From assembly GCF_001458415.1 (NCBI RefSeq), contig NZ_CYSD01000039.1, positions 300,029 through 364,028 on the forward strand: a stretch of DNA of 64,000 nucleotides, given 5' to 3'. The position numbers were made by a program, and so were the translations under genes. Shown piece by piece: positions 1 to 64,000 of the stretch (positions within the stretch are counted from its first letter, which is position 1; the number at the start of each line of letters is the position of its first letter). Under the pieces are notes generated by a model. The model was not told where the DNA came from. It did no database searches and saw only the letters and a list, made by a program, of their open reading frames with translations. Source of the DNA: Tritonibacter multivorans (GTDB lineage Bacteria > Pseudomonadota > Alphaproteobacteria > Rhodobacterales > Rhodobacteraceae).

Positions 1-1072
1 CTTTAAGCCCTTCGTCTATGCCGCCGCGCTCGACAGCGGGTATAGCCCCGCAACCATCGTGGTCGACGCCCCGATCGAGATCAACACGCCGCAGGGCCTG
101 TGGCGACCCAAGAACTCTTCGAACAAGTTCTACGGCCCCACGCCGCTGCGGACGGGTATTGAACAGAGCCGGAACCTGATGACCATTCGTCTGGCGCAAG
201 AGGTCGGCATGCCGGTGATTGCGGGCTATGCGGAACGCTTTGGCGTCTATGACAATATGGGCACTTTCCTTGCGAACTCGCTCGGCTCCGAGGAGACGAC
301 GCTGTATAAAATGGTGGCGGCCTATGCGATGTTTGCCAACGGCGGTGAACGGGTGGAGCCGACGCTGGTGGACCGGATACAGGACCGCTTTGGGCGCACC
401 ATTTACCGCCATGACGAACGCGAGTGCACCGACTGTCTGCGCCCTGATCTGGCCGAAGGACAGGCGCCAAAGATTGTCACCCATCGTGAACGCGTTATGG
501 ACCCGATCACGGCCTATCAGCTGACATCGATGATGAAGGGCGTGGTGGATCGCGGCACCGCAGCCAGCGCCATTGACCTGCCGGTGCCTGCCGCGGGCAA
601 GACCGGCACCACCAATGACAGTCGCGATGCGTGGTTTGTTGGCTTTACCTCCAATATCGTGGCGGGCTGCTATTTTGGTTATGACCAGCCGCGTCCGATG
701 GGCCGTGGGGCCTATGGCGGCACCCTTTGTGGTCCGGTGTTCCAGCAGTTCATGACCAAAGCGACCGAGAAATTCGGCGGTGGTCCCTTTGCCGTGCCGC
801 CGGGGGGGCAGTTTATCAAGATCGACCGTTTTACCGGTGGTCGGCTGCCAGACAGTGCCAGTGGCGATTATGTGGTGGCGGAATATTTCCGCGAGGGGGA
901 GGAGCCAATCTTTGGTCTGACCTATGACGGCGGTTTTGCCATGGGATCAAACCTGCCGCTGATCGAAGAAGCCGCGCAGGCCGGGCGGCGGGTCAAAACC
1001 TCGTCCGGGGGCACTGCCGTTCTGGGGCCAAAAGCGAATTTTGGCACCATCAGTTCCGGCGGTCTGTACTAA
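1..1072 (+). CDS. mrcA: Class A penicillin-binding protein (PBP1A-type), C-terminal part
   Basis: Bifunctional peptidoglycan glycosyltransferase/transpeptidase; only the transpeptidase half is in the window. The reading frame is open from base 2, so the gene runs in from the left edge. The first residues, FKPFVYAAAL, match what follows the active-site Ser in the SxxK motif; the Lys is residue 2 of the fragment and the Ser lies outside. The SxN motif is SRN, and the KTG triad is in AAGKTGTTN near bases 590-610. The enzyme cross-links glycan strands in the periplasm. A strong terminator follows, so it is probably the last gene of its unit. The family assignment is firm; PBP1A rather than another class A paralogue is inferred from overall sequence style. 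Confidence 0.93.
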   Translation, partial: FKPFVYAAALDSGYSPATIVVDAPIEINTPQGLWRPKNSSNKFYGPTPLRTGIEQSRNLMTIRLAQEVGMPVIAGYAERFGVYDNMGTFLANSLGSEETTLYKMVAAYAMFANGGERVEPTLVDRIQDRFGRTIYRHDERECTDCLRPDLAEGQAPKIVTHRERVMDPITAYQLTSMMKGVVDRGTAASAIDLPVPAAGKTGTTNDSRDAWFVGFTSNIVAGCYFGYDQPRPMGRGAYGGTLCGPVFQQFMTKATEKFGGGPFAVPPGGQFIKIDRFTGGRLPDSASGDYVVAEYFREGEEPIFGLTYDGGFAMGSNLPLIEEAAQAGRRVKTSSGGTAVLGPKANFGTISSGGLY

Positions 1073-1088
1073 GCGCCAGACAAGACAG

Positions 1089-1117
1089 GGGAGGCTTCGG
1101 CCTCCCTTTGTGTTTTT
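1089..1117 (+). terminator. Rho-independent terminator after the PBP gene
   Basis: A perfect 7 bp stem GGGAGGC/GCCTCCC with a TTCG tetraloop is followed by TTTGTGTTTTT. It lies 17 bases after the PBP stop codon. Confidence 0.85.
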
Positions 1118-1203
1118 GCTTTGATTTGAACGCCTGCTGCGCTTGCCCGCCGCGCTGAGGTGGTTTATTCACACGGCCTGAACATAGTGACAGGACTTGC
1201 CCC

Positions 1204-2328
1204 ATGCGCGCCGAAATCCAGAATATCGTTGCCGAAATCGAGAACTCCCTGACCCTGCTGGCGCAGCGCCTGGACTGGGAAACGGCCGAATTCCGTCTGG
1301 AAGAGTTTAACGCGCGCGTTGAAGACCCGAACCTGTGGGATGACCCTGTAGCGGCACAGAAACTGATGCGCGAGCGTCAGTCGCTGGTCGATGCCATCGA
1401 CACCTATAAGTCCATCAAACAGGAGCTGACCGACAGCATCGACCTGATCGAACTGGGCGAGATGGAAGAGGACGAAGAGGTCGTCACCGAGGCCGAAGAG
1501 ACCCTGAAGGCGCTGAAGGAGACAGCCGCCAAGAAAGAGCTCGAGGCGCTTTTGGATGGGGAAACCGACCCCAATGACGCCTTTCTTGAAATCAAGGCAG
1601 GCGCGGGCGGCACCGAGGCCTGCGACTGGGCATCAATGTTGGCACGTATGTATGTCCGCTGGGCGGAAAGCCGGGGCTTTGAGGTCGAACTGCAGGAAGA
1701 ACAGGCGGGCGCTGAGGCGGGCATTAAATCTGCGACCTATCAGATCAAAGGCCATAATGCCTATGGCTGGCTGAAATCTGAGAGCGGCACGCACCGTCTG
1801 GTGCGGATTTCGCCCTTTGGCAAGGGCACCCGCGAGACCTCTTTTGCGGCCGTCGGCGCCTATCCGGTGATCGACGACAATATTGAAATCGAAGTGAACC
1901 CTGCCGACATCCGCATCGACACCTACCGGTCGTCCGGTGCCGGTGGTCAGCACGTGAACACCACGGACTCGGCGGTGCGCATCACCCACGCGCCTACGGG
2001 GATCGTTGTGACCTCGTCTGAGAAGTCGCAGCACCAGAACCGCGATATTGCCATGAAAGCGCTGAAATCGCGCCTGTATCAGCTGGAGCTGGACCGCCGC
2101 AACGCCGAGGTGAACGCGCTGCACGAAGCCAAAGGCGACGCGGGCTGGGGCAATCAGATCCGATCCTATGTGATGCAGCCCTACCAGATGGTCAAAGATC
2201 TGCGCACCAACCACGAAACCGCTGACACCAAAGGCGTTCTGGATGGGGATCTGGATGAGTTCATGGCCGCCACGCTGGCGCTGAAGGTTGCCGGCAAAAG
2301 CCGCGCCGACGCGCAGGGCGAGGACTAA
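1204..2328 (+). CDS. prfB: Peptide chain release factor 2 (RF2)
   Basis: Recognises UGA/UAA stop codons and triggers peptide release on the ribosome. The 374-residue product has the RF2-type SPF anticodon-mimic tripeptide at residues 203-205 and the catalytic GGQ at 247-249 (GAGGQHVN), followed by the conserved SSEKSQHQNR segment. The frame is open from ATG to stop, so there is no in-frame UGA near codon 25 and no programmed frameshift as in E. coli prfB. The Gln after GG is the residue methylated by PrmC in this family. It appears monocistronic, with a terminator upstream and a repeat element downstream. Confidence 0.98.
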   Translation: MRAEIQNIVAEIENSLTLLAQRLDWETAEFRLEEFNARVEDPNLWDDPVAAQKLMRERQSLVDAIDTYKSIKQELTDSIDLIELGEMEEDEEVVTEAEETLKALKETAAKKELEALLDGETDPNDAFLEIKAGAGGTEACDWASMLARMYVRWAESRGFEVELQEEQAGAEAGIKSATYQIKGHNAYGWLKSESGTHRLVRISPFGKGTRETSFAAVGAYPVIDDNIEIEVNPADIRIDTYRSSGAGGQHVNTTDSAVRITHAPTGIVVTSSEKSQHQNRDIAMKALKSRLYQLELDRRNAEVNALHEAKGDAGWGNQIRSYVMQPYQMVKDLRTNHETADTKGVLDGDLDEFMAATLALKVAGKSRADAQGED

Positions 2329-2348
2329 GGACGAGCTGCAACCAAACA

Positions 2349-2407
2349 GGGGCTTTGCCCCTCTGCCCGATGGGCATTCACCCCAGAGTATTTGGGGCCA
2401 AAAGAAG
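2349..2407 (+). repeat. Dispersed intergenic repeat, family 1, copy 1
   Basis: Just after prfB: a short hairpin GGGGC-ttt-GCCCC, then a second small stem GCCC-GAT-GGGC, then the conserved tail ATTCACCCCAGAGTATTTG ending in GGCCAAAAGAAGG. The same order recurs at 15137-15200 and, inverted, at 57537-57611. It sits at a gene end and may act as a terminator or mRNA-stabilising element. Confidence 0.75.
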
Positions 2408-2508
2408 GGGCGGCGTTGGCTGCCCTTTTGCTGTTTCAGAGATACATCTTTGGGATAGAAATGATCCTTCTTATCCTCGGTTCGTAAGAGAGGTGCTGAG
2501 GAGGGGTA

Positions 2509-3336
2509 TTGTTGCCAATAGATCAGGTGCTGTCCGCAGAGAGCCGCGCAGAACCCGGTGTCCCGCCGTTGGGGACACTGCGCCTTCGTCACCTGTCTGC
2601 CGCCTTGCGTGCCGGCTGGCGAGACTTTCTGACACACCCGTTCTATGGCATTGCTTTCGCCGGATTCTACGTGATCGCTGGCTGGGTGATGCTTTGGGTG
2701 TCGACGGCTTCGGGTACCACGTTCTGGTTGGTGCTGGCAGCGATCGGATTTCCGCTGATCGGGCCTTTTGCGGCCACTGGGCTATACGAGATCTCGCATC
2801 TGGAAGAACGGGGCAGGCGGATTGAGCCGTGGCATGTGGTGTCCGTGATTCTGGAACAGGGGCGCCGCCAGTTGCCGTCGCTCTGTGCCGTGATCATTGT
2901 TGTGTTTCTGTTTTGGTTCTTTTTGGGACACATGATTTTTGCCCTGTTTATGGGGCATATGCCGATGGTGAATGTTTCGACATCTCTTGAGACCTATGTG
3001 ACTGGTCCGGGGCTTGCCATGTTTGCTTTTGGCACGCTGGTTGGCGCTGGGTTTGCGCTCTTGCTGTATATGATTACGGTTATGGCCATGCCGCTGCTGT
3101 TGGATCGCGAGGTGGATTTTGTCACTGCGATGATCACCAGCTTTACCTTTGTTCAAAGAAACCCTGTCGTCATGCTGATTTGGGGCGTAGGCTTGGCGGG
3201 GGGCACCTTTCTGGCGATGCTGCCGGGGTTTTTGGGGTTGTTAGTTGTTTTGCCTTGGTTGGGGCATGCGAGCTGGCATCTCTATCGCCTTGCCCGCGCG
3301 GTCGCGGAAGAGGGCGATGCTGCACCGCTTAGCTGA
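2509..3336 (+). CDS. DUF2189 integral membrane protein
   Basis: Uncharacterised inner-membrane protein of about 275 residues. After a short soluble N-terminus it has the family hallmark LRHLSAALRAGWRDFLTHPFYG and then five to six hydrophobic spans, with a loop containing YEISHLEERGRRIEPW between spans 2 and 3. The start is one of two tandem TTG codons (2509 or 2512) behind a good AGGAGGGG ribosome site at about 2499-2506; 2512 gives the better spacing. The 3' end overlaps the convergent regulator gene by 8 bases. Its molecular role is unknown; homologues are common in alphaproteobacteria. Confidence 0.85.
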   Translation: MLPIDQVLSAESRAEPGVPPLGTLRLRHLSAALRAGWRDFLTHPFYGIAFAGFYVIAGWVMLWVSTASGTTFWLVLAAIGFPLIGPFAATGLYEISHLEERGRRIEPWHVVSVILEQGRRQLPSLCAVIIVVFLFWFFLGHMIFALFMGHMPMVNVSTSLETYVTGPGLAMFAFGTLVGAGFALLLYMITVMAMPLLLDREVDFVTAMITSFTFVQRNPVVMLIWGVGLAGGTFLAMLPGFLGLLVVLPWLGHASWHLYRLARAVAEEGDAAPLS

Positions 3337-4126
3337 ACCGGTCACCAAGGCGAAGAAGCCGACGGTGATAGGGGATAATGTCAGGGGCCTCCAAGAAGCC
3401 GGATTTGCGTGCCGCAGGCAGCGCATGGCGGACATTGGGGCCGAGGTACTCGTAGAGCATGCGCATGGCCCGGTCGCCGCTTTCGCTTTCGCGCACTGAT
3501 CGCGCCACATATCCGATCCAGAGCCCGTTTTCGGCCGACGACACGCGCGCAAGATAGTTGAAGGAGTAGGTATAGCTTTGGCGCCGACCCAGCACAAACG
3601 CCACGCCGTCTTCATGGCTGGTCAGATAGCCGCGAAATTCGCGCGAGCGTCCATCCATGGGCAGGCCCTGATAGATCATGCCTGCGCGTGGTTCGAACCC
3701 TTTGATATAGGTGACGCTGCCATCGCGGAAGACGTAAACGATGCCGACAATAAAACGGGCGTCATCCACAAAAGACCGGCGCGTGAACCGGTAAAATCCC
3801 GATGGGAAGATCTCTTCGGACACCTTGTGGACACCGACACCGAGAAAGTCGTTCAGAAACGGCGAATTCAGGATGCTATTGTGGGTCTGAAGATTTTCCG
3901 CAGGCTCCAACAGAATGCGGGCGTCGACTTCAAAAAAAGAGCAAATGCGGTCCAGCACATCGGGTCTTGGGAAGCTTTCGCCCGACAAATACCGATTGAA
4001 CTGGGTGCGATTGATTCCCAGCCGACGCGAGAGTTCGGAAATCGAAGGGTAGCCACGCGCAAGCATATGCAGATTGTCGCCAAACATATTGCGCAATTCG
4101 GCAGGTGAGCGTGTCGGTTTCGGCAT
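3329..4126 (-). CDS. XRE-type helix-turn-helix transcriptional regulator
   Basis: Probable DNA-binding regulator. The N-terminal ~70 residues form an XRE/Cro-like HTH: SISELSRRLGINRTQFNRYLSGESFPRPDVLDRICSFFEVD has the helix-turn-helix spacing and the 'fixed number of repeats then RYLSG' pattern. The remaining ~190 residues are an uncharacterised C-terminal domain, perhaps a sensor. An upstream ATG at 4180 would add 18 residues, but that stretch is made of GC-rich palindromes and looks non-coding, so I prefer 4126; neither start has a clear ribosome site. The gene diverges from the small gene at 4336. The target is unknown; self-regulation through the palindrome at 4163-4176 is inference. Confidence 0.8.
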   Translation of the reverse strand: MPKPTRSPAELRNMFGDNLHMLARGYPSISELSRRLGINRTQFNRYLSGESFPRPDVLDRICSFFEVDARILLEPAENLQTHNSILNSPFLNDFLGVGVHKVSEEIFPSGFYRFTRRSFVDDARFIVGIVYVFRDGSVTYIKGFEPRAGMIYQGLPMDGRSREFRGYLTSHEDGVAFVLGRRQSYTYSFNYLARVSSAENGLWIGYVARSVRESESGDRAMRMLYEYLGPNVRHALPAARKSGFLEAPDIIPYHRRLLRLGDRFS

Positions 4127-4162
4127 GGATACAGGTTCACTTGTTATCGGGCGGCGGTTTGC

Positions 4163-4176
4163 CGCCACTTGTGGCG
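4163..4176. promoter_or_regulatory. Palindrome CGCCAC-tt-GTGGCG upstream of the XRE gene
   Basis: A perfect 6 bp inverted repeat with a 2-base spacer lies 37 bases before the preferred start of the regulator. A half-site TGGCGACA occurs in the same strand both next to it and again at 4201. Position and symmetry suit an operator for the divergent regulator, but this is not demonstrated. Confidence 0.35.
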
Positions 4177-4335
4177 ACATGAGCCGGATTTGATGCTATT
4201 TGGCGACAGTTTGTAGCCATTTAGTATCTAGATCGTACTTCAGGTGACACAAAATGCAATAACTAAGGCCGTAGTTTTCCGTGTTTGAAACGGAGGAATT
4301 GCAGCAGAATGGAGTCGTAAAATGTGAGGTTTGAG

Positions 4336-4770
4336 ATGATAGGCGTTGTCGTTTGGACAGATCAGACTTTTGAGAAAGCCGTAATTTGGTGTGAAGATCA
4401 GAGTGATTTGGCCTATTTTGTGCGGCCGGATCAGGAATTTTTTGAAAACAATAAGATGACAGCGGGCGAAATTTCTGCGCCCCTTGACGACATAAGAAAA
4501 GGCGATTTGGTGGTGTTTGACGCCTACTATGAAGGCGACTGCCGGATGGCTAAGAACTTGCGCCTATTGGAAGAGGACTCGCATCCTCTGCTGGCGGATT
4601 ATCTGCAACCTGACGCGAATTCGGACCAAGGTGGCCAAACGGCTGCTGTGGCGTCTGACCATCTCGCACAGGATCAGGTGAAAACAACCGGAGAGATTTT
4701 GCCGTTTCTCGGAGGCAACAACGGACGGGTGGGGCATCAGGTTCAACCCAATCGACGCAAATCCGGATGA
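4336..4770 (+). CDS. Hypothetical protein with a possible cold-shock-like N-terminal fold
   Basis: Unrecognised protein of about 144 residues. The start chosen is ATG 4336, which has GAGG six bases upstream; a GTG at 4324 is in frame but overlaps that ribosome site. The first ~80 residues (GVVVWTDQTFEKAVIW ... IRKGDLVVFDAYYEGDCRMAKNLRLLEED) have the spacing of an OB-fold cold-shock domain: an initial G-x-V-x-W, a later KGDxVxF and a terminal A-x-N-x-R-L-L. The aromatic RNP motifs are not clearly present. The C-terminal ~60 residues are polar and low in structure. It is divergent from the XRE regulator. No function can be given. Confidence 0.7.
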   Translation: MIGVVVWTDQTFEKAVIWCEDQSDLAYFVRPDQEFFENNKMTAGEISAPLDDIRKGDLVVFDAYYEGDCRMAKNLRLLEEDSHPLLADYLQPDANSDQGGQTAAVASDHLAQDQVKTTGEILPFLGGNNGRVGHQVQPNRRKSG

Positions 4771-4850
4771 ACGTTTTGCAGAAATCAGCGGAGCTCTGCT
4801 CTGTCTGAGGTCGCAATGCGGAACGAGTGTCAGATGAGTATGAACAAGAA

Positions 4851-4876
4851 AAGCGCGCCATAAGGCGCGCTTTTTT
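4851..4876. terminator. Bidirectional terminator between the hypothetical gene and ilvN
   Basis: A 9 bp perfect stem AAGCGCGCC/GGCGCGCTT with loop ATAA has a T-run on the plus side and AAAA before the stem on the other, so it can serve both convergent transcripts. Confidence 0.85.
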
Positions 4877-4903
4877 ACTGTTTTATCGTGGAAAGGCGCG
4901 GGA

Positions 4904-5464
4904 TTATTCGCCGCGCAGCAGCGCGGCCACGCCTGTGCGCGCGATCTTGCTCAGTCCCAGCGGGCGCATCAGATCGGCAAAAGCGTCGATTTTGTCCGGC
5001 GCGCCGGTGATCTCGAAGATGAAAGAGTTCAGCGTGCTGTCGACAACCTTAGCGCGGAAAATATCCGCCAGACGCAGCGCTTCGACCCGCTTGTCTCCTT
5101 CGCCAACCACTTTGACAATCGCCAGTTCCCGTTCCACCGACGGGCCTGCAACGGTCAGATCGGTCACGTCATGCACGGGCACAATCCGACCCAGCTGCGC
5201 TTTGATCTGTTCGATCACCTGTGGGGTGCCGGTGGTGACAATGGTGATACGGCTCAGGTGGCCGGTATGGTCGACTTCGGCCACGGTGAGGCTGTCGATA
5301 TTGTAGCCACGGCCCGAGAACAGGCCAATCACACGCGCCAGAACACCGGGTTCGTTTTCCACCAGAATGGTGATTGTGTGACGCTCTTGCACATCCGAGA
5401 AATTCGGCCGCAGGTTATAGGCGGAATGCTTGGTGGAGCCTTTTTTGATATGTAGGGCAGACAT
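4904..5464 (-). CDS. ilvN: Acetolactate synthase, small (regulatory) subunit
   Basis: Regulatory subunit of acetohydroxyacid synthase, the first committed enzyme of isoleucine, valine and leucine synthesis; it confers valine feedback control. The 186-residue protein carries an N-terminal ACT domain (HTITILVENEPGVLARVIGLFSGRGYNIDSL, residues ~30-60) and the conserved C-terminal AHAS_S domain ending in SKIARTGVAALLRGE. It lies 69 bases downstream of ilvB in the same orientation, with GAAAGGGA ahead of the ATG. It is transcribed with ilvB behind the attenuator at 7348-7448. Confidence 0.97.
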   Translation of the reverse strand: MSALHIKKGSTKHSAYNLRPNFSDVQERHTITILVENEPGVLARVIGLFSGRGYNIDSLTVAEVDHTGHLSRITIVTTGTPQVIEQIKAQLGRIVPVHDVTDLTVAGPSVERELAIVKVVGEGDKRVEALRLADIFRAKVVDSTLNSFIFEITGAPDKIDAFADLMRPLGLSKIARTGVAALLRGE

Positions 5465-5490
5465 CTGCGTCCCTTTCTGAAAAATCGGGG

Positions 5491-5511
5491 GCAGGGCGCG
5501 TTTCGCCCTGC
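5491..5511 (-). other. Intercistronic hairpin between ilvB and ilvN
   Basis: An 8 bp perfect stem GCAGGGCG/CGCCCTGC with a 5-base loop lies in the 69-base gap between the two subunit genes. It lacks an adjacent U-run, so it is more likely an mRNA-stability or processing element than a terminator. Confidence 0.4.
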
Positions 5512-5533
5512 AATCTGTTCCTAAAAAGGTGCG

Positions 5534-7285
<1,752 letters not shown>

Positions 7286-7347
7286 CTGCTTTGCTCCAGT
7301 ATGCGACATCGTCTGTGTTTCAAGTGTGCGAGAAGGGAAGCCCCCAT

Positions 7348-7374
7348 AAAAAAACCCCCGAGTAATCTCAGGGG
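7348..7374 (-). terminator. Attenuator terminator of the ilvBN leader
   Basis: On the minus strand an 8 bp stem CCCCTGAG/CTCGGGGG (one U-G pair) with loop ATTA is followed by seven T residues. It lies between the leader-peptide stop and ilvB. A competing 9 bp pairing is possible between GCGCATGGG inside the leader peptide codons and CCCATGCGC directly before the terminator, overlapping its 5' arm by one base; this is a candidate alternative structure. Confidence 0.85.
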
Positions 7375-7400
7375 CGCATGGGGTCGATTATGGACAACCG

Positions 7401-7448
7401 TTACCGGCCCATGCGCATGGTTCCTACGATGACGACTAGCGTGTTCAC
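7401..7448 (-). CDS. ilvL: ilvBN leader peptide (attenuator peptide)
   Basis: A 15-codon reading frame, GTG start to TAA, encoding MNTLVVIVGTMRMGR. AGGAG lies eight bases before the GTG. Five consecutive codons are Leu-Val-Val-Ile-Val, the end products of the pathway the downstream genes control. Its stop codon is about 27 bases before the attenuator stem. This is the classic arrangement for attenuation by branched-chain aminoacyl-tRNA supply: a ribosome stalled in the LVVIV run would alter pairing downstream. It is too short for ordinary gene finders. Confidence 0.85.
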   Translation of the reverse strand: MNTLVVIVGTMRMGR

Positions 7449-7478
7449 GAGGGCTCTCCTTCAAGCGTTGACGGGGAC

Positions 7479-7505
7479 ATTATGGCGGGCTGAGGGGAGG
7501 GTCAA
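7479..7505 (-). promoter_or_regulatory. Candidate sigma-70 promoter of the ilvBN operon
   Basis: On the minus strand TTGACC (7505-7500) is followed after 15-16 bases by CATAAT (7484-7479). Transcription would begin about 25 bases before the leader-peptide start, which fits an attenuator transcript. The spacer is slightly short. Confidence 0.5.
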
Positions 7506-7704
7506 GGGCCAAAGATACCGCTGAAGGCACGTTTTGGGACATTTTATTACTCTGAGGTGGGTAAATCTGACATTTTCGCCATTCTCGGGTGGGGTTTTTG
7601 TTGTTTTGGCGCAAATCACCCCTTTCAAGCTGACTCGGGGCGGTAATTTTCCTACCCTTCAATGGACCCTCCGGGGCGGCTGAGACGTGGGATGGAGGCT
7701 TTCA

Positions 7705-8085
7705 ATGACAGACAAATCTCTGGTGCAGGCGGTGACGCCATTTGTCCTGTGTTCCGATCTGAATGCGCAGGTGGCGTTTTATCAGCGCTGTCTGGGGTTC
7801 GAGATGACCTTCCAAGCCGACAATTATGCCTTTCTGCGTCACGGCGGCGCAGGGTTGCGCCTGCTGGAGTGTCCTGAGAACGAGGATGGCACGCCCTTGG
7901 GCCACAATCAGTCTTTCTATATAGATGTCACAGATGTTGACGGGCTTTATGCACAGTTGAAACCGGCGTTGGACGGGTTGCCTGAGGGGCGCGTGCGTGC
8001 GCCGTTTGACCAAGATTATGGCCAGCGCGAGTTTCATGTCTTGGACGAAGATGGGGCGTTGGTGTTCTTCGGAATGGCGCTCTGA
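7705..8085 (+). CDS. VOC (glyoxalase/bleomycin-resistance fold) family protein
   Basis: Small metalloenzyme-fold protein of 126 residues. It has the paired beta-alpha-beta-beta-beta pattern: VTPFVLCSDLNAQVAFYQRCLGFEMTFQ at the start and YFAVxDVDG-like SFYIDVTDVDGLYAQLK, ending DYGQREFHVLDEDGALVFF. The Glu/His metal ligands of glyoxalase I are only partly recognisable, so the reaction cannot be named. ATG 7705 is preceded by GGAGG with six-base spacing; an in-frame ATG at 7687 lies before this ribosome site and is unlikely. It stands alone between the ilv promoter and the two-component genes. Confidence 0.8.
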   Translation: MTDKSLVQAVTPFVLCSDLNAQVAFYQRCLGFEMTFQADNYAFLRHGGAGLRLLECPENEDGTPLGHNQSFYIDVTDVDGLYAQLKPALDGLPEGRVRAPFDQDYGQREFHVLDEDGALVFFGMAL

Positions 8086-8100
8086 CAGGGGCGCTGCGGT

Positions 8101-8745
8101 TCAGATGCCGCGTCCGGTGCCCTGCAAAACGCCATGTTCGAGCGCATAGCGGGTCAGCCCCGCAGTGGAGGAAATCCCCAGCTTGCGCTTGATGTTCTTG
8201 CGGTGGGTTTCCACCGTGCGCACCGAAATATCGAGCTCTTCCGCCACGGCCTTATTGGATTTGCCCTGCGCCAGTTCCAACAAAACGGTCTGCTCGCGCC
8301 CGGTCAGCGCTTCGCGCTCCTGGCCTTCTTTGGGTTTCAGCGACCCTTCGGCCCCGGTGCAGAGATAGGTTTTGCCGTCCATGACCGCATCAATGGCCGT
8401 TTTGATTTCTTCGGGCTGAACGTCCTTGAGGACATAGCCCTTTGCCCCATGGCTCAGCGCGGTGGAAATATATTCGGGGCTGTCATGCATCGACAGGACA
8501 AGCACTTTGGTATCGGGCTGGTTTTCCAGGATCAGCTCGGTTGCGCTCAATCCCCCAAGCTCTGGCATATTCAGGTCCATGAGGATCACGTCAGGTCGCA
8601 GACTGCTGGCGGCATCCACGGCGGCGCGGCCATTGGTCGGTGTTCCGAGAACTTCGATATCGTCATAGCCCTCCAGAATTGACTGGATGCCTTCTGCCAC
8701 CATGGGGTGGTCATCGACGATCAGCACTCGGGTTGCCGGACGCAT
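8101..8745 (-). CDS. NarL/FixJ-type response regulator (LuxR-family output)
   Basis: Two-component response regulator of 214 residues. The receiver domain (TRVLIVDDHPMVAEGI) has the acidic pair at 11-12 and the phospho-acceptor Asp57 in ILMDLNMP; Lys of the active site is in KGYVLKDV. The C-terminal LuxR HTH runs LTGREQTVLLELAQGKSNKAVAEELDISVRTVETHRKNIKRKLG. The start at 8745 follows GGGAGAAAG; an upstream in-frame extension to 8826 overlaps the end of the kinase gene and has no ribosome site. It follows the cognate kinase by 77 bases and probably controls the divergent TRAP operon. Confidence 0.93.
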   Translation of the reverse strand: MRPATRVLIVDDHPMVAEGIQSILEGYDDIEVLGTPTNGRAAVDAASSLRPDVILMDLNMPELGGLSATELILENQPDTKVLVLSMHDSPEYISTALSHGAKGYVLKDVQPEEIKTAIDAVMDGKTYLCTGAEGSLKPKEGQEREALTGREQTVLLELAQGKSNKAVAEELDISVRTVETHRKNIKRKLGISSTAGLTRYALEHGVLQGTGRGI

Positions 8746-8822
8746 GCTTCTTTCTCCCTTTGGGGCGCAATTCAGTGTTGCGCGTCGTTCTTCACCGCCG
8801 CTCCGTCCTTGGCGCGTTCTCC

Positions 8823-10235
8823 TCAAGACGGCGTGTCGCCCGGGGGAAGCAGGTGGCTCAGCGGCAGGCTGGCCTCCACCACCACCCCGCTCTTTGGGGC
8901 GCGAGAAGACAGGATACGCAGGGTGCCGTCAAGCCGTTCAATGCGTTCCTGCATATTCCGCAGACCAATCCCCGGATTATGTGCGTTCGGATGGGCGGGC
9001 AGACCCCGCCCGTTATCTGCCACGCGCAAGGTTGCGCCACGGGCGTGGCCGCGCAGGTCGACCTCCACACGGGTGGCACCCGAATGGCGTTCGACGTTCA
9101 TCAAGGCTTCTTGCGCGATGCGGTACAGCGCGATTTTGGAGTCCTGATCCAGTCGATTGCGGAAAACCACGGTGCTGAATTCGACGTCTATCCCGGTGCG
9201 GGCGGCAAATTCGCCTGTCAAAGCCTTGAGAGCTGGCCCCAGACCAAGATCGTCCAGCACGCCGGGCCGCAGGTCGCGGCTGATGCGGCGGACCTCTGTA
9301 ATTGCTGTGCCCAGCCCATCGATCCCTTTTTCCAATGGTTCGGGGACCTTGTCGCTGTCGCCGCGTCCAAGCCTGCGTTTTGCGGTCTCCAGCGCGTAGC
9401 GCACGCCGACCAAAAGCTGGCTGATGCTGTCATGCAATTCCCGCGCCACCCGGCCGCGTTCTTCTTCTTGGGCGTCAAACACCCGTTGGGTCAGCTCTTT
9501 CAGCTTGGCATCCGCCAGCCGTCGTTCACGTATGTTCAGAACCATGCCGGTGGTGAACACCAAAATCAGCGCGGTTAGGGCAATGACACCAATATAGATA
9601 AAGGTGCGCTGAATGCGCGCTTCGACCTCGGCGCGGGCAGTGGCGACCGAGGCCAAGACATCGTCAATAAAGACCCCTGTGCCCACGGCCCACTGCCAAT
9701 CCTGCAGCCCGACCACATAGGTGACCATCAAAGCCTCTTCGCCGGTCGAGGGCTTTTCCCACAGAAAGGAATGCCAGCCGGACCCTTGCCGGGCGATGTC
9801 GATCAACCGGTCCACCACCGGCACCCCACGTGGGTCGCTCAGGCCCTGCCAATTGCGGTTGATATATTCGGTCTGGCGCGGGCTCACCAGATTGGTGCCG
9901 TCATAGTCGTAGACAAAGAAGAACCCATCCTTGCCATAGATCATCGCCGCCAGCATCTGGGTGACTTGCCGCTTGGCTTCGTCATCGTCAGGGGCTGCAG
10001 GCCCATAGATATGGGCAAAAGAATTGCGCGCTTGAGTGACATAGTTGCGCAGCTCTGCTTTCTTGGCTTCGAGCAGTTGGCGCTCGAGGATCTGGATTTC
10101 CTGTTCGGCCATGGCGCGCGACTGATAGGCCACCAAAGCCGCAATCGCGCAGCAGGCGATAATCATTGGCAAAGTGGCCAGAAGAGACAGTTTCTGAGCG
10201 TAGTTCGGCCGGAAAATCTGGCGGATCAAAGACAT
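8823..10235 (-). CDS. Cache-domain sensor histidine kinase (NarX/DegS type)
   Basis: Membrane sensor of 470 residues. It has a transmembrane span at ~15-37, a periplasmic single-Cache domain at ~40-210 (GKDGFFFVYDYDGTNLVSP is its signature), and a second span at ~212-234. The HisKA_3 dimerisation helix carries His268 in RVARELHDS, followed by an HATPase domain with ADNGRGLP and GIGLRNMQERI. Cache domains of this type usually bind small organic acids. It is upstream of its response regulator and divergent from a TRAP solute transporter, so the likely role is sensing the transported substrate and inducing uptake (inference from context). Confidence 0.93.
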   Translation of the reverse strand: MSLIRQIFRPNYAQKLSLLATLPMIIACCAIAALVAYQSRAMAEQEIQILERQLLEAKKAELRNYVTQARNSFAHIYGPAAPDDDEAKRQVTQMLAAMIYGKDGFFFVYDYDGTNLVSPRQTEYINRNWQGLSDPRGVPVVDRLIDIARQGSGWHSFLWEKPSTGEEALMVTYVVGLQDWQWAVGTGVFIDDVLASVATARAEVEARIQRTFIYIGVIALTALILVFTTGMVLNIRERRLADAKLKELTQRVFDAQEEERGRVARELHDSISQLLVGVRYALETAKRRLGRGDSDKVPEPLEKGIDGLGTAITEVRRISRDLRPGVLDDLGLGPALKALTGEFAARTGIDVEFSTVVFRNRLDQDSKIALYRIAQEALMNVERHSGATRVEVDLRGHARGATLRVADNGRGLPAHPNAHNPGIGLRNMQERIERLDGTLRILSSRAPKSGVVVEASLPLSHLLPPGDTPS

Positions 10236-10485
10236 GGGTAGACCTGACGTAAGGAAGCTGGGGGCCGCAAATGCCCGTCAAGAGCGTGTCCCGAATCGTT
10301 ACGAAATCTCGCGCCATAAGCAAAGACCTGCCGGTCGCGCGTTTCCCTCTTCTGAGGGGAATGGCACAAGGCTGAAGGAAAATTAATGGCACCAATCGCG
10401 ATTTTACGGCGTCAACTGCGGGTCTCTACGCAGTACTAGGTATTCACAATACGCAATCTGTCTCTAGGGTTGGCCCTGCTTGAAA

Positions 10486-10519
10486 CGAACCGTCCACAAT
10501 TAAAGAGACGGACGGTTCG
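10486..10519. promoter_or_regulatory. 10 bp inverted repeat in the TRAP operon leader
   Basis: CGAACCGTCC at 10486-10495 and its exact complement GGACGGTTCG at 10510-10519 are separated by 14 bases, ending eight bases before the ribosome site of the binding-protein gene. It may be the response-regulator operator or a 5' leader hairpin. The rest of the 306-base divergent gap (10236-10541) shows no gene. Confidence 0.5.
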
Positions 10520-10541
10520 AGATTTTGGGAGGAGACTACCT

Positions 10542-11624
<1,083 letters not shown>

Positions 11625-11645
11625 TCGGACACCCGAGTAGCAATG

Positions 11646-11672
11646 GGTCCTCCGCACTGCGGGGGGCCTTTT
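11646..11672 (+). terminator. Terminator-like hairpin between the TRAP binding protein and permease genes
   Basis: About 10 bp of stem (GGTCCTCCGC with GCGGGGGGCC, two G-T pairs, loop ACT) followed by TTTT. It probably causes partial termination, giving more binding protein than permease. Confidence 0.65.
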
Positions 11673-11752
11673 CGTAACCTAGCGGCTGACAGGGCATCTC
11701 CGGGGCAACCCGTAGCAGAGCCTTCCGGCCCACTTCCAAATCGGGGGGAGCC

Positions 11753-12700
11753 ATGCAGGACGACATGGGCGTTTCCTTCTTCGGGGCCATCGGGGCATTC
11801 CTGATCTGGCTCGGGAGCAATATCCTCGGCGCATTTGTGAATCTTTTCACTGCGCTGACACAAACTTCGCTCTGGCTGGATTGGCTGAGTTGGGACAATA
11901 CCACCGAAGACAAGCAATCCGTGATGCGCTTGGTCTACTACGGTGGGTCGGTCGAATTTTTCTTTGTGGTCTTCACTGCGTTTCTCGTGTTGACGGCGGT
12001 GGGACTTTATTTCCGCAATGTCATGTGGGGCATGGTGCGCGGGCTTGAAGGGGTGGCCAATACGCTGGGCCGTTTCTTTGCCTGGGCGGGCCTTCTGATG
12101 GTGCTGCAACAGATCATCATCGTGTTCATGCAGCGCGTTTTTGCGCGGCCTGACATGAGCTTTGGTTTGGGGATTGCGCTGGAAAAAGACATCAGCTGGT
12201 ACGCCGAAGAACTGAAGTTTTACAATGCATTGGTGGTCTGCCTTTGTGTGACCTACACCTTTGTGCAGGGCGGCCACGTGCGCGTTGACCTGATCTATGC
12301 CGGCATTTCGCACCGCGCCAAACGCGTGGTCGACATGTGCGGGTCGCTTTTGTTCATGATGCCGATGGCCGTGCTGACCTGGATGTACGGCTGGTACTTC
12401 CTGTGGCGCCACCTGATCGTGCCGAAACCTTCGGCGTCGGATGCGCTGGAGCGTCTGGTCATGAAGGCCCGCGCGCTGCGTTGGAACGTGGAGACCATCG
12501 GTTTCTCGCCCAACGGCTTTAACGGGTACTTCCTGTTCAAGATCCTGCTTGTGACATTTGCCGGTCTCGTCTTCCTCCATGCGATTGCGTTCTTCTATCG
12601 CTCGCTGCTGGAGTTCATTGAAGGCGAAGATGCCACCAACAAATACCTCGACAAGGACAGCCTTGGCGAAGGTGAAGAAGCCTATGAAGGCGCTCATTAA
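11753..12700 (+). CDS. TRAP transporter small permease (DctQ family, extended)
   Basis: Small membrane subunit that pairs with the large permease. At 315 residues it is nearly twice the usual DctQ length (about 160-200). Hydrophobic spans occur near residues 8-28, 62-85, 105-125, 155-175, 198-222 and 260-285; the DctQ-type segment YNALVVCLCVTYTFVQGGHVRVDLIYAGISHRAKRVVDM is central, preceded by an extra N-terminal membrane region. This long form belongs to the COG4665/FcbT2 branch. It lies 128 bases after the binding-protein gene and 17 bases before the large permease. Confidence 0.9.
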   Translation: MQDDMGVSFFGAIGAFLIWLGSNILGAFVNLFTALTQTSLWLDWLSWDNTTEDKQSVMRLVYYGGSVEFFFVVFTAFLVLTAVGLYFRNVMWGMVRGLEGVANTLGRFFAWAGLLMVLQQIIIVFMQRVFARPDMSFGLGIALEKDISWYAEELKFYNALVVCLCVTYTFVQGGHVRVDLIYAGISHRAKRVVDMCGSLLFMMPMAVLTWMYGWYFLWRHLIVPKPSASDALERLVMKARALRWNVETIGFSPNGFNGYFLFKILLVTFAGLVFLHAIAFFYRSLLEFIEGEDATNKYLDKDSLGEGEEAYEGAH

Positions 12701-12717
12701 TACAGGGACTAACAGCC

Positions 12718-15072
12718 ATGCTATTCGGTCTTGATGGCGTCGAAATCGGCCTCATTATCGTCTTTCTCTGCCTCTTTGGGGGCATTCTATCCGGCTTTCC
12801 GGTGGCCTTTGCCATCGGCGGGGCTGGGGTTATCTCCTTCGGGATCATTGCCGCCCTCGACAGTGCGGGGCTGCTTATTCACCAAGCCATCGACACATCG
12901 AGCGAAGCCTACCGCGCGGTCGTGAATTCGGGCGTGAAGCCGGATGTGATATCTGTCTTCAGGTATCCGGATCTGCCACGGATTGCGGAACCGGTGTTTG
13001 TGCAGGGCTGGGAAACCGCGCTGGATCGCAATGTGTCTTTCATTGTGAACCGGATCAACGAACGCGTCCTTGCTGGGGCTTCGATCGAAACCCTACTGGC
13101 GGTGTTGATGTTCGTCCTGATGGGCATCACGCTGGAACGCTCCAAGATCGCAAATGATCTGCTGACCACAATGGCGCGTGTCTTTGGCCCGCTGCCGGGT
13201 GGTCTCGCGGTGTCGATTGTTGTGGTGGGTGCGTTCCTTGCGGCCTCCACCGGGATTGTGGGGGCAACTGTGGTGACCATGGGTCTGCTGGCCCTGCCGA
13301 CCATGCTGCGCAATAACTACTCGCCGGAACTCGCAACCGGTGTGATTGCGGCCTCTGGCACTCTGGGTCAGATCATCCCGCCGTCGATTGTGATCGTCCT
13401 CTTGGGCACGCTGGCGGGGGATCTCTATTCCACCGCACAGGAAGCCCGCGCCCGTGAGGCTGGCTGTTCCGATGCGCTGACCTATTTGGGGGAGCCTGCG
13501 GTTGTCTCGGTTGGTACGCTGTTCCAAGCGGCGCTGCTGCCTGGGATCATGCTGGCGCTCCTCTACGCGCTTTATGCCTTTGGCTACGCTTTGCTGAACC
13601 CGGAAAAGGCCCCTGCGGTCGAGATGGGATCGGCGAATGACGAACCGCTCACCCGTGGTGAAAGCCTGACCTGGTTCCTCGGCGTGCCGACGGCGCTGAT
13701 TGTTGGTACCATTCTGCTGGGCCAAGTTGGTCTGGTGGGCTCGCAAGACACCACCGTGTCGTCCTTCTCGGATGCGGGGCAAACTGCAAGCCTGCGCACC
13801 AATGTGGGGGATGAGTGTAAGGCGTCGATGATCGACTTGCATGGTCAGTCCGCTTGGGATGCCGCCGTGGCAGAACAAGACGCGATCAATGCGGCCGGCG
13901 GCGTGGCTGAGGCACAGAAACTGACCGACGACGAACTGGCCGCCGCCCGTGCGGACAAGATCGCAAGTGCAGCGCCGATTGGCACCGGCATTGCGACCAT
14001 CATCGTGCTGCTGGGTCTGGTTCTGGCTGTGGGGCGTGGTGTTGCGCCCTCGCGCGAAGCCCTGCCGTTGATCGGTGGTGTGGTGGGTCTGATCCTGCTG
14101 GCGCTGGTGGATGTTGTGGCGATTTCGCCGACGACCTCTGCCATGGGCACGGTTCTGTGGATCGCGCTCCCGACCATTCTGGCCCTATGGGGGGCAAAAG
14201 AAGCTGCCGCCCGCTGTGCCAAGAACGATCTGATCCGTGTGGTTTTCCCGCCGCTGGTTCTGATTGTTGCGGTTCTGGGCTCGATCCTTGGCGGCATTAC
14301 CAACCCGACGCCGGCTGCGGCGCTGGGCGCAGGTGGTGCGATTATGCTGGCGGCCTATCGTCGTCTGCAGGACGAGGGCCAATCCACCAAAGTGATCCTT
14401 TACGCGACCTTTGCAGTGGTTGGCGCGATCCTGATCGGCATGAACTTTGACCTGCGGATCAATCAGGAAAACGTCAGCGCGGAGAGCATGATTGCCTTTG
14501 CGGCGGCCTACGGCTGTTATCTCTATGCGCTATTTGGTCTGCTGTATGGCTGCTGGGTGTTGTTCAAAGGCGGCGTGCTGACACCGGTGGTGCGGGAAAC
14601 CGCCAAGGTGACGTCTATGGTCTTCACCATCCTGATCGGTTCGCAGCTCTTGAACCTTGTGGTGATCTCCTTTGGGGGCGAGCATTACATCCAGCAGTTC
14701 CTGAAGAGCTTTGACAATGAACTGACGGTGTTCCTGATTGTGATGATCGTGCTGTTCATTCTGGGCTTTGTTTTGGACTTCCTGGAGATCATCTACATCG
14801 TGATCCCGATTGTGGGGCCGGTGATCTATGGCGGCTCGTTTGACCCCAAGTGGGTCACGATCATGGTGGCGGTGAACCTGCAGACCTCCTTCCTGACCCC
14901 GCCCTTTGGCTTTGCCCTGTTCTACTTGCGCGGGGTTGCGCCGAAGGAGGTGACCACAGGCCATATCTACCGTGGGGTGCTGCCCTTTGTGCTGATCCAG
15001 GTGTTGGGATTGGGGATCCTGTGGTTGTTCCCAACCATTGTGACCATCGTCCCGGCCTTGATTGGCGGGTAA
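12718..15072 (+). CDS. TRAP transporter large permease (DctM family, oversized)
   Basis: Sodium-coupled translocation subunit. The 784-residue protein is far longer than a typical DctM (about 430). The canonical halves are visible: LLAVLMFVLMGITLERS and STGIVGATVVTMGLLALP near 120-200 with SGTLGQIIPPSIVIVLLG, and the C-terminal GFVLDFLEIIYIVIPIVGPVIYG ... NLQTSFLTPPFGFALFYLRGVAP. Between them, roughly residues 300-560, is an insertion with several extra spans and a soluble stretch (DTTVSSFSDAGQTASL ... DDELAAARADK). Long DctM forms like this go with extended DctQ proteins. A terminator follows directly. Confidence 0.92.
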   Translation: MLFGLDGVEIGLIIVFLCLFGGILSGFPVAFAIGGAGVISFGIIAALDSAGLLIHQAIDTSSEAYRAVVNSGVKPDVISVFRYPDLPRIAEPVFVQGWETALDRNVSFIVNRINERVLAGASIETLLAVLMFVLMGITLERSKIANDLLTTMARVFGPLPGGLAVSIVVVGAFLAASTGIVGATVVTMGLLALPTMLRNNYSPELATGVIAASGTLGQIIPPSIVIVLLGTLAGDLYSTAQEARAREAGCSDALTYLGEPAVVSVGTLFQAALLPGIMLALLYALYAFGYALLNPEKAPAVEMGSANDEPLTRGESLTWFLGVPTALIVGTILLGQVGLVGSQDTTVSSFSDAGQTASLRTNVGDECKASMIDLHGQSAWDAAVAEQDAINAAGGVAEAQKLTDDELAAARADKIASAAPIGTGIATIIVLLGLVLAVGRGVAPSREALPLIGGVVGLILLALVDVVAISPTTSAMGTVLWIALPTILALWGAKEAAARCAKNDLIRVVFPPLVLIVAVLGSILGGITNPTPAAALGAGGAIMLAAYRRLQDEGQSTKVILYATFAVVGAILIGMNFDLRINQENVSAESMIAFAAAYGCYLYALFGLLYGCWVLFKGGVLTPVVRETAKVTSMVFTILIGSQLLNLVVISFGGEHYIQQFLKSFDNELTVFLIVMIVLFILGFVLDFLEIIYIVIPIVGPVIYGGSFDPKWVTIMVAVNLQTSFLTPPFGFALFYLRGVAPKEVTTGHIYRGVLPFVLIQVLGLGILWLFPTIVTIVPALIGG

Positions 15073-15094
15073 GCCTGAACGTCCTTGATGTGAG

Positions 15095-15124
15095 AAAGCC
15101 CCGGCAAGTGCCGGGGCTTTTTTG
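15095..15124 (+). terminator. Rho-independent terminator of the TRAP operon
   Basis: An 11 bp perfect stem AAAGCCCCGGC/GCCGGGGCTTT with loop AAGT is followed by further T residues. Confidence 0.92.
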
Positions 15125-15136
15125 TTGGAACCGGGA

Positions 15137-15200
15137 AGGGGCGCTGCCCCTCTGGCCCTTTGGGCCATTCACCCCGGAGTATTTTGAGCCAAAAGAAAGC
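15137..15200 (+). repeat. Dispersed intergenic repeat, family 1, copy 2
   Basis: Same layout as at 2349: hairpin GGGGC-gct-GCCCC, stem GGCCC-tt-TGGGCC, then ATTCACCCCGGAGTATTTT and GCCAAAAGAA. It lies between the TRAP terminator and the convergent VOC gene. Confidence 0.75.
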
Positions 15201-15205
15201 GGAGG

Positions 15206-15610
15206 TCAGCGCAGTTCGAGGAGATCCCAGCGGTTGCCAAACGGGTCCTGCCAGACCGCGACAGTGCCATAGGGTTCGTGACGTGGGTCTTCTTCGAAGT
15301 GGACGCCTTTGGCGCACATGGCTTTGTGGTCTCGTGCAAAATCATCGGTTTGCAGAAATAGGCCAACACGACCGCCGAATTGATCGCCAATGGCGGCGGT
15401 TTGCCGGGGGCCGCGCGCCTGCGCCAGGATCAGGCTGGCGCGCAGAGGGGCGGATCCGGGCGGCAAGATGCGAACCCAGCGCTTTGGGCCGCTTTGGCTG
15501 TCTTGGGGGATGTCTTCGGCCAGCTCCCAGCCCAAGGTGCCGCAATAAAAATCTATGGCTGCGTCGTAGTCAGGGACAACGAGTGAAAAAGCATGGAGCG
15601 CCTGCTGCAT
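15206..15610 (-). CDS. VOC family protein
   Basis: A 134-residue glyoxalase/dioxygenase-fold protein beginning MQQALHAFSLVVPDYDAAIDFYCGTLGWELAEDIP, with VGLFLQTDDFARDHKAM opening the second half and VAVWQDPFGNRWDLLEL at the end, the usual DPxGN-x-x-x-L-x-E terminal motif. ATG 15610 lies five bases after the bpt stop codon, so the two are co-transcribed; a longer in-frame start at 15670 would overlap bpt. The substrate is unknown. Clear VOC assignment, no specific function. Confidence 0.85.
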   Translation of the reverse strand: MQQALHAFSLVVPDYDAAIDFYCGTLGWELAEDIPQDSQSGPKRWVRILPPGSAPLRASLILAQARGPRQTAAIGDQFGGRVGLFLQTDDFARDHKAMCAKGVHFEEDPRHEPYGTVAVWQDPFGNRWDLLELR

Positions 15611-15614
15611 GAGA

Positions 15615-16436
15615 TTAGCGCCGTTTGTTTCCGGATTGCGGCAATTGGATATTCGCCACCTGTTCGGCAATGGGGGCGTTGTCCAGCGGGTGATCCTCGG
15701 CTGAAAAATCTTCGGGACGGGTCAGCGCTTGCCATTGGCCGCCGAGGTAGATTTCCAGACCCGAGAATTTCGCCTTATAGCCCATTTTCTGGCTGCCAGG
15801 CACCCAATAGCCCAAGTAGACATAAGGCAGCCCTGCCTCGCGCGCGATTTCAATATGGTCCAGCACCATAAACGTGCCCAGGCTGTCCTTGGGGTGGTCG
15901 GGCGCGTAGAAGGAATAGACCATCGACAGCCCGTCTTCGAGCACATCGGTCAGCGACACGGCGGTCAGGTCGCCCGTGTCCGGGTGCAGATATTCCACCA
16001 CGCGGCTGCGGATCGGGGTTTCCTCGATCATGGCGGCGTATTCGAACACATCCATATCGGCCATGCCGCCATCGGCATGGCGGCTGTCCAGATATCTGCG
16101 GAACAGCGCATATTGATCTTCGGTCGCCCAGGGCGATGTGGCCCGGCGTTCCAGATGACGGCTGCGGTTGAGCGTTTTGCGTTGACTGCGGGTGGGTTCA
16201 AACGCGGCCACGTCAATGCGCGCGGACAGGCAGGCGGAACACTCTGAACAAGAGGGGCGGTAAAGCACATTCTGGGACCGGCGGAAGCCCTGTTGCGACA
16301 GGCTGTCGTTGAGCTGCTCTACCCCTTCGCCTTGCAGGGCCGTGAACAGCTTCCGCTCCATACGCCCTTCGAGATAGGGGCACGGTTGCGGCGCGGTCAC
16401 GTAGAATTGCGGAGCGATCGGAAGGGTATGACGCAT
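15615..16436 (-). CDS. bpt: Aspartate/glutamate leucyltransferase (arginyltransferase family)
   Basis: Adds leucine from Leu-tRNA to proteins with N-terminal Asp or Glu, marking them for ClpAP in the N-degron pathway. The 273 residues start with the ATE_N domain ([19 protein letters not shown]) and its Cys pair in SCSECSAC, and continue into the ATE_C domain ([45 protein letters not shown]). Length and motifs fit Bpt rather than eukaryotic-type Ate. It is the first gene before the VOC gene in the same direction. Confidence 0.95.
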
Positions 16437-16553
16437 ATCGGATGGAGTGGACTTCTGCTGAAAAGACGCGGGTTATCAAAGATGATAGCAACGGCGCCCC
16501 AACACGCCAAGACCGCTTGTGGAAAATGGATTAACAGGGCGCAAAAGCGTATC

Positions 16554-16985
16554 TTACGCGCGCCGTCTCAGCATGACGGTTCCCAAAAGGTGATCAGGAA
16601 GGCTCTGGCCGCGGGCGGTGCTCAGCATCAGGACAATCGACAGAAGCTGTAGTGGGAAAAAAGCAAGGGATACGGAGTAGGCCAAAGTATGTAGAGCGGC
16701 CTGTCCAAGGTCGAGCCGCGCCCCTTCTGCGCTGCGCAATTCAATACCGGCCATTGTCATGCCCGGTGTCGCGGATCCATTTGCGATCGTGACCACGCGG
16801 TAAGCAAGCCCGACCGCCAGATAGAATGCGGGCCAGACAAACAGCCCCACAAAGCCGGTGAAGGGCACAAGCAGGATTGCAGCAATGGTGATCAGCAGGC
16901 TGTCAACCACCCAAGCAAAGAGCCGTTTGGCGGGGACGCCGGTGTAAAATTCTGCTTGGTAGTCCGGATCGGGCAGGGCAGTCAT
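16554..16985 (-). CDS. RDD family membrane protein
   Basis: A 143-residue membrane protein. The RDD domain starts at AKRLFAWVVDSLLITIAAILL, with the Arg-Asp pair seen as R..D, and continues with two more spans and GSATPGMTMAGIELRSAEG, the family's conserved loop. The start is ATG 16985, preceded by AAAGGA; an upstream extension to 17054 overlaps the terminus of the DUF2852 gene region and has no support. RDD proteins have been linked to transport, but none can be inferred here. It sits 78 bases after DUF2852 in the same direction. Confidence 0.88.
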   Translation of the reverse strand: MTALPDPDYQAEFYTGVPAKRLFAWVVDSLLITIAAILLVPFTGFVGLFVWPAFYLAVGLAYRVVTIANGSATPGMTMAGIELRSAEGARLDLGQAALHTLAYSVSLAFFPLQLLSIVLMLSTARGQSLPDHLLGTVMLRRRA

Positions 16986-17063
16986 GAGGGGTCCTTTGAT
17001 GGTGGGCGACAGAGATTTCAAGCTGCTTGGCAGGGCCCTTTCAAGCCCCGCCATCTTTGATGT

Positions 17064-17492
17064 TTAGGAGGCTGGCTTGGCCTCTTCAGCGTCGTGGTCG
17101 TCCGACTGGGCGCGCTCATCCATGAACTGGTCAAATTCGGCCTTGTCCTTTGCATCACGCAGACGGCCAAGGAAGGCTTCGAAATCCGACTGTTCCTGTT
17201 CCAGCCGACGCAGAGTATCCGCCTTGTAAGCATCAAAAGCACTGTTGCCGCTGCTTTGGCGCATCGAACGATGCGAGGAATAGGAACCGCCGCGGGTTTT
17301 GCGGGCACAGGAAGAGAACATGCGTTTGCTCCAGATCATATAGGCCAACAGGAGGAGGCCAAGAGGCCAGAAGAAGATAAAACCGATCACCATGGCGGTA
17401 ATCCAGGCTCCTTTGCCACGGGCGTCCAGCCAGGCTTCGGCGCTGGCCAGCCAGCCGGGGAAGGGAGGAGCGTTTGTAGTGTAACTCGTCAT
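17064..17492 (-). CDS. DUF2852 membrane-anchored protein
   Basis: A 142-residue protein with an N-terminal amphipathic stretch, a single transmembrane segment at ~31-50 (AWITAMVIGFIFFWPLGLLLLAY is the family hallmark) and a charged coiled-coil-like C-terminus (TLRRLEQEQSDFEAFLGRLRDAKDKAEFDQFM). Function is unknown. ATG 17492 matches homologues; the longer in-frame start at 17603 would run through two 19 bp palindromes and a tandem repeat and is unlikely. The regulatory-looking upstream region suggests specific control. Confidence 0.85.
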   Translation of the reverse strand: MTSYTTNAPPFPGWLASAEAWLDARGKGAWITAMVIGFIFFWPLGLLLLAYMIWSKRMFSSCARKTRGGSYSSHRSMRQSSGNSAFDAYKADTLRRLEQEQSDFEAFLGRLRDAKDKAEFDQFMDERAQSDDHDAEEAKPAS

Positions 17493-17514
17493 TTGCAGTC
17501 TCCGCTGATCGCTG

Positions 17515-17533
17515 ATGTAAAAACTGTTCACAT
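17515..17533. promoter_or_regulatory. 19 bp palindromic site A upstream of DUF2852
   Basis: ATGTAAAAACTGTTCACAT is an imperfect palindrome (ATGT-R-AA ... TT-Y-ACAT), 23 bases before the DUF2852 start. Site B at 17572 matches it in inverted orientation at all but three central bases. Confidence 0.5.
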
Positions 17534-17571
17534 TGACGATATGTGCAGAGGTGCCTCGCAGTTCAAGTCTG

Positions 17572-17590
17572 ATGTGAATCTTTTTTACAT
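17572..17590. promoter_or_regulatory. 19 bp palindromic site B upstream of DUF2852
   Basis: ATGTGAATCTTTTTTACAT; its complement is ATGTAAAAAAGATTCACAT, the same as site A apart from three central bases. The site centres are 57 bases apart. Paired sites suggest a dimeric regulator, which I cannot identify. Confidence 0.5.
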
Positions 17591-17626
17591 GCGCTTTTGC
17601 CATGTGCTTTGCGCATGTGCTGTCGC
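17588..17626. repeat. Three imperfect 13 bp tandem repeats
   Basis: catgcgcttttgc, catgtgctttgcg and catgtgctgtcgc follow one another without gaps, beginning inside palindromic site B. Confidence 0.5.
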
Positions 17627-18217
17627 AGTTCGGTTAGATGTAGTGGTAGTCTGAAACAGCCATGCCAATGACATGCGCTGGTTTCATTGGGCCAGCGGTG
17701 AGACGTAAATGCCATACGATCGCGCTCGTCCAAAGAAGAGCGCGTTAAGGTGCAGTTTTATTATTCGTAAAGTAAGCCTAGAGTGGTAGGCTGTGCGCGG
17801 GTATTTATTAAGTCAGTCGGTTTGTCTGAGAAAGGTGTGGCCATATCCCCAAACCACGTGTCGAACTCTTTACACTTCCCGCGAAACATACGGGGCTTTT
17901 GCCAAAAACACCTTTGGCTGAATTCACTTGTTACCTATGTCACCCGGTCCCCGAACGAGGATACGGCCACGAGATTGATAATAACCGCTTTTCGGCGATC
18001 CGCAAAGCCTGTTGTTGCAGACTCAACCGCTGAGTTGAGCCTTGCCATTCGGTAACGCAAGGATTGAACTATGTAAAATTGGCGCTTTTTCTGAACGGAT
18101 TTGATATTTTTTTTCCTGAATTTTATGCGGCTTTGGTTAACTTGCAACCTAGGATTGTGCGTTGTGGTGTGGTGTGTCCTGGTTGACCCTTCGTAGTTGG
18201 ATTGGCAATGTGCGCCA
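17627..18217. other. 591-base gene-free stretch before glnE
   Basis: No convincing gene on either strand; the only open frame (17783-18055) has no ribosome site and a non-protein-like composition. The stretch is AT-richer than its neighbours and contains small stems: GCCAAA/TTTGGC at about 17900, and CTCAAC/GTTGAG at about 18023-18040. A TTGACC at 18183 could be part of the glnE promoter. An untranslated RNA cannot be excluded. Confidence 0.4.
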
Positions 18218-21019
18218 ATGACTGACGCATTTGTGATTTCCAAAGCGCCCAGAGCATTCGACCCGGACCTGGCGCAGGACTTTCTTGCGCAGGCAAATGG
18301 GCTCGATCGTTCGCGGGCAGAGTTTCTGGCCGCGATTGTAGGAACCAGCCCCTATCTTTCTGGATTAATCCAAAAGGAGTATATGTGGTTAACGGGCGCT
18401 CTTGATGCGCCGCAACAGGCTTTTCACGAGATTTTGGAAGCCGTCAAAGCTTGCGCGCCTGACGATCTGCGAAGTGGCCTGCGGGAAGGAAAGCGGCGGG
18501 TTGCCCTGCTGACCGCGCTTTGTGATCTGGCGGGGTGCTGGTCCTTGGAACAGGTGACCGCAGCCCTGACCGAGTTCGCGCAATCTGCCGTTGATAAGGC
18601 CCTCAAAGCAGAGGTGGCAAAGCTGATCCGGCGTGGAAAACTGCCGGGCATGACGGAGGCGGATGTGGCGACCGCCGCCGGGCTCAGCGTGTTTGCGATG
18701 GGAAAAATGGGCGCGTTTGAGCTGAACTACTCCTCAGATATTGATCTGATCTGCCTGTTCGACGAAACCCGCTATGAGCGCGCCGATTTTGGGGAAGCGC
18801 GGCAGGGATTGGTGCGGGCGACGCGAAACATGTGCGCCACCCTCAGTGATTTGACCGGCGAAGGCTATGTGTTTCGCACCGATCTGCGCCTGCGGCCTGA
18901 CCCTTCGGTCACGCCGGTCGCTTTGGCGATGGAGGCGGCAGAGCGGTATTACGAGAGCCTGGGCCGGACGTGGGAGCGCGCGGCCTATATTAAGGCCCGC
19001 GCGTGTGCGGGCGACATCGCAGCGGGGGAGAGGTTCCTGAAAACCCTCACGCCCTTTGTGTGGCGGCGGCATTTGGATTTTGCCGCGATTGAGGATGCCC
19101 ATGCAATGCGGTTGCGTATTCGCGAAAACAAAGGCACAGGGGGCTCTGTGGCCGTGCCCGGTCATGATATGAAACTTGGCCGTGGGGGCATCCGCGAGAT
19201 CGAATTCTTTACCCAGACCCGGCAGTTGATTGCAGGCGGGCGGGATCCTGGCCTGCGGATGCGTGGCACGGTTGAAGGGCTAGCTGCCCTTGCAGAGCGT
19301 AACTGGATTGAACCAGAGACCGCCACAGCCCTGACCGACCACTATCGCCACCACCGCGAGGTCGAGCACCGCATTCAAATGGTCCATGATGCGCAGACCC
19401 ACAGGATGCCCAAATCCGAGGAGGGCCTGACGCGCGTGGCCTGTCTGATGGGGATGACCCCCGAGGATCTGTGCCGTGATATTGCGACCCGGCTGGACGC
19501 CGTGCACGCCTTGACCGAAGGGTTCTTTGCGCCGCCGGGCCTGACCCCACAGGCGCCGCGCCCGGATCTGCCCGAGACGCTGGATCGTGACGTGATTGCC
19601 CGGTGGCGCAGTTATCCTGCGTTGCGGTCGGACCGAGGTGCGCGGATTTTTGACCGGCTCAAGCCTGAACTCTTTGCCCGACTTGCCAAAACGGCAAACC
19701 CCAGCGAGACGCTTTTGTCGCTGGACGGGTTTCTCAAGGGGTTGCCTGCTGGGGTACAGCTGTTTTCCCTGTTCGAGGCCAATCCCCATCTGATCGATCT
19801 TCTGGTCGATGTCTTGGGGACCTCGCCTGCGCTGGCTGAACATCTGTCACGCAATGCGCAGGTATTTGATGCGGTTCTGACCGGCGGCTTCTTCGCCGAC
19901 TGGCCGGGGCGCGATGCGTTGCAGGCAGAGCTTGCCGCGATCCTTGCACGCGAAAGCGACTATGAACGCCAGCTGGATGCGGCCCGGGCCTGGAAAAAGG
20001 AATGGCATTTCCGCACAGGGGTGCACCATCTGCGGGGGTTGATCGACGCCGATGAAGCCGCCCGTCAGTATGCGGACCTTGCGGATGCGGTGGTCGCGTG
20101 CCTCTTGCCGGTTGTCGAAGCGCAATTTGCGGCAAAACATGGCCCCGCGCCGGGGCGCGGTGGCGTTGTTCTGGCAATGGGGTCCTTGGGGTCGGGGCGG
20201 CTCAATGCGCAATCGGATCTTGATTTGATCGTGATCTATGACCCCGAAGGCGCTGAGATGTCCGAAGGTCGCCGCCCGTTGGGTGTGCGCCCTTATTTCG
20301 CGCGGCTGACGCAGGCTTTGGTCACGGCACTGACCGCCCCCATGGCGCAGGGGCGGCTTTACGAGGTGGACATGCGGCTGCGTCCCTCGGGCAATCAGGG
20401 CCCGGTGGCGACCAGTTGGGCAAGCTTTACGCATTACCAAAAAGAAGAGGCTTGGGTGTGGGAGCATCTTGCCCTGACCCGTGCCCGGGTGGTGGCAGGC
20501 AGTCCGAGCCTTGCGCAGGACATTGAACAGTTCCGCGATGATCTGTTGGCCCGGCCGCAGGAGCGTTCAAAGATTGCCCATGATGTGTCCGAAATGCGGG
20601 GCCGTCTGGCAGCGGCCAAAACGCCGGCAGGTGTTTGGGATGGCAAAACCGGTGCCGGTCGGATGATGGATATCGAATTGATGGCACAAACCGGCAGCCT
20701 GTTGTCAGGTCGCGCAACTGGTGATGTTTATGCAGGGCTTTCCGATGCGGCCTCCGTCGGTATCCTGAGCTCGGATCAGGCAGACAGGTTGCGGGCGGCT
20801 TATCGGCTGTTGTGGTCGGTGCAAACCGCTGGCCGATTGATCGCAGGGCAGGGACTGTCGACGGTGACCGAAGGCGAAGGAGGGGCGCAGTTTTTGCTGC
20901 GCTCTGCTGGCTATGACGATCTTGCCTCCTTGCAGTCGCATCTGGAACAGACCTATGACACCTGCGCAGAGATCATTTCCGCAGCTTTGCAGCGTAATGA
21001 AGAGGGGAACCCGACGTGA
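18218..21019 (+). CDS. glnE: Glutamine synthetase adenylyltransferase/deadenylylase
   Basis: Bifunctional enzyme that adenylylates and deadenylylates glutamine synthetase in response to nitrogen status through PII. The 933-residue protein has two nucleotidyltransferase domains: the N-terminal one, GKMGAFELNYSSDIDLICLFD, is the deadenylylase half, and the C-terminal one, GSLGSGRLNAQSDLDLIVIYD, is the adenylylase half; both keep the G-x-G and DxD signatures. A helical GlnD_UR_UTase-like domain lies between and after them. ATG 18218 was chosen over TTG 18197. The last base pairs overlap the next gene as GTGA. Confidence 0.97.
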   Translation: MTDAFVISKAPRAFDPDLAQDFLAQANGLDRSRAEFLAAIVGTSPYLSGLIQKEYMWLTGALDAPQQAFHEILEAVKACAPDDLRSGLREGKRRVALLTALCDLAGCWSLEQVTAALTEFAQSAVDKALKAEVAKLIRRGKLPGMTEADVATAAGLSVFAMGKMGAFELNYSSDIDLICLFDETRYERADFGEARQGLVRATRNMCATLSDLTGEGYVFRTDLRLRPDPSVTPVALAMEAAERYYESLGRTWERAAYIKARACAGDIAAGERFLKTLTPFVWRRHLDFAAIEDAHAMRLRIRENKGTGGSVAVPGHDMKLGRGGIREIEFFTQTRQLIAGGRDPGLRMRGTVEGLAALAERNWIEPETATALTDHYRHHREVEHRIQMVHDAQTHRMPKSEEGLTRVACLMGMTPEDLCRDIATRLDAVHALTEGFFAPPGLTPQAPRPDLPETLDRDVIARWRSYPALRSDRGARIFDRLKPELFARLAKTANPSETLLSLDGFLKGLPAGVQLFSLFEANPHLIDLLVDVLGTSPALAEHLSRNAQVFDAVLTGGFFADWPGRDALQAELAAILARESDYERQLDAARAWKKEWHFRTGVHHLRGLIDADEAARQYADLADAVVACLLPVVEAQFAAKHGPAPGRGGVVLAMGSLGSGRLNAQSDLDLIVIYDPEGAEMSEGRRPLGVRPYFARLTQALVTALTAPMAQGRLYEVDMRLRPSGNQGPVATSWASFTHYQKEEAWVWEHLALTRARVVAGSPSLAQDIEQFRDDLLARPQERSKIAHDVSEMRGRLAAAKTPAGVWDGKTGAGRMMDIELMAQTGSLLSGRATGDVYAGLSDAASVGILSSDQADRLRAAYRLLWSVQTAGRLIAGQGLSTVTEGEGGAQFLLRSAGYDDLASLQSHLEQTYDTCAEIISAALQRNEEGNPT

Positions 21020-21291
21020 CCGAGGACGTGACCGAGCTTGCCAGTTATGACCCAAAGGGGCTGATCCGTGAGGCCTATCGGATCGAAGGGATCGATGACA
21101 GTCAGTGCCGCAGCATCTTTCTGGACTGGGCGCTGTCCTTGCCGGTGGATGCGGACAACAAGACGGCGATCACCGCGCTGTTGCAGGTCTACGGGGCCGA
21201 AGGGCATCCGATGAGCCAAGTGCTGCAAGAGGGGTTGAGCGCAGCAGACAAACCCAAACGCCGTGGTGGCTGGCGCAGTCGGGAGCGTTGA
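21016..21291 (+). CDS. Small conserved hypothetical protein coupled to glnE
   Basis: A 91-residue acidic-then-basic protein (YDPKGLIREAYRIEGIDDSQCRSIFLDWALSLP ... KRRGGWRSRER) with no recognised domain. Its GTG start overlaps the glnE stop by four bases, so it is translationally coupled and may act with nitrogen control, though nothing in the sequence shows how. Regular codon use and clear protein-like composition support a real gene. Predicted all-helical. Confidence 0.75.
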   Translation: MTEDVTELASYDPKGLIREAYRIEGIDDSQCRSIFLDWALSLPVDADNKTAITALLQVYGAEGHPMSQVLQEGLSAADKPKRRGGWRSRER

Positions 21292-21305
21292 TATAAGAGG
21301 GCGCC

Positions 21306-22517
21306 ATGACAGCGCCCGAACCCCAAACCCGCCCCACCGTTAAGATGAAACCCAAGTCGAACGCCCGCGCCATCCGGCACGGGTTTCCTTGGGTCTATGC
21401 AAATGAGCTGGTCACCGACCGCCGGACCAAGAAACTGGCGCCCGGCACGCTGGCGGTTCTGGTGGATGAAAACCAGGCACCGTTGGGGCTGGTCTCGGTC
21501 AACCCCGAAAGCAAAATTATCGCCCGCATGCTCGACCGCGATGTGGAGGCGCAGATCGACACCGACTGGTTCCGCGCCCGCTTGTCGCGCGCGCTGGAGC
21601 TGCGTGAATTGATGTATGACGCGCCCTTTTACCGTCTGGTCCACGCCGAATCTGACGGTCTGCCCGGTGTGATCATCGACCGCTTTGGCGCGGCCTGCGT
21701 GGTGCAGCCCAATGCCGCCTGGGCCGACGCCCATCTGGATGCGCTGACCGAAGCACTGGGCGATGTCACCGGCTGCGACGTGATCTTGAAAAACGCCTCT
21801 GGTCGGACCCGTGGACTTGAAGGCTTGGATGACGTGAACCTGACCCTGCGCGGGGATGCGCCGACAGCGCCGGTCCCCGTGGTGATGAACGGCGCGACCT
21901 ATATGGCGGACCTGACCGGCGGTCAGAAAACCGGGCTGTTCTATGACCAGCGCGACAACCACGCTTTTGCCGCCAAACTGGTGTCCGACGGCGACAAGGT
22001 GCTGGATGTGTTCTCGCATGTTGGCGGCTTTGGTCTGGCCATGCTGGCCGGTGGCGCGGGTCATGCGACCTGCGTGGATGGCTCTGCCGCAGCGCTGGAC
22101 CTGGCGGGGCAAGGGGCGGAGGCTTCTCGCTTTGGCGACCGCTTTACCGCGCGGCAAGGCGACGCGTTTGATGTGCTGACCGCCCTTGGCAGCGAGGGCG
22201 CGCAGTTTGACGTGGTGATCTGTGATCCTCCTGCCTTTGCGCCGTCAAAACAAGCGGTTGAAGCGGGTTTGCGTGCCTATGAACGTGTGGCGAAACTGGC
22301 CGCGCCCCTAGTGAAACCCGGTGGTTATTTGGGGCTGTGTTCTTGCTCGCATGCGGCAGATCTGTCCAAGTTCCGCAATGCCTCGGCGCGCGGGATCGGT
22401 AAGGGCGGGCGTCGAAGCACCATCCTGCACACAGGCTATGCCGGGGCCGACCACCCGCAGCTGCCGCAGCTGGCCGAGAGCGGTTACCTCAAGGCCGTAT
22501 TCTTCCGGCTCGACTAA
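21306..22517 (+). CDS. Class I SAM-dependent rRNA methyltransferase (RlmI-like)
   Basis: Probable 23S rRNA cytosine-C5 methyltransferase. The 403 residues show an N-terminal PUA-like domain (SNARAIRHGFPWVYANELVTD ... GTLAVLVDENQAPLGLVSVNP) and then a Rossmann methyltransferase domain: YDQRDNHAF, the SAM loop VLDVFSHVGGFGLAML, and the catalytic IV motif VVICDPPAFAPSK. This order is that of RlmI/YccW. It lies 14 bases after the glnE partner gene and one base before the PIN gene, so the four genes are probably one unit. Which cytosine it modifies is not known from sequence. Confidence 0.9.
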   Translation: MTAPEPQTRPTVKMKPKSNARAIRHGFPWVYANELVTDRRTKKLAPGTLAVLVDENQAPLGLVSVNPESKIIARMLDRDVEAQIDTDWFRARLSRALELRELMYDAPFYRLVHAESDGLPGVIIDRFGAACVVQPNAAWADAHLDALTEALGDVTGCDVILKNASGRTRGLEGLDDVNLTLRGDAPTAPVPVVMNGATYMADLTGGQKTGLFYDQRDNHAFAAKLVSDGDKVLDVFSHVGGFGLAMLAGGAGHATCVDGSAAALDLAGQGAEASRFGDRFTARQGDAFDVLTALGSEGAQFDVVICDPPAFAPSKQAVEAGLRAYERVAKLAAPLVKPGGYLGLCSCSHAADLSKFRNASARGIGKGGRRSTILHTGYAGADHPQLPQLAESGYLKAVFFRLD

Positions 22518-22518
22518 G

Positions 22519-23058
22519 ATGAAACTGCTGCTGGATACCTGCGTTCTGTACCCCACGGTCATGCGCGAGATGCTTTTGGGCGCGGCGAAACAGGGGCTTT
22601 ACACGCCCCTGTGGTCCGCGCGCATCTTGGGCGAATGGGAACGGGCAGCAGTGAAACTCGGCCCCTTGGGCGAGGCGCAGGCCAAGTCCGAGATTACCCT
22701 GTTGCGCGCCAATTGGCCCAAGGCTGAGGTCGCGGTGCACGAGGGGGTGCAAGCCCGGCTCTGGCTTCCGGATGAGGCTGACATCCATGTGCTGGCTGCG
22801 GCCATCACGGGTCACGCCGAGGCGATCGTGACGGTCAATAACAAGGACTTCCCTCGCCATACCTTGGCCGAAGAAGGCCTGGAGCGGATTGGCCCGGATC
22901 AACTGCTGTATGACCTGTGGCTCTCGTACCCCGATCAGGTTGAGGCTGTGGGCGCGGATGTGCTGTCCACCGCGCAATCCATGGGGGGCGACTGGACCAT
23001 GCGGAGCCTGCTGAAAAAGGCTCGCCTGCCGCGTATTGCCAAGGCGCTGTCGGCTTAG
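22519..23058 (+). CDS. PIN domain protein (RSP_2648 family)
   Basis: Putative Mg-dependent ribonuclease of 179 residues. The PIN fold begins [20 protein letters not shown] with the first catalytic Asp at 6; further acidic residues are in [25 protein letters not shown] and VTVNNKDFP, the spacing expected for the four-acid site. The sequence resembles the Rhodobacter family named after RSP_2648. ATG follows the methyltransferase stop by one base. No antitoxin gene is adjacent, so it is not an ordinary VapBC pair. The 3' end overlaps the convergent oxidoreductase by four bases. Confidence 0.88.
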
Positions 23059-24035
23059 AAATCCCGTAGGATTTCCGCTGCAATCTCAAAGGACCGCAGC
23101 CGCGCGCTGTGGTCGTGGATCTGGCCTGTCAGGATCAGCTCATCGGGTTCAAACCGTGCCACCATCTGCTCCAGCTCTGACCGAACGGTCGAGGGACTGC
23201 CGGTGGCAGACACCGCAAGTGCTGCGTTTACACCGGGCAGCAGCTCGGGGTGGACTGCGGATGTGATTTCCTCCACGGGGGCAGGCAGTTTTCCCGGCAT
23301 CCCTAGATGCAGCCGGGCAAAGGCCTGCTGCATGGTGGTGCGCAGATATGTCCCTTCGGCGTCCGTTTCCCCGGCAAAGACATTCGCCGCCATGATCGCA
23401 TAGGGTGCATCCAGATAGGGCGAGGGGCGGAAGCTGCGGCGATAGACATCCAACGCCTGACCCAGCGCGGCGGGGGCAAAATGCGATGCAAAGGCATAGG
23501 GCAGACCAAGGCTGGCGGCCAGCTGCGCGCCATAGAGGCTGGAGCCCAGGAGCCACACCGGCACTTTTGTCCCTATGCCCGGCACGGCTTTCAGCTTGGC
23601 GTCCGGGTTGTCTTCATGCAGGTAGCCCAGAAGTTCCTGCACATCTTCGGGGAAGTTATCTGCCTCCTTGCCGCGGCGCAGGGCACGTGCGGTCAGCATA
23701 TCGGTCCCCGGCGCGCGCCCCAGCCCCAGATCAATGCGCGGGCCATAAAGTTCGGCCAATGTCCCGAACGCCTCGGCGACCATATAAGGCGCGTGATTGG
23801 GGAGCATGATCCCACCGGCGCCAACCCGCATGGTTGAGGTCACAGAGGCAATATGGCCGATCATCACCGCCGTCGCAGCGGATGCAATGCCGGGCATATT
23901 GTGATGTTCGGCCAGCCAAAACCGGTGATAGCCCCAGCCTTCGGCCTTTTGGGCCAGATCGGCGGAGTTCTTGAGCGCGGTGGCGACATCGGTGCCTTCG
24001 GGCACCGGCGCAAGGTCAAGCAGGGAAAACTTCAT
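23055..24035 (-). CDS. LLM class flavin-dependent oxidoreductase (luciferase-like)
   Basis: FMN-dependent monooxygenase family protein of 326 residues, beginning [49 protein letters not shown], the classic start of the bacterial-luciferase fold, and continuing with [39 protein letters not shown]. The substrate is unknown. ATG 24035 fits homologues; the longer frame to 24083 adds a non-conserved stretch. It stands alone on the minus strand, convergent with the PIN gene. Confidence 0.9.
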
Positions 24036-24099
24036 AGGGTCTCGCTTTGAACGGGGAGAGCCTGAGGTAGGGGGCAGGTCCATTGCTTACAAGGGGCGC

Positions 24100-24780
24100 T
24101 TAGCCCCATTTCGCTTCGAGCCTGCGCAGGGCGGCGACGCGGTCGTCGGTCTTTGGATGGCTCATCAACCAAGCAGGGGCCATGCCGCCGCGGCCCTGTG
24201 TCATCTCGTCGAGTTTCTCAAACAGGCTGATTTGCGGTCCAATGCCGACCCCCGCCTTTGTCAGCAAGGCGGCGGCATACTCATCCGCCTCGTATTCATC
24301 ACCGCGCGACAGCCGTGCGGCCAGAAGATTGGTCAGCAGCCCCGCAATCCACGGGCCAACAACAGGGACAAACCGCCCGATGACCATCATCATTGCGGTG
24401 CGCAGTGCGTTCTGGCCCGAGAAATCGACCATCCGCCGTTTGGCATGTCCCAGCGCCACATGACCCAGTTCATGGGCAATGACGCTGGACATTTCCTCGG
24501 CGGTGACTTCGCCTGCCTGGAATTTCCGGTAGAAACCACGGGTGATGAAGATCCGCCCGTCCGGCGCGGCGAGGCCGTTCACCGGATCAATCTCGTAGAG
24601 ATAGACCCGAATCCGCGGCAGGTCGAGCGCCGCCGCAAGCCTGTCTGTCAGGCGTTTCAGCACCGGATCCGCGAGCTCTGTTGAGCGTGCGTCGAGCTCT
24701 CGCGCCGTGCGCCAGGCCGAGATGCGGTAGGTCACAAGCCCGTAGAGCAGGGCCAGAAGGATCGGTGTCAGCTTCAACAT
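24100..24780 (-). CDS. M48 family metallopeptidase
   Basis: Zinc protease of 226 residues anchored by one N-terminal span (LTPILLALLYGLVTYRI). The zinc site is His103-Glu104-x-x-His107 in IAHELGHVALGHAKRR, and the third ligand is in SRGDEYEADEYAA. The domain is an M48/Ste24-type core without the long membrane region of HtpX. A role in membrane-protein or envelope quality control is plausible for the family; no specific substrate is indicated. It is 40 bases before the PhoD-like gene in transcription order. Confidence 0.9.
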   Translation of the reverse strand: MLKLTPILLALLYGLVTYRISAWRTARELDARSTELADPVLKRLTDRLAAALDLPRIRVYLYEIDPVNGLAAPDGRIFITRGFYRKFQAGEVTAEEMSSVIAHELGHVALGHAKRRMVDFSGQNALRTAMMMVIGRFVPVVGPWIAGLLTNLLAARLSRGDEYEADEYAAALLTKAGVGIGPQISLFEKLDEMTQGRGGMAPAWLMSHPKTDDRVAALRRLEAKWG

Positions 24781-24819
24781 AGGATTGATATGGGGCCGTT
24801 TGGCTGGTCGAGCAAGGGG

Positions 24820-26250
24820 TCAGAGCGGCAAGGCCGGGCTGGTGCCAGAAGTTTCAAACTCCCATTCCGCCTGCCAGCTGTTGTCGCGGCGGCTGACCGT
24901 GAGGTAGTTGCGCTCTGCCACATAGCGGCGCGGCTGGCCGGGGATACGGTTGATCGAAATCGGGTGGCCACGCAGCGGGCTGTCGCCCAGATGCGCCAGC
25001 ACATGCAATATGCGGGCCCACACCCGAGGCGGTGCCCGATGCGCAATGCCCGACGCCACCAGTTGGTGCAGGGTTTTGCCATTGCCCAGGGGCATTTCGC
25101 CGCGCGTTGCCAAATGGATTTCCCCGCTCAGGACGGTCACATCCTGATCCGCAGGGCGGGCGATGCGCTGCATCAGTTCCAGCATATGCTGCCAACTGTC
25201 ACGGTGCGCCCTGCTTTGCCATTGATCGCGGAGGTCGTCTTCGTATTTCTGCATGGTCGGGATCAACACCATGATCATCTCGAGGAGCGACAGGCGCGGT
25301 CCCAACAGGGGCACGGATGACATCACAAAGGTGCGCCCCGGCGCGGCGCGGTCTGCGGCCTGTTCCAGCATTTGCCAGCCGCGGATCCCCATGACCTCGC
25401 GCCGTGTACGTTCGGACCGCAAGTCCGGGCCCAGCAGGCGCAGGCCGGGCAGGGACACTTCCCAGCCAAGATGCAGCCCCGAGGCATCGAAAAATCGCGG
25501 CGGCAAATCGCCGTCGACGCAGGCGTGCTGGAACAGAAGCGCCGCATCGCGCGCCACGTCGAACAGGGCCTGGCCTACCGGAGAATAGGTGCGCGAGCGC
25601 TGCAAGCTGCCCCATCCATCACAGATGTCGTGATCGTCCCATTGCATCAGCGAGGGCACGCGGGCCATCACATGGGCGACCTCGGGGGCGCTGTAAATCG
25701 CGATATAGCGTTCGAGGAACTTTTCGCGCAGGTGGTCGCGAAGATCTGCAAGATCCGCGCGGGACGGGTCGCGCGGCAGTGTGTCGGGCCAATCGTCGCT
25801 GAGCGGGTGGCCGTGCGTGGCCTCATCCGCATAGACCTGATCGCCGCCGTGCAGCAGCAGGGACAAAGGCCTCGCCTTGTGTTGCGCGCGGAGGCGGGCC
25901 CACATGGCGTTGCGTTCTGCGCCATCGCGGTCCAGATCGCCGTGTTCTTCGCCGTTGCAGGACACATAAGCGATGTTGAGGTCGCCCGCTGGCAGCCCCG
26001 CGATGTCAAAGCGCTGATCGGCCCAGTGATAAGTTGATGGCGCGTCAGCCGGGCAGCTGAAACGGCTGCGCCAGACGGAAACATTCTGGAAACGGGCGAT
26101 TTCAACAGGTGGGAATTCTGCGCCCTCCGCCGAAATCGGGGGCGGTGCTTCGCCTATTGGAACAATAAACAGCGCCGCCAGATCCATTCTCTGGTCGGCG
26201 AGTGTGTCAAGGAACAGAAGCGGGCCAATCGGGGCGGGTAGGGTGCTCAT
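24820..26250 (-). CDS. PhoD-like alkaline phosphatase/phosphodiesterase
   Basis: Metallophosphatase-superfamily protein of about 476 residues. Metal-binding motifs in order: YVSCNGEEHGDLDR, LLLHGGDQVYADEATHG, QWDDHDICDGWGSLQRS (the GDxH/HD-type site with W-D-D-H-D), and VLSGEIHLATRG near residue 400. No signal peptide is evident in the N-terminus, unlike secreted PhoD, so it may be cytoplasmic or membrane-associated. The start is uncertain: ATG 26250 gives MSTLPAPIG, while 26301 and 26295 are also in frame; none has a strong ribosome site. The substrate cannot be named. Confidence 0.85.
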   Translation of the reverse strand: MSTLPAPIGPLLFLDTLADQRMDLAALFIVPIGEAPPPISAEGAEFPPVEIARFQNVSVWRSRFSCPADAPSTYHWADQRFDIAGLPAGDLNIAYVSCNGEEHGDLDRDGAERNAMWARLRAQHKARPLSLLLHGGDQVYADEATHGHPLSDDWPDTLPRDPSRADLADLRDHLREKFLERYIAIYSAPEVAHVMARVPSLMQWDDHDICDGWGSLQRSRTYSPVGQALFDVARDAALLFQHACVDGDLPPRFFDASGLHLGWEVSLPGLRLLGPDLRSERTRREVMGIRGWQMLEQAADRAAPGRTFVMSSVPLLGPRLSLLEMIMVLIPTMQKYEDDLRDQWQSRAHRDSWQHMLELMQRIARPADQDVTVLSGEIHLATRGEMPLGNGKTLHQLVASGIAHRAPPRVWARILHVLAHLGDSPLRGHPISINRIPGQPRRYVAERNYLTVSRRDNSWQAEWEFETSGTSPALPL

Positions 26251-26336
26251 GGCAAAAGAGCTAGGCGGCAGCGTAGCTTGGATCAAGATCGCCATGTGCA
26301 TCTGCGGTGTTTTTTAGCGCGCCGTGGTAATTTACA

Positions 26337-27521
26337 TCAGCGGGTCAGATCTTTCATCCCGCGTTCCAATCCCTCGAGCGTCATGGGCACCATTGCGCCC
26401 TCAAAGATCTCGCGGATCATGGTGATGGATTGGGTGTAGTCCCAGTATTTCTCGGGCACCGGATTGATCCAGAGGTGCGATCCCCACTGGTCCCGGGCAC
26501 GCTGCAGCCAGACCTGACCCGCTTCATCGTTCCAATGTTCGTTGGCCCCGCCGCGATAGGCGATCTCGTAAGGCGACATGGAGGCATCGCCGACAAAGAT
26601 GCATTTGTAATCGGGCCCATAGGTCCGCAGCACCTCATGGGTGGGGATCTGGGCATCCCAGCGGCGGCGGTTGTCGCGCCACACCCCTTCGTACAGGCAA
26701 TTGTGGAAGTAGAAATACTCCAGATGTTTGAATTCAGCGCGGGCGGCTGAAAACAGCTCTTCCACCACCTGAATATGCGGATCCATGGAACCGCCCACGT
26801 CGAGAAACAACAACACTTTGACGGCGTTGCGCCGTTCGGGGCGCGTCTGCACGTCCAGATAGCCATGTTCGGCGGTGGAGCGGATCGTGTTGTCGAGATC
26901 CAGCTCTTCTGCTGCCCCGTCGCGCACCCAGCGGCGCAGGCGTTTTAGCGCCACTTTGATATTACGCGTGCCCAGTTCAACATCGCCATCCAGGTTCCTG
27001 AACTCGCGTTTGTCCCAGACTTTGACAGCGCGTTGGTGGCGGCTTTCTTTCTGGCCGATCCGCACGCCTTCGGGGTTGTAGCCATAGGCGCCAAAGGGCG
27101 AGGTGCCCGCCGTGCCGATCCATTTGTTGCCACCCTGATGGCGCCCCTGCTGGTCTTTCAGACGCTCTTGCAGGGTTTCCATCAGCTTCTCAAAGCCCCC
27201 CATGGCTTCGATTTCAGCTTTTTCTTCAGGTGTCAGATGTTTTTCGGCCATCTTGCGCAGCCATTCTTCGGGGATGTCTACGGCATTGATGACCGCCTCG
27301 GCCGGAATGGCCTCCAGCCCTTCAAAGGTCGCGGCAAAGGCGCGATCAAACTTGTCGATATTGCGCTCGTCCTTGACCATGATCGCGCGGGCCAGAAAGT
27401 AGAACCCTTCGATGTCATAGGTCGCCAGCCCTGCTTTCATGCCTTCGAGAAAGGACAGGTATTCCCGCAAGGAAACGGGCACCCCACCGTTGCGCAGATT
27501 CTCGAAAAAGGGCTGGAACAT
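26337..27521 (-). CDS. VWA domain protein (CoxE/MoxR-associated type)
   Basis: A 394-residue protein whose C-terminal half is a von Willebrand A domain with the MIDAS motif DVGGSM (residues ~246-251) inside KVLLFLDVGGSMDPHIQ. The N-terminal half (PVSLREYLSFLEGMKAGLATYD) is the CoxE-like region. These proteins partner with a MoxR AAA+ ATPase as metal-dependent chaperones in cofactor or complex assembly. The MoxR gene is at 29419 in the same direction, two genes upstream in the transcript. The client here is unknown because no dehydrogenase cluster is adjacent. Confidence 0.9.
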   Translation of the reverse strand: MFQPFFENLRNGGVPVSLREYLSFLEGMKAGLATYDIEGFYFLARAIMVKDERNIDKFDRAFAATFEGLEAIPAEAVINAVDIPEEWLRKMAEKHLTPEEKAEIEAMGGFEKLMETLQERLKDQQGRHQGGNKWIGTAGTSPFGAYGYNPEGVRIGQKESRHQRAVKVWDKREFRNLDGDVELGTRNIKVALKRLRRWVRDGAAEELDLDNTIRSTAEHGYLDVQTRPERRNAVKVLLFLDVGGSMDPHIQVVEELFSAARAEFKHLEYFYFHNCLYEGVWRDNRRRWDAQIPTHEVLRTYGPDYKCIFVGDASMSPYEIAYRGGANEHWNDEAGQVWLQRARDQWGSHLWINPVPEKYWDYTQSITMIREIFEGAMVPMTLEGLERGMKDLTR

Positions 27522-27543
27522 GTGGGCTCTCCTGCGGGGCGGG

Positions 27544-27711
27544 TCAGGCCAGAAGGCGGTGAATAAGAATGGTCAGCGCAAGCCCCAAAAGCCCGCCGAT
27601 CATCGCATAGACCGCGCCGTATTGCAGCATGTCGGCCACATTGCCATTGCGTTTGCGGGCCTGAAAGGCGCCAAGGCCGCCGCCGGATAGAATGCCGAGG
27701 ATCACGAACAT
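27544..27711 (-). CDS. Small membrane protein between the VWA and DUF2927 genes
   Basis: A 55-residue frame (MFVILGILSGGGLGAFQARK ... ALTILIHRLLA) with two clear hydrophobic spans separated by a basic loop ARKRNGNVADM, typical of a small inner-membrane protein. A GAGGCAGATCCTA leader precedes the ATG; the stop lies 22 bases before the VWA gene's start. Such genes are often annotated in this family only as hypothetical. It is too short for most gene lists, but both composition and position in the operon support it. Confidence 0.65.
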   Translation of the reverse strand: MFVILGILSGGGLGAFQARKRNGNVADMLQYGAVYAMIGGLLGLALTILIHRLLA

Positions 27712-27860
27712 TAGGATCTGCCTCTGTTTTGGGGCGCACAGCCCAGAGTGTGTTTGATCAATGATATAGCGGGGGTAGGGGCGCGGGGAAAGCGCGCAGC
27801 CACGTCATGTCCTGCGTCACAGCCGCGCTTGGTCGTGGTTCGCGTTACGCAAGCCGGTGC

Positions 27861-29300
27861 CTAAGGCGACAGCGCGGCAATGTCGCGCTCTCTTGCGCGG
27901 ATGGCCCAGTCTGGCCCCAACCCGTATCGCGCCCAGCCGAGGCTTTCGCGCCGCAGGGCATTGGCCTCTGTCGGGCGGCTCATCTGGTCCAGAGCTTCGG
28001 CGCGCAACAGCATCAATGTCGCCAGAAGTGCCGCGTTTTCTGTGGCACGGGCCGTTTCCATTGCGGGGCCGGTTTTTGCAAGGGCCTGCGCAGGTTCGCC
28101 AAGGCTGAGGTGCAGGGCCGCGATGCGGGTCGCTACAAGCGCGCGCAAAGGGGCATGGAGTGTCGGCGACGGCAGGTAGTTTTCTGCCGTCTGAAAATGA
28201 GCCAGCGCCAAACGGCGATCGGCTGGTTGCTTTGCACGTCCAACCAAGAAATGCGAAAAAGCACGGCGATGATCGACCCAGCCCAGATCCCGCGCGATTG
28301 CCGCGGCCCGTGCGGCGGCGACTTGGGGGGCAAGGCCGCTGTTGCTGCTGCCCAAAGCGGCTTCGACCGCTGCCGACCAGCGGCGCGGCGTTGAGGGGAG
28401 CGGATCTGACGCGCGCCGCTCGCCACGGGGGTTGAGGCGGTTCAAGATGGCGGGAATGCGCGCGGCAACCTGTTCGCGGGTCATGCCGGTGCGCAGGTCC
28501 GGTGCATAAGTGGCGCGCAGCATCAGCATGTCAAAGCCGGTCAGCACGGTATGGACATTGTCATCGTTGAACACAGAATCCGGCAGGCGATACAGATCGT
28601 TCAATGGGCCCAGGGCCTGCGCCAGTTCTTCGTGCAGACAGTCGCGCAGTTCTTGCGGACTCACATCGTTTGGCACAAAGATCGCCAGTCGTTCGCGACG
28701 ACGCAGATCCGCCCAGCTGGTCGACAGCTGGTTCCGTTTGCGGCGGTATTCGTCCAGAGACGAGACATTGGGCACGACGAAACAGGCAGCCTGCGGCAAG
28801 GTGCGCTGGATCTGCGCGCGGGTCACCGCCTCGATTGTGATCTGTGCAGGTGTTCCCGCGGACACCTGACGCAAGGGGATCCCGGCTTCGCGCCGCAGAC
28901 GGGTGAGCAGCGCCTGCAAATCCCGGTTTAGGGTCGCGGTCGGCTGGCCGGTTACCGTGACATTGATCGGGCCTTCAAACCGGGTCAGCACCGGCAGGCG
29001 ACTGCCGCCTTCCAGCGCGAAATGCAGATCCAGAAAATCCCGTGCCATATCCGCGTTGGACCGGTCCGGCAAAGGGGCGGGTTTGCTGTCGAAATGGTTC
29101 ATGCGCGGCAGGGGCGTCACCGATCCGCTGGCATCGCCGCGGCTTGGGGTGTCAATGGTGCGCGGTGCTGGGTCACAGGCCGCAAGCGCCAGACACAGGC
29201 TGCCCAACATGAGCCCGCGCCACAGCCAGACAGGCGCTGTCTGTGTGCCGAGTGGCCGGAGGGCCTTTGTCTGGCCCTCTCTGTTTTTGTGGAATGACAC
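27861..29300 (-). CDS. DUF2927 domain lipoprotein
   Basis: Probable outer- or inner-membrane lipoprotein of about 479 residues. The start taken is GTG 29300, with GGGAGAG just upstream; ORF reading further back to 29456 has no ribosome site. The N-terminal signal ends with a lipobox LALAAC, cysteine about residue 42. A conserved region follows: ITIEAVTRAQIQRTLPQAACFVVP and DCLHEELAQALGPLNDLYRLPDSVFNDDNVHTVLTGFDMLMLRATY, with the HEExxQ-like stretch that is typical of the DUF2927 family and resembles a zinc-peptidase helix. The C-terminal ~150 residues are helical repeats (TPR-like). Sandwiched between VWA and MoxR genes. Confidence 0.82.
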   Translation of the reverse strand: MSFHKNREGQTKALRPLGTQTAPVWLWRGLMLGSLCLALAACDPAPRTIDTPSRGDASGSVTPLPRMNHFDSKPAPLPDRSNADMARDFLDLHFALEGGSRLPVLTRFEGPINVTVTGQPTATLNRDLQALLTRLRREAGIPLRQVSAGTPAQITIEAVTRAQIQRTLPQAACFVVPNVSSLDEYRRKRNQLSTSWADLRRRERLAIFVPNDVSPQELRDCLHEELAQALGPLNDLYRLPDSVFNDDNVHTVLTGFDMLMLRATYAPDLRTGMTREQVAARIPAILNRLNPRGERRASDPLPSTPRRWSAAVEAALGSSNSGLAPQVAAARAAAIARDLGWVDHRRAFSHFLVGRAKQPADRRLALAHFQTAENYLPSPTLHAPLRALVATRIAALHLSLGEPAQALAKTGPAMETARATENAALLATLMLLRAEALDQMSRPTEANALRRESLGWARYGLGPDWAIRARERDIAALSP

Positions 29301-29418
29301 GCAATGCTCTCCCTGAGGCCTTCGGCGCAAGCCGCCAATCTGTGGCGGCTTCCCTTCAGTCAACCGGCATCTCTTGCCAATGGCAAGAGGCCAGACGCAG
29401 CTTCGCGTTATGCGTGTC

Positions 29419-30258
29419 CTAGCGTTGTCTGCGCGCCATAAAAGCAAGCCGTTCAAACAGATGCACGTCTTGTTCGTTTTTCAACAGCGCCCCGTGCAGA
29501 CGCGGCAGCGCATTGACGCCATCACGGGCCAGATCCTCGGCGCTCAGGTCTTCGGCCAGCAAAAGCTTCAGCCAGTCGATCACTTCAGAGGTCGAGGGTT
29601 TCTTTTTCAGCCCTTGGGTGTCCCGGATCTCGTAGAACTGGGTCAGGGCCGTCGCCAGAAGATCCTGTTTGATCCCCGGATGGTGGACTTCGACGATTTG
29701 TTTCATCGTTTCGGCATCGGGGAAGCGGATATAGTGAAAGAAACAGCGGCGCAGGAAAGCGTCCGGCAGCTCTTTTTCATTGTTCGAGGTGATAATGATG
29801 ATCGGGCGGTGTTTGGCCTGGATGGTCTCGCCGGTCTCGTAGACGTGAAAGGCCATCTTATCGAGCTCTTGCAGGAGGTCGTTGGGAAACTCGATATCGG
29901 CTTTGTCGATCTCATCGATCAGCAGAACAACTTTTTCGTCGGCCTCAAACGCTTCCCAGAGTTTGCCTTTCTTGATGTAGTTCTTCACATCGTGGACGCG
30001 CTCTTCGCCCAGTTGGCTGTCGCGCAGGCGGGAGACCGCATCATATTCGTAAAGACCCTGCTGCGCGCGGGTGGTGGATTTCACGTTCCACTCGATCATT
30101 CGCAGACCCAGCGCATCGGCAACCTGCAGGGCCAGTTCGGTTTTTCCGGTGCCGGGTTCGCCTTTCACCAGCAGCGGGCGCTCCAGCGTGACAGCTGCGT
30201 TAACCGCGACCTTAAGATCCTGTGACGCAACGTAATCTTTCGTACCTTCGAACCGCAT
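29419..30258 (-). CDS. MoxR family AAA+ ATPase
   Basis: A 279-residue AAA+ chaperone ATPase. Walker A is GEPGTGKTE (residues ~36-44), Walker B is VVLLIDEIDKAD, sensor 1 is IIITSNNEKELPDAFLRRC with the Arg finger region. It belongs with the VWA protein at 26337, and the pair is expected to load metals or remodel complexes. It is the first gene of the minus-strand run 30258-26337 and divergent from dksA. Confidence 0.93.
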   Translation of the reverse strand: MRFEGTKDYVASQDLKVAVNAAVTLERPLLVKGEPGTGKTELALQVADALGLRMIEWNVKSTTRAQQGLYEYDAVSRLRDSQLGEERVHDVKNYIKKGKLWEAFEADEKVVLLIDEIDKADIEFPNDLLQELDKMAFHVYETGETIQAKHRPIIIITSNNEKELPDAFLRRCFFHYIRFPDAETMKQIVEVHHPGIKQDLLATALTQFYEIRDTQGLKKKPSTSEVIDWLKLLLAEDLSAEDLARDGVNALPRLHGALLKNEQDVHLFERLAFMARRQR

Positions 30259-30439
30259 ATGTCTGACCTTTGCCCCAAAAATGACGAATTGCCTTGTTTA
30301 AAAGGGGTTTAAACACAGCTGCGACTTATTGTGTAGTGACATTTGCGCGCCGTAGGGGTAAACGCTGCGGCATGGGGGAGCCTCGATGCTTGGAAAAAAT
30401 TTAGAAACCAAGATTAAGGGCCAGACCGAAGGAGCCGAA

Positions 30440-30862
30440 ATGAAGCAGGAAGTGTTTCTGCCGGATGACTACCGTCCAGCCGAAGATGAACCTTTCATGA
30501 ATGAGCGGCAGCTTGAATATTTCCGCCGCAAATTGTTGAACTGGAAGACCGAATTGCTTGCCGAGAGTCGTGATACGATCGAAGGCCTGCAAGACAACAC
30601 CCGTAATATTCCCGACGTGGCTGACCGAGCCAGCGAAGAGACAGACCGGGCGCTCGAACTGCGCACCCGCGACCGTCAGCGCAAACTGGTCAGCAAGATC
30701 GACTCGGCCATCCGGCGGATCGACGAAGGCGAATATGGCTATTGCGAAGTGACGGGCGACCCGATTTCGCTGAAACGGTTGGACGCACGTCCGATCGCCA
30801 CGATGAGCCTCGAGGCGCAAGAGCGTCACGAGCGCCGCGAACGGGTTCACCGGGACGACTAA
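30440..30862 (+). CDS. dksA: DksA-type RNA polymerase-binding factor with one cysteine
   Basis: Secondary-channel regulator that works with ppGpp at rRNA and amino-acid promoters. The 140-residue protein has the coiled coil (residues ~20-95) with the tip DVADRA: Asp59, Asp62 and Ala64 match the catalytic-tip residues of E. coli DksA. The globular part normally holds four zinc-binding cysteines; here only Cys102 (YGYCEVTGDPISLKRL) remains. This matches the single-cysteine DksA known from Rhodobacter sphaeroides. ATG 30440 has AAGGAG six bases ahead; a frame from 30386 adds an unsupported N-terminus. A terminator follows. Confidence 0.95.
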   Translation: MKQEVFLPDDYRPAEDEPFMNERQLEYFRRKLLNWKTELLAESRDTIEGLQDNTRNIPDVADRASEETDRALELRTRDRQRKLVSKIDSAIRRIDEGEYGYCEVTGDPISLKRLDARPIATMSLEAQERHERRERVHRDD

Positions 30863-30948
30863 ACCGTCGTTTAACCGGCCTCAAACACTCCACCCGGGAC
30901 ATTTCTTGGGGTGGAACGTCTATTGGCGTGTAAAATTTCTAAGATTTG

Positions 30949-30981
30949 CTGCGCCGGGGCCTTTTGCTTCGGCGCAGTTTT
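30949..30981 (+). terminator. Terminator of dksA
   Basis: An 8 bp stem CTGCGCCG/CGGCGCAG with a 13-base loop is followed by TTTTG. Confidence 0.7.
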
Positions 30982-31016
30982 GTTATGTCGAGGCCTGAAA
31001 ACTCAACGGCAGGCCT

Positions 31017-32186
31017 ATGGAACTCGAAAACAAGAAGATCACTGTGGTTGGCGGCGGCATTGGCGGGCTCGCCATTGCGATTCTGTTGCGCCGCACCGGA
31101 GCGTCCGTTCGCGTGCTCGAGCAGGCCGAGGCGATTTCCGAAGTGGGCGCCGGTTTGCAGATTTCGCCTAATGGTGTGGCCGTTCTGCGCGCCCTCGGGC
31201 TGGCGGACGATTTGGCCTGGAAGGCGCCGCGGGCGCGGGCTGTGGTTCTGCGCAGTCATCGTCGGGGGCGTGAGGTGGTCCGGCTCGACCTGGATCAATA
31301 TGCTGCCGACCTGCGCTATTATTTTGTGCACCGGGCTGACCTGGTGGAACTTTTGGCGACGAAAGCCCGAGAAGAAGGGGTGCAGATCCGTCTTTTGCAG
31401 CGGCTGGATCGTGTCGATCTAAGCGGTGCGCCCAAGCTGCACCTTGCCAATGGGTCCTGTTGCAATGGCGATCTGGTGATTGGCGCGGATGGGATCCACT
31501 CGCGACTGCGCGAGGCCATCAATGGCGTGCGCGAGCCGTTTTTTACGGGGCAGGTTGCCTGGCGTGCTCTGGTGCCCAACCGTTTGGGGCTTCAGAACGA
31601 GGCGCAGGTATTCATGGGGCCTGGCCGGCATCTGGTGGCCTACCCGCTGCGCGATGGATCCTTGGTCAATCTGGTCGCCGTGCAAGAACAGCGCGCGTGG
31701 GTCGACGAAAGCTGGAGCCACAAGGGCGATCCAGACGCTCTGCGCCGCGCCTTTGCAGGGTTCGGAGGCACCGCGCGCGAGCTGTTGTCAGATGTCGGGG
31801 ATGTTGGCTTCTGGGGGCTGTTCCGCCACCCGGTGGCTGAGAAGTGGCACACGGGCCAAGCTGTGCTTTTGGGCGATGCGGCCCATCCGACACTGCCGTT
31901 TATGGCGCAGGGGGGCAATATGGCGCTGGAAGATGCCTATGTTCTGGCGGACTGCCTTCAGCGGGCGGAAACATTGGACGGCGCTTTGGCCAAATACCAA
32001 TCCCGCCGTCGAGACCGCGTCTGCAAGGTTGTAGAGACTGCAAATGGAAACGCATGGCGCTATCATCTGCGCCCGCCGATCTCCTGGCCTGCTCATATCG
32101 TCATGCGCGCCATGAGCCAATGGGCGCCGCAGAAAATGGTCAGCCAGTTCGATTGGATCTACCGTCACGACGTGACCGAGGGCTAG
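31017..32186 (+). CDS. FAD-dependent monooxygenase (salicylate/3-hydroxybenzoate hydroxylase-like)
   Basis: Group A flavin aromatic hydroxylase of 389 residues. The Rossmann FAD motif is GGGIGGLAIAILLRRTGASVRVLEQA, the DG motif is DLVIGADGIHSRLRE, and the GD motif is VLLGDAAHPTLPFMAQGGNMALEDAYVLADCL. The sequence is closest in style to salicylate 1-hydroxylase and 3-hydroxybenzoate 6-hydroxylase. No catabolic partner genes are near, so the aromatic substrate is open. It stands alone, with terminators on both sides. Confidence 0.88.
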   Translation: MELENKKITVVGGGIGGLAIAILLRRTGASVRVLEQAEAISEVGAGLQISPNGVAVLRALGLADDLAWKAPRARAVVLRSHRRGREVVRLDLDQYAADLRYYFVHRADLVELLATKAREEGVQIRLLQRLDRVDLSGAPKLHLANGSCCNGDLVIGADGIHSRLREAINGVREPFFTGQVAWRALVPNRLGLQNEAQVFMGPGRHLVAYPLRDGSLVNLVAVQEQRAWVDESWSHKGDPDALRRAFAGFGGTARELLSDVGDVGFWGLFRHPVAEKWHTGQAVLLGDAAHPTLPFMAQGGNMALEDAYVLADCLQRAETLDGALAKYQSRRRDRVCKVVETANGNAWRYHLRPPISWPAHIVMRAMSQWAPQKMVSQFDWIYRHDVTEG

Positions 32187-32214
32187 CGCACCACCCGTAA
32201 GCTCATGGGCGGCG

Positions 32215-32237
32215 CAGCGCGTTTGTGACGCGCTGCG
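32215..32237. terminator. Hairpin between the monooxygenase and xth genes
   Basis: An 8 bp perfect stem GCAGCGCG/CGCGCTGC with loop TTTGTGA sits in the short gap between two convergent genes. T-runs are weak on both sides. Confidence 0.5.
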
Positions 32238-32243
32238 GGTGCT

Positions 32244-33050
32244 TTACAGATCGAGTTCGACCCAAACCGGCACATGGTCCGAGGGTTTTTCACGGCCGCG
32301 CACATCCTTGTCGATCTGGCAGTCGAGCAGCAGGTCTGCGGCTTGCGGGGTCAACAGGAAGTGGTCAATGCGAATGCCGTCGTCGCGGTTCCATGCACCC
32401 GCCTGATAGTCCCAGAAACTATAGTGTCCCGGCCCCTGTACGCGGGCGCGGAAGGCTTCGGTAAAGCCAAGGTTTACAACCCGCTGAAACGCTGCCCGGC
32501 TTTCCGGACGATGCAGGGCGTCTTCCTTCCAGGCGTCGGGCCGTTTGGCGTCTTCGGCTTGCGGGATGATGTTATAGTCCCCGGCCATGAGGGCAGGCAT
32601 CTCTTCTGCCATCAGATCTTTGGCGCGGGCGTGCAGGCGCTCCATCCATGCCAGTTTATAGGCATATTTGCCGCCTGCCACGGGGGATCCATCGGCTTCT
32701 AGCTCCACCGGGTTCCCATTGGGTAGGTACAGGCCGCAAATGCGAATGGCTTGTTTGCCCACGACCGTAGCTTCGATCCAACGGGCTTGCTCGTCACTGT
32801 CATCGCCCGGCAGGCCACGGCGCACATCCTCTAGCGGCAGCTTGGAGAGGATTGCCACGCCGTTAAAGCTCTTTTGGCCGTGGGTTTCCACGTTGTAGCC
32901 ACGTTCTTCAAAGAGTTCGCGCGGGAAAGCGTCGTCTACAGATTTGATCTCTTGCAGCACAACCACATCAGGTTGCGCCTCATCCAGCCATTCGGGCAGA
33001 GCGGCGGCGCGTGCTTTGATACCGTTGATATTGAATGTGGCGATTTTCAT
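32244..33050 (-). CDS. xth: Exodeoxyribonuclease III (AP endonuclease)
   Basis: Base-excision-repair endonuclease that cuts at abasic sites and has 3'-5' exonuclease activity. The 268 residues hold the EEP-fold motifs in order: ATFNINGIKAR (Asn), VVLQEIKS (Glu), ICGLYLPNG, MAGDYNIIPQAEDAKRP (the D-x-N catalytic pair), and SDHVPVWVEL (the terminal Asp-His). The ATG is preceded by a usable GGGGCC purine run. It appears monocistronic. Confidence 0.95.
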   Translation of the reverse strand: MKIATFNINGIKARAAALPEWLDEAQPDVVVLQEIKSVDDAFPRELFEERGYNVETHGQKSFNGVAILSKLPLEDVRRGLPGDDSDEQARWIEATVVGKQAIRICGLYLPNGNPVELEADGSPVAGGKYAYKLAWMERLHARAKDLMAEEMPALMAGDYNIIPQAEDAKRPDAWKEDALHRPESRAAFQRVVNLGFTEAFRARVQGPGHYSFWDYQAGAWNRDDGIRIDHFLLTPQAADLLLDCQIDKDVRGREKPSDHVPVWVELDL

Positions 33051-33197
33051 AGGCCCCTCCGGACAGGCGTTTCGCGTGATCTATCGCTGAATTGCCGCGG
33101 CGGAGCAAGAGGAGAAGCGAATCGATTTTCGGTGATGGTCCGGCGAATTCGCAAAGGTTTCAATATTGCCCTAGGGTGGTATTTGCAATTTTGTAGT

Positions 33198-33206
33198 TGT
33201 GAATAA
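33198..33206 (-). promoter_or_regulatory. DnaA-box match TTATTCACA
   Basis: TGTGAATAA on the plus strand is TTATTCACA on the minus strand, a full match to TTATNCACA. It lies in AT-rich DNA 166 bases before the peptide gene. Confidence 0.4.
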
Positions 33207-33270
33207 CTTATGTATAAATTGTGCATTAAAAAATAAATGTTGAAAGGTCGGTGGTTTCGAGGGGAAGTTC

Positions 33271-33279
33271 TGTGGATAA
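33271..33279 (-). promoter_or_regulatory. DnaA-box match TTATCCACA
   Basis: TGTGGATAA on the plus strand is the canonical box TTATCCACA on the minus strand, same orientation as the first box and 73 bases away. Confidence 0.45.
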
Positions 33280-33371
33280 GCTTGTTTGGAAATTGGGTTC
33301 GTAAATTATTTTCTTTTTTATTCGAGATTCTTTGGCAGCATTTGGGTGTGTTTTTGGTTTTGGAGGTAAAT

Positions 33372-33581
33372 ATGACCGCACTGAAGAAAATCGAACTGAT
33401 CGAAGTTTCCGAAGTTTCTGTTTTTGATGGCGCGCACACTGGAATGATAAGTTCCACGTGCATTCAGCGGGAAAACGTCGCGTTGGGGAGTTTCGGCAAG
33501 TCTCAAATCGCCGGTAAGATTGCTAAAAGTAACGATATTTTTGATGGATGCGCGACTGGGCTTGTGTCCTCCACCTGTTGA
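33372..33581 (+). CDS. 69-residue peptide with two FDG-x-x-TG-x-x-SSTC motifs, ending in Cys
   Basis: Unrecognised small protein and candidate precursor or scaffold peptide. ATG 33372 has GGAGG five bases upstream. The first ~17 residues are charged (TALKKIELIEVSEVSV). Residues 18-30 (FDGAHTGMISSTC) and 57-69 (FDGCATGLVSSTC) share nine of 13 positions, and the second copy is the last 13 residues, so the protein ends in Cys. The spacer 31-56 is basic. Copies differ at synonymous sites (AGT TCC ACG TGC versus TCC TCC ACC TGT), so the protein motif is what is conserved. There are three Cys (30, 60, 69). It lies just upstream of the unknown 376-residue gene. It may belong to an uncharacterised Rhodobacterales family (DUF6749 comes to mind, unverified). 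Confidence 0.75.
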   Translation: MTALKKIELIEVSEVSVFDGAHTGMISSTCIQRENVALGSFGKSQIAGKIAKSNDIFDGCATGLVSSTC

Positions 33582-33608
33582 GGGATTCGGTGTCAATTAA
33601 GCGATTTT

Positions 33609-33630
33609 TCGCGGCCTTTGCGGGCCGCGA
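33609..33630 (+). terminator. Hairpin between the peptide gene and the 376-residue gene
   Basis: A perfect 8 bp stem TCGCGGCC/GGCCGCGA with a 6-base loop, 28 bases after the peptide stop. There is no U-run after it, so partial termination or transcript processing favouring the peptide message is more likely than full termination. Confidence 0.5.
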
Positions 33631-33660
33631 TTAACGACGCATTTTTCGGCGGAGAATTAA

Positions 33661-34791
33661 ATGGGTGATGTTTTAAGTCTTGATCGCTATTCGGAAGACC
33701 GCGTCTTTCGGCATGGGGTTCCAACCGAAAATCGCGGGGTGTTTTCACGCAAGGAACTGGCGTCTTGCTTCCTGGGTGCCAGGCGTGACAGAATGGACGT
33801 CCTCTGGTTGAAAGAGAACGCTGAGTTTTTGAATGTTTTACGGTCGGCTGGTAAAATCAGACCGGTCGAAAGAGATGGTTTTTTTGGTTATTTACCCTTC
33901 TATGAAGGGTGTTTGCGTCACTTTGATTTTTTCAAGCCTTACTATCGGTTTATTTTGTCGATTTGCATGGATTTGGAAGACCTTGGGATTTGTGACGGTG
34001 AGCTTTCGGATGCCCTTGTTGGGCGCGTTCACAGAAGCGGAATTTTGCAGCACGAATTGTCGGATCTGCAAAGGGCAGAAACCAGACGGCTATTGGCGCG
34101 CCGAGGTTGCGTGCTTCGTGGCCTGGACGGATTGGACGATCGGCTGCGGGCCTTCATGCAATCTCCGGTGGCATTTGCCGTCCCCAATCGGCGGACAGCG
34201 TATGAACTGACCCACATTGTGTTCTACCTTTCTGACTATGGGCAGCAGGATCCAATGTTGGAGTCTGAGGCAATACAAAGTGTTGAATATGTTGGGATAA
34301 TGGCTTTCCTGGACCAGGATGCAGACCTGCTCAGTGAAGTTTGTCTGGCATTGCTTTATGCGGGCCAGGATGTGCCCCAGGTCTGGCTGGCGTGGCTACA
34401 AAAGCAGCGGGCAGCCTGCCAGATTTCGGCCCAACCTCTGGAAATCAACGAGGTGGATGACTACCACACGTTTCTCGTGATGGAGTGGGCTATATCAGAG
34501 GTTGTAAAACATCCCGTTTTCGAGTCATCCTGTATGAACACGCGCCGATTTATTTGTACCGGGCGCAACAGTGTTTTGAGAGGTATGACAATGGCGCTTT
34601 ATGCAATGGATGCCGAAGGGCTGCGGATGCGCCGCGGTGCGGATCTTGAGCTGAAGTCTCGGCTGAACGCGCAGGAGCAGGGGCTTTGGGATCGTGCGTC
34701 CGGTGCTGTCGGGTGTTTTGACCAGTTTCTGTGCGATTTTCTGGCACGGGGATACACTGACACAAGCCTCCAGCAGGGCGGGGTGCGCTGA
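33661..34791 (+). CDS. Protein of unknown function next to the Cys-ending peptide
   Basis: A 376-residue, mostly helical, soluble protein that I cannot place with confidence; the Pfam family DUF6902 is a possibility from memory only. GGAG lies seven bases before the ATG. Notable stretches are HFDFFKPYYRFILSICMDLEDLG (residues ~87-109), LQHELSDLQRAETRRLLARRGC, and AYELTHIVFYLSDYGQQDPM, with several His and acidic residues that could bind metal. The region ~180-310 reads as repeated helices with a DxxY/HTF motif. There are no kinase, radical-SAM, YcaO, LanM or ATP-grasp motifs. It follows the peptide gene by 79 bases and precedes an EamA transporter by 2 bases, so a role in modifying or handling the peptide is the natural guess, but it is inference. 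Confidence 0.75.
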   Translation: MGDVLSLDRYSEDRVFRHGVPTENRGVFSRKELASCFLGARRDRMDVLWLKENAEFLNVLRSAGKIRPVERDGFFGYLPFYEGCLRHFDFFKPYYRFILSICMDLEDLGICDGELSDALVGRVHRSGILQHELSDLQRAETRRLLARRGCVLRGLDGLDDRLRAFMQSPVAFAVPNRRTAYELTHIVFYLSDYGQQDPMLESEAIQSVEYVGIMAFLDQDADLLSEVCLALLYAGQDVPQVWLAWLQKQRAACQISAQPLEINEVDDYHTFLVMEWAISEVVKHPVFESSCMNTRRFICTGRNSVLRGMTMALYAMDAEGLRMRRGADLELKSRLNAQEQGLWDRASGAVGCFDQFLCDFLARGYTDTSLQQGGVR

Positions 34792-34793
34792 GG

Positions 34794-35822
34794 GTGGCGG
34801 AGCTGTCTGCAAAAGACACGCCCCTCAAGGTGGGCCGCTGGAGTGGTACCCTTTGGGTGTGGGTCGGCCTGTGCCTCGTCATGGCCTACACGGGTCTGAT
34901 TGCGGGCGCAGACGGGATCACCAAGCTGATCGCAAATAACTTCGCGCCTGCCCAGCTCTATGCGTTTTCGGGTCTTTTGGTGGCGGGGCTGAGTGTGGCC
35001 GCCGGGCGGCTGCCGGGGCAGGTCGCGTCGCTGAGAACGCATCATCCATGGGCAATGGCGGGGCGTTCGCTGGCAACAGTTCTGGCGGCAACCGCGTTTT
35101 TCTATGCGTTTCGGCATCTGCCTTTGGCAGATGTGTTTCTCTTTGTGGCTCTGATGCCGGTGTTCGCAGCCCTTTTGGCTGGGCCTATTCTGGGCGAACG
35201 GCTGGGGGTGCTGTCTTGGGTGTCGGTGGTCGTCGGTGTAATTGGTGTGCTGTTCTTGTTGCCTGAGTGGAGCGGGACCTATGGCTGGGGGGCTGTGTCC
35301 GCTCTGGTTGCGGCCCTTCTGGGCACCGTGTCGGTTACGCTGGCGCGACTGATTTCAATACGTGATGCGAATGTTCTGGCGCAGGTGTTTTACCCGAACC
35401 TTGCCTTGGGGCTGACCATGCTAGTGTGTTTGCCATTTGTATGGCAGCCGATGAGTGTGGCAGATCTGGGGCTGGTCTTGGCCTGTGGGGTGCTGCTGTT
35501 TTTGGCGCGTTGGTTGCTGGTGCTCGCGCTTGCCATCCTGCCGACCTATGCGGTGACACCGCTATTGAATCTGCAGTTCGTCTGGATGGTGATTATTGGC
35601 GCTGTGGTGTTTGGCGATCTGCCCAGCCTGTCGATCTATTTTGGGATGGTGCTTGCCGCTGGCGCCAGTGCGGTGATCCTGCGTGAACAGTTGCGGCTGC
35701 AACAGGGGGTTCGCCCGGTCATGTGGTCGGATCTGTGGCCCCAACTTACAGGGGCGCTGAACATTGCGCGTCGTCAGGTCAAAACGGCATCCAAAAAAGA
35801 CGGCGGGAAGCCCGGCGCGTAA
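34794..35822 (+). CDS. EamA/DMT family transporter
   Basis: Ten-span drug/metabolite transporter of 342 residues made of two EamA halves. The first repeat (TGLIAGADGITKLIANNFAPAQLYAFSGLLVAG) and the second (ALLGTVSVTLARLISIRDANVLAQVFY) are recognisable, with ATAFFYAFRHLPLADVFLFVALMPVFAALL as the conserved four-helix block. It begins with GTG two bases after the preceding stop, behind GGCGGGG, so it is co-transcribed and probably coupled. Members export small metabolites, amino acids or their derivatives. With the peptide and unknown protein upstream, it could export the product of that pair. The C-terminus has an unusual basic tail KTASKKDGGK. Confidence 0.88.
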   Translation: MAELSAKDTPLKVGRWSGTLWVWVGLCLVMAYTGLIAGADGITKLIANNFAPAQLYAFSGLLVAGLSVAAGRLPGQVASLRTHHPWAMAGRSLATVLAATAFFYAFRHLPLADVFLFVALMPVFAALLAGPILGERLGVLSWVSVVVGVIGVLFLLPEWSGTYGWGAVSALVAALLGTVSVTLARLISIRDANVLAQVFYPNLALGLTMLVCLPFVWQPMSVADLGLVLACGVLLFLARWLLVLALAILPTYAVTPLLNLQFVWMVIIGAVVFGDLPSLSIYFGMVLAAGASAVILREQLRLQQGVRPVMWSDLWPQLTGALNIARRQVKTASKKDGGKPGA

Positions 35823-35885
35823 CTTCCTGTCCCGGCTGGTTTACATGGGGTCGGAGAACACAGGGCCAGATTACATAGAGCCAGA

Positions 35886-36209
35886 TCACATAGAGAATGA
35901 GGTGCCGCAGCCACAGCTGGAGGTGGCATTCGGGTTCTCAATGGTGAAGCGTGCGCCGATCAGCTCTTCGGTGAAATCGATCACTGCGTTTTCCAAAAAT
36001 GGCAGCGAGACCTCGTCCACGACGACTTTTTCTCCTTTGCCTTCCAGCACCAGATCCTCATCCGCCGGCGCGTCGAGTTTGATCTCGTATTGAAAGCCAG
36101 AACAGCCGCCACCTTCGACCGCGACCCGCAGGGCCTGACCCTGTGCGGCGGCGCCAATCTCGGCCAGCCGTTCAAAGGCGCGTTCGGTAACTTTCGGGGG
36201 CAGTTGCAT
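35886..36209 (-). CDS. erpA: ErpA/IscA-type iron-sulfur carrier
   Basis: A-type carrier that receives Fe-S clusters and passes them to apo-proteins. The 107 residues keep the three ligand cysteines: Cys36 in GGGCSGFQYEIKL, and Cys99 and Cys101 in the SSCGCG motif near the C-terminus. ATG 36209 is chosen because GGAG lies six bases before it; an adjacent ATG at 36212 is possible. ErpA is preferred over IscA because there is no isc/suf cluster here, but the choice between the two is not certain. Divergent from the dGTPase. Confidence 0.9.
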   Translation of the reverse strand: MQLPPKVTERAFERLAEIGAAAQGQALRVAVEGGGCSGFQYEIKLDAPADEDLVLEGKGEKVVVDEVSLPFLENAVIDFTEELIGARFTIENPNATSSCGCGTSFSM

Positions 36210-36310
36210 CATTCTCTCCAAAGCTCGCTGTTGCAGCGTAGACCTTTATATAGAAAGGTGCGGGGCAAGCGACAAGATTTCCGCAAGACTTCTGGGGGAA
36301 AAAGAGACCC

Positions 36311-37489
36311 ATGACCGCGCAAGATGATTTGAACCCCGATCTGACCCCAAGGCCACATGCCCCCTATGCGACGTTTCCCGGCCGTTCCCGTGGGCGTCGT
36401 GTGCCAGAAGAAGAAAGCAGCTTCCGCTCTCCGTTTCAGCGCGACCGCGACCGGATTATTCACGCCGATGCCTTTCGGCGCCTGAAGCACAAGACCCAAG
36501 TCTTTGTGGAATATGAGGGTGACAATTACCGCACCCGACTGACCCATTCGATTGAGGTCGCACAGGTGGGGCGCACCATTGCCGGTGCCTTGGGGTTGAA
36601 CCAGGAACTGACAGAGGCCGTCGCATTGGCGCATGATCTGGGGCACACACCATTTGGTCACACAGGTGAGGATGCCTTGCACGATCTGATGGCGCCTTAT
36701 GGCGGCTTTGATCACAATGCGCAGGCCATTCGGATTGTTACCTGTCTGGAGCGGCACTATGCGGAATTTGACGGGCTGAACCTGACTTGGGAGACGCTCG
36801 AGGCCATTGCCAAACACAACGGCCCTGTTGTCGGGGAGCTGCCCTGGGCGCTTGCAGCCTGTAATGCGCAACTGGACCTCGAGCTCCACACCCATGCCAG
36901 TGCGGAGGCGCAGGTTGCAGCCTTGGCCGATGACATCGCCTACACCCACCATGACCTGCAGGATGGGCTGCGCGCGGAACTGTTCAGCGACGCCGAGGCC
37001 GCGACCTTGCCAATTGTGGGTCCGGCCTTTGCCGAGGTCGATGCAAAATACCCGGGTCTAGAGCCGCGCCGCCGTCGATCCGAGGCGCTGCGCCGGGTCT
37101 TTGGGGTGATGGTGTCGGATGTGATTGATACGTCCCGTGCAAAGATCGAGGCATCCGGGGCGCAATCCGTCGAAGATATTCGCGCGCTGGACCATGCTGT
37201 GGTGACGTTTTCCGATCCGCTGTGGACGCAGCTGAAAGACGTTCGCGCCTTCCTATTCACGCGGATGTACCGTGCACCTTCGGTGGTGGTGGTGCGCAAG
37301 CGGGTGGCCAAAGTGGTTGAGGCGCTTTTTGCCTATTACATCGAAAATACGCTGGAGATGCCGCAGCGGTGGCATGCGGAAATCCACGCTGGCCAAACGG
37401 ATGTGGATCGCGCCCGGATCGTCTCGGACTATATCGCGGGCATGACCGACCGATTTGCGCTGCAACTCCACGAGCGCCTCGGTCTCTGA
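36311..37489 (+). CDS. Deoxyguanosinetriphosphate triphosphohydrolase-like protein
   Basis: HD-domain dNTPase of 392 residues that hydrolyses dGTP (or other dNTPs) to nucleoside and triphosphate. Motifs: RLKHKTQVFVEYEGDNYRTRLTHSIEVAQVGRTI, then the HD centre VALAHDLGHTPFGHTGEDAL, then ADDIAYTHHDLQDGL with the third metal Asp. It is the Dgt type-2 length (about 380-400). ATG 36311 is fine; a clear terminator follows. The exact substrate preference cannot be read from sequence. Confidence 0.92.
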   Translation: MTAQDDLNPDLTPRPHAPYATFPGRSRGRRVPEEESSFRSPFQRDRDRIIHADAFRRLKHKTQVFVEYEGDNYRTRLTHSIEVAQVGRTIAGALGLNQELTEAVALAHDLGHTPFGHTGEDALHDLMAPYGGFDHNAQAIRIVTCLERHYAEFDGLNLTWETLEAIAKHNGPVVGELPWALAACNAQLDLELHTHASAEAQVAALADDIAYTHHDLQDGLRAELFSDAEAATLPIVGPAFAEVDAKYPGLEPRRRRSEALRRVFGVMVSDVIDTSRAKIEASGAQSVEDIRALDHAVVTFSDPLWTQLKDVRAFLFTRMYRAPSVVVVRKRVAKVVEALFAYYIENTLEMPQRWHAEIHAGQTDVDRARIVSDYIAGMTDRFALQLHERLGL

Positions 37490-37512
37490 TCTGAGCGCAA
37501 TTGACGGCCCAA

Positions 37513-37540
37513 AGCCCTGCCATCTGGCGGGGCTTTTTTT
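37513..37540 (+). terminator. Rho-independent terminator of the dGTPase gene
   Basis: A 9 bp stem AGCCCTGCC/GGCGGGGCT (one U-G) with loop ATCT, followed by T residues. Confidence 0.88.
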
Positions 37541-37694
37541 GCCAACTGGCCATAGCGTTTGGCGGACCAGTTCGAGAAAACCTCGGCCCTGATGACGCAA
37601 ATGTCCGTGACCGCGACGCGCGCTTTCTGTTTGCGCAGGTCGGCGGGATATATTATGCGTCTGGCCTGCATCTTTCAGGGTGCATCAATGGGGT

Positions 37695-38000
37695 ATGACT
37701 TTGAAGCGCTGGACCGTCACATTTACCGATGCGCCCGATATGCGGGTGATCCGCGCCGATCGCGCACGGCGCGAGGCGCATATTACCTTTGTGCGCGCCC
37801 ATGAGGCGCTGGATATTGGTGGCCCCTTGGCGATGCGCCCCATGCAGGATTTTCCCGGCGCGATCTGGACCGTGACAGCTGAGACGCGCGAAGACGTGCA
37901 GCGGATCATCCATTCCGACCCCTATTATGTGCCGCGCCTGCGCCATTACCAGATCACTGAAATGCGCGGCACAGCCAGTGTCATGGACTTGTTTTCCTGA
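37695..38000 (+). CDS. YciI-like (YCII-related) protein
   Basis: A ferredoxin-fold protein of 101 residues. The YCII signature is present: WTVTFTDAPDMRVIRADRARREAHITFVRAHEALDIGGPLAM, then DFPGAIWTVTAETREDVQRIIHSDPYYVPRLRHYQIT, with the conserved His and the SDPYxxxxL core. Role unknown; related proteins are small dehydrochlorinase-like or carrier proteins. ATG 37695 is chosen; GTG 37680 is also in frame. Codon use is normal. It precedes argS by about 140 bases on the same strand. Confidence 0.82.
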   Translation: MTLKRWTVTFTDAPDMRVIRADRARREAHITFVRAHEALDIGGPLAMRPMQDFPGAIWTVTAETREDVQRIIHSDPYYVPRLRHYQITEMRGTASVMDLFS

Positions 38001-38141
38001 TTTAGAAAGCCCGCAGGGCCCCTCAGAACCCCATCGCGGTTGACCCTGTGCCTTGGCGGGGCTATCCGCTTGCCTTAAAGCTAGAGAGCGCCCGTGGTCT
38101 ATCCGCCCGGAGCGCCACGCAAAACCCATAGGACGCCAGAT

Positions 38142-39887
38142 ATGAACCTCTTTGCCGACATCCGTGCGCTTGTCATCGACAGCCTGAACGCCCTTGTGGC
38201 CGATGGTTTCCTGCCCGAAGGGCTCGACTTTGCCAATGTAGCAGTGGAGCCTCCGCGCGATGCGGCCCATGGCGATATGGCGACCAATGCGGCGATGGTA
38301 CTGGCCAAGCCCGCGAAAATGAAGCCGCGCGACATTGCCGAAAAACTGGCCGAGACACTGGCAGGCGATGACCGCGTGAGCTCTGCCGATGTGGCAGGGC
38401 CGGGGTTTCTGAACCTGCGTCTCGCGCCGGTCATCTGGCAGTCGGTTCTGGGGGCTGTGCTGGAAGGCGGTCTGGACTATGGCCGTTCTGACATGGGCGC
38501 GAACAAGCGCGTGAACGTGGAATATGTCTCCGCGAACCCCACTGGCCCGCTGCATGTGGGTCACACCCGTGGTGCGGTGTTCGGCGATGCACTGGCGTCG
38601 CTTCTGGCCTATGCTGGTTATGACGTGACCCGCGAATATTACATCAACGACGGTGGCGCGCAGGTGGACGTTCTGGCGCGTTCTGCCTATCTGCGTTACC
38701 TCGAAGCGCATGGCCGCACCGTGGAATTCCCGGATGGCACATACCCCGCGGACTACCTTGTGCCCGTGGGCGAGGCGCTGAAAGAAAAATTTGGCGACCA
38801 ATATGTCGATCAGCCGGAAGAGGCTTGGCTGGAGACGTTCCGCACGTTCTCTACCGACAAGATGATGACGCTGATCCGTGAAGACCTTGCGCTTCTGGGG
38901 ATCGAGATGGATGTCTTCTATTCCGAGAAATCTCTGTACGGCACCGGCCGCATTGAAGCTGCGCTGAAAGAGCTGGAAGACAAAGGCCTGATCTACCGCG
39001 GCGTGCTGGAGCCGCCCAAAGGCAAAAAGCCCGACGATTGGGAGCCGCGCGAGCAGACCCTGTTCAAATCCACCGACCACGGCGATGACGTGGACCGCGC
39101 GGTGATGAAATCTGACGGCGCCTGGACGTATTTCGCGCCGGACATTGCCTATCACTACGACAAGGTCTCGCGCGGGTTTGACGAGCTGATCGACATCTTT
39201 GGGGCTGACCACGGCGGCTATGTAAAGCGTATGAAAGCGGCAGTTTCCGCATTGTCCGGTGGCAAAGTTCCGCTTGATATCAAGCTGTGTCAACTGGTGA
39301 AGCTGTTCAAGGATGGCGCGGAATTCAAAATGTCAAAACGGGCAGGGACCTTTGTAACCCTGCGTGACGTGGTGGATGCGGTTGGCCCTGATGTTACCCG
39401 TTTCATGCTGCTGACCCGCAAGAACGACCAAGGGTTCGACTTTGACCTGGATAAGGCGCTGGAACAGTCCAAGGACAATCCGGTTTTCTACGTTCAATAC
39501 GCCAATGCGCGGATCTGCTCTACCCTGCGTAAAGCCGCGGAAGAAGGCGTGAAAACCGATATGGATGTGCTGAAAGCCGCCGATCTGGGCCTGATCACAC
39601 ATGCCGCGCAGCTGGCTGTCGCCAAGAAATTGGCCGAATGGCCGCGTCAGGTAGAAATCGCAGCGCGCACCAATGAACCGCACCGGATTGCCTTCTTCCT
39701 CTATGATCTGGCGTCTGATCTGCACGGGCTTTACCACCTCGGCAAGTCGGAGAAAGGTTTACGATTCCTTAATGACAGCGGTGAAACGGCAACACATGCC
39801 AATTTGGCGCTGGCGAAGTCCGTTTCCATTGTCATTTCTGCCGGTCTTGCTATTCTTGGCGTCAAACCGGCCGAGGAGATGCGGTAA
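38142..39887 (+). CDS. argS: Arginyl-tRNA synthetase
   Basis: Charges tRNA-Arg. The 581 residues begin with the Arg_tRNA_synt_N domain (ADIRALVIDSLNALVADGFLP), then the class I core with the HIGH-type HVGH in PTGPLHVGHTRGAVFGDAL, and the KMSKS-type motif KMSKRAGTFVTLRDVVDAVGPD. The DALR anticodon-binding domain closes the protein (SDLHGLYHLGKSEKGLRFL). ATG 38142 was chosen with AGGAC upstream; a frame to 38094 is only an extension. It begins the operon with SPOR, nagZ, scpA and scpB. Confidence 0.97.
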   Translation: MNLFADIRALVIDSLNALVADGFLPEGLDFANVAVEPPRDAAHGDMATNAAMVLAKPAKMKPRDIAEKLAETLAGDDRVSSADVAGPGFLNLRLAPVIWQSVLGAVLEGGLDYGRSDMGANKRVNVEYVSANPTGPLHVGHTRGAVFGDALASLLAYAGYDVTREYYINDGGAQVDVLARSAYLRYLEAHGRTVEFPDGTYPADYLVPVGEALKEKFGDQYVDQPEEAWLETFRTFSTDKMMTLIREDLALLGIEMDVFYSEKSLYGTGRIEAALKELEDKGLIYRGVLEPPKGKKPDDWEPREQTLFKSTDHGDDVDRAVMKSDGAWTYFAPDIAYHYDKVSRGFDELIDIFGADHGGYVKRMKAAVSALSGGKVPLDIKLCQLVKLFKDGAEFKMSKRAGTFVTLRDVVDAVGPDVTRFMLLTRKNDQGFDFDLDKALEQSKDNPVFYVQYANARICSTLRKAAEEGVKTDMDVLKAADLGLITHAAQLAVAKKLAEWPRQVEIAARTNEPHRIAFFLYDLASDLHGLYHLGKSEKGLRFLNDSGETATHANLALAKSVSIVISAGLAILGVKPAEEMR

Positions 39888-39986
39888 CAAAACCGCACAC
39901 CTGCCGGACCTGAGGCAGTTTTAAGAAACCCGATAAGCACCCATGGGGCCGTCTTGGCCCCGGGGGAACGGGGCAGTGAGGCGGAC

Positions 39987-41288
39987 ATGGCTAATTTTGC
40001 GCAAGTAGGCGCAGGTGCGCGCAGCGAGAGCAACTCTCAGCAGCAGGGGGCGGCGTTTGATCCGTTTGCCTCGCATCAGTATTCCCGCCCGGCCGAGCCG
40101 CCAGCACCGGCGCCGGAAATGCCTGTGGCAGAAACCTCTGATGTTTTTGTGACCGTGCCGCAGGTGCGTCAGGTGCAGATGCACTATGCTCCCGTCACAC
40201 AGGCGGCCCCGCAGCAGCCCGAAGCTGTGGCGGTTGAGGCACCGAGCGACATGAACTATGGCCATTTTGCGCCCGAAGACGATGGCTACGCGCCATATTC
40301 GGCAGCGCCGCCACGCAAGGAACTGGGACGCGTTGCCGCGGTTCTCGGGGCTGTGGCGTCGATCGCGCTGGTCGCGGGCATTGGCTTTTGGGGCTATAAC
40401 CTGATTGTACGCGATGTCTCTGGGGTGCCGGTTGTGACGGCTATGAAAGGGCCCATGCGCGTGGCGCCGGAAACCCCGGGGGGCCGTTTGGCGGATCACC
40501 AGGGTCTGGCTGTAAATGCTGTTGCTGCCAATGGCACCGCTGCCGCGCCTGCGGACACACTGCAACTTGCGCCCGAACCGATTGCCCTGACGGAAGATGA
40601 CCAACCCACTGCGGAACTGCTTGCGCTGGAACCGGAATTGTCGGCAGATCTTCCGAGCCTGACCCTTGAACAGCCTGACCCCAGTGTCACAACGGCTGAG
40701 ATCCTGCCTTCGGCAGAACCTGAAGTCGCGGGAAGCGAACCGCTTTCGGCTGAAGAACAGCGCAGCCAGGACATCAATGCGCTGGTTGCAAGCCTGACCG
40801 ACGATGCGCCCGCGCTGAGCGATATTCGCCAAACCTCGGCCAGCGCCGCGCCTGCGGTTGAGGCTGCCGTGGCTGAAACCCGCGCCAAAACCATCTCTGC
40901 CGAGGTGGCTGCCCTGCGGGATGCGCCCGGAGTGAAGACCGCGCCGCGTCCTCAGATGCGCCCGGTCAAATTCGAACGCGTCACGACCCCTGTTGCAGCA
41001 CCGACAAATGTTGAACGTGACATTGCAAGCTTGTCTGTCGGCACCCGTATGGCCCAGCTTGGCGCTTATGAAAGCGGTGATATCGCGCGCAGCGAATGGA
41101 CTCGGATCTCAGCTCAATTCGGGGATTTTTTCGTGGGCAAGCAACGGGTTGTGCAACGTGCTGAAAGCGGTGGCCGAATTTTCTATCGTCTGCGCGTGGT
41201 CGGCTTTGACGACCTTGCCGACGCACGCCGCTTCTGTTCGGCGCTGGTTGCTGGCCAAGCAGACTGTATCCCCGTGGTCATGCGCTGA
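39987..41288 (+). CDS. SPOR domain protein
   Basis: Cell-envelope protein of 433 residues. One transmembrane span lies at ~114-137 (LGRVAAVLGAVASIALVAGIGFWGYNLIV); the cytoplasmic N-terminus is Pro/Ala/Gln-rich. The long periplasmic linker is Ala/Glu/Pro-rich and disordered. The C-terminal SPOR domain (VGTRMAQLGAYESGDIARSEWTRISAQFGDFFVGKQRVVQR ... FDDLADARRFCSALV) binds denuded glycan at division sites. The gene ends with TGATG, overlapping nagZ by one base. A role in septal peptidoglycan is the family expectation. Confidence 0.9.
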   Translation: MANFAQVGAGARSESNSQQQGAAFDPFASHQYSRPAEPPAPAPEMPVAETSDVFVTVPQVRQVQMHYAPVTQAAPQQPEAVAVEAPSDMNYGHFAPEDDGYAPYSAAPPRKELGRVAAVLGAVASIALVAGIGFWGYNLIVRDVSGVPVVTAMKGPMRVAPETPGGRLADHQGLAVNAVAANGTAAAPADTLQLAPEPIALTEDDQPTAELLALEPELSADLPSLTLEQPDPSVTTAEILPSAEPEVAGSEPLSAEEQRSQDINALVASLTDDAPALSDIRQTSASAAPAVEAAVAETRAKTISAEVAALRDAPGVKTAPRPQMRPVKFERVTTPVAAPTNVERDIASLSVGTRMAQLGAYESGDIARSEWTRISAQFGDFFVGKQRVVQRAESGGRIFYRLRVVGFDDLADARRFCSALVAGQADCIPVVMR

Positions 41289-42292
41289 TGGCCTTTGGTG
41301 CCACAATCCTCGATGCAGAAGGGCTGCGACTGACAGCCGAAGAAAAGGCGCTGTTTAAGGACACGCGCCCTTTTGGTTTCATACTGTTCGCCCGCAATAT
41401 TGACAGCCCAGATCAGGTTCGTGCGCTGTGCGATGAGTTTCGGGAGGCGGCGGGCCACGAGTGTCTGATCACCATCGATCAGGAAGGCGGCCGGGTGCAG
41501 CGGATCTGGGCGCCGATGGCGCGCAACTGGAAGCCGCCCCTTGATCACGTGCGGGCCGCGGGGGCAGGGGCCTTGCCCGCCATGTATCTGCGCGCGCGTC
41601 TGATCGCGGATGAGCTGCGCAGTCTTGGCATCAATTCGAACTGTGCGCCGGTTGTGGACATCGCGACCAAGGGCACGCACCCGTTTCTCAAGAACCGCTG
41701 TTATGGTGAAACCCTGGACGATGTGGTCGCGCTGGCCCGCGCCACGGCCAAGGGGCATCTGGACACCGGCGTCCTTCCGGTGATGAAACACATGCCGGGT
41801 CATGGTCGTTCCACCCTCGACACGCATCACGACCTCCCCCGCGTCAAGGACGCGGCAGAGGATCTGCGGGCGACCGATTTCGCCGCGTTTGCTGGCTTGC
41901 GAAATCTGCCCATGGCGATGACAGCGCATCTGGTGTTCGAGGCCTTTGATGACCGCCCCGCCACGCAATCGCCGGTGATGATGAACCTGATCCGATCCGA
42001 GATCGGCTATGACGGGTTGGTGATGACCGATGATCTGTCGATGAACGCCCTGTCCGGGACTGCGGCAGACCGCACCCGTGCGGCGCTGGTTGCGGGTGTT
42101 GATGTGGCGCTTTATTGCAATGCTTCGCTTGCAGATCGGATTGCGGTGGCTGAGGAAGCCGGAGAGTTGTCCGAAGCCGGACAAAGACGCGCTTTGGCGG
42201 CGCTGAACCGCTTGCAAGAGGCGCTTCCGCTTGACATAGACGCGGCAGAAGAAGAACTTAACGCCCTCATGGGCGGTGAGGTTTATGGCTGA
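41288..42292 (+). CDS. nagZ: Beta-N-acetylhexosaminidase (NagZ type)
   Basis: GH3 cytoplasmic enzyme that removes N-acetylglucosamine from muropeptides during cell-wall recycling. The 334 residues have the GH3 core: IDQEGGRVQRI, KHMPGHGRSTLDTHHDLP (the His-Asp acid/base region, with KHMPGHG in place of KHFPGHG), and VMTDDLSMNALSG with the nucleophile Asp. Its start overlaps the SPOR stop, and scpA overlaps its end by eight bases, so translation is coupled throughout. AnmK at 59109 is a further recycling enzyme in this window. Confidence 0.95.
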   Translation: MAFGATILDAEGLRLTAEEKALFKDTRPFGFILFARNIDSPDQVRALCDEFREAAGHECLITIDQEGGRVQRIWAPMARNWKPPLDHVRAAGAGALPAMYLRARLIADELRSLGINSNCAPVVDIATKGTHPFLKNRCYGETLDDVVALARATAKGHLDTGVLPVMKHMPGHGRSTLDTHHDLPRVKDAAEDLRATDFAAFAGLRNLPMAMTAHLVFEAFDDRPATQSPVMMNLIRSEIGYDGLVMTDDLSMNALSGTAADRTRAALVAGVDVALYCNASLADRIAVAEEAGELSEAGQRRALAALNRLQEALPLDIDAAEEELNALMGGEVYG

Positions 42293-43082
42293 ACAAACAT
42301 TATTTCCTGAGGAACAGGGCAAATCGGTCGAGGAGCGCCTCGCTGCCGAAGCGCTGATCGTTGACGTAGAGGGTTTTGAGGGCCCTCTTGACCTGTTGCT
42401 GACGCTGTCACGCACGCAGAAGGTGGACCTGCGTCAGATCTCTGTCTACGAGCTGGCGCGCCAGTACCTCGCCTTTGTGGAGCGCGCCAAGGAACTGCGC
42501 ATTGAGCTCGCCGCCGACTATCTGGTGATGGCGGCCTGGCTGGCGTTTTTGAAATCGCGTCTGCTGCTGCCGCCCGACCCCACCGAAGAGGGGCCCTCGG
42601 GTCAGGAACTGGCTGCGCATCTGGCGTTCCAACTGGAACGCCTGCAGGCCATGCGCGATGCCTCTGCCCGGCTTCTGGCGCGCGACCAGCTGGGGCGGGA
42701 TTTCCACGCCCGTGGTCAGTCCGAAGACGTCACACGCATCAAAACGGTCACCTATACCGCGAACCTTCTGGACCTGATGCAGGCCTATGCCCGCATTCGC
42801 ACCAAGGATGAATTCCGCCCCTTTGTCATGGACCGCGACAGCGTGTTTACCATGGAAGAGGCGCTGGAACGGATGCGCGGGCTTCTGGGCTTTGAAGGCG
42901 GCTGGACGGACCTGCTGAGCTACCTGCCGGACGGATGGCATGCGGACCCGGCCAAGCGCCGCTCTGCCACCGCGGCGACATTTGCGGCTTCGCTGCAGCT
43001 TGTGAAAGAGGGACGTATGGAGCTCCGCCAGACGGAGACCTTTGCCCCCATCCAGCTGCGCAGCCTGAACGAGGATACGTAA
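42285..43082 (+). CDS. scpA: Segregation and condensation protein A
   Basis: Kleisin-like subunit of the SMC-ScpAB condensin complex. The 265 residues include the N-terminal FEGPLDLLLTLSRTQKVDLRQISVYELARQYL and AADYLVMAAWLAFLKSRLLLP segments that bind the SMC neck, and a C-terminal winged-helix region. ATG 42285 is chosen with GTGAGG seven bases upstream. It overlaps nagZ by eight bases and scpB by one (TAATG). Confidence 0.95.
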   Translation: MAEQTLFPEEQGKSVEERLAAEALIVDVEGFEGPLDLLLTLSRTQKVDLRQISVYELARQYLAFVERAKELRIELAADYLVMAAWLAFLKSRLLLPPDPTEEGPSGQELAAHLAFQLERLQAMRDASARLLARDQLGRDFHARGQSEDVTRIKTVTYTANLLDLMQAYARIRTKDEFRPFVMDRDSVFTMEEALERMRGLLGFEGGWTDLLSYLPDGWHADPAKRRSATAATFAASLQLVKEGRMELRQTETFAPIQLRSLNEDT

Positions 43083-43765
43083 TGGATTTGTACAACACGC
43101 CCCAGCCGACCGATGGGGAAGCGGAGCAGAAGACCGAAAGTCTGTTTGAAGCGCCGCCGATGGCGGAACAGGAACGTATGGTCGAAGCCGTGCTCTTTGC
43201 CAGCTCCAGCCCTGTGACCGTGCGCGATCTGATGACGCGGATGCCGCATGGCTGCGAGCCGTTGCAGGCGCTGGAACATCTGCGCAGCCGCTATGACGGA
43301 CGCGGCGTGCGCGTGGTGCAGGTGGGGGATGCCTGGGCCATTCGCACAGCCCCGGATCTTGGGTTTCTGCTACAGAAAGAAACGGTCGAGACCAAGAAAC
43401 TGTCCCGCGCTGCGATTGAGACACTGGCAATCATTGCCTACCACCAGCCAGTGACCCGTGCCGAGATCGAAGAGATCCGGGGTGTATCTGTGTCGCGCGG
43501 CACCATTGACCAGTTGATGGAGATGGAGTGGATCCGCCTTGGCCGTCGCAAGATGACGCCGGGCCGACCGGTGACCTTTGTGGTGACGCCGAACTTCCTT
43601 GATCACTTTGGTCTGGAAAGTGCGCGCGACCTGCCGGGGCTGAAAGAACTGCGCGCGGCCGGGTTGCTGGAGAACCGTCCACCGCCGGGGACCTTCCCGA
43701 TCGGGCAGGGCGACCGCGAGGAAATCCGTGACGATCAGGAACAGCCAGAGCTGTTTGAGGATTAA
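43082..43765 (+). CDS. scpB: Segregation and condensation protein B
   Basis: Winged-helix partner of ScpA. The 227 residues contain the core [20 protein letters not shown] and [41 protein letters not shown] typical of ScpB. The start overlaps the scpA stop. The C-terminal tail is acidic ([17 protein letters not shown]). A terminator follows. In some relatives tatABC comes next; here it does not. Confidence 0.95.
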   Translation: [227 protein letters not shown]

Positions 43766-43771
43766 AACAAA

Positions 43772-43798
43772 AAGGCCGGGCAGTCGCAGCCCGGCCTT
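43772..43798 (+). terminator. Terminator-like hairpin after scpB
   Basis: A perfect 10 bp stem AAGGCCGGGC/GCCCGGCCTT with a 7-base loop, only two T residues at the base. Confidence 0.65.
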
Positions 43799-43868
43799 GC
43801 CCTTATTTGGTCACAGCCCCATGTTAGCATCAAGCGAGGGGCACTGTTGCATCCCGAAGGAGAGACCC

Positions 43869-44045
43869 ATGTCATTGGACCGCATTTTGAATATGGTGAT
43901 CCGTCAGGTGATCCGCATTGCTGTGAACAAAGGTGTCGGCGCCGGGATCAACGCCTTGGGCAAGCGCGGTAAAAGCAAACCACGTCGTGACCCGCGGGTT
44001 GCACAACAGGACACGCGCCCGCCAAAAAACTCTCCCTGGGATTGA
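43869..44045 (+). CDS. Small basic conserved hypothetical protein
   Basis: A 58-residue protein, MSLDRILNMVIRQVIRIAVNKGVGAGINALGKRGKSKPRR, then a Pro-rich tail. AGGAGAG lies before the ATG. An amphipathic N-terminal helix is followed by a strongly basic stretch. It looks like a real short gene and similar small proteins occur in Rhodobacteraceae; no function known. Convergent with the dCTP deaminase gene. Confidence 0.72.
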   Translation: MSLDRILNMVIRQVIRIAVNKGVGAGINALGKRGKSKPRRDPRVAQQDTRPPKNSPWD

Positions 44046-44075
44046 AGTTCAGGGATTAAGCGAGGGCCGCGCGCC

Positions 44076-45155
44076 TTAGTCTGGGCTGCGGAAATGTTTC
44101 GACAATTTAAGGCCCTGACCCTGATAGTTAGAGGCAATGCCCGCCCCATACAGCTGCTGCGGCAGCTCTGACATCCGTTCATAGACCAGACGCCCGACGA
44201 CCTGACCGTGCTCCAGCACAAAAGGCGCTTCGTGGCATCGGACTTCCAGAACCCCGCGTGAGCCTTCGCCTCCAGCGGCGGCATGGCCAAAACCGGGGTC
44301 AAAGAAGCCCGCGTAATGGACGCGGAATTCCCCGACCATGGCCAGATAGGGCGCCATTTCAGCGGCATATTGCGGCGGAATATGTACCGCTTCGCGGCTG
44401 ACCAGAATATAAAACGCACCGGGGTCGAGGATAATGCGGCCGTTCTGACTGCGCACCTCTTCCCAGAAGTCGCGCGGGTCGTAAGCCCCGATCCGGTCCA
44501 GATCAATCACACCGGTGTGCGGTTTTGCCCGATACCCCACCAGATCGCTGCCTGGCAGGTTCAGGTCGACCGAAAAGCCCAGACCGTCTTCGATCACCGC
44601 GTCGCCGTCCACCAGCGGCATCTCCGCGTGTAGCGCGCCGAGTTCGGCATCGGTCAATACAGATTGCCCGTCGCGAAAACGGATCTGGTTCAGCCGCATG
44701 CCTGGGCGCACCAGAACCGAAAAAGAACGGGGGCAAATTTCTGCATAAAGCGGGCCGGAATACCCCGGCTTCACCCGGTCAAACTCTTCGCCACCGTCGG
44801 TGATGGTCCGCGTCAGCAGGTCCAGCCGCCCCGTTGAGGATTTGGCGTTTGCCACTGCCGACACGTGGTCAGGCAGGGCGAGGCTTTCCATCAGGGGCAC
44901 AACATAGACGCAGCCCTTTTCCAGCACCGCGCCCTCGCTGAGGTCAATGCGGTGCATTTCGAACTCTTCCAGACGATCGGCAACGGTGCCGGACTGGCCT
45001 GCCAGAAATGAAGCACGCACACGATACGCCACGCGGCCCAGCCGTAAATCCAGGCTGGCGGGCTGGATCTGACCATCCACCAGCGGTGCATCAATGAGGA
45101 TTTCGCCCTGAGACAGCATTGTTTCGATCGTTTGGCTGGGCAGGACGCCGGTCAT
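44076..45155 (-). CDS. dcd: 2'-deoxycytidine 5'-triphosphate deaminase (tandem Dcd)
   Basis: Deaminates dCTP to dUTP. At 359 residues it is about twice the usual single-domain Dcd (190), consistent with the two-domain form found in alphaproteobacteria. The first domain has NAKSSTGRLDLLTRTITDGGEEFDRVKPGYSGPLYAEICPRSFSVLVRPGMRLNQIRF, with the conserved SSTGR and Gly-rich site; the second repeats this pattern less exactly. ATG 45155 is supported. The terminator at 45297 belongs to the tRNA upstream. Confidence 0.9.
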   Translation of the reverse strand: MTGVLPSQTIETMLSQGEILIDAPLVDGQIQPASLDLRLGRVAYRVRASFLAGQSGTVADRLEEFEMHRIDLSEGAVLEKGCVYVVPLMESLALPDHVSAVANAKSSTGRLDLLTRTITDGGEEFDRVKPGYSGPLYAEICPRSFSVLVRPGMRLNQIRFRDGQSVLTDAELGALHAEMPLVDGDAVIEDGLGFSVDLNLPGSDLVGYRAKPHTGVIDLDRIGAYDPRDFWEEVRSQNGRIILDPGAFYILVSREAVHIPPQYAAEMAPYLAMVGEFRVHYAGFFDPGFGHAAAGGEGSRGVLEVRCHEAPFVLEHGQVVGRLVYERMSELPQQLYGAGIASNYQGQGLKLSKHFRSPD

Positions 45156-45296
45156 GGAAAAATCCTTTGGATTTGGGGCAGCAAAAGGCTTCCGCTATGG
45201 TCGCGCAAATTTTCGATTGCCGCAATGATTGGGGTCTGGGCTTAGGCAAAAAATCCAGCGCAGGCAATGTGAAAGAAGAGGCGCGCAAAAACAAAA

Positions 45297-45319
45297 CGCC
45301 CGAGCCATAAGCTCGGGCG
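45297..45319 (-). terminator. Terminator after tRNA-Pro
   Basis: On the minus strand a 9 bp perfect stem CGCCCGAGC/GCTCGGGCG with loop TTATG is followed by TTTTGTTTTTG. It ends the tRNA transcript. Confidence 0.88.
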
Positions 45320-45327
45320 TTTTGTTT

Positions 45328-45404
45328 TGGTCGGGCTAGCAGGACTCGAACCTGCGACCTTCCGTCCCCCAGACGGACGCGCTACCAGGCTGCGCTATAG
45401 CCCG
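45328..45404 (-). tRNA. tRNA-Pro (anticodon GGG)
   Basis: A 77-base cloverleaf with CCA encoded. On the minus strand: acceptor CGGGCTA/TAGCCCG, discriminator A, CCA at 45330-45328. D stem GCGC/GCGC, D loop with GG; anticodon stem TCCGT/ACGGA with loop CTGGGGG giving anticodon GGG; T stem GCAGG/CCTGC with TTCGAAT. It reads CCC/CCU. It lies between the MerR and Dcd genes, the usual place for this tRNA in this group. Confidence 0.95.
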
Positions 45405-45547
45405 TTGAGGAGCGTTCTACTGGTTTTCACAGCAGCCGCAAGAGGCAGATTGGTTTTTTTTCCGTTTTTCAAAACTTTTGTGAAGCTCGGCGGTTGGAAG
45501 GCGGACAAGCCTTTGATTTTGCGATCTTTGCGGCTGGTGCCGGGCGC

Positions 45548-48016
45548 TTACGCCCGGGCTTGCCAATCGGTCAGTGCATGCAGCGCATCGGTCAGAATGG
45601 CGCGATCCGACTCGTCCTCGGGCAGTCGTGCTGCCAGCTGTCCGAGAAGGCCGGGCGTGACCGGCGTGTCTGCGTCATCTGCGATGTCGATCTGTCGGGC
45701 CACCCGCGCTGGGGGCATGTCATCCGTGATCTCAGCAGGTTCTGGCGACGTGTCCACGTCTTCCTCGGCCGACAATTCGCCAGCGTTGTCCGTGTCTTGC
45801 ACCGTCTCCTCGACCGCAGCAAAAGCGTCGGAAGCGTCTGCGGGTACAATGGTGTCGTCCTCGACCAAATCGGCGGTTTCGAAGGGCGCGTCTCCTTCGG
45901 GAGCCTCCGCAACCGACAGGTTGTCCGCCGCAGCGTCGTCAGGAGTTTCGTCTTCGGAAACGCTGGGATCGACTTCAGGCGCATGACCTTCCGGGGTCTC
46001 TGGTTTCGCCGCTGGTTGTGCCACCGCCGTATTCTGTGGCTCGTCGCTGGGGACCTGTGTTTCAGGTGTTGGCGCGGCATGTGTTACAACAACCTCGGCG
46101 GCCTCATCGGCATGGGGAGCCTGTGCCTCGGCTTCAAGCGCGGGGCTTTCTTCGACAGCGGCGGTTTCAGCGTCCGACTGCGGGCCGTCCGTGATTTCAA
46201 AGGCATGATCGTCTGCCGGTTCGGCTGCGGAGACCTGGGGGGCAGGGGCCTCAGATTCTGTTGTCACGGCTTCTGTTGTCACGGCTTCTGTTGTCACGGC
46301 GTCGGCGGACGCGGAATGAGCATCAGAAGGCGCGTCGGCGGCTGCGGGCGTATCGACGAGCGCTGGGGGTTCGGTGACAGGCTGCAGGTCCACAGGGGCA
46401 GCGTCCGAGGTCACTGATGTCTCCGAACCTTTAGATGCCGTCTCCGGCTGTGCAGATATGGCGCGACGTGGCACATCTACCGTCGCGGCAGGTTCATCGT
46501 CAATCAGTTGAACATCCAGCAAATCAGGGTCCGCGCCTTCAAAGAAATCCTGCTGGCCTTCAATCGGGTCCGGTGCGCGGTGGCTTCCGGAGGCTCCGCT
46601 ATGGGGGATGTCTGTCGGCGCAGGCGCCGGGGCCGTGGGCATGTCCATCGGCATTGCCATTTGTGCGGCCCGTTGCGGTTGCGTGGGCTGTGTTGGCTGC
46701 GGGGAACGCGCGGCTTGTGCCGCGCCCTGTACCAGCGAAGAGGGTGCAGCAACCGGAGACGCACCTGCTGTGTGGGGAGTGTCAGCTACGATTGGTTCCG
46801 GTGCAGCAGGAGCGTCGCTTTGCGCCGTATCAGCCAGTCCGCCGGGATACACCGGTGCAGAGACAAGCGGGGGGTGCGGATCAGACTGGGAAAAGGATGC
46901 GGGTTCAGTCGCTGGCGCAGCGGCCACTTGCGGCGCGCTGTCTGGCGCGGGCGGTGTGGCTGCGGTTGTACTTTCGGCAGCCCCAGATGATTCCGGCACA
47001 GGGGTGTCGGTGGCCGGCGTCGGCGCGGCGGTTTGTACGGGCGGCACGTGGTGCATGTCGCTGGCTGGGGTTGGGGCACCCATTGTTTGCGGTGTGGGCA
47101 CAGAATCAGCTGCAGGGCTGCTTGCTTGCATTGGCGCTTGCGGCTGGATTGGCGCGGCGGGCGCTGGCTGTGTCACTGATGGGGGTGTCACAGGCATGGC
47201 AGACGCTGCCGCAGGGGGCTGTTCGGGCTGCGCGGCCACATCAGGTGCCATCACTGGAACATCTGTCGGGGCGGGTGGGGCCACTGGGGCCTGTGCAGGG
47301 GCGGCCGCGGTTGCGGGCGCTGTCATTGGGGTGTCGTCGAGAGGAGGCGCAGATGGCGCAGGGGGCGTTGCGGCAACCGCCGCCTGCTGCGCGTCTTCTG
47401 CTGCCACGCCGACTGCGGGCGGTGCCTCTGCCACAGCCGGTGCGACAGGTTCGGTCAATGGGGCAGGCTCAGCCGGTTGCACGGTGGTGTCCACGGCGTT
47501 TTCGACGGTGGTTTCCACGGTGGTTTCATCCGTGGCCTCGGGCGTTGGGGCCGGTGCGATGGCGTGTTCGGCAACGGGAGCAGGCGCGGCGCCTTGAACC
47601 GGTTCTGGCTCGGGTTGAACTGGTTCCGGATCGGGTACGGGCGCGGCTTGGGCGGCGGCAACGGTTTCCGGGTTGGTGCGGGGACGGTCGTCCCAGACGC
47701 TGTCCTTTGCTTCGGGGGCAGGCGCCACGGCCTCTTCCCCCTCGAGGGGGCGCGACATGGCCTGGATCGCCTGTACACCCTGTTCCCGGATCATCGCCTG
47801 GGCGTCTTTGATCGACATGCCCTTGTCATGCACCAGATGCTGGATGCCCCCCAGGAGCAACATATCCGAGGGACGATAGTATCGCCGCCCGCCCGCCCGT
47901 TTCACCGGCTTCACCTGGGTGAATTTACTTTCCCAGAAACGTAGGACATGTGCTTGAATTTCCAACCATTCCGCAACCTCAGAGATGGTGCGGAAGGCGT
48001 CAGGGGACTTGGACAT
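45548..48016 (-). CDS. MerR-type regulator with a ~700-residue low-complexity tail
   Basis: Transcriptional regulator of 822 residues. Only the N-terminus is a MerR winged helix: [70 protein letters not shown] (residues ~9-80). Residues ~100-770 are disordered, rich in Ala, Pro, Thr, Val and Glu, with short repeats such as [10 protein letters not shown]. The last ~40 residues ([33 protein letters not shown]) form a helical, conserved-looking segment. MerR genes follow ihfA in this group, but the tail here is unusually long. Stop-free reading over 2.4 kb and the good operon position argue the tail is translated. Confidence 0.88.
46256..46300 (-). repeat. Three tandem 15 bp repeats in the MerR tail
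   Basis: The unit ttctgttgtcacggc (plus strand) occurs three times in a row, encoding the repeated EAVTT on the minus strand. In-frame expansion of this kind can change tail length. Confidence 0.75.
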
Positions 48017-48087
48017 AGGACTACCCCGTATCTGATGCCGGCCTCATTGCGTGATGGGCCGACATCGTCTGTCAAATTGGCTAATAT

Positions 48088-48390
48088 TTAGTTTCGGTTG
48101 CCGTCGGCAACCCGGTCCTTCATCAGGTGAGATGGCCGGAAGGTCAAGACGCGGCGGGGCTGGATCGGAACTTCTTCGCCGGTCTTGGGGTTGCGGCCCA
48201 CACGTGCGGATTTATCGCGCACGCTGAAAGTGCCAAAAGAAGAGATCTTGACCTGCTCGCCACGTACAAGCGCATCGGACATGTGCTGCAGCATGCTTTC
48301 GACCAGTTGGGCGCTTTCATTGCGCGACAGACCGACCTCGCGGAAAACAGCTTCGCTCAGATCCATTCTTGTAATTGTACGTTCACTCAT
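48088..48390 (-). CDS. ihfA: Integration host factor, alpha subunit
   Basis: DNA-bending HU/IHF-family protein of 100 residues. It has the IHF-alpha pattern [82 protein letters not shown], with the DNA-intercalating Pro in the beta-arm ([11 protein letters not shown]). ATG 48390 matches the family start; the longer frame to 48417 adds an unsupported nonapeptide. Transcribed after fabH and before merR. Confidence 0.96.
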
Positions 48391-48481
48391 TTCACCAATT
48401 CCCCGTTGTTTCCACAAACATAGGGGCTTGGGAAATTACCTGTCAATATCAATGAATTGGAAAGGGCAGTTGGATCCGATC

Positions 48482-49453
48482 TTACCAGCGTAAAACCACA
48501 GCACCCCAGGCAAGGCCGCCACCAATGGCCTCGGTCACCACCAGATCGCCCCGTTTGATCTGCCCGCGCGCAACGCCAACGGACATGGCAAGCGGAATCG
48601 AGGCCGCCGAAGTGTTGCCGTGATCCTGTACAGTGACCACCACCTGCTCCATCGGCAGGTCCAATTTCTTGGCCGTGCCCTGGATAATGCGGATATTCGC
48701 CTGATGGGGCACAATCCAGTCGATGTCCTGCGCACCAAGGCCCGCCTTGGCCAGCGCCGTATTGGCGGTGGAGGCCAGTTTTTCAACCGCATGGCGGAAC
48801 ACCTGATTGCCCTGCATCCGCAGATGGCCAGTGGTCTGGGTCGACACGCCGCCGTCCACATAAAGAAGGTCCTTGTGGCGCCCGTCCGAGTTCAGATCGG
48901 TGGCCAGAATGCCGCGATCCCTGTTTTCGCCGGTGCCATCCTGCGCCTCTAGCAGCAGTGCGCCCGCGCCATCCCCAAACAGCACACAGGTGGACCGGTC
49001 GGTCCAGTCCATGATTTTGGAGAAGGTTTCAGCACCAATGACCAGCACACGGTCCGCCTGACCGGACACAATCAGCGCATTGGCATTGGTCAGCGCATAG
49101 ACAAAGCCCGCGCAGACCGCCTGCACATCAAAAGCAAATCCTTTGGTCATGCCCAGTTGGGCCTGCACCATGGTGGCCGCAGAGGGGAAGGTCAGGTCGG
49201 GGGTCGAGGTTGCCACCACAATGGCGTCTACGTCTTCGGCGGTTTTGCCTGCCATCTTCAGCGCAGCTTCTGCAGCGCGGGTGGCCATATTCGAGGTTGT
49301 TTCACCTTCGGCGGCGAAATGGCGGCGTTCAATTCCAGAGCGCGAACGAATCCATTCGTCGGAGGTGTCGAGCCAGTTCTCGAATTCCGCGTTCTCCACA
49401 ATGCGTTCCGGGAGATAATGCCCTGCGCCAATAACCACTGAGCGTCGCGTCAT
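48482..49453 (-). CDS. fabH: 3-oxoacyl-ACP synthase III
   Basis: Starts fatty acid synthesis by condensing acetyl-CoA with malonyl-ACP. The 323 residues hold the Cys-His-Asn triad: Cys in VQAVCAGFVYALTNAN (about 113), His in WIVPHQANIRII, Asn in DHGNTSAASIPLA. GDGAGALLLEAQ is the adjacent conserved loop. It lies 14 bases after plsX in the transcript. Confidence 0.97.
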   Translation of the reverse strand: MTRRSVVIGAGHYLPERIVENAEFENWLDTSDEWIRSRSGIERRHFAAEGETTSNMATRAAEAALKMAGKTAEDVDAIVVATSTPDLTFPSAATMVQAQLGMTKGFAFDVQAVCAGFVYALTNANALIVSGQADRVLVIGAETFSKIMDWTDRSTCVLFGDGAGALLLEAQDGTGENRDRGILATDLNSDGRHKDLLYVDGGVSTQTTGHLRMQGNQVFRHAVEKLASTANTALAKAGLGAQDIDWIVPHQANIRIIQGTAKKLDLPMEQVVVTVQDHGNTSAASIPLAMSVGVARGQIKRGDLVVTEAIGGGLAWGAVVLRW

Positions 49454-49467
49454 TCTTTTGCCTGCCT

Positions 49468-50619
49468 TTATTGTCGGTGGTCTCCAGCTGCTCTGGAGAT
49501 CGGGGCGTCCACGTTTGAGTCGGTGGACGTTGCGTCATCTTGGGTGCTCTCTACGGCGGATGCAACCCGGGCTGCAAGCTTTTCCGCAAATCCTTGCTGG
49601 GCCAGACGAAAGGCAAGTTTTACCGCAGCCGACACACCGGTCGCGTCTGCGCCGCCGTGGGATTTCACCACGGTACCATTCAGCCCCAAGAACACACCAC
49701 CGTTCACACGGCGGGGGTCAATGCGTTTGGAAAGACGCGCCAGAGAGGTATAGGCCAGAAGGGCCGCGACCCGAGAAAGGAAAGAATATTCAAAGGCTTC
49801 GCGCATGGCGCTGCGCAACAGGCTGGCGGTGCCTTCGCCGGTTTTGATCGCCACATTGCCCGTAAAGCCATCGGTCACGATCACATCGGCAATGTCGCCG
49901 GGAATATCGCTGCCCTCGACAAAGCCAACGAATTCGTAATTCGCAGCCTCCGCGTTTCTGGAAATCAGCTGATAGGCCTCTTTCAGTTCCGCACGGCCTT
50001 TGTGTTCCTCGGTGCCCACGTTCAAGAGGCCCACACGAGGACATTTCAGATCCATAGAATTGCGGATGTAGGAGGTGCCCATCAGGGCATATTGCAGCAG
50101 GTCTTCGGCGTCGGCTTTAACGTCCGCGCCAACATCCAGCATCACATTGAAGCCCTGCGGATTGCGCGAGGGCCACAGAATCGCAATTGCCGGGCGGTTC
50201 ACACCCGGCAATTTGCGCAAGCGCAGCATCGACAGCGCCATAAGCGCGCCCGTGTTGCCGCAGGAAACCACACCCGCTGCTTCGCCGTTCTTGACACAGT
50301 CAATCGCGGCCCACATCGAGGTCCCTTTGCCCCGCCGCATGATCTGGCTGGGCTTGTCTTCCATGGTGACCACATCGCGCACGTCGCGGATCTCGCAACA
50401 GTCCTTCAGGACCTTCTTGCGAGCAACCAGCGGTTCGAGCTGTTCAATGGGGCCGTGCAAGATGAACCCGATTTCCGGGTTCTTCTGTGCAGATTTGGCA
50501 ATGCCGGCAACCACAACGGAAGGGCCGGCATCGCCACCCATGGCGTCCACGGAGATCACGATGCGACCCGAAAGGTCGGGGGCGGTCTGAGCTGGCGAAG
50601 TCTGGGGTTTACCCGTCAT
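49468..50619 (-). CDS. plsX: Phosphate acyltransferase PlsX
   Basis: Makes acyl-phosphate from acyl-ACP for phospholipid synthesis. The 383 residues begin with the conserved IVISVDAMGGDAGPSVVVAG and include ATGVSAAVKLAF and the core GTEEHKGRAELKEAYQLI and VTDGFTGNVAIKTGEGTASLL. The order rpmF-plsX-fabH is standard. ATG 50619 has only moderate upstream purine content. A membrane-peripheral enzyme. Confidence 0.97.
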   Translation of the reverse strand: MTGKPQTSPAQTAPDLSGRIVISVDAMGGDAGPSVVVAGIAKSAQKNPEIGFILHGPIEQLEPLVARKKVLKDCCEIRDVRDVVTMEDKPSQIMRRGKGTSMWAAIDCVKNGEAAGVVSCGNTGALMALSMLRLRKLPGVNRPAIAILWPSRNPQGFNVMLDVGADVKADAEDLLQYALMGTSYIRNSMDLKCPRVGLLNVGTEEHKGRAELKEAYQLISRNAEAANYEFVGFVEGSDIPGDIADVIVTDGFTGNVAIKTGEGTASLLRSAMREAFEYSFLSRVAALLAYTSLARLSKRIDPRRVNGGVFLGLNGTVVKSHGGADATGVSAAVKLAFRLAQQGFAEKLAARVASAVESTQDDATSTDSNVDAPISRAAGDHRQ

Positions 50620-50684
50620 AAGTCACTTTGCCCAAATGGCCCCTGTTGGTCGCGTCGTGATCGAAAGCGTGGAAAAAACGAGGC

Positions 50685-50891
50685 TTATGCCGCGTCTTCG
50701 TCCAGGTCGATCTCGTCAGCCTGAGCTACGATCTCTTTGTCGTCGTAGTGGCCGCAGGACGGGCACACGTGGTGGGGACGACGCAGTTCACCGCAGTTCG
50801 AGCATTCGTTCGGGTTTGCAGCAACCAGCGCATCGTGCGCGCGGCGGTTGTTGCGGCGCGATTTGGATACTTTGTTCTGTTGGACAGCCAT
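50685..50891 (-). CDS. rpmF: 50S ribosomal protein L32
   Basis: Ribosomal protein of 68 residues. It has the L32 start [22 protein letters not shown] and the zinc ribbon with two CxxC pairs in [20 protein letters not shown]. It is upstream of plsX by 65 bases in the transcript. The tail is acidic ([10 protein letters not shown]). Confidence 0.98.
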
Positions 50892-51152
50892 GTCTCAACC
50901 TTTGTCTATCTAGGGCCATTGGGCACTGGCCCTTGGCGCGTTTCATATTCTCGATTCACTCGGTGTGACGTGCGTTTAGGCCGCAGGCCTGCGAATGTCC
51001 AACCAAAATTCCGATGAGCGCGCGAAAATACTGCGAATCTTCTCAAGCGCAAGCGGTTTTTTAGGGGAGAGGGGGGCAATAGGCCAGTGAGAACTTGTCT
51101 TCGCAGCAAATTTTATCGCCCGGTGTCCCTGCTCAGGTCGGAAAGGGCGTGT

Positions 51153-51719
51153 TCAGCCCTTGTTCTCCAACTGATCCTTCAATGCGGCCAACCCAGCAAA
51201 GGGGCGGGTGTCCTCATCGCGCATCGGGGCAACGCCGGGTTCCGTATGAACACTTTCGCCTAAGGCAGCGCCGTCTTTGCGCGGATACTGCGGCAGGTTC
51301 AACGCCAAGCTTTCCAACATCACCTCATAAGGGTCAATATGGCTGCCGAGCGGTTCGACAGTGTCGTCCTCCGGCATTTCGACTTCTTCGTCTTCGCCAA
51401 ACTCTTCCTGGAAACCTGCCAGAAAGGTGCGTTCGATTTTCACGTCAACGCGGCTGGTTACGGGCTCAAGTGTGACCACACAGGGCTGTACAACGGTAAA
51501 ACCGAGGTCGGCGGTCAGGCGCCAGTCTTTTTGACCGGTGCCGCGAATCTCGCCTTTGAAGCGCAGTTTGCGCAGGGCATCGACGCCCATTTCGGCGGCA
51601 ATTTTGCCCAATGCCTTGGCATCAGGGGCAAATTCAAACGGCGTTGCCGCATTCTGAGGCAGATCCGCGACCCGCAATGCGGTTGCGGCGGGGGCGTTTT
51701 GCGGCTGTCGGTCCGACAT
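51153..51719 (-). CDS. yceD: YceD family protein (DUF177)
   Basis: Conserved protein of about 188 residues, usually encoded before rpmF and connected to 23S rRNA accumulation in other bacteria. The hallmark FKGEIRGTGQKDWRLTADLGFTVVQPCVVTLEPVTSRVDVKIERTFL is present, with the PCVVTLEP core, and a C-terminal DPYEVMLESLALNLPQYPRKDGA block. Start at 51719 (MSDRQ) fits homologues; 51734 (MKVPP) is also possible and neither has a good ribosome site. Between it and rpmF is a 261-base gap with no gene. Confidence 0.9.
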   Translation of the reverse strand: MSDRQPQNAPAATALRVADLPQNAATPFEFAPDAKALGKIAAEMGVDALRKLRFKGEIRGTGQKDWRLTADLGFTVVQPCVVTLEPVTSRVDVKIERTFLAGFQEEFGEDEEVEMPEDDTVEPLGSHIDPYEVMLESLALNLPQYPRKDGAALGESVHTEPGVAPMRDEDTRPFAGLAALKDQLENKG

Positions 51720-51806
51720 GGGGGGCACTTTCATTTCTTGAACCACGGGGCGGCATTAGGTAATCGGGTCTTAAGGCATAATCAAGCCAAAGGGCAGGGA
51801 AGGCAA

Positions 51807-52289
51807 ATGTTTGCATTTGGAAAGACCGTTCGGACCGCGTGGATGACCACTGTGCGGGTCACAGCATTTGCCGGTGTGGCCGCTGCTCTTGTGGCCTGCA
51901 CGGCAATGGACCGCAAACACGGTTGGGTTCCCAACGAGGAAGAACTGGCGGATGTGGTCCCTGGGCTTGATACCCGGGACAGCGTCACCGAGAGCTTTGG
52001 TGAACCGGGCACTGCAGGGGTGACCCGAGCGGGCGGATATTACTACATTTCGTCTCTTCAGCGCCGGTATGGCACGCGAGCCCCCAAAGTGGTCTGGCGC
52101 GAGCTGGTGGCGATCACCTTTGACGACAATGATGTGGTGGCAGGGGTTGAGCGCTATGGTCTGGAAGACGGGCGTGTGATCCCGCTGGAGCGTCGTGTGA
52201 CCTCGTCGAGCCTGCAGGACAAGACGTTCCTGCGCCAGCTGCTGGGCAACCTGGGCAATGTAAACCCCAGCACCTTCTTGCAGCAGTAA
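51807..52289 (+). CDS. bamE: Outer membrane assembly lipoprotein BamE (SmpA/OmlA)
   Basis: Lipoprotein component of the BAM complex. The 160 residues begin with a signal peptide ending in lipobox AAALVAC (Cys about residue 31) and contain the SmpA/OmlA domain (DVVPGLDTRDSVTESFGEPGTAG ... WRELVAITFDDNDVVAGVERYGLEDGRVIPL). GGGAAGG lies a few bases before the ATG. A much longer in-frame frame back to 51339 is not believed. Divergent from yceD; a weak hairpin follows. Confidence 0.93.
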   Translation: MFAFGKTVRTAWMTTVRVTAFAGVAAALVACTAMDRKHGWVPNEEELADVVPGLDTRDSVTESFGEPGTAGVTRAGGYYYISSLQRRYGTRAPKVVWRELVAITFDDNDVVAGVERYGLEDGRVIPLERRVTSSSLQDKTFLRQLLGNLGNVNPSTFLQQ

Positions 52290-52330
52290 CCGGCAGCAGT
52301 CACCTTGTGACACAGTTTCCGTGTGGCAAC

Positions 52331-52361
52331 AGCCCCTGTCCCTTTTCAAAGGGCGGGGGCT
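52331..52361 (+). terminator. Interrupted hairpin after bamE
   Basis: AGCCCC and GGGGCT with an inner CCCTTT/AAAGGG, some mismatches between, then AATCTTTT. Probable terminator. Confidence 0.6.
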
Positions 52362-52495
52362 AATCTTTTGGGATTTTGTCTGCCTGTCTTAAAAGCGTCA
52401 CTTGGCAATCCCATGTTCTCGAACTAGCAGACCGAAAGACTTACCCGGCCCTGTCGTTTTGGAAGGCGGCAGGGAAACAGTGATGGACAGCCGCC

Positions 52496-53284
52496 ATGAC
52501 AGAGACGTCGACCCCAGACCAAAACTTTGCCGCAGACGCCGCTGCCTTGGCGCAGAATGTGCTGCTGGAAAAAGGCCGCTATGTGGCGCGGCTGGCCCAG
52601 GATGCGCGTGATATCGCGGCGGCGCAGGCGCTTCGGACCTTGTGTTTTCGAACAGATCAATTCGACGCCGACGGGTTTGATACCACCTGCGAACATGTGC
52701 TGGTCGAAGACAGCCGCAGCGGCGCACTGGTCTGCTGTTTCCGCCTTTTGGTTCTGGAAGGCGGGGCGGATGTCAGTCGCAGCTATTCGGCACAGTACTA
52801 TGATCTCTCTGCGATGGCGGGGTTTGAAGGCCGCATGGTCGAGATGGGCCGTTTCTGCATCCATCAAGGCTGGACGGATCCGGACATTCTCCGGGTGGCC
52901 TGGGGGGCGATGACGGCCTTTGTGGATCGTGAAGAGATCCAGATGCTGTTTGGATGTTCGTCTTTTGCGGGCACTGAGACCGAGGACTACCTCGACGCAT
53001 TTGCGATGCTAAAGCACCGCCACCTCGCGCCGAAACGTTGGCTGCCGCGGGTCAAAGCGCCCAATGTGTTTAAATATGCCGCCCGCCTGCGCCGAAAGCC
53101 AGATGCCAAAAAGGCGATGCTGCGAATGCCGCCTTTGCTGCGCACCTATTTAATGATGGGCGGCTGGGTGAGTGATCATGCGGTGGTCGACAACCACATG
53201 AACACGTTGCATGTCTTCACCGGTCTGGAAATCGGCGCGATCCCTCCCGCGCGCAAACGGCTGTTGCGCGCGGTTGCAGGCTGA
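52496..53284 (+). CDS. olsB: Ornithine-acyl[ACP] N-acyltransferase OlsB
   Basis: Makes lyso-ornithine lipid, the first step of ornithine-lipid synthesis, which replaces phospholipids under phosphate stress in many alphaproteobacteria. The 262 residues show the GNAT-like OlsB core: RYVARLAQDARDIAAAQALRTLCFR, VEMGRFCIHQGWTDPDILRVAWGAMTAF, and a GCSSFAGTETEDYLDAF stretch. Ribosome site is poor. olsA, the second-step acyltransferase, is not next to it in this window; the next gene is an ABC-F protein. Confidence 0.9.
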   Translation: MTETSTPDQNFAADAAALAQNVLLEKGRYVARLAQDARDIAAAQALRTLCFRTDQFDADGFDTTCEHVLVEDSRSGALVCCFRLLVLEGGADVSRSYSAQYYDLSAMAGFEGRMVEMGRFCIHQGWTDPDILRVAWGAMTAFVDREEIQMLFGCSSFAGTETEDYLDAFAMLKHRHLAPKRWLPRVKAPNVFKYAARLRRKPDAKKAMLRMPPLLRTYLMMGGWVSDHAVVDNHMNTLHVFTGLEIGAIPPARKRLLRAVAG

Positions 53285-53286
53285 GG

Positions 53287-53338
53287 GCGCGAGGGGCTCT
53301 GCCCCTCACACTCCCCGGGATATTTGGGAAAAGATGAA
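53287..53338 (+). repeat. Dispersed intergenic repeat, family 1 variant, copy 4
   Basis: Hairpin GAGGGGC/GCCCCTC followed by CTCCCCGGGATATTTGGG and AAAAGATGAA, directly after olsB. It is inverted relative to the copy at 53429-53472. Confidence 0.7.
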
Positions 53339-53428
53339 AGAGCTTTCCTGCACCAAGATCTATGTGCCGCTCGTGTTCCAGGTTTCAGGCAATAAGACAT
53401 TGGCTTCTGAGTAATAAACGGCGCTAAA

Positions 53429-53472
53429 TTCATCTTTTTTCAAATATCCCGGAGCGCGAGGCAGAGCCTCGC
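53429..53472 (-). repeat. Dispersed intergenic repeat, family 1 variant, copy 5
   Basis: On the minus strand GCGAGGC-tct-GCCTCGC is followed by GCTCCGGGATATTTGAAA and AAAGATGAA. With copy 4 it flanks a 90-base AT-rich segment holding only a 26-codon frame (53334-53414) that I do not call. Confidence 0.7.
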
Positions 53473-53544
53473 TTCTGTCTTCTCGACAGTTGCTTCGCGT
53501 ATCTGTCGTTGACCTTGAGCGGTGTCGCGGGTAGCTCGGGCCTC

Positions 53545-55356
53545 ATGGCACGTATACCTCTTCTGCAAATGTCCGGGATCTCGCTGACTTTTGGTGGCGA
53601 TCCTGTGTTTTCCGATCTCGACCTTGTGGTGCAACCGGGTGACCGGGTGGCGCTGGTAGGGCGCAATGGCTCTGGCAAATCGACCCTGATGAAGGTCATG
53701 GCTGGACTGGTTGAGGCCGACACCGGCTCTATTGTTGTGCCACCGGGCAAATCGGTTGGCTATATGGAGCAGGATCCAAAGATGGAAGGCTTTGCCACTC
53801 TGGGTGATTTTGCGGCCTCCGGTTTGGAACCGGGAGAAATGTACCGGGTGGAACGCGCCGGCGAAGGGTTGAAGTTTGATCCTGCCCGCGCGGTTGAGAC
53901 GGCTTCGGGCGGTGAACGCCGCCGTGCCGCGCTGGCCAAACTGATGGCTGAAGCCCCCGACCTGATGTTGCTGGATGAGCCGACCAACCACCTTGATATC
54001 GAGGCGATCACCTGGCTTGAAGAGGAACTGAAATCCACCCGCGCGGGCTTTGTGCTGATTTCGCACGACCGGGCCTTTCTCAATGCGTTGACCCGTGCAA
54101 CGCTTTGGGTTGATCGCGGTCAGGTGCGCCGTCAGGAAAAAGGGTTTGAGGCTTTCGAAGCCTGGCGTGACAAGGTCTGGGATGAAGAGGACCAGCAGCG
54201 CCACAAGCTGAACCGGCTGATCAAGTCCGAAAGCCGCTGGGCGGTAGAGGGTATTTCGGCCCGGCGTAAACGGAATATGGGCCGGGTGCGGGCGCTTCAG
54301 GATCTGAAATCGGAACGTGCAGGCCAGATCAAACGTCAGGGCACCGCGGCAATGGAATTGGAAGCCGGTCCGAAGTCCGGCCGCAAGGTCGTGGAAGTTG
54401 AAGGAATTTCAAAAACTTTTGGCGACAAGGTGATTTTGCGGGATTTCTCGCTCAAGGTGAACCGCGGCGACCGCGTGGCTTTTGTTGGTCCCAACGGTGC
54501 TGGCAAAACCACACTGTTGAAGATGCTTCTGGGGCAGGTTGAACCCGACAGCGGGGCGGTCCAGCAGGGCACCAATCTGGAAATTGCGCTGTTTGACCAG
54601 ACCCGGGATCAGTTGGATGGTGATGCGAGTCTTTGGGAAAACCTGACCGCAGATCCGCTGTTGGGGATTTCCGGCAAAGCGGATCAGGTGATGGTGCGGG
54701 GACAGCCGAAACATGTTGTGGGATATCTGAAAGAGTTCCTGTTTGACGAACGCCAGGCCCGCGCACCAGTGCGGTCGTTGTCGGGTGGGGAGAAAGCGCG
54801 ATTGCTGCTGGCCCGTCTGATGGCGCGGTCTTCGAACCTGCTGGTCCTCGATGAACCAACAAACGATCTGGATGTGGAAACGCTGGATCTGCTTCAGGAA
54901 CTGCTGGATGCCTATGATGGCACGGTGCTCTTGGTCAGCCACGACCGGGACTTTCTCGACCGAGTCGCGACCAAGACGATTGCGATGGAGGGGGACGGAA
55001 ATGCCACGGTTTATGCCGGTGGCTGGAGCGATTATATTGCGCAACGCGGCCCCCTTGAGATCGCGGGTAAAGCCGAAAAGCTGAAAGCCGCAAAGCCGAA
55101 ACCCAAAGCCGAGCCTCAATCCGCGAAAGAGGGATTGAGCTTTAAGGAAAAGCACCGCCTTGAGGCCCTGCCGGACGAGATCGAGCGGCTTGAAAAAGAG
55201 ATCGCTAAGCTCGAAGAGTTGATGGCGGATCCGGAGCTTTTCAGTCGTGAACCTCTGAAGTTCAAGAAAGCCACCGAAGCCCTTGTGGAGCGGCAGGAAA
55301 AACTGGCTGCCGCAGAAGGGGAATGGCTGGAATTGGAAGAAAAAGCCAACGCTTGA
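53545..55356 (+). CDS. ABC-F family ATPase (Uup-like)
   Basis: Cytosolic ABC protein of 603 residues with two ATP domains and no membrane part. First domain: Walker A GRNGSGKST, signature ASGGERRRAALA, Walker B LMLLDEPTNHLD. Second: GPNGAGKTT, LSGGEKARLLLA, LLVLDEPTNDLD. The linker (about 230-300) is charged, and the C-terminus is a Lys/Glu-rich coiled coil like the Uup tail. Uup-type members act on DNA and ribosomes. ATG 53545 gives MARIPLLQMSG; the ribosome site is weak. Confidence 0.93.
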   Translation: MARIPLLQMSGISLTFGGDPVFSDLDLVVQPGDRVALVGRNGSGKSTLMKVMAGLVEADTGSIVVPPGKSVGYMEQDPKMEGFATLGDFAASGLEPGEMYRVERAGEGLKFDPARAVETASGGERRRAALAKLMAEAPDLMLLDEPTNHLDIEAITWLEEELKSTRAGFVLISHDRAFLNALTRATLWVDRGQVRRQEKGFEAFEAWRDKVWDEEDQQRHKLNRLIKSESRWAVEGISARRKRNMGRVRALQDLKSERAGQIKRQGTAAMELEAGPKSGRKVVEVEGISKTFGDKVILRDFSLKVNRGDRVAFVGPNGAGKTTLLKMLLGQVEPDSGAVQQGTNLEIALFDQTRDQLDGDASLWENLTADPLLGISGKADQVMVRGQPKHVVGYLKEFLFDERQARAPVRSLSGGEKARLLLARLMARSSNLLVLDEPTNDLDVETLDLLQELLDAYDGTVLLVSHDRDFLDRVATKTIAMEGDGNATVYAGGWSDYIAQRGPLEIAGKAEKLKAAKPKPKAEPQSAKEGLSFKEKHRLEALPDEIERLEKEIAKLEELMADPELFSREPLKFKKATEALVERQEKLAAAEGEWLELEEKANA

Positions 55357-55400
55357 AGCGCGTGGTTTGTTCTAGGAAACCTGAGTGTTGAAAGAGTGGT

Positions 55401-55460
55401 TTCGCTTCGGGCTTTGCCCGAAACGACCGGCAGGGGCGCCGCTTCGCGGCGCCCCTGCCG
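55401..55460 (+). repeat. Double-hairpin repeat, copy A
   Basis: Small stem TTCGGGC-ttt-GCCCGAA (55406-55422), then a 15 bp perfect stem at 55428-55442 and 55446-55460 around a TTC loop, then TGCCCAACC. The same design occurs at 60757 (inverted) and 63801. Confidence 0.8.
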
Positions 55461-55531
55461 TGCCCAACCAAAGTGACTACATTTAAATGCAGTCTAAATG
55501 GGCGGGAGCGCCCCGTTGAGGGTGTGGTTTT

Positions 55532-56287
55532 TCAGGTCATGCGCAGGGCGCCATCAAGACGCAGGATTTCGCCGTTGAGATAGGGCATCTCTACGATGAA
55601 GGCCGCGGTGCGGGCGAATTCTTCTGGATTGCCCAGGCGGCGAGGATTTGGGACATCTGCTGCAAGGCTGTCCTGAACCTCTGGTGGCAGCCCTTGCATC
55701 ATCGGGGTCAAGAAAATGCCCGGCGCAATCGACATTACCCGTATCCCGAGCCCCGCAAGATCGCGCGCCATCGGAAGGGTCATGCCGATAATGCCGCCTT
55801 TTGAGGCAGCGTAGGCGGCCTGGCCCTTCTGTCCGTCATACCCGGCGATTGAGGCGGTGTTGATTATTACGCCGCGCTGACCATCGGCATCTGCTTTATT
55901 CCGGGCGATGGCCTCCGCGCAAAGGCGGGCAACGTTGAAGCTTCCGACAAGATTGACATCTACCGTGGTCTCAAATGCGGGCAGCGGATGTGGGCCGTCG
56001 CGGCCAAGGGTCTTGGCACCAATCACAATCCCTGCACAGTTGATGCAGGCCGTAATAGCGCCCATCTTGGCCTGAGCATGGGCAACCGCAGCGGCGACAG
56101 AGGCTTCGTCGGTTACATCGGTGGCCGCGAACTCTGCGCCGATTTGTTGCGCGACATCGGCCGCACGGTCACCGTCGCGGTCCAGGATTGTGACCTGAGC
56201 CCCCTTTGATGCAAAATGCCGCGCGGTTGCTTCTCCTAGACCTGACGCGCCGCCAGTAATGACGGCACAGGTATTCTCCAGCCGCAT
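55532..56287 (-). CDS. Short-chain dehydrogenase/reductase (HSD10/type II 3-hydroxyacyl-CoA dehydrogenase-like)
   Basis: NAD-dependent oxidoreductase of 251 residues. TGGASGLGEATARHFA is the nucleotide-binding TGxxxGxG, followed by LDRDGDRA (Asp, so NAD rather than NADP), NTASIAGYDGQKGQAAYAASK with the catalytic Ser, Tyr and Lys, and ISIAPGIFLTPM-like terminal SIAPGIFLTPMMQGLP. The sequence is most like 3-hydroxyacyl-CoA or 3-hydroxy-2-methylbutyryl-CoA dehydrogenases used in beta-oxidation and branched-chain breakdown. ATG 56287 follows GGGAGGG; the long frame to 56572 is not supported. A TetR-type palindrome lies 16 bases upstream. Confidence 0.9.
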   Translation of the reverse strand: MRLENTCAVITGGASGLGEATARHFASKGAQVTILDRDGDRAADVAQQIGAEFAATDVTDEASVAAAVAHAQAKMGAITACINCAGIVIGAKTLGRDGPHPLPAFETTVDVNLVGSFNVARLCAEAIARNKADADGQRGVIINTASIAGYDGQKGQAAYAASKGGIIGMTLPMARDLAGLGIRVMSIAPGIFLTPMMQGLPPEVQDSLAADVPNPRRLGNPEEFARTAAFIVEMPYLNGEILRLDGALRMT

Positions 56288-56303
56288 GGGTTGCCCTCCC
56301 TTA

Positions 56304-56321
56304 AATGAACGTATGTTCATT
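56304..56321. promoter_or_regulatory. Palindrome AATGAAC-gtat-GTTCATT upstream of the dehydrogenase
   Basis: A perfect 7 bp inverted repeat with a 4-base spacer, between the dehydrogenase start and the ribosome leader. This spacing is like operators of TetR-family regulators of fatty or branched-chain acyl-CoA breakdown. No such regulator is encoded nearby. Confidence 0.55.
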
Positions 56322-56361
56322 AATCGCAGGGCATGACGGTTTGTCCAGTCTGTTTGTGTGC

Positions 56362-57294
56362 TCAGGCGCTCATGCGGGCGATGTCGAGCCGCGCCAGCGG
56401 GGCAATGCGCCGTCCAAGCGGGGGCCAGAAGACCCACGTTCCGCCCAACCGTTGAACGTCGGCGCCGGTGCCCAGTTTGAACCGCGCAAGGCCGGAGGCA
56501 TCTTCGGTATTGACCACCCCAAGATCGAAAGAAGAGATCCCTTTTGCCGCCAGCCACTCCATTGCGGACCACATCAGCAGATTGTGAGCGCCCAGTTGGC
56601 GCCCACGAACAAAGCTGTGCGCGATATGGTAGGTCGCGCTGGTGCCATGGGTCAGAACCAGCATCGCCGCCACCACGTCGCGCCCCTCAAAGGCTTGGAA
56701 CAGTTTGGCTGCGCTGGGGTTTTCTGCTGCATAGGCAAGGGTAAGCTTGCGCGGCCAGGTCGCATAGAGTCGCTGCTTCTGCTGCGCTGTGTCCGCGCGA
56801 AGCAGCCAGTGATCGCTGTCTATGGGCATATTCTGTCGCGTGACACGCAGCGGAGCGCCTTCGGCCGCCTTGAGGCGATTGCGCCATTTCTGGCGTAGCC
56901 GGGCACGACGGTCCTCTGTGCTGCCGGACAAATCCAGTCGTGCAATGGAGGCAGGCGTCATCAGCGGCAGGGCACCAAGGCGCGCGAGTTCCGGCACCGG
57001 GCGTTCCGGCGACAGGATCACAGGGGTACGGCGCAGTCCTTCTTCCTGCAGGATTTCTAAAAGCCGCGCGGGCTTGTGCAGATCAGCCCGGTTGATCATA
57101 GCCATCGGCACCCGCCCAAACCATTTGCGCCGCAGCACCACCATGTCCTGCATCCGGTCCAGCACCAGCGGGCGCTGACCGATGGCGGCGAGCGCACGGG
57201 TGAACTCTGCCGATTGTGGCAGGGACCGAGGGGCGGTGTTGGGATCTGTTGCAGCGGTGCGGGGCATGGCTTGCGCGGGGCTCAGGTCAAACAT
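56362..57294 (-). CDS. GNAT/FemAB-like acetyltransferase-fold protein
   Basis: A 310-residue protein. Residues ~135-290 have the FemAB/Acetyltransf_6 layout: RLRQKWRNRLKAAEGAPLRV, then the helix-strand core SAAKLFQAFEGRDVVAAMLVLTHGTSATYHIAHSFVRGRQLGAHNLLMWSAMEWLAAKGISSFDLGVV and GLARFKLGTGADVQRLGGTWVFWPP. These enzymes transfer acyl or amino-acyl groups; the substrate is unknown. ATG 57294 (MFDLSP) is preferred to the longer frame at 57366. Stands next to the dehydrogenase gene in the same direction, 75 bases apart. Confidence 0.82.
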   Translation of the reverse strand: MFDLSPAQAMPRTAATDPNTAPRSLPQSAEFTRALAAIGQRPLVLDRMQDMVVLRRKWFGRVPMAMINRADLHKPARLLEILQEEGLRRTPVILSPERPVPELARLGALPLMTPASIARLDLSGSTEDRRARLRQKWRNRLKAAEGAPLRVTRQNMPIDSDHWLLRADTAQQKQRLYATWPRKLTLAYAAENPSAAKLFQAFEGRDVVAAMLVLTHGTSATYHIAHSFVRGRQLGAHNLLMWSAMEWLAAKGISSFDLGVVNTEDASGLARFKLGTGADVQRLGGTWVFWPPLGRRIAPLARLDIARMSA

Positions 57295-57339
57295 GGCGCT
57301 ATTAACCGTGCTGAAACCTAAATGATGGTTAATTGTCTT

Positions 57340-57489
57340 ATGAAAAATCGAAAGAACTCTGATCAACCGGTTTATGGCCTCAGCGCGCCTTGTGCGCGGA
57401 TGACGAAATGCGCGGCATTGCTGATAGCCGTCGCCCTGTCGGTGCCGGTCTTTCTGGTCCTGACGGTGGTTGAGCTGGTGTTACTTTAA
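57340..57489 (+). CDS. Possible small single-span membrane protein
   Basis: A 49-residue frame, basic N-terminus then AALLIAVALSVPVFLVLTVVELVL. It is divergent from the FemAB-like gene. There is no clear ribosome site; an internal ATG at 57400 gives a shorter, purely hydrophobic peptide. It could be real or an accident of composition. Confidence 0.35.
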   Translation: MKNRKNSDQPVYGLSAPCARMTKCAALLIAVALSVPVFLVLTVVELVLL

Positions 57490-57536
57490 GGTTTGTGCGC
57501 GATCCCCGTGCCCTATTCCAATGGGCCGCCCATACG

Positions 57537-57611
57537 CTTCTTTTGGCTGAAAATACTCTGGGGTGAATTGTTGTGCTGCTGCAAGCCGCACAGCAAGAGG
57601 GGCAATGCCCC
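57537..57611 (-). repeat. Dispersed intergenic repeat, family 1, copy 3
   Basis: On the minus strand GGGGC-att-GCCCC, a variable spacer, then AATTCACCCCAGAGTATTTT and CAGCCAAAAGAAG. It lies downstream of tyrS. Same core as copies at 2349 and 15137. Confidence 0.75.
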
Positions 57612-57647
57612 CAAACCACCGGCCCCCATCCTGAGCTGTCACATAGA

Positions 57648-57677
57648 AAAAGGGCAGGTCCAATAACCCGCCCTTTT
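57648..57677 (-). terminator. Terminator of tyrS
   Basis: Stem AAAAGGGC/GCCCTTTT with one mismatch and two further G-C pairs inward, 8-base loop; on the minus strand it ends in a run of T residues. Confidence 0.8.
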
Positions 57678-57699
57678 GCATCTCCTATGGCGTGACGCC

Positions 57700-58956
57700 T
57701 CAGCCCTCCAGCTGCACCAGTGCGTGGCGCTTTTTGCCGGCCGACAGTTTGATCGGCGACGACAGTGCGGCGGCGTCCAGCATCAGCCCCGCATCGGTTA
57801 GCGGTTGGTCGTCGATCTTAGCGCCGTTTTCCGAAATCAGACGTTTGGCGTCCTTGCCGGATTTCGCCAGACCGGCTTTGACCAGCGCCTGTACAATGGA
57901 CATGCCATCGCCCAGATCCGCAGCCGTCAGGGTCAGGGTCGGCAGGTCATCACCAACGCCGCCTTTTTCAAACACCTCGCGCGCGGTCGCCTCAGCCGCC
58001 GCAGCCGCATCAGCCCCGTGCAGCAGGGTGGTGACCTCATTGGCGAGGATCACCTTGGCCGCGTTGATCTCGGATCCGGCAAGCGCGCCCAGACGGTCGC
58101 ATTCCTCGACCGGCAGCTCGGTATAGAGCTTCAGGAACCGGCCCACATCGGCATCCGTGGTGTTGCGCCAGAACTGCCAGAATTCATAAGGGCTGCGCAT
58201 CTCGGCGTTCAGCCAGACCGCACCATCCTGGGATTTGCCCATTTTCTTGCCGTCCGAGGTGGTCAGCAAGGGCGAGGTCAGGCCAAAGATGGAATTGTCC
58301 AGAACCCGCCGCGTCAGGTCGATGCCGTTGACGATATTGCCCCACTGGTCGGATCCGCCCATTTGCAGGATGCAGCCGTAGCGGCGGTTCAGCTCCAGGA
58401 AGTCATAGGCCTGTAGGATCATGTAGTTGAACTCAAGGAACGACAGCGACTGTTCCCGGTCCAGACGTGATTTCACGCTTTCAAAGGCCAGCATCCGGTT
58501 GACCGAAAAGTGACGGCCAATATCGCGCAGGAACTCGAGATAGTTCAGACCATCCAGCCATTCGGCGTTATTGAGCATCAGCGCCTTGTTCGGCGCGTCG
58601 GTTTCATAGTCGATATAGGCCGAAAAGACCTTTTTGATGCCCGCGATATTGTCGTTGATCGCAGCCTCGTCCAAGAGTGGGCGTTCATCAGCGCGGAAAG
58701 AGGGGTCGCCGACCTTCGTGGTGCCGCCGCCCATCAGGGTGATCGGCTGGTGGCCGGTCTTCTGGAACCAGCGCAGCATCATGATCTGGATGAGCGAGCC
58801 CACGTGCAACGATTTGGCGGTCGCGTCAAAGCCGATATAGGCCGGGCGCACACCACTGATCAGGGCCTCATCAAGGCCTTGGTAATCGGTGCAGTCCGAC
58901 AGGAACCCGCGTTCCATCATGACTGCGACGAAATCCGACTTGGGATGATAGGTCAT
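57700..58956 (-). CDS. tyrS: Tyrosyl-tRNA synthetase
   Basis: Charges tRNA-Tyr. The 418 residues have the class I HIGH-like [12 protein letters not shown], the Tyr-binding [12 protein letters not shown] with [11 protein letters not shown], and the KMSKS-like KKMGKS in [13 protein letters not shown]-terminal S4 RNA-binding domain follows ([32 protein letters not shown]). ATG 58956 is used; the frame to 59013 is only an extension. Divergent from anmK. Confidence 0.97.
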
Positions 58957-59108
58957 GGCATGCCTCGGTAAAAGAATTAGCGAGGGGCTGTATAAAACGC
59001 CACGCGCCAACATGGAACCAGTTTTCCTGCCTTTTGACCGCGTGTAAGGTCAGTTCCAACAGGCAGAACAGCCCAAACCATGTCACGGGGCAGGACAAGA
59101 GGCAGAAA

Positions 59109-60224
59109 ATGAGCAGAGCGATTGCCAAAACAGGACCGGTCACAGCGCTTGGTGCAATGAGCGGGACGTCATTGGACGGGGTGGATGTGGCCGTTGTGAA
59201 CACGGATGGGCATAACATTTTGGGCTTTGGTGAGACAGGGTATCGCAGCTATTCCGAGAGCGAGCGCGCGGTGCTGCGCGCGGGCCTTGGCAAATGGTCG
59301 GGGCCAGAGGTCGAGGCCGCCGCCCGTGTCACTGAGGCCGCGCATATCGAAGCACTGCAGGGGATCGAGGCGGATCTGATCGGCTTTCACGGTCAGACCC
59401 TCGCCCATGCGCCACGTCTTCAGGGCACGTTACAGGTGGGTGATGGCCAGGTCCTGGCCGAAGCCTTGGCGCGTCCGGTGGTCTGGGATTTCCGTTCGGA
59501 TGATGTGACCATGGGCGGCGAGGGGGCACCGCTTGCGCCATTCTTTCACTTTGCCTGTGCCAAATACATTGGCGCGGACCGGCCGGTGGTGTTCTTAAAC
59601 CTCGGCGGGGTGGGGAACCTGACCTATGTGGATCCGCGGTTTGACCGCCCCGAAGACCCCGGTGCCCTTCTGGCCTTTGACACCGGTCCCGCCAATGCGC
59701 CATTGAATGATTTGATGCAGGAACGGCTCGGCCAAGCCCTGGACAAGGATGGCGAGACGGCAATGTCTGGCGAGGTGGAAACCGGCGCGCTTGAGCTGTT
59801 TCTGGCTGAACCCTATTTCTCTCGTATCCCGCCCAAATCCCTGGACCGAAATGATTTTGCCGAAATGGTCACGCTGGTGCGGGAACTCTCTGATGCAGAT
59901 GCCGCAGCCACGCTGACGGCCATGTGTGCCGCAGGTGTGGCCGAAGGAATGCAGCATTGCCCCGAAGCGCCCTCACGTGTGTTGGTCACCGGCGGGGGGC
60001 GGCTCAATCCGGTGCTGATGGAGATGCTGCGCGTGTCGCTGGATTGTCCGGTTGTCGCAATTGAGGATGCGGGTTTGGATGGCGACATGCTTGAGGCGCA
60101 GGCGTTTGCCTACCTCGCGGTCAGGGTGGCGCGCGGCCTGCCAACCTCGGCCCCTGGGACCACCGGTGTCAGAGCCTGTGTCGGCGGTGGGGTGGTCAGC
60201 GTGCCCGAGGCGCAAAGCGCGTGA
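59109..60224 (+). CDS. anmK: Anhydro-N-acetylmuramic acid kinase
   Basis: Phosphorylates anhydro-MurNAc from cell-wall turnover to MurNAc-6-phosphate. The 371 residues carry [22 protein letters not shown] (the ATP/sugar signature MSGTSxDGxD), [38 protein letters not shown] and [16 protein letters not shown] 59109 has GAGG upstream. It overlaps the Nudix gene by four bases. NagZ elsewhere in this window works in the same recycling pathway. Confidence 0.95.
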
Positions 60225-60730
60225 CGGTCTGGCGTCCCTCTCAGTCAATCAAGGTCAAGGCATTGGGCCTGCATTGGCGGGCTGGGCGGTTGTTGGCGGC
60301 AGAGGTCGAAGATGACAAAGGCCGCATAAAGGGTGTGCGTCCTTTGGGAGGAACGGTGGAGTTTGGCGAAACCTGGCAGCAGACTTTGATCCGGGAGTTT
60401 CGCGAGGAGCTGGATGTCGACGTCAAAATAGATGGGGTGCCGCTTGTGCTCGAAAACATCTTTCGGCACGAAGGCATGGTAGGGCATGAAATCCTGTTCG
60501 TGGCGCCAGTCCTGTTCCCCGAAGGCGCCTTTGCGGAAGCGACCATGATCCAGTTCCGCGAAGACAATGGCGTGTTGTGCACCGCGCGTTGGTTTTCCCT
60601 GAAATCCCTCAGACTCCACGGGATTCCGCTGTTTCCAGAAGGGCTTGCAGAAGCGCTGTCATCCGGCGTCAGGGGTGACAAGGGCGGCAAGAGTGAAACG
60701 GCAAGCTCCCGCCCCTTCAATATGAATTGA
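60221..60730 (+). CDS. Nudix hydrolase
   Basis: Hydrolyses nucleoside diphosphates linked to other moieties. The 169 residues contain the Nudix box [22 protein letters not shown] (G-x5-E-x7-R-E-x-x-E-E at about residues 43-64). GTG 60221 overlaps the anmK stop by four bases (GTGA), so translation is coupled. Substrate unknown; pairing with anmK suggests a metabolite-cleaning role, which is inference. The end includes a short inverted repeat ATGAATT/AATTCAT overlapping the stop. Confidence 0.88.
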
Positions 60731-60756
60731 AATTCATACCGAAAGGGTTGGGCATG

Positions 60757-60819
60757 GCGCGGCACGCGCCCCAGAGGGGCGCGTGCCGCGCTGGTCGCTT
60801 CGGGTGAAACCCGAAGCGA
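60757..60819. repeat. Double-hairpin repeat, copy B (inverted)
   Basis: A 16 bp perfect stem at 60757-60772 and 60776-60791, then an 11 bp perfect stem TCGCTTCGGGT/ACCCGAAGCGA at 60795-60819. Read on the minus strand it has the order of copies A and C: small stem, large stem, TGCCCAACC. Confidence 0.8.
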
Positions 60820-60839
60820 AATCCCTCAGGCAGAGGGTA

Positions 60840-61739
60840 TCACTTCAGTGACTTCAGATAGTCAGCGGTGAAAGCAGAGTACCCGTTTGACGTGGATTCC
60901 AAATGGTCTTGTGTCACCGCATGAAAGCGCGGCAACTGATGAAAGGGAACGTTGGGATAGGCGTGGTGTTCTGCATGATATGGCATGTTCCAGGCCAGGA
61001 ACCTGACCACTCGGTTGGTGAATGTGGTGCGCGAGTTTTCCAGCATATTTGCTACTGGCGGGCACAGCCCGTGTTCTGCCAGCAGATACAGTCGCAGGAC
61101 CGGTTGGCCGACAAGGGCAGGCAATACCCAAAGCCAGAGCAGAACAGGCGACCAGATCAAAGACAGCAACGCCCCGGTATAAATCGCCAAGATCACCCGC
61201 GCCTCGCGGCGCATATCGGCATGTCGCCGGTCCGGTAGGTAAGGGCTGGTAATCTGGCCAAATGCATTCCGCCAAAGCACGGTTGCCATGCCGATCCAAT
61301 AGGGCAGCCCGCTCAGATAATTCAGCCACCCCGCCCAAGTGGTGGGGCGCGGCCCGTTTTCGAGTTCGGGATCGCGTGCCGGGTCATTGGTGAACTTGTG
61401 GTGAGCCAGATGGTAGTAGCGAAACCAGACAAAGGGCAGAGCGATCAACACTGCGCAGATATGGCCAACGGTTTCATTGATCCAGTCAGAGGCAAAAGGT
61501 GTTTTGTGCGTGCACTCATGGGACAGTGTGAACAGAAAGACCAACAAAATTCCCTGCGGCAGCATAAAGAGTGGCCAATAGGGGATGTGCAGCAGGATGG
61601 CTGTGCTGCACATCAAAAGCACAAAGACATAGCCGCTAAGGTGGAGCAGGCCCTTGGCATCTGACCGGCGGGTCAATCGGGCCTTCAGCTCTACAGGCAG
61701 ATCACGGATCAGGCTCCGATGGTCGTGTTTCTCTGTCAT
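60840..61739 (-). CDS. Fatty acid desaturase family protein
   Basis: Membrane di-iron desaturase/hydroxylase family, 299 residues. Three His boxes: HECTH (SHECTHKTPF), HLAHH (YYHLAHHKFTND) and HAEHHAY (MPYHAEHHAYPNVPFHQLP). Four or more membrane spans flank them. Could act on acyl lipids or sterol-like or carotenoid substrates; the last box with HAEHH is typical of fatty acid desaturases. ATG 61739 has a usable ribosome region. No adjacent partner gene tells the substrate. Confidence 0.9.
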   Translation of the reverse strand: MTEKHDHRSLIRDLPVELKARLTRRSDAKGLLHLSGYVFVLLMCSTAILLHIPYWPLFMLPQGILLVFLFTLSHECTHKTPFASDWINETVGHICAVLIALPFVWFRYYHLAHHKFTNDPARDPELENGPRPTTWAGWLNYLSGLPYWIGMATVLWRNAFGQITSPYLPDRRHADMRREARVILAIYTGALLSLIWSPVLLWLWVLPALVGQPVLRLYLLAEHGLCPPVANMLENSRTTFTNRVVRFLAWNMPYHAEHHAYPNVPFHQLPRFHAVTQDHLESTSNGYSAFTADYLKSLK

Positions 61740-61799
61740 GCGTTCAGCCTCGGGTGGACTGTGGCGATTCGGCAAGTTGCGGCGTGCGTGCAGGGCGGC

Positions 61800-62234
61800 T
61801 CAGGCGCGGGGGATATCAAAACCCGGTGGCGCCAGTTCAAACCCTTCGAATTGAAACCCCGGTGACACAGTGCAGCTCACCAGCGTCCAGTCCCCGGTGC
61901 TGCGCGCCGCCTGCCAGTGGCCTTTGGGGACAATCAGCTGCGGCAGGCCCGCGTTCAGATCCGGCGTCAGCAGATGATCCTGTGCTGGACCTGCCTCGGT
62001 TTCCGCCAAGGACAGAACCAAGGGCGCTCCGGCGTGATACAGCCAAATCTCGCCTGCATCGACGCGGTGCCAGTGACTGTTTTCACCTGCGCAGAGCAGA
62101 AAAAAGATACAGGTGCCAGCGGGGCGGTCCCCGTCGTTTGCCTCAGCCGCCCAGGTCTGGCGATACCAGCCGCCTTCTGGGTGCTGGATCAATCCAAGCT
62201 TTGCGATGATTTCCGGCGCGGTCAATGCAGACAT
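61800..62234 (-). CDS. DUF985 cupin family protein
   Basis: A 144-residue cupin-fold protein: IAKLGLIQHPEGGWYRQTW, CIFFLLCAGENSHWHRVDAGEIWLYHAGAPL (the cupin motif with HWHRVDAGE), and QLIVPKGHWQAARSTGDWTLVSCTVSPGFQFEGFELAPPG. Function unknown; related to YML079-like cupins. ATG 62234 is chosen; the long frame back to 62339 overlaps the selO start. Divergent from selO. Confidence 0.88.
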   Translation of the reverse strand: MSALTAPEIIAKLGLIQHPEGGWYRQTWAAEANDGDRPAGTCIFFLLCAGENSHWHRVDAGEIWLYHAGAPLVLSLAETEAGPAQDHLLTPDLNAGLPQLIVPKGHWQAARSTGDWTLVSCTVSPGFQFEGFELAPPGFDIPRA

Positions 62235-62320
62235 AGGTGGGCCTTTCTTGCGGTGGTTTCGAGCGTATGCGGGCGCAATTGAGGGCTGGCTTTTTAAGCG
62301 GGCCCCCATATGTATGAGCC

Positions 62321-63739
62321 ATGACAGTGCAAATCCCATTCGACAACTCCTTCGCCCGGTTGGGCTCTGATTTTTCCGCTCCGGTGATGCCGACGCCCGT
62401 TGGTGCGCCCAAGCTGGTGGCCTTTAATGAGCCTCTGGCCCAGAGCCTTGGCCTCACCTGGGAGGCAGGCCCGGACCGTGGCGCGGTGTTTGCAGGCAAT
62501 CTTGTGCCGGAAGGGGCAGACCCACTGGCGCAGCTCTACTCTGGGCATCAGTTTGGTCAATATAACCCGCAGCTGGGCGACGGGCGGGCGATCCTGCTGG
62601 GGGAGGTGGTCGATCAGGGCGGCGTGCGCCGCGATATACAACTGAAGGGGGCTGGCCGGACGCCATATTCCCGAGGTGGCGATGGTCGGGCCTGGCTGGG
62701 ACCGGTCTTGCGCGAGTATCTGGTTTCGGAAGCGATGTATCGGCTTGGCGTGCCGACCACGCGTGCGCTGGCAGCGGTCACTACCGGCGAACCCGTCTAC
62801 CGCGAGCGCGCCTTGCCCGGCGCGGTCCTGACCCGGGTGGCCAGCAGCCATTTGCGGGTTGGCACCTTTCAGATTTTTGCCGCACGGGGCCAGCATGAGG
62901 CGCTGGCGCGGCTGACGGAATACGCAATTGCGCGCCACTATCCGGATGCAGAAGGGCCGATGGGCCTGCTGCGCGCGGTGCGCGATGCGCAGGCTGAGCT
63001 GGTCGCCGCTTGGATGAGCTTTGGTTTTATACATGGGGTGATGAACACCGACAATTGTTCCATCGCGGGCGAGACCATCGACTATGGCCCCTGTGCGTTT
63101 ATGGATGTGTTCGACCATCATCGGGTGTTTTCCTCGATCGACCGGATGGGGCGCTATGCCTATGCCAATCAGCCGTCGATTGCCGCTTGGAACATGGCAC
63201 AGCTGGCGACGGCGCTGATCCAATTGGCCGAAGATCCGAACGACTGGGTCAACGAGGCGACCGAGATTGTGCATGGGATGCCAGACCGCCTGCAGGCGGA
63301 GTGGATCGATCGCTTCCGCGCGAAGCTGGGGCTGCGCAGCGAGCAGGAGGGGGATCTGGAGCTGATTACGGATCTTCTGCGGATCATGAGTGACGGGCAG
63401 GCGGATTTTACCAATACCTTCCGGGCGCTGCTGGAGGGCGGTGCGCGGGATCAATTTGTCGATCCTGCGGCGTTTGACGCCTGGGAAACAGGGTGGCGGC
63501 GTCGATTGGAGGCTGAGGAGGAGCCTGAAGCCACCATGCGGCACGCCAACCCGGTCCTGATCCCGCGCAACCACCGGATTGAGGCTCTGATTGCCGAAGC
63601 TGTGGAGGGAGACTTCACGTCGTTTCACAGGTTGAACGATGCGCTGGCGAATCCGTTTGACGCGCGTCCCGCGTTCGAAGACCTGCGGCGCCCGCCGACG
63701 GAGCGAGAGGTGGTGCAGGCCACCTTCTGTGGCACCTAG
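62321..63739 (+). CDS. selO: Protein adenylyltransferase SelO
   Basis: Pseudokinase-fold enzyme that transfers AMP from ATP to Ser/Thr/Tyr of redox proteins. The 472 residues have the SelO signature: YSGHQFGQYNPQLGDGRAILLGE, RRDIQLKGAGRTPYSRGGDGRAWLGPVLREYLVSEAMYRLGVPTTRALA, then GFIHGVMNTDNCSIAGETIDYGPCAFMD with the active-site Asp and DYGP. A complete gene; ATG 62321 fits. The C-terminal Cys in TFCGT is also usual in the family. The gene stands alone. Confidence 0.95.
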   Translation: MTVQIPFDNSFARLGSDFSAPVMPTPVGAPKLVAFNEPLAQSLGLTWEAGPDRGAVFAGNLVPEGADPLAQLYSGHQFGQYNPQLGDGRAILLGEVVDQGGVRRDIQLKGAGRTPYSRGGDGRAWLGPVLREYLVSEAMYRLGVPTTRALAAVTTGEPVYRERALPGAVLTRVASSHLRVGTFQIFAARGQHEALARLTEYAIARHYPDAEGPMGLLRAVRDAQAELVAAWMSFGFIHGVMNTDNCSIAGETIDYGPCAFMDVFDHHRVFSSIDRMGRYAYANQPSIAAWNMAQLATALIQLAEDPNDWVNEATEIVHGMPDRLQAEWIDRFRAKLGLRSEQEGDLELITDLLRIMSDGQADFTNTFRALLEGGARDQFVDPAAFDAWETGWRRRLEAEEEPEATMRHANPVLIPRNHRIEALIAEAVEGDFTSFHRLNDALANPFDARPAFEDLRRPPTEREVVQATFCGT

Positions 63740-63800
63740 TCCCCGTACGGTCTTTCTGGAAAATTGAGTTTTGCGGTGCAAAACTCAAGAGGTTTTGCGC

Positions 63801-63851
63801 CTCGCTTTGCGAGACGCCGGGGGGCAGGCCGCGCCTTCGGCGCGGCCTGCC
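63801..63851 (+). repeat. Double-hairpin repeat, copy C
   Basis: Small stem CTCGC-ttt-GCGAG (63801-63813), then a 13 bp perfect stem at 63823-63835 and 63839-63851 around TTC, then TGGCCCAACG. Confidence 0.78.
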
Positions 63852-64000
63852 TGGCCCAACGCTTTTGAGGGAGGTTGTGCCTCACCGCCAAGAGAGGCGG
63901 GAGAGCCCGGCCCGCCGCAGGCGCTGAGGTATCCGCCGCAGGCGTCGAGGGGCAATGGTTGGGTTTTTCTACCTGCGAAACAGGGGGGACTGTAGCCGCG
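63852..64000. other. Gene-free GC-rich end of the window
   Basis: No gene seen. The 12-mer CCGCCGCAGGCG occurs at 63912-63923 and again at 63933-63944. Probably part of the same intergenic repeat region as copy C. Confidence 0.5.

Follow-up and report, generated by a model that had tools for sequence, protein, structure and literature searches.

Organization of the locus

The window, that is, the whole stretch of 64,000 nucleotides from Tritonibacter multivorans that was analyzed, carries three consecutive forward-strand genes for a short peptide with a repeated motif, a 376-residue protein and a transporter. Their features are listed below in window coordinates, with the basis of the assignment in parentheses where it applies.

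33362..33366, + strand: GGAGG ribosome-binding site of the precursor gene (sequence)
33372..33581, + strand: repeat peptide gene, likely precursor, 69 residues, N-terminus MTALKK, ATG start (open reading frame and homologues)
33423..33461, + strand: core copy 1, FDGAHTGMISSTC, residues 18-30 (sequence and homologues)
33540..33578, + strand: core copy 2, FDGCATGLVSSTC, residues 57-69, the last 13 residues (sequence)
33609..33630, + strand: 9-bp GC-rich hairpin between the precursor and enzyme genes, a candidate attenuator or mRNA stabilizer
33661..34791, + strand: DUF6902 protein, 376 residues, predicted alpha/alpha toroid, putative peptide epimerase
34213..34215, + strand: His185 codon (invariant in 43/43 DUF6902/DUF6895 sequences)
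34324..34338, + strand: Asp222 to Glu226 (both invariant in the same 43 sequences)
34465..34467, + strand: His269 codon (likewise invariant)
34794..35822, + strand: EamA/DMT transporter, 342 residues, GTG start, candidate exporter (Pfam and comparison)

The peptide contains the motif FDGxxTGxxSSTC twice, the second copy being C-terminal, and two of its three Cys residues close the motif copies. Since the two copies agree at nine residues but encode five of these by different codons, the repeat seems to have been kept as protein and not to result from a fresh duplication of DNA. The coordinates that the initial annotation gave for this 69-residue gene, its strong ribosome-binding site, both motif copies and the final Cys were all confirmed, and so was the start of the EamA/DMT gene (GTG at 34794) two bases past the stop of the preceding gene (34791). 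The 376-residue protein, which had been left without assignment, belongs to DUF6902 (PF21843; 333.1 bits against a cut-off of 27, E 2.2e-99). In the gap between the precursor and enzyme genes, a hairpin below -12 kcal/mol (40-nt) is found in 67 of 78 relatives, and it is better than base-shuffled sequence by 2 kcal/mol in just 51 of the 78.

A family of repeat precursors

A protein search returned eight homologues of the window peptide, all starting with MTALKK, of which one is 97% identical and one has an unrelated last part; in two close homologues (P0005 and P0007) the C-terminal Cys is replaced by Ser. Neither the window peptide nor seven relatives matched a Pfam or NCBIfam family above the cut-off, and scattered weak matches on the repeats were ascribed to composition.

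Genome contigs were scanned with a DUF6902 alignment, and the best 80 loci (L021-L100) of 327 relatives were analyzed. By a motif rule requiring that two or more copies have an identical tail triplet, a repeat open reading frame lies upstream of DUF6902 in 77 of the 80 loci, whereas none of 11,395 other reading frames of at least 40 residues elsewhere in these loci satisfies the rule; the association is therefore beyond chance. The three misses are L078, with 109 nt of contig upstream, L046, which is masked with the repeats visible, and L030, whose repeats fall outside the rule. Counting by the rule and otherwise by eye, all 79 examinable loci of this set have a repeat precursor directly before DUF6902. 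Pooling of this set with a genus-level set (described below) and the window gave 147 loci, some genomes being counted twice, with 132 different upstream reading frames. A slightly wider rule is satisfied by 143 of the 147; it leaves out L046, L140, L078 and L178, the last of which has two divergent copies.

Precursors that satisfy the rule hold a median of 7 motif copies (range 2 to 20) with the consensus G-[DE]-x-[VT]-x-[ML]-F-[ST]-S-x-x, with a conservation of 85% for F and 89% for the second Ser of the tail. Tail types include SSTC, SSGS, TSGL, TSWS, TSCA, TSSM, TTSM, TSAA, SSGA, TNWC and MCCS. A single tail triplet runs throughout 107 of 129 precursors, and the C-terminus coincides exactly with a motif in 85 of 132. 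Over the 129 precursors the last tail position is Ser (61%), Cys, Leu or Ala (11% each), Met (4%) or Val (1%), while position +1 may be Pro, Ala, Val or Leu and position +4 Leu, Ala or Met. Between adjacent repeats, the two last tail positions, which are free under the motif rule, show 693 silent versus 79 residue-changing differences, whereas the five linker positions before the motif show 503 silent versus 1984 residue-changing ones. Because tail differences are mostly silent and linker differences mostly are not, there is strong evidence that the precursor is translated and its tail selected. The tail is thus under protein-level selection; it is also mostly uniform within a genome and differs between genomes. 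Multi-copy repeats are found throughout the family, and a lack of conserved motif copies in homologues, which had been named as an outcome speaking against a peptide system, was not observed. The locus accordingly has the short precursor gene with leader and cores that is expected of a RiPP pathway.

Some precursors depart from the common pattern. In L176, two tandem precursors with differing tails lie 783 to 126 nt before the match to a single DUF6902 gene, the tails being FTSGS, FTSRS and FTSGS, then LFGSSC twice. L225 and L226 (genomes G939 and G967), missed by the rule, have precursors, some 770 to 240 nt ahead of the match, with repeats of the form GExTxx-STSSF, in which Phe is shifted to the end of the tail.

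Linkage to DUF6902 and the chromosomal site

Among 248 Rhodobacteraceae genomes, one per genus, 69 have DUF6902. The upstream region was viewed in 68 of these (L113-L179 and the window; G538, at a contig edge, was left out), and a repeat precursor lies directly before DUF6902 in 67 of the 68. Most were recognized by the rule, nine by eye because their tails fall outside the rule or are cut, and L140 through a masked stretch identical to L046. The sole genus-level exception is L179 (genome G440), which has a divergent DUF6902 (E 2e-37) and no visible upstream repeat peptide. A search for precursors that was independent of DUF6902, with one SSGS-type query, gave 62 matches in the 248 genomes, 60 of them in the 69 DUF6902 genomes versus 2 in the 179 others (Fisher p 4e-45, a value overstated because the sampled genomes are related). 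The two matches outside the DUF6902 set, in G034 and G606, are weak (E 2e-4 and 8e-4). The nine DUF6902 genomes missed by this query include that of the window, where the SSTC precursor has two copies and does not resemble the query. The survey of co-occurrence that the initial annotation had proposed thus came out in favor of its pairing, with adjacency at 67/68 and 79/79 loci and the genome counts of 60/69 versus 2/179. A candidate modifying enzyme is genetically linked to the precursor, as in RiPP pathways, and the pairing of precursor and DUF6902 is very probably genuine.

Most loci share the gene order xth, precursor, DUF6902, EamA, erpA, dgt; in the 80-locus set, xth was found in 74 loci, erpA in 71 and dgt in 70. 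The mapped neighbors are xth, EamA, erpA, dgt, argS, a dksA-like gene and one encoding an FAD protein, with dgt, argS and dksA identified by eye. No protease gene is among them, and it is possible that the protease freeing the cores is encoded elsewhere in the genome. No plasmid copies were detected by tblastn. Eight genomes without DUF6902 were inspected, including two from the window's genus. In each of them xth and erpA adjoin and the site is empty, with neither EamA nor a rule-passing repeat reading frame between them; the intervening sequence measures about 70 nt in the same-genus pair and 36 to 1163 nt in the other six.

EamA directly follows DUF6902 in 70 of the 78 loci with room for it in the 80-locus set (absent in 8) and in 51 of 65 such loci in the genus-level set (absent in 14). 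A close EamA copy (52-55% identity) is present in six of nine tested DUF6902 genomes and in none of eight genomes without DUF6902, the remaining matches among those listed being at most 32% identical. Since EamA is missing beside some DUF6902 genes and also from the empty sites, the comparison indicates that it is part of the cassette but a dispensable accessory, the core being the repeat peptide and DUF6902. The window's genus, which also holds SSTC types, has SSGS-type cassettes at L015, L016, L017 and L019. No close EamA copy is found in G002, G008 and G017 (L019, L017 and L016, respectively), so that the transporter either never entered these cassettes or has been lost from them. A special co-evolution of EamA with DUF6902 was considered and is not supported: their distances correlate at 0.56, versus 0.62 for EamA and dgt and 0.65 for EamA and xth. 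As a whole, the initial proposal that a precursor-like repeat peptide, a co-occurring partner protein and a linked transporter form one cassette is borne out by comparison.

DUF6902 and its relative DUF6895

The window protein also passes the cut-off of DUF6895 (PF21836; 67.7 bits versus 23.8, residues 84-250), DUF6902 being the far better match. The two families have in common the YxLTHxxFYxxxYG and DxxxE blocks and His269, and His185, Gly194, Asp222, Glu226 and His269 are invariant in all 43 DUF6902/DUF6895 sequences. The structure model (pLDDT 86.8) consists of helices and two 3-residue strands, and the fold is predicted to be an alpha/alpha toroid. Sequence searches related no solved structure to DUF6902 or DUF6895, and a Foldseek search against the PDB gave nothing at E 0.001. 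Neither LanC nor sugar epimerases are among the 50 structure matches listed for the model, which is no argument against either; the match to the fold of the toroid sugar 2-epimerases was tied with that to a terpene cyclase. Natural variants of DUF6902 are numerous (1302 protein clusters at E 0.001; 327 genome stretches), and a literature search found nothing describing DUF6902 or its product. Repeat-core RiPPs in the roseobacter group were likewise not found, as far as titles and the openings of abstracts tell.

For DUF6895, a lasso-peptide epimerase is reported by the title of one paper (Shi et al., ACS Catal. 2026, 10.1021/acscatal.5c08590, cited in PMC13352647), and epimerization is the only activity that the titles and partial texts retrieved in the literature search report for this family. 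Outside the DUF6902 group, five DUF6895 genes lie above the cut-off (G039, G340, G736, G805 and G640); weak matches below it, in G071, G090, G196, G709 and G719, were left out. A short peptide gene is found just upstream in four of the five loci, with the motifs NAWAFIV in L101, DWTFVSPNYVYKG and DWTFISHNYVYKG in L180, GPWFVL in L221, and AGPWYIY and VGPWFVL in L222, and none of the four peptides matches a known family above the cut-off. In the fifth, L223 (G640), which has a short DUF6895 reading frame, a repeat peptide was not seen. With peptide genes upstream of four of these five DUF6895 genes and of DUF6902, the superfamily seems mostly to travel with small peptide genes.

The DUF6895 genes at L222:5452-7368 and L221:5446-6741 belong to other bacterial families and lie behind GPWFVL-type peptide genes, with a related second copy of the motif in L222. 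These look like further undescribed RiPP-like pairs; lasso genes were not seen near them by eye. At L101:7095-9198, the DUF6895 gene has the small upstream peptide NAWAFIVKGKFVFKDD, and apparent oxygenase and aldo/keto reductase fragments were noted by eye beside it.

Correspondence between enzyme and tail type

When tail types were placed on trees (87 of 94 rows kept, 79 of them different, with some genomes twice; five rows with single tail types were set aside), 11 changes were counted on the DUF6902 tree, 16 on that of the flanking xth and about 40 after shuffling. All 19 SST-type rows form one group on the DUF6902 tree. The window is a good example: its xth shares 94% identity with the counterpart in Leisingera ANG-M1, an SSGS-type locus, whereas its DUF6902, on a long and flagged branch, falls within the SST group and has no more than 45% identity to the other rows in the tree set. 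In a smaller set, in which four rare rows were not counted and the DUF6902 tree lacked L059, the changes numbered 7 for dgt and 5 each for DUF6902 and EamA. The enzyme thus appears to follow the core, and part of the match reflects common descent, since dgt needs only 7 changes versus 5 for DUF6902 in the smaller set.

Proposed function and alternatives

The preferred reading, to which we give about an even chance, is a conserved cassette in which DUF6902, a non-radical peptide epimerase, would act on a multi-core precursor and EamA would be the exporter; epimerization by DUF6902, proposed by analogy because DUF6902 is kin of a family with a reported epimerase, stands at about the same level. 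The repeat peptide (33372-33581) would be a RiPP precursor with multiple cores, and DUF6902 would bind its short leader (MTALKK in the window peptide). In each copy, the M/L-F-S/T-S-x-x tail would be the target of the enzyme, which would invert one or more of the tail residues at the alpha carbon, with His185 and His269 removing and returning the proton and Asp222 and Glu226 assisting as acid-base partners or metal ligands. EamA would export the product, for which a diffusible, lineage-specific peptide is the preferred guess.

The same cassette might instead carry out another DUF6902 chemistry on the Ser/Thr/Cys-rich tails, such as LanC-like ring formation, group transfer or cleavage after the tail. 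This is possible and rather unlikely: Pfam finds no dehydratase, kinase or radical-enzyme domain in the three cassette genes, nor is there one among the mapped neighbors, and the residues allowed at +1 and +4 leave no single reactive side chain kept there, while the only activity found reported for the related family, by title, is epimerization. It is a good deal less probable that the repeat protein functions uncut and unmodified, with binding or signaling repeats, and that DUF6902 is a chaperone, binder or sensor. Peptide binding without catalysis is within the reach of helical toroids and solenoids, and such binders are among the structure-search matches; moreover, the long precursors, with up to 20 copies, resemble repeat proteins, and the mapped neighbors include no protease. 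However, the invariant His/His/Asp/Glu set looks catalytic across two families, the relative DUF6895 is cited, by title, as an enzyme, and the precursors differ in copy number (2 to 20) and have linkers that change fast.

The initial annotation had considered chemistry on the terminal Cys, with the peptide as a recycled carrier, and the window peptide does end in Cys, as does each copy in its SSTC relatives. This must now be regarded as most improbable, since Cys occupies the last tail position in just 11% of the 129 precursors: it is Ser in P0005 and P0007, Val in L011, and absent from the SSGS, TSGL, TSSM, TSAA and SSGA types, so that Cys loading fails at a position where most relatives have Ser, Leu, Ala, Met or Val. 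Its main alternative, a plain small metal-binding protein beside unrelated genes, could draw on the three Cys of the window peptide, two of them closing motif copies. It is contradicted by relatives that lack Cys and retain both repeat and partner, as well as by the strict linkage to DUF6902, and has hardly any probability left. The expectation of an unknown protein with new chemistry is also weakened, now that DUF6902 is related to a family with an epimerase reported in a title.

Comparison with known peptide systems

Multi-core RiPP precursors such as those of cyanobactins and microviridins combine a leader with repeated cores beside a modifying enzyme, the core being kept and the linker variable. 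The repeat peptide resembles them in its leader, repeated and conserved cores, variable linker and adjacent candidate enzyme; it differs in that the roseobacter tail type switches between genomes while being mostly uniform within one. Small carrier peptides of the Pearlin/PEARL and TglA type have a C-terminal Cys, like the window peptide. Unlike in those systems, this Cys is not conserved in the family and no ligase-like gene is among the mapped neighbors. Sugar 2-epimerases of the AGE/CE family are alpha/alpha toroids acting on sugars, and their fold is common to many non-epimerases, whereas DUF6902 has no sequence match to any solved structure.

The closest parallel is the DUF6895 lasso-peptide epimerase, with which DUF6902 has sequence blocks and His269 in common and whose family cut-off it passes. 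However, DUF6902 is a different Pfam family, its precursor consists of repeated short cores, and its activity is proposed by analogy. A lasso peptide was rejected, as no linked leader peptidase (B) or cyclase (C) is found among the mapped neighbors or adjacent window genes. MslH, the epimerase of the lasso peptide MS-271, is described in PMC10406935 as a non-radical enzyme that acts on the precursor peptide, with two His/Asp pairs as acid and base, a calcineurin-like (alpha-beta-beta-alpha) fold and Ca(II). These pairs resemble His185, His269, Asp222 and Glu226 of DUF6902, and the invariant set could serve in the same way. DUF6902 is nevertheless not an MslH-type enzyme: it is predicted to be almost all-helical, without the calcineurin-like fold, and MslH is unrelated.

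Implications

If epimerization holds, the repeat peptide and DUF6902 would constitute an undescribed class of ribosomally made, modified peptides, and DUF6902 would be a small single-gene tool that places D residues in many cores at once and comes in many natural variants. A broader picture is offered tentatively, and on balance we hold it somewhat doubtful: a RiPP class built of short cores in tandem, in which a non-radical alpha/alpha-toroid epimerase converts the tails to D residues, in about one quarter of the sampled Rhodobacteraceae genera, with lineage-private tails switching together with the enzyme at one chromosomal site, as would suit a peptide signal or a self/non-self marker. Given that the tail differs between genomes and is mostly the same inside each of them, peptide signaling can be put to a direct test. 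Roseobacters are abundant marine bacteria, and since DUF6902 is present in 69 of 248 genomes and, in the 80-locus set, mostly at one conserved site, the product of this cassette would be widespread.
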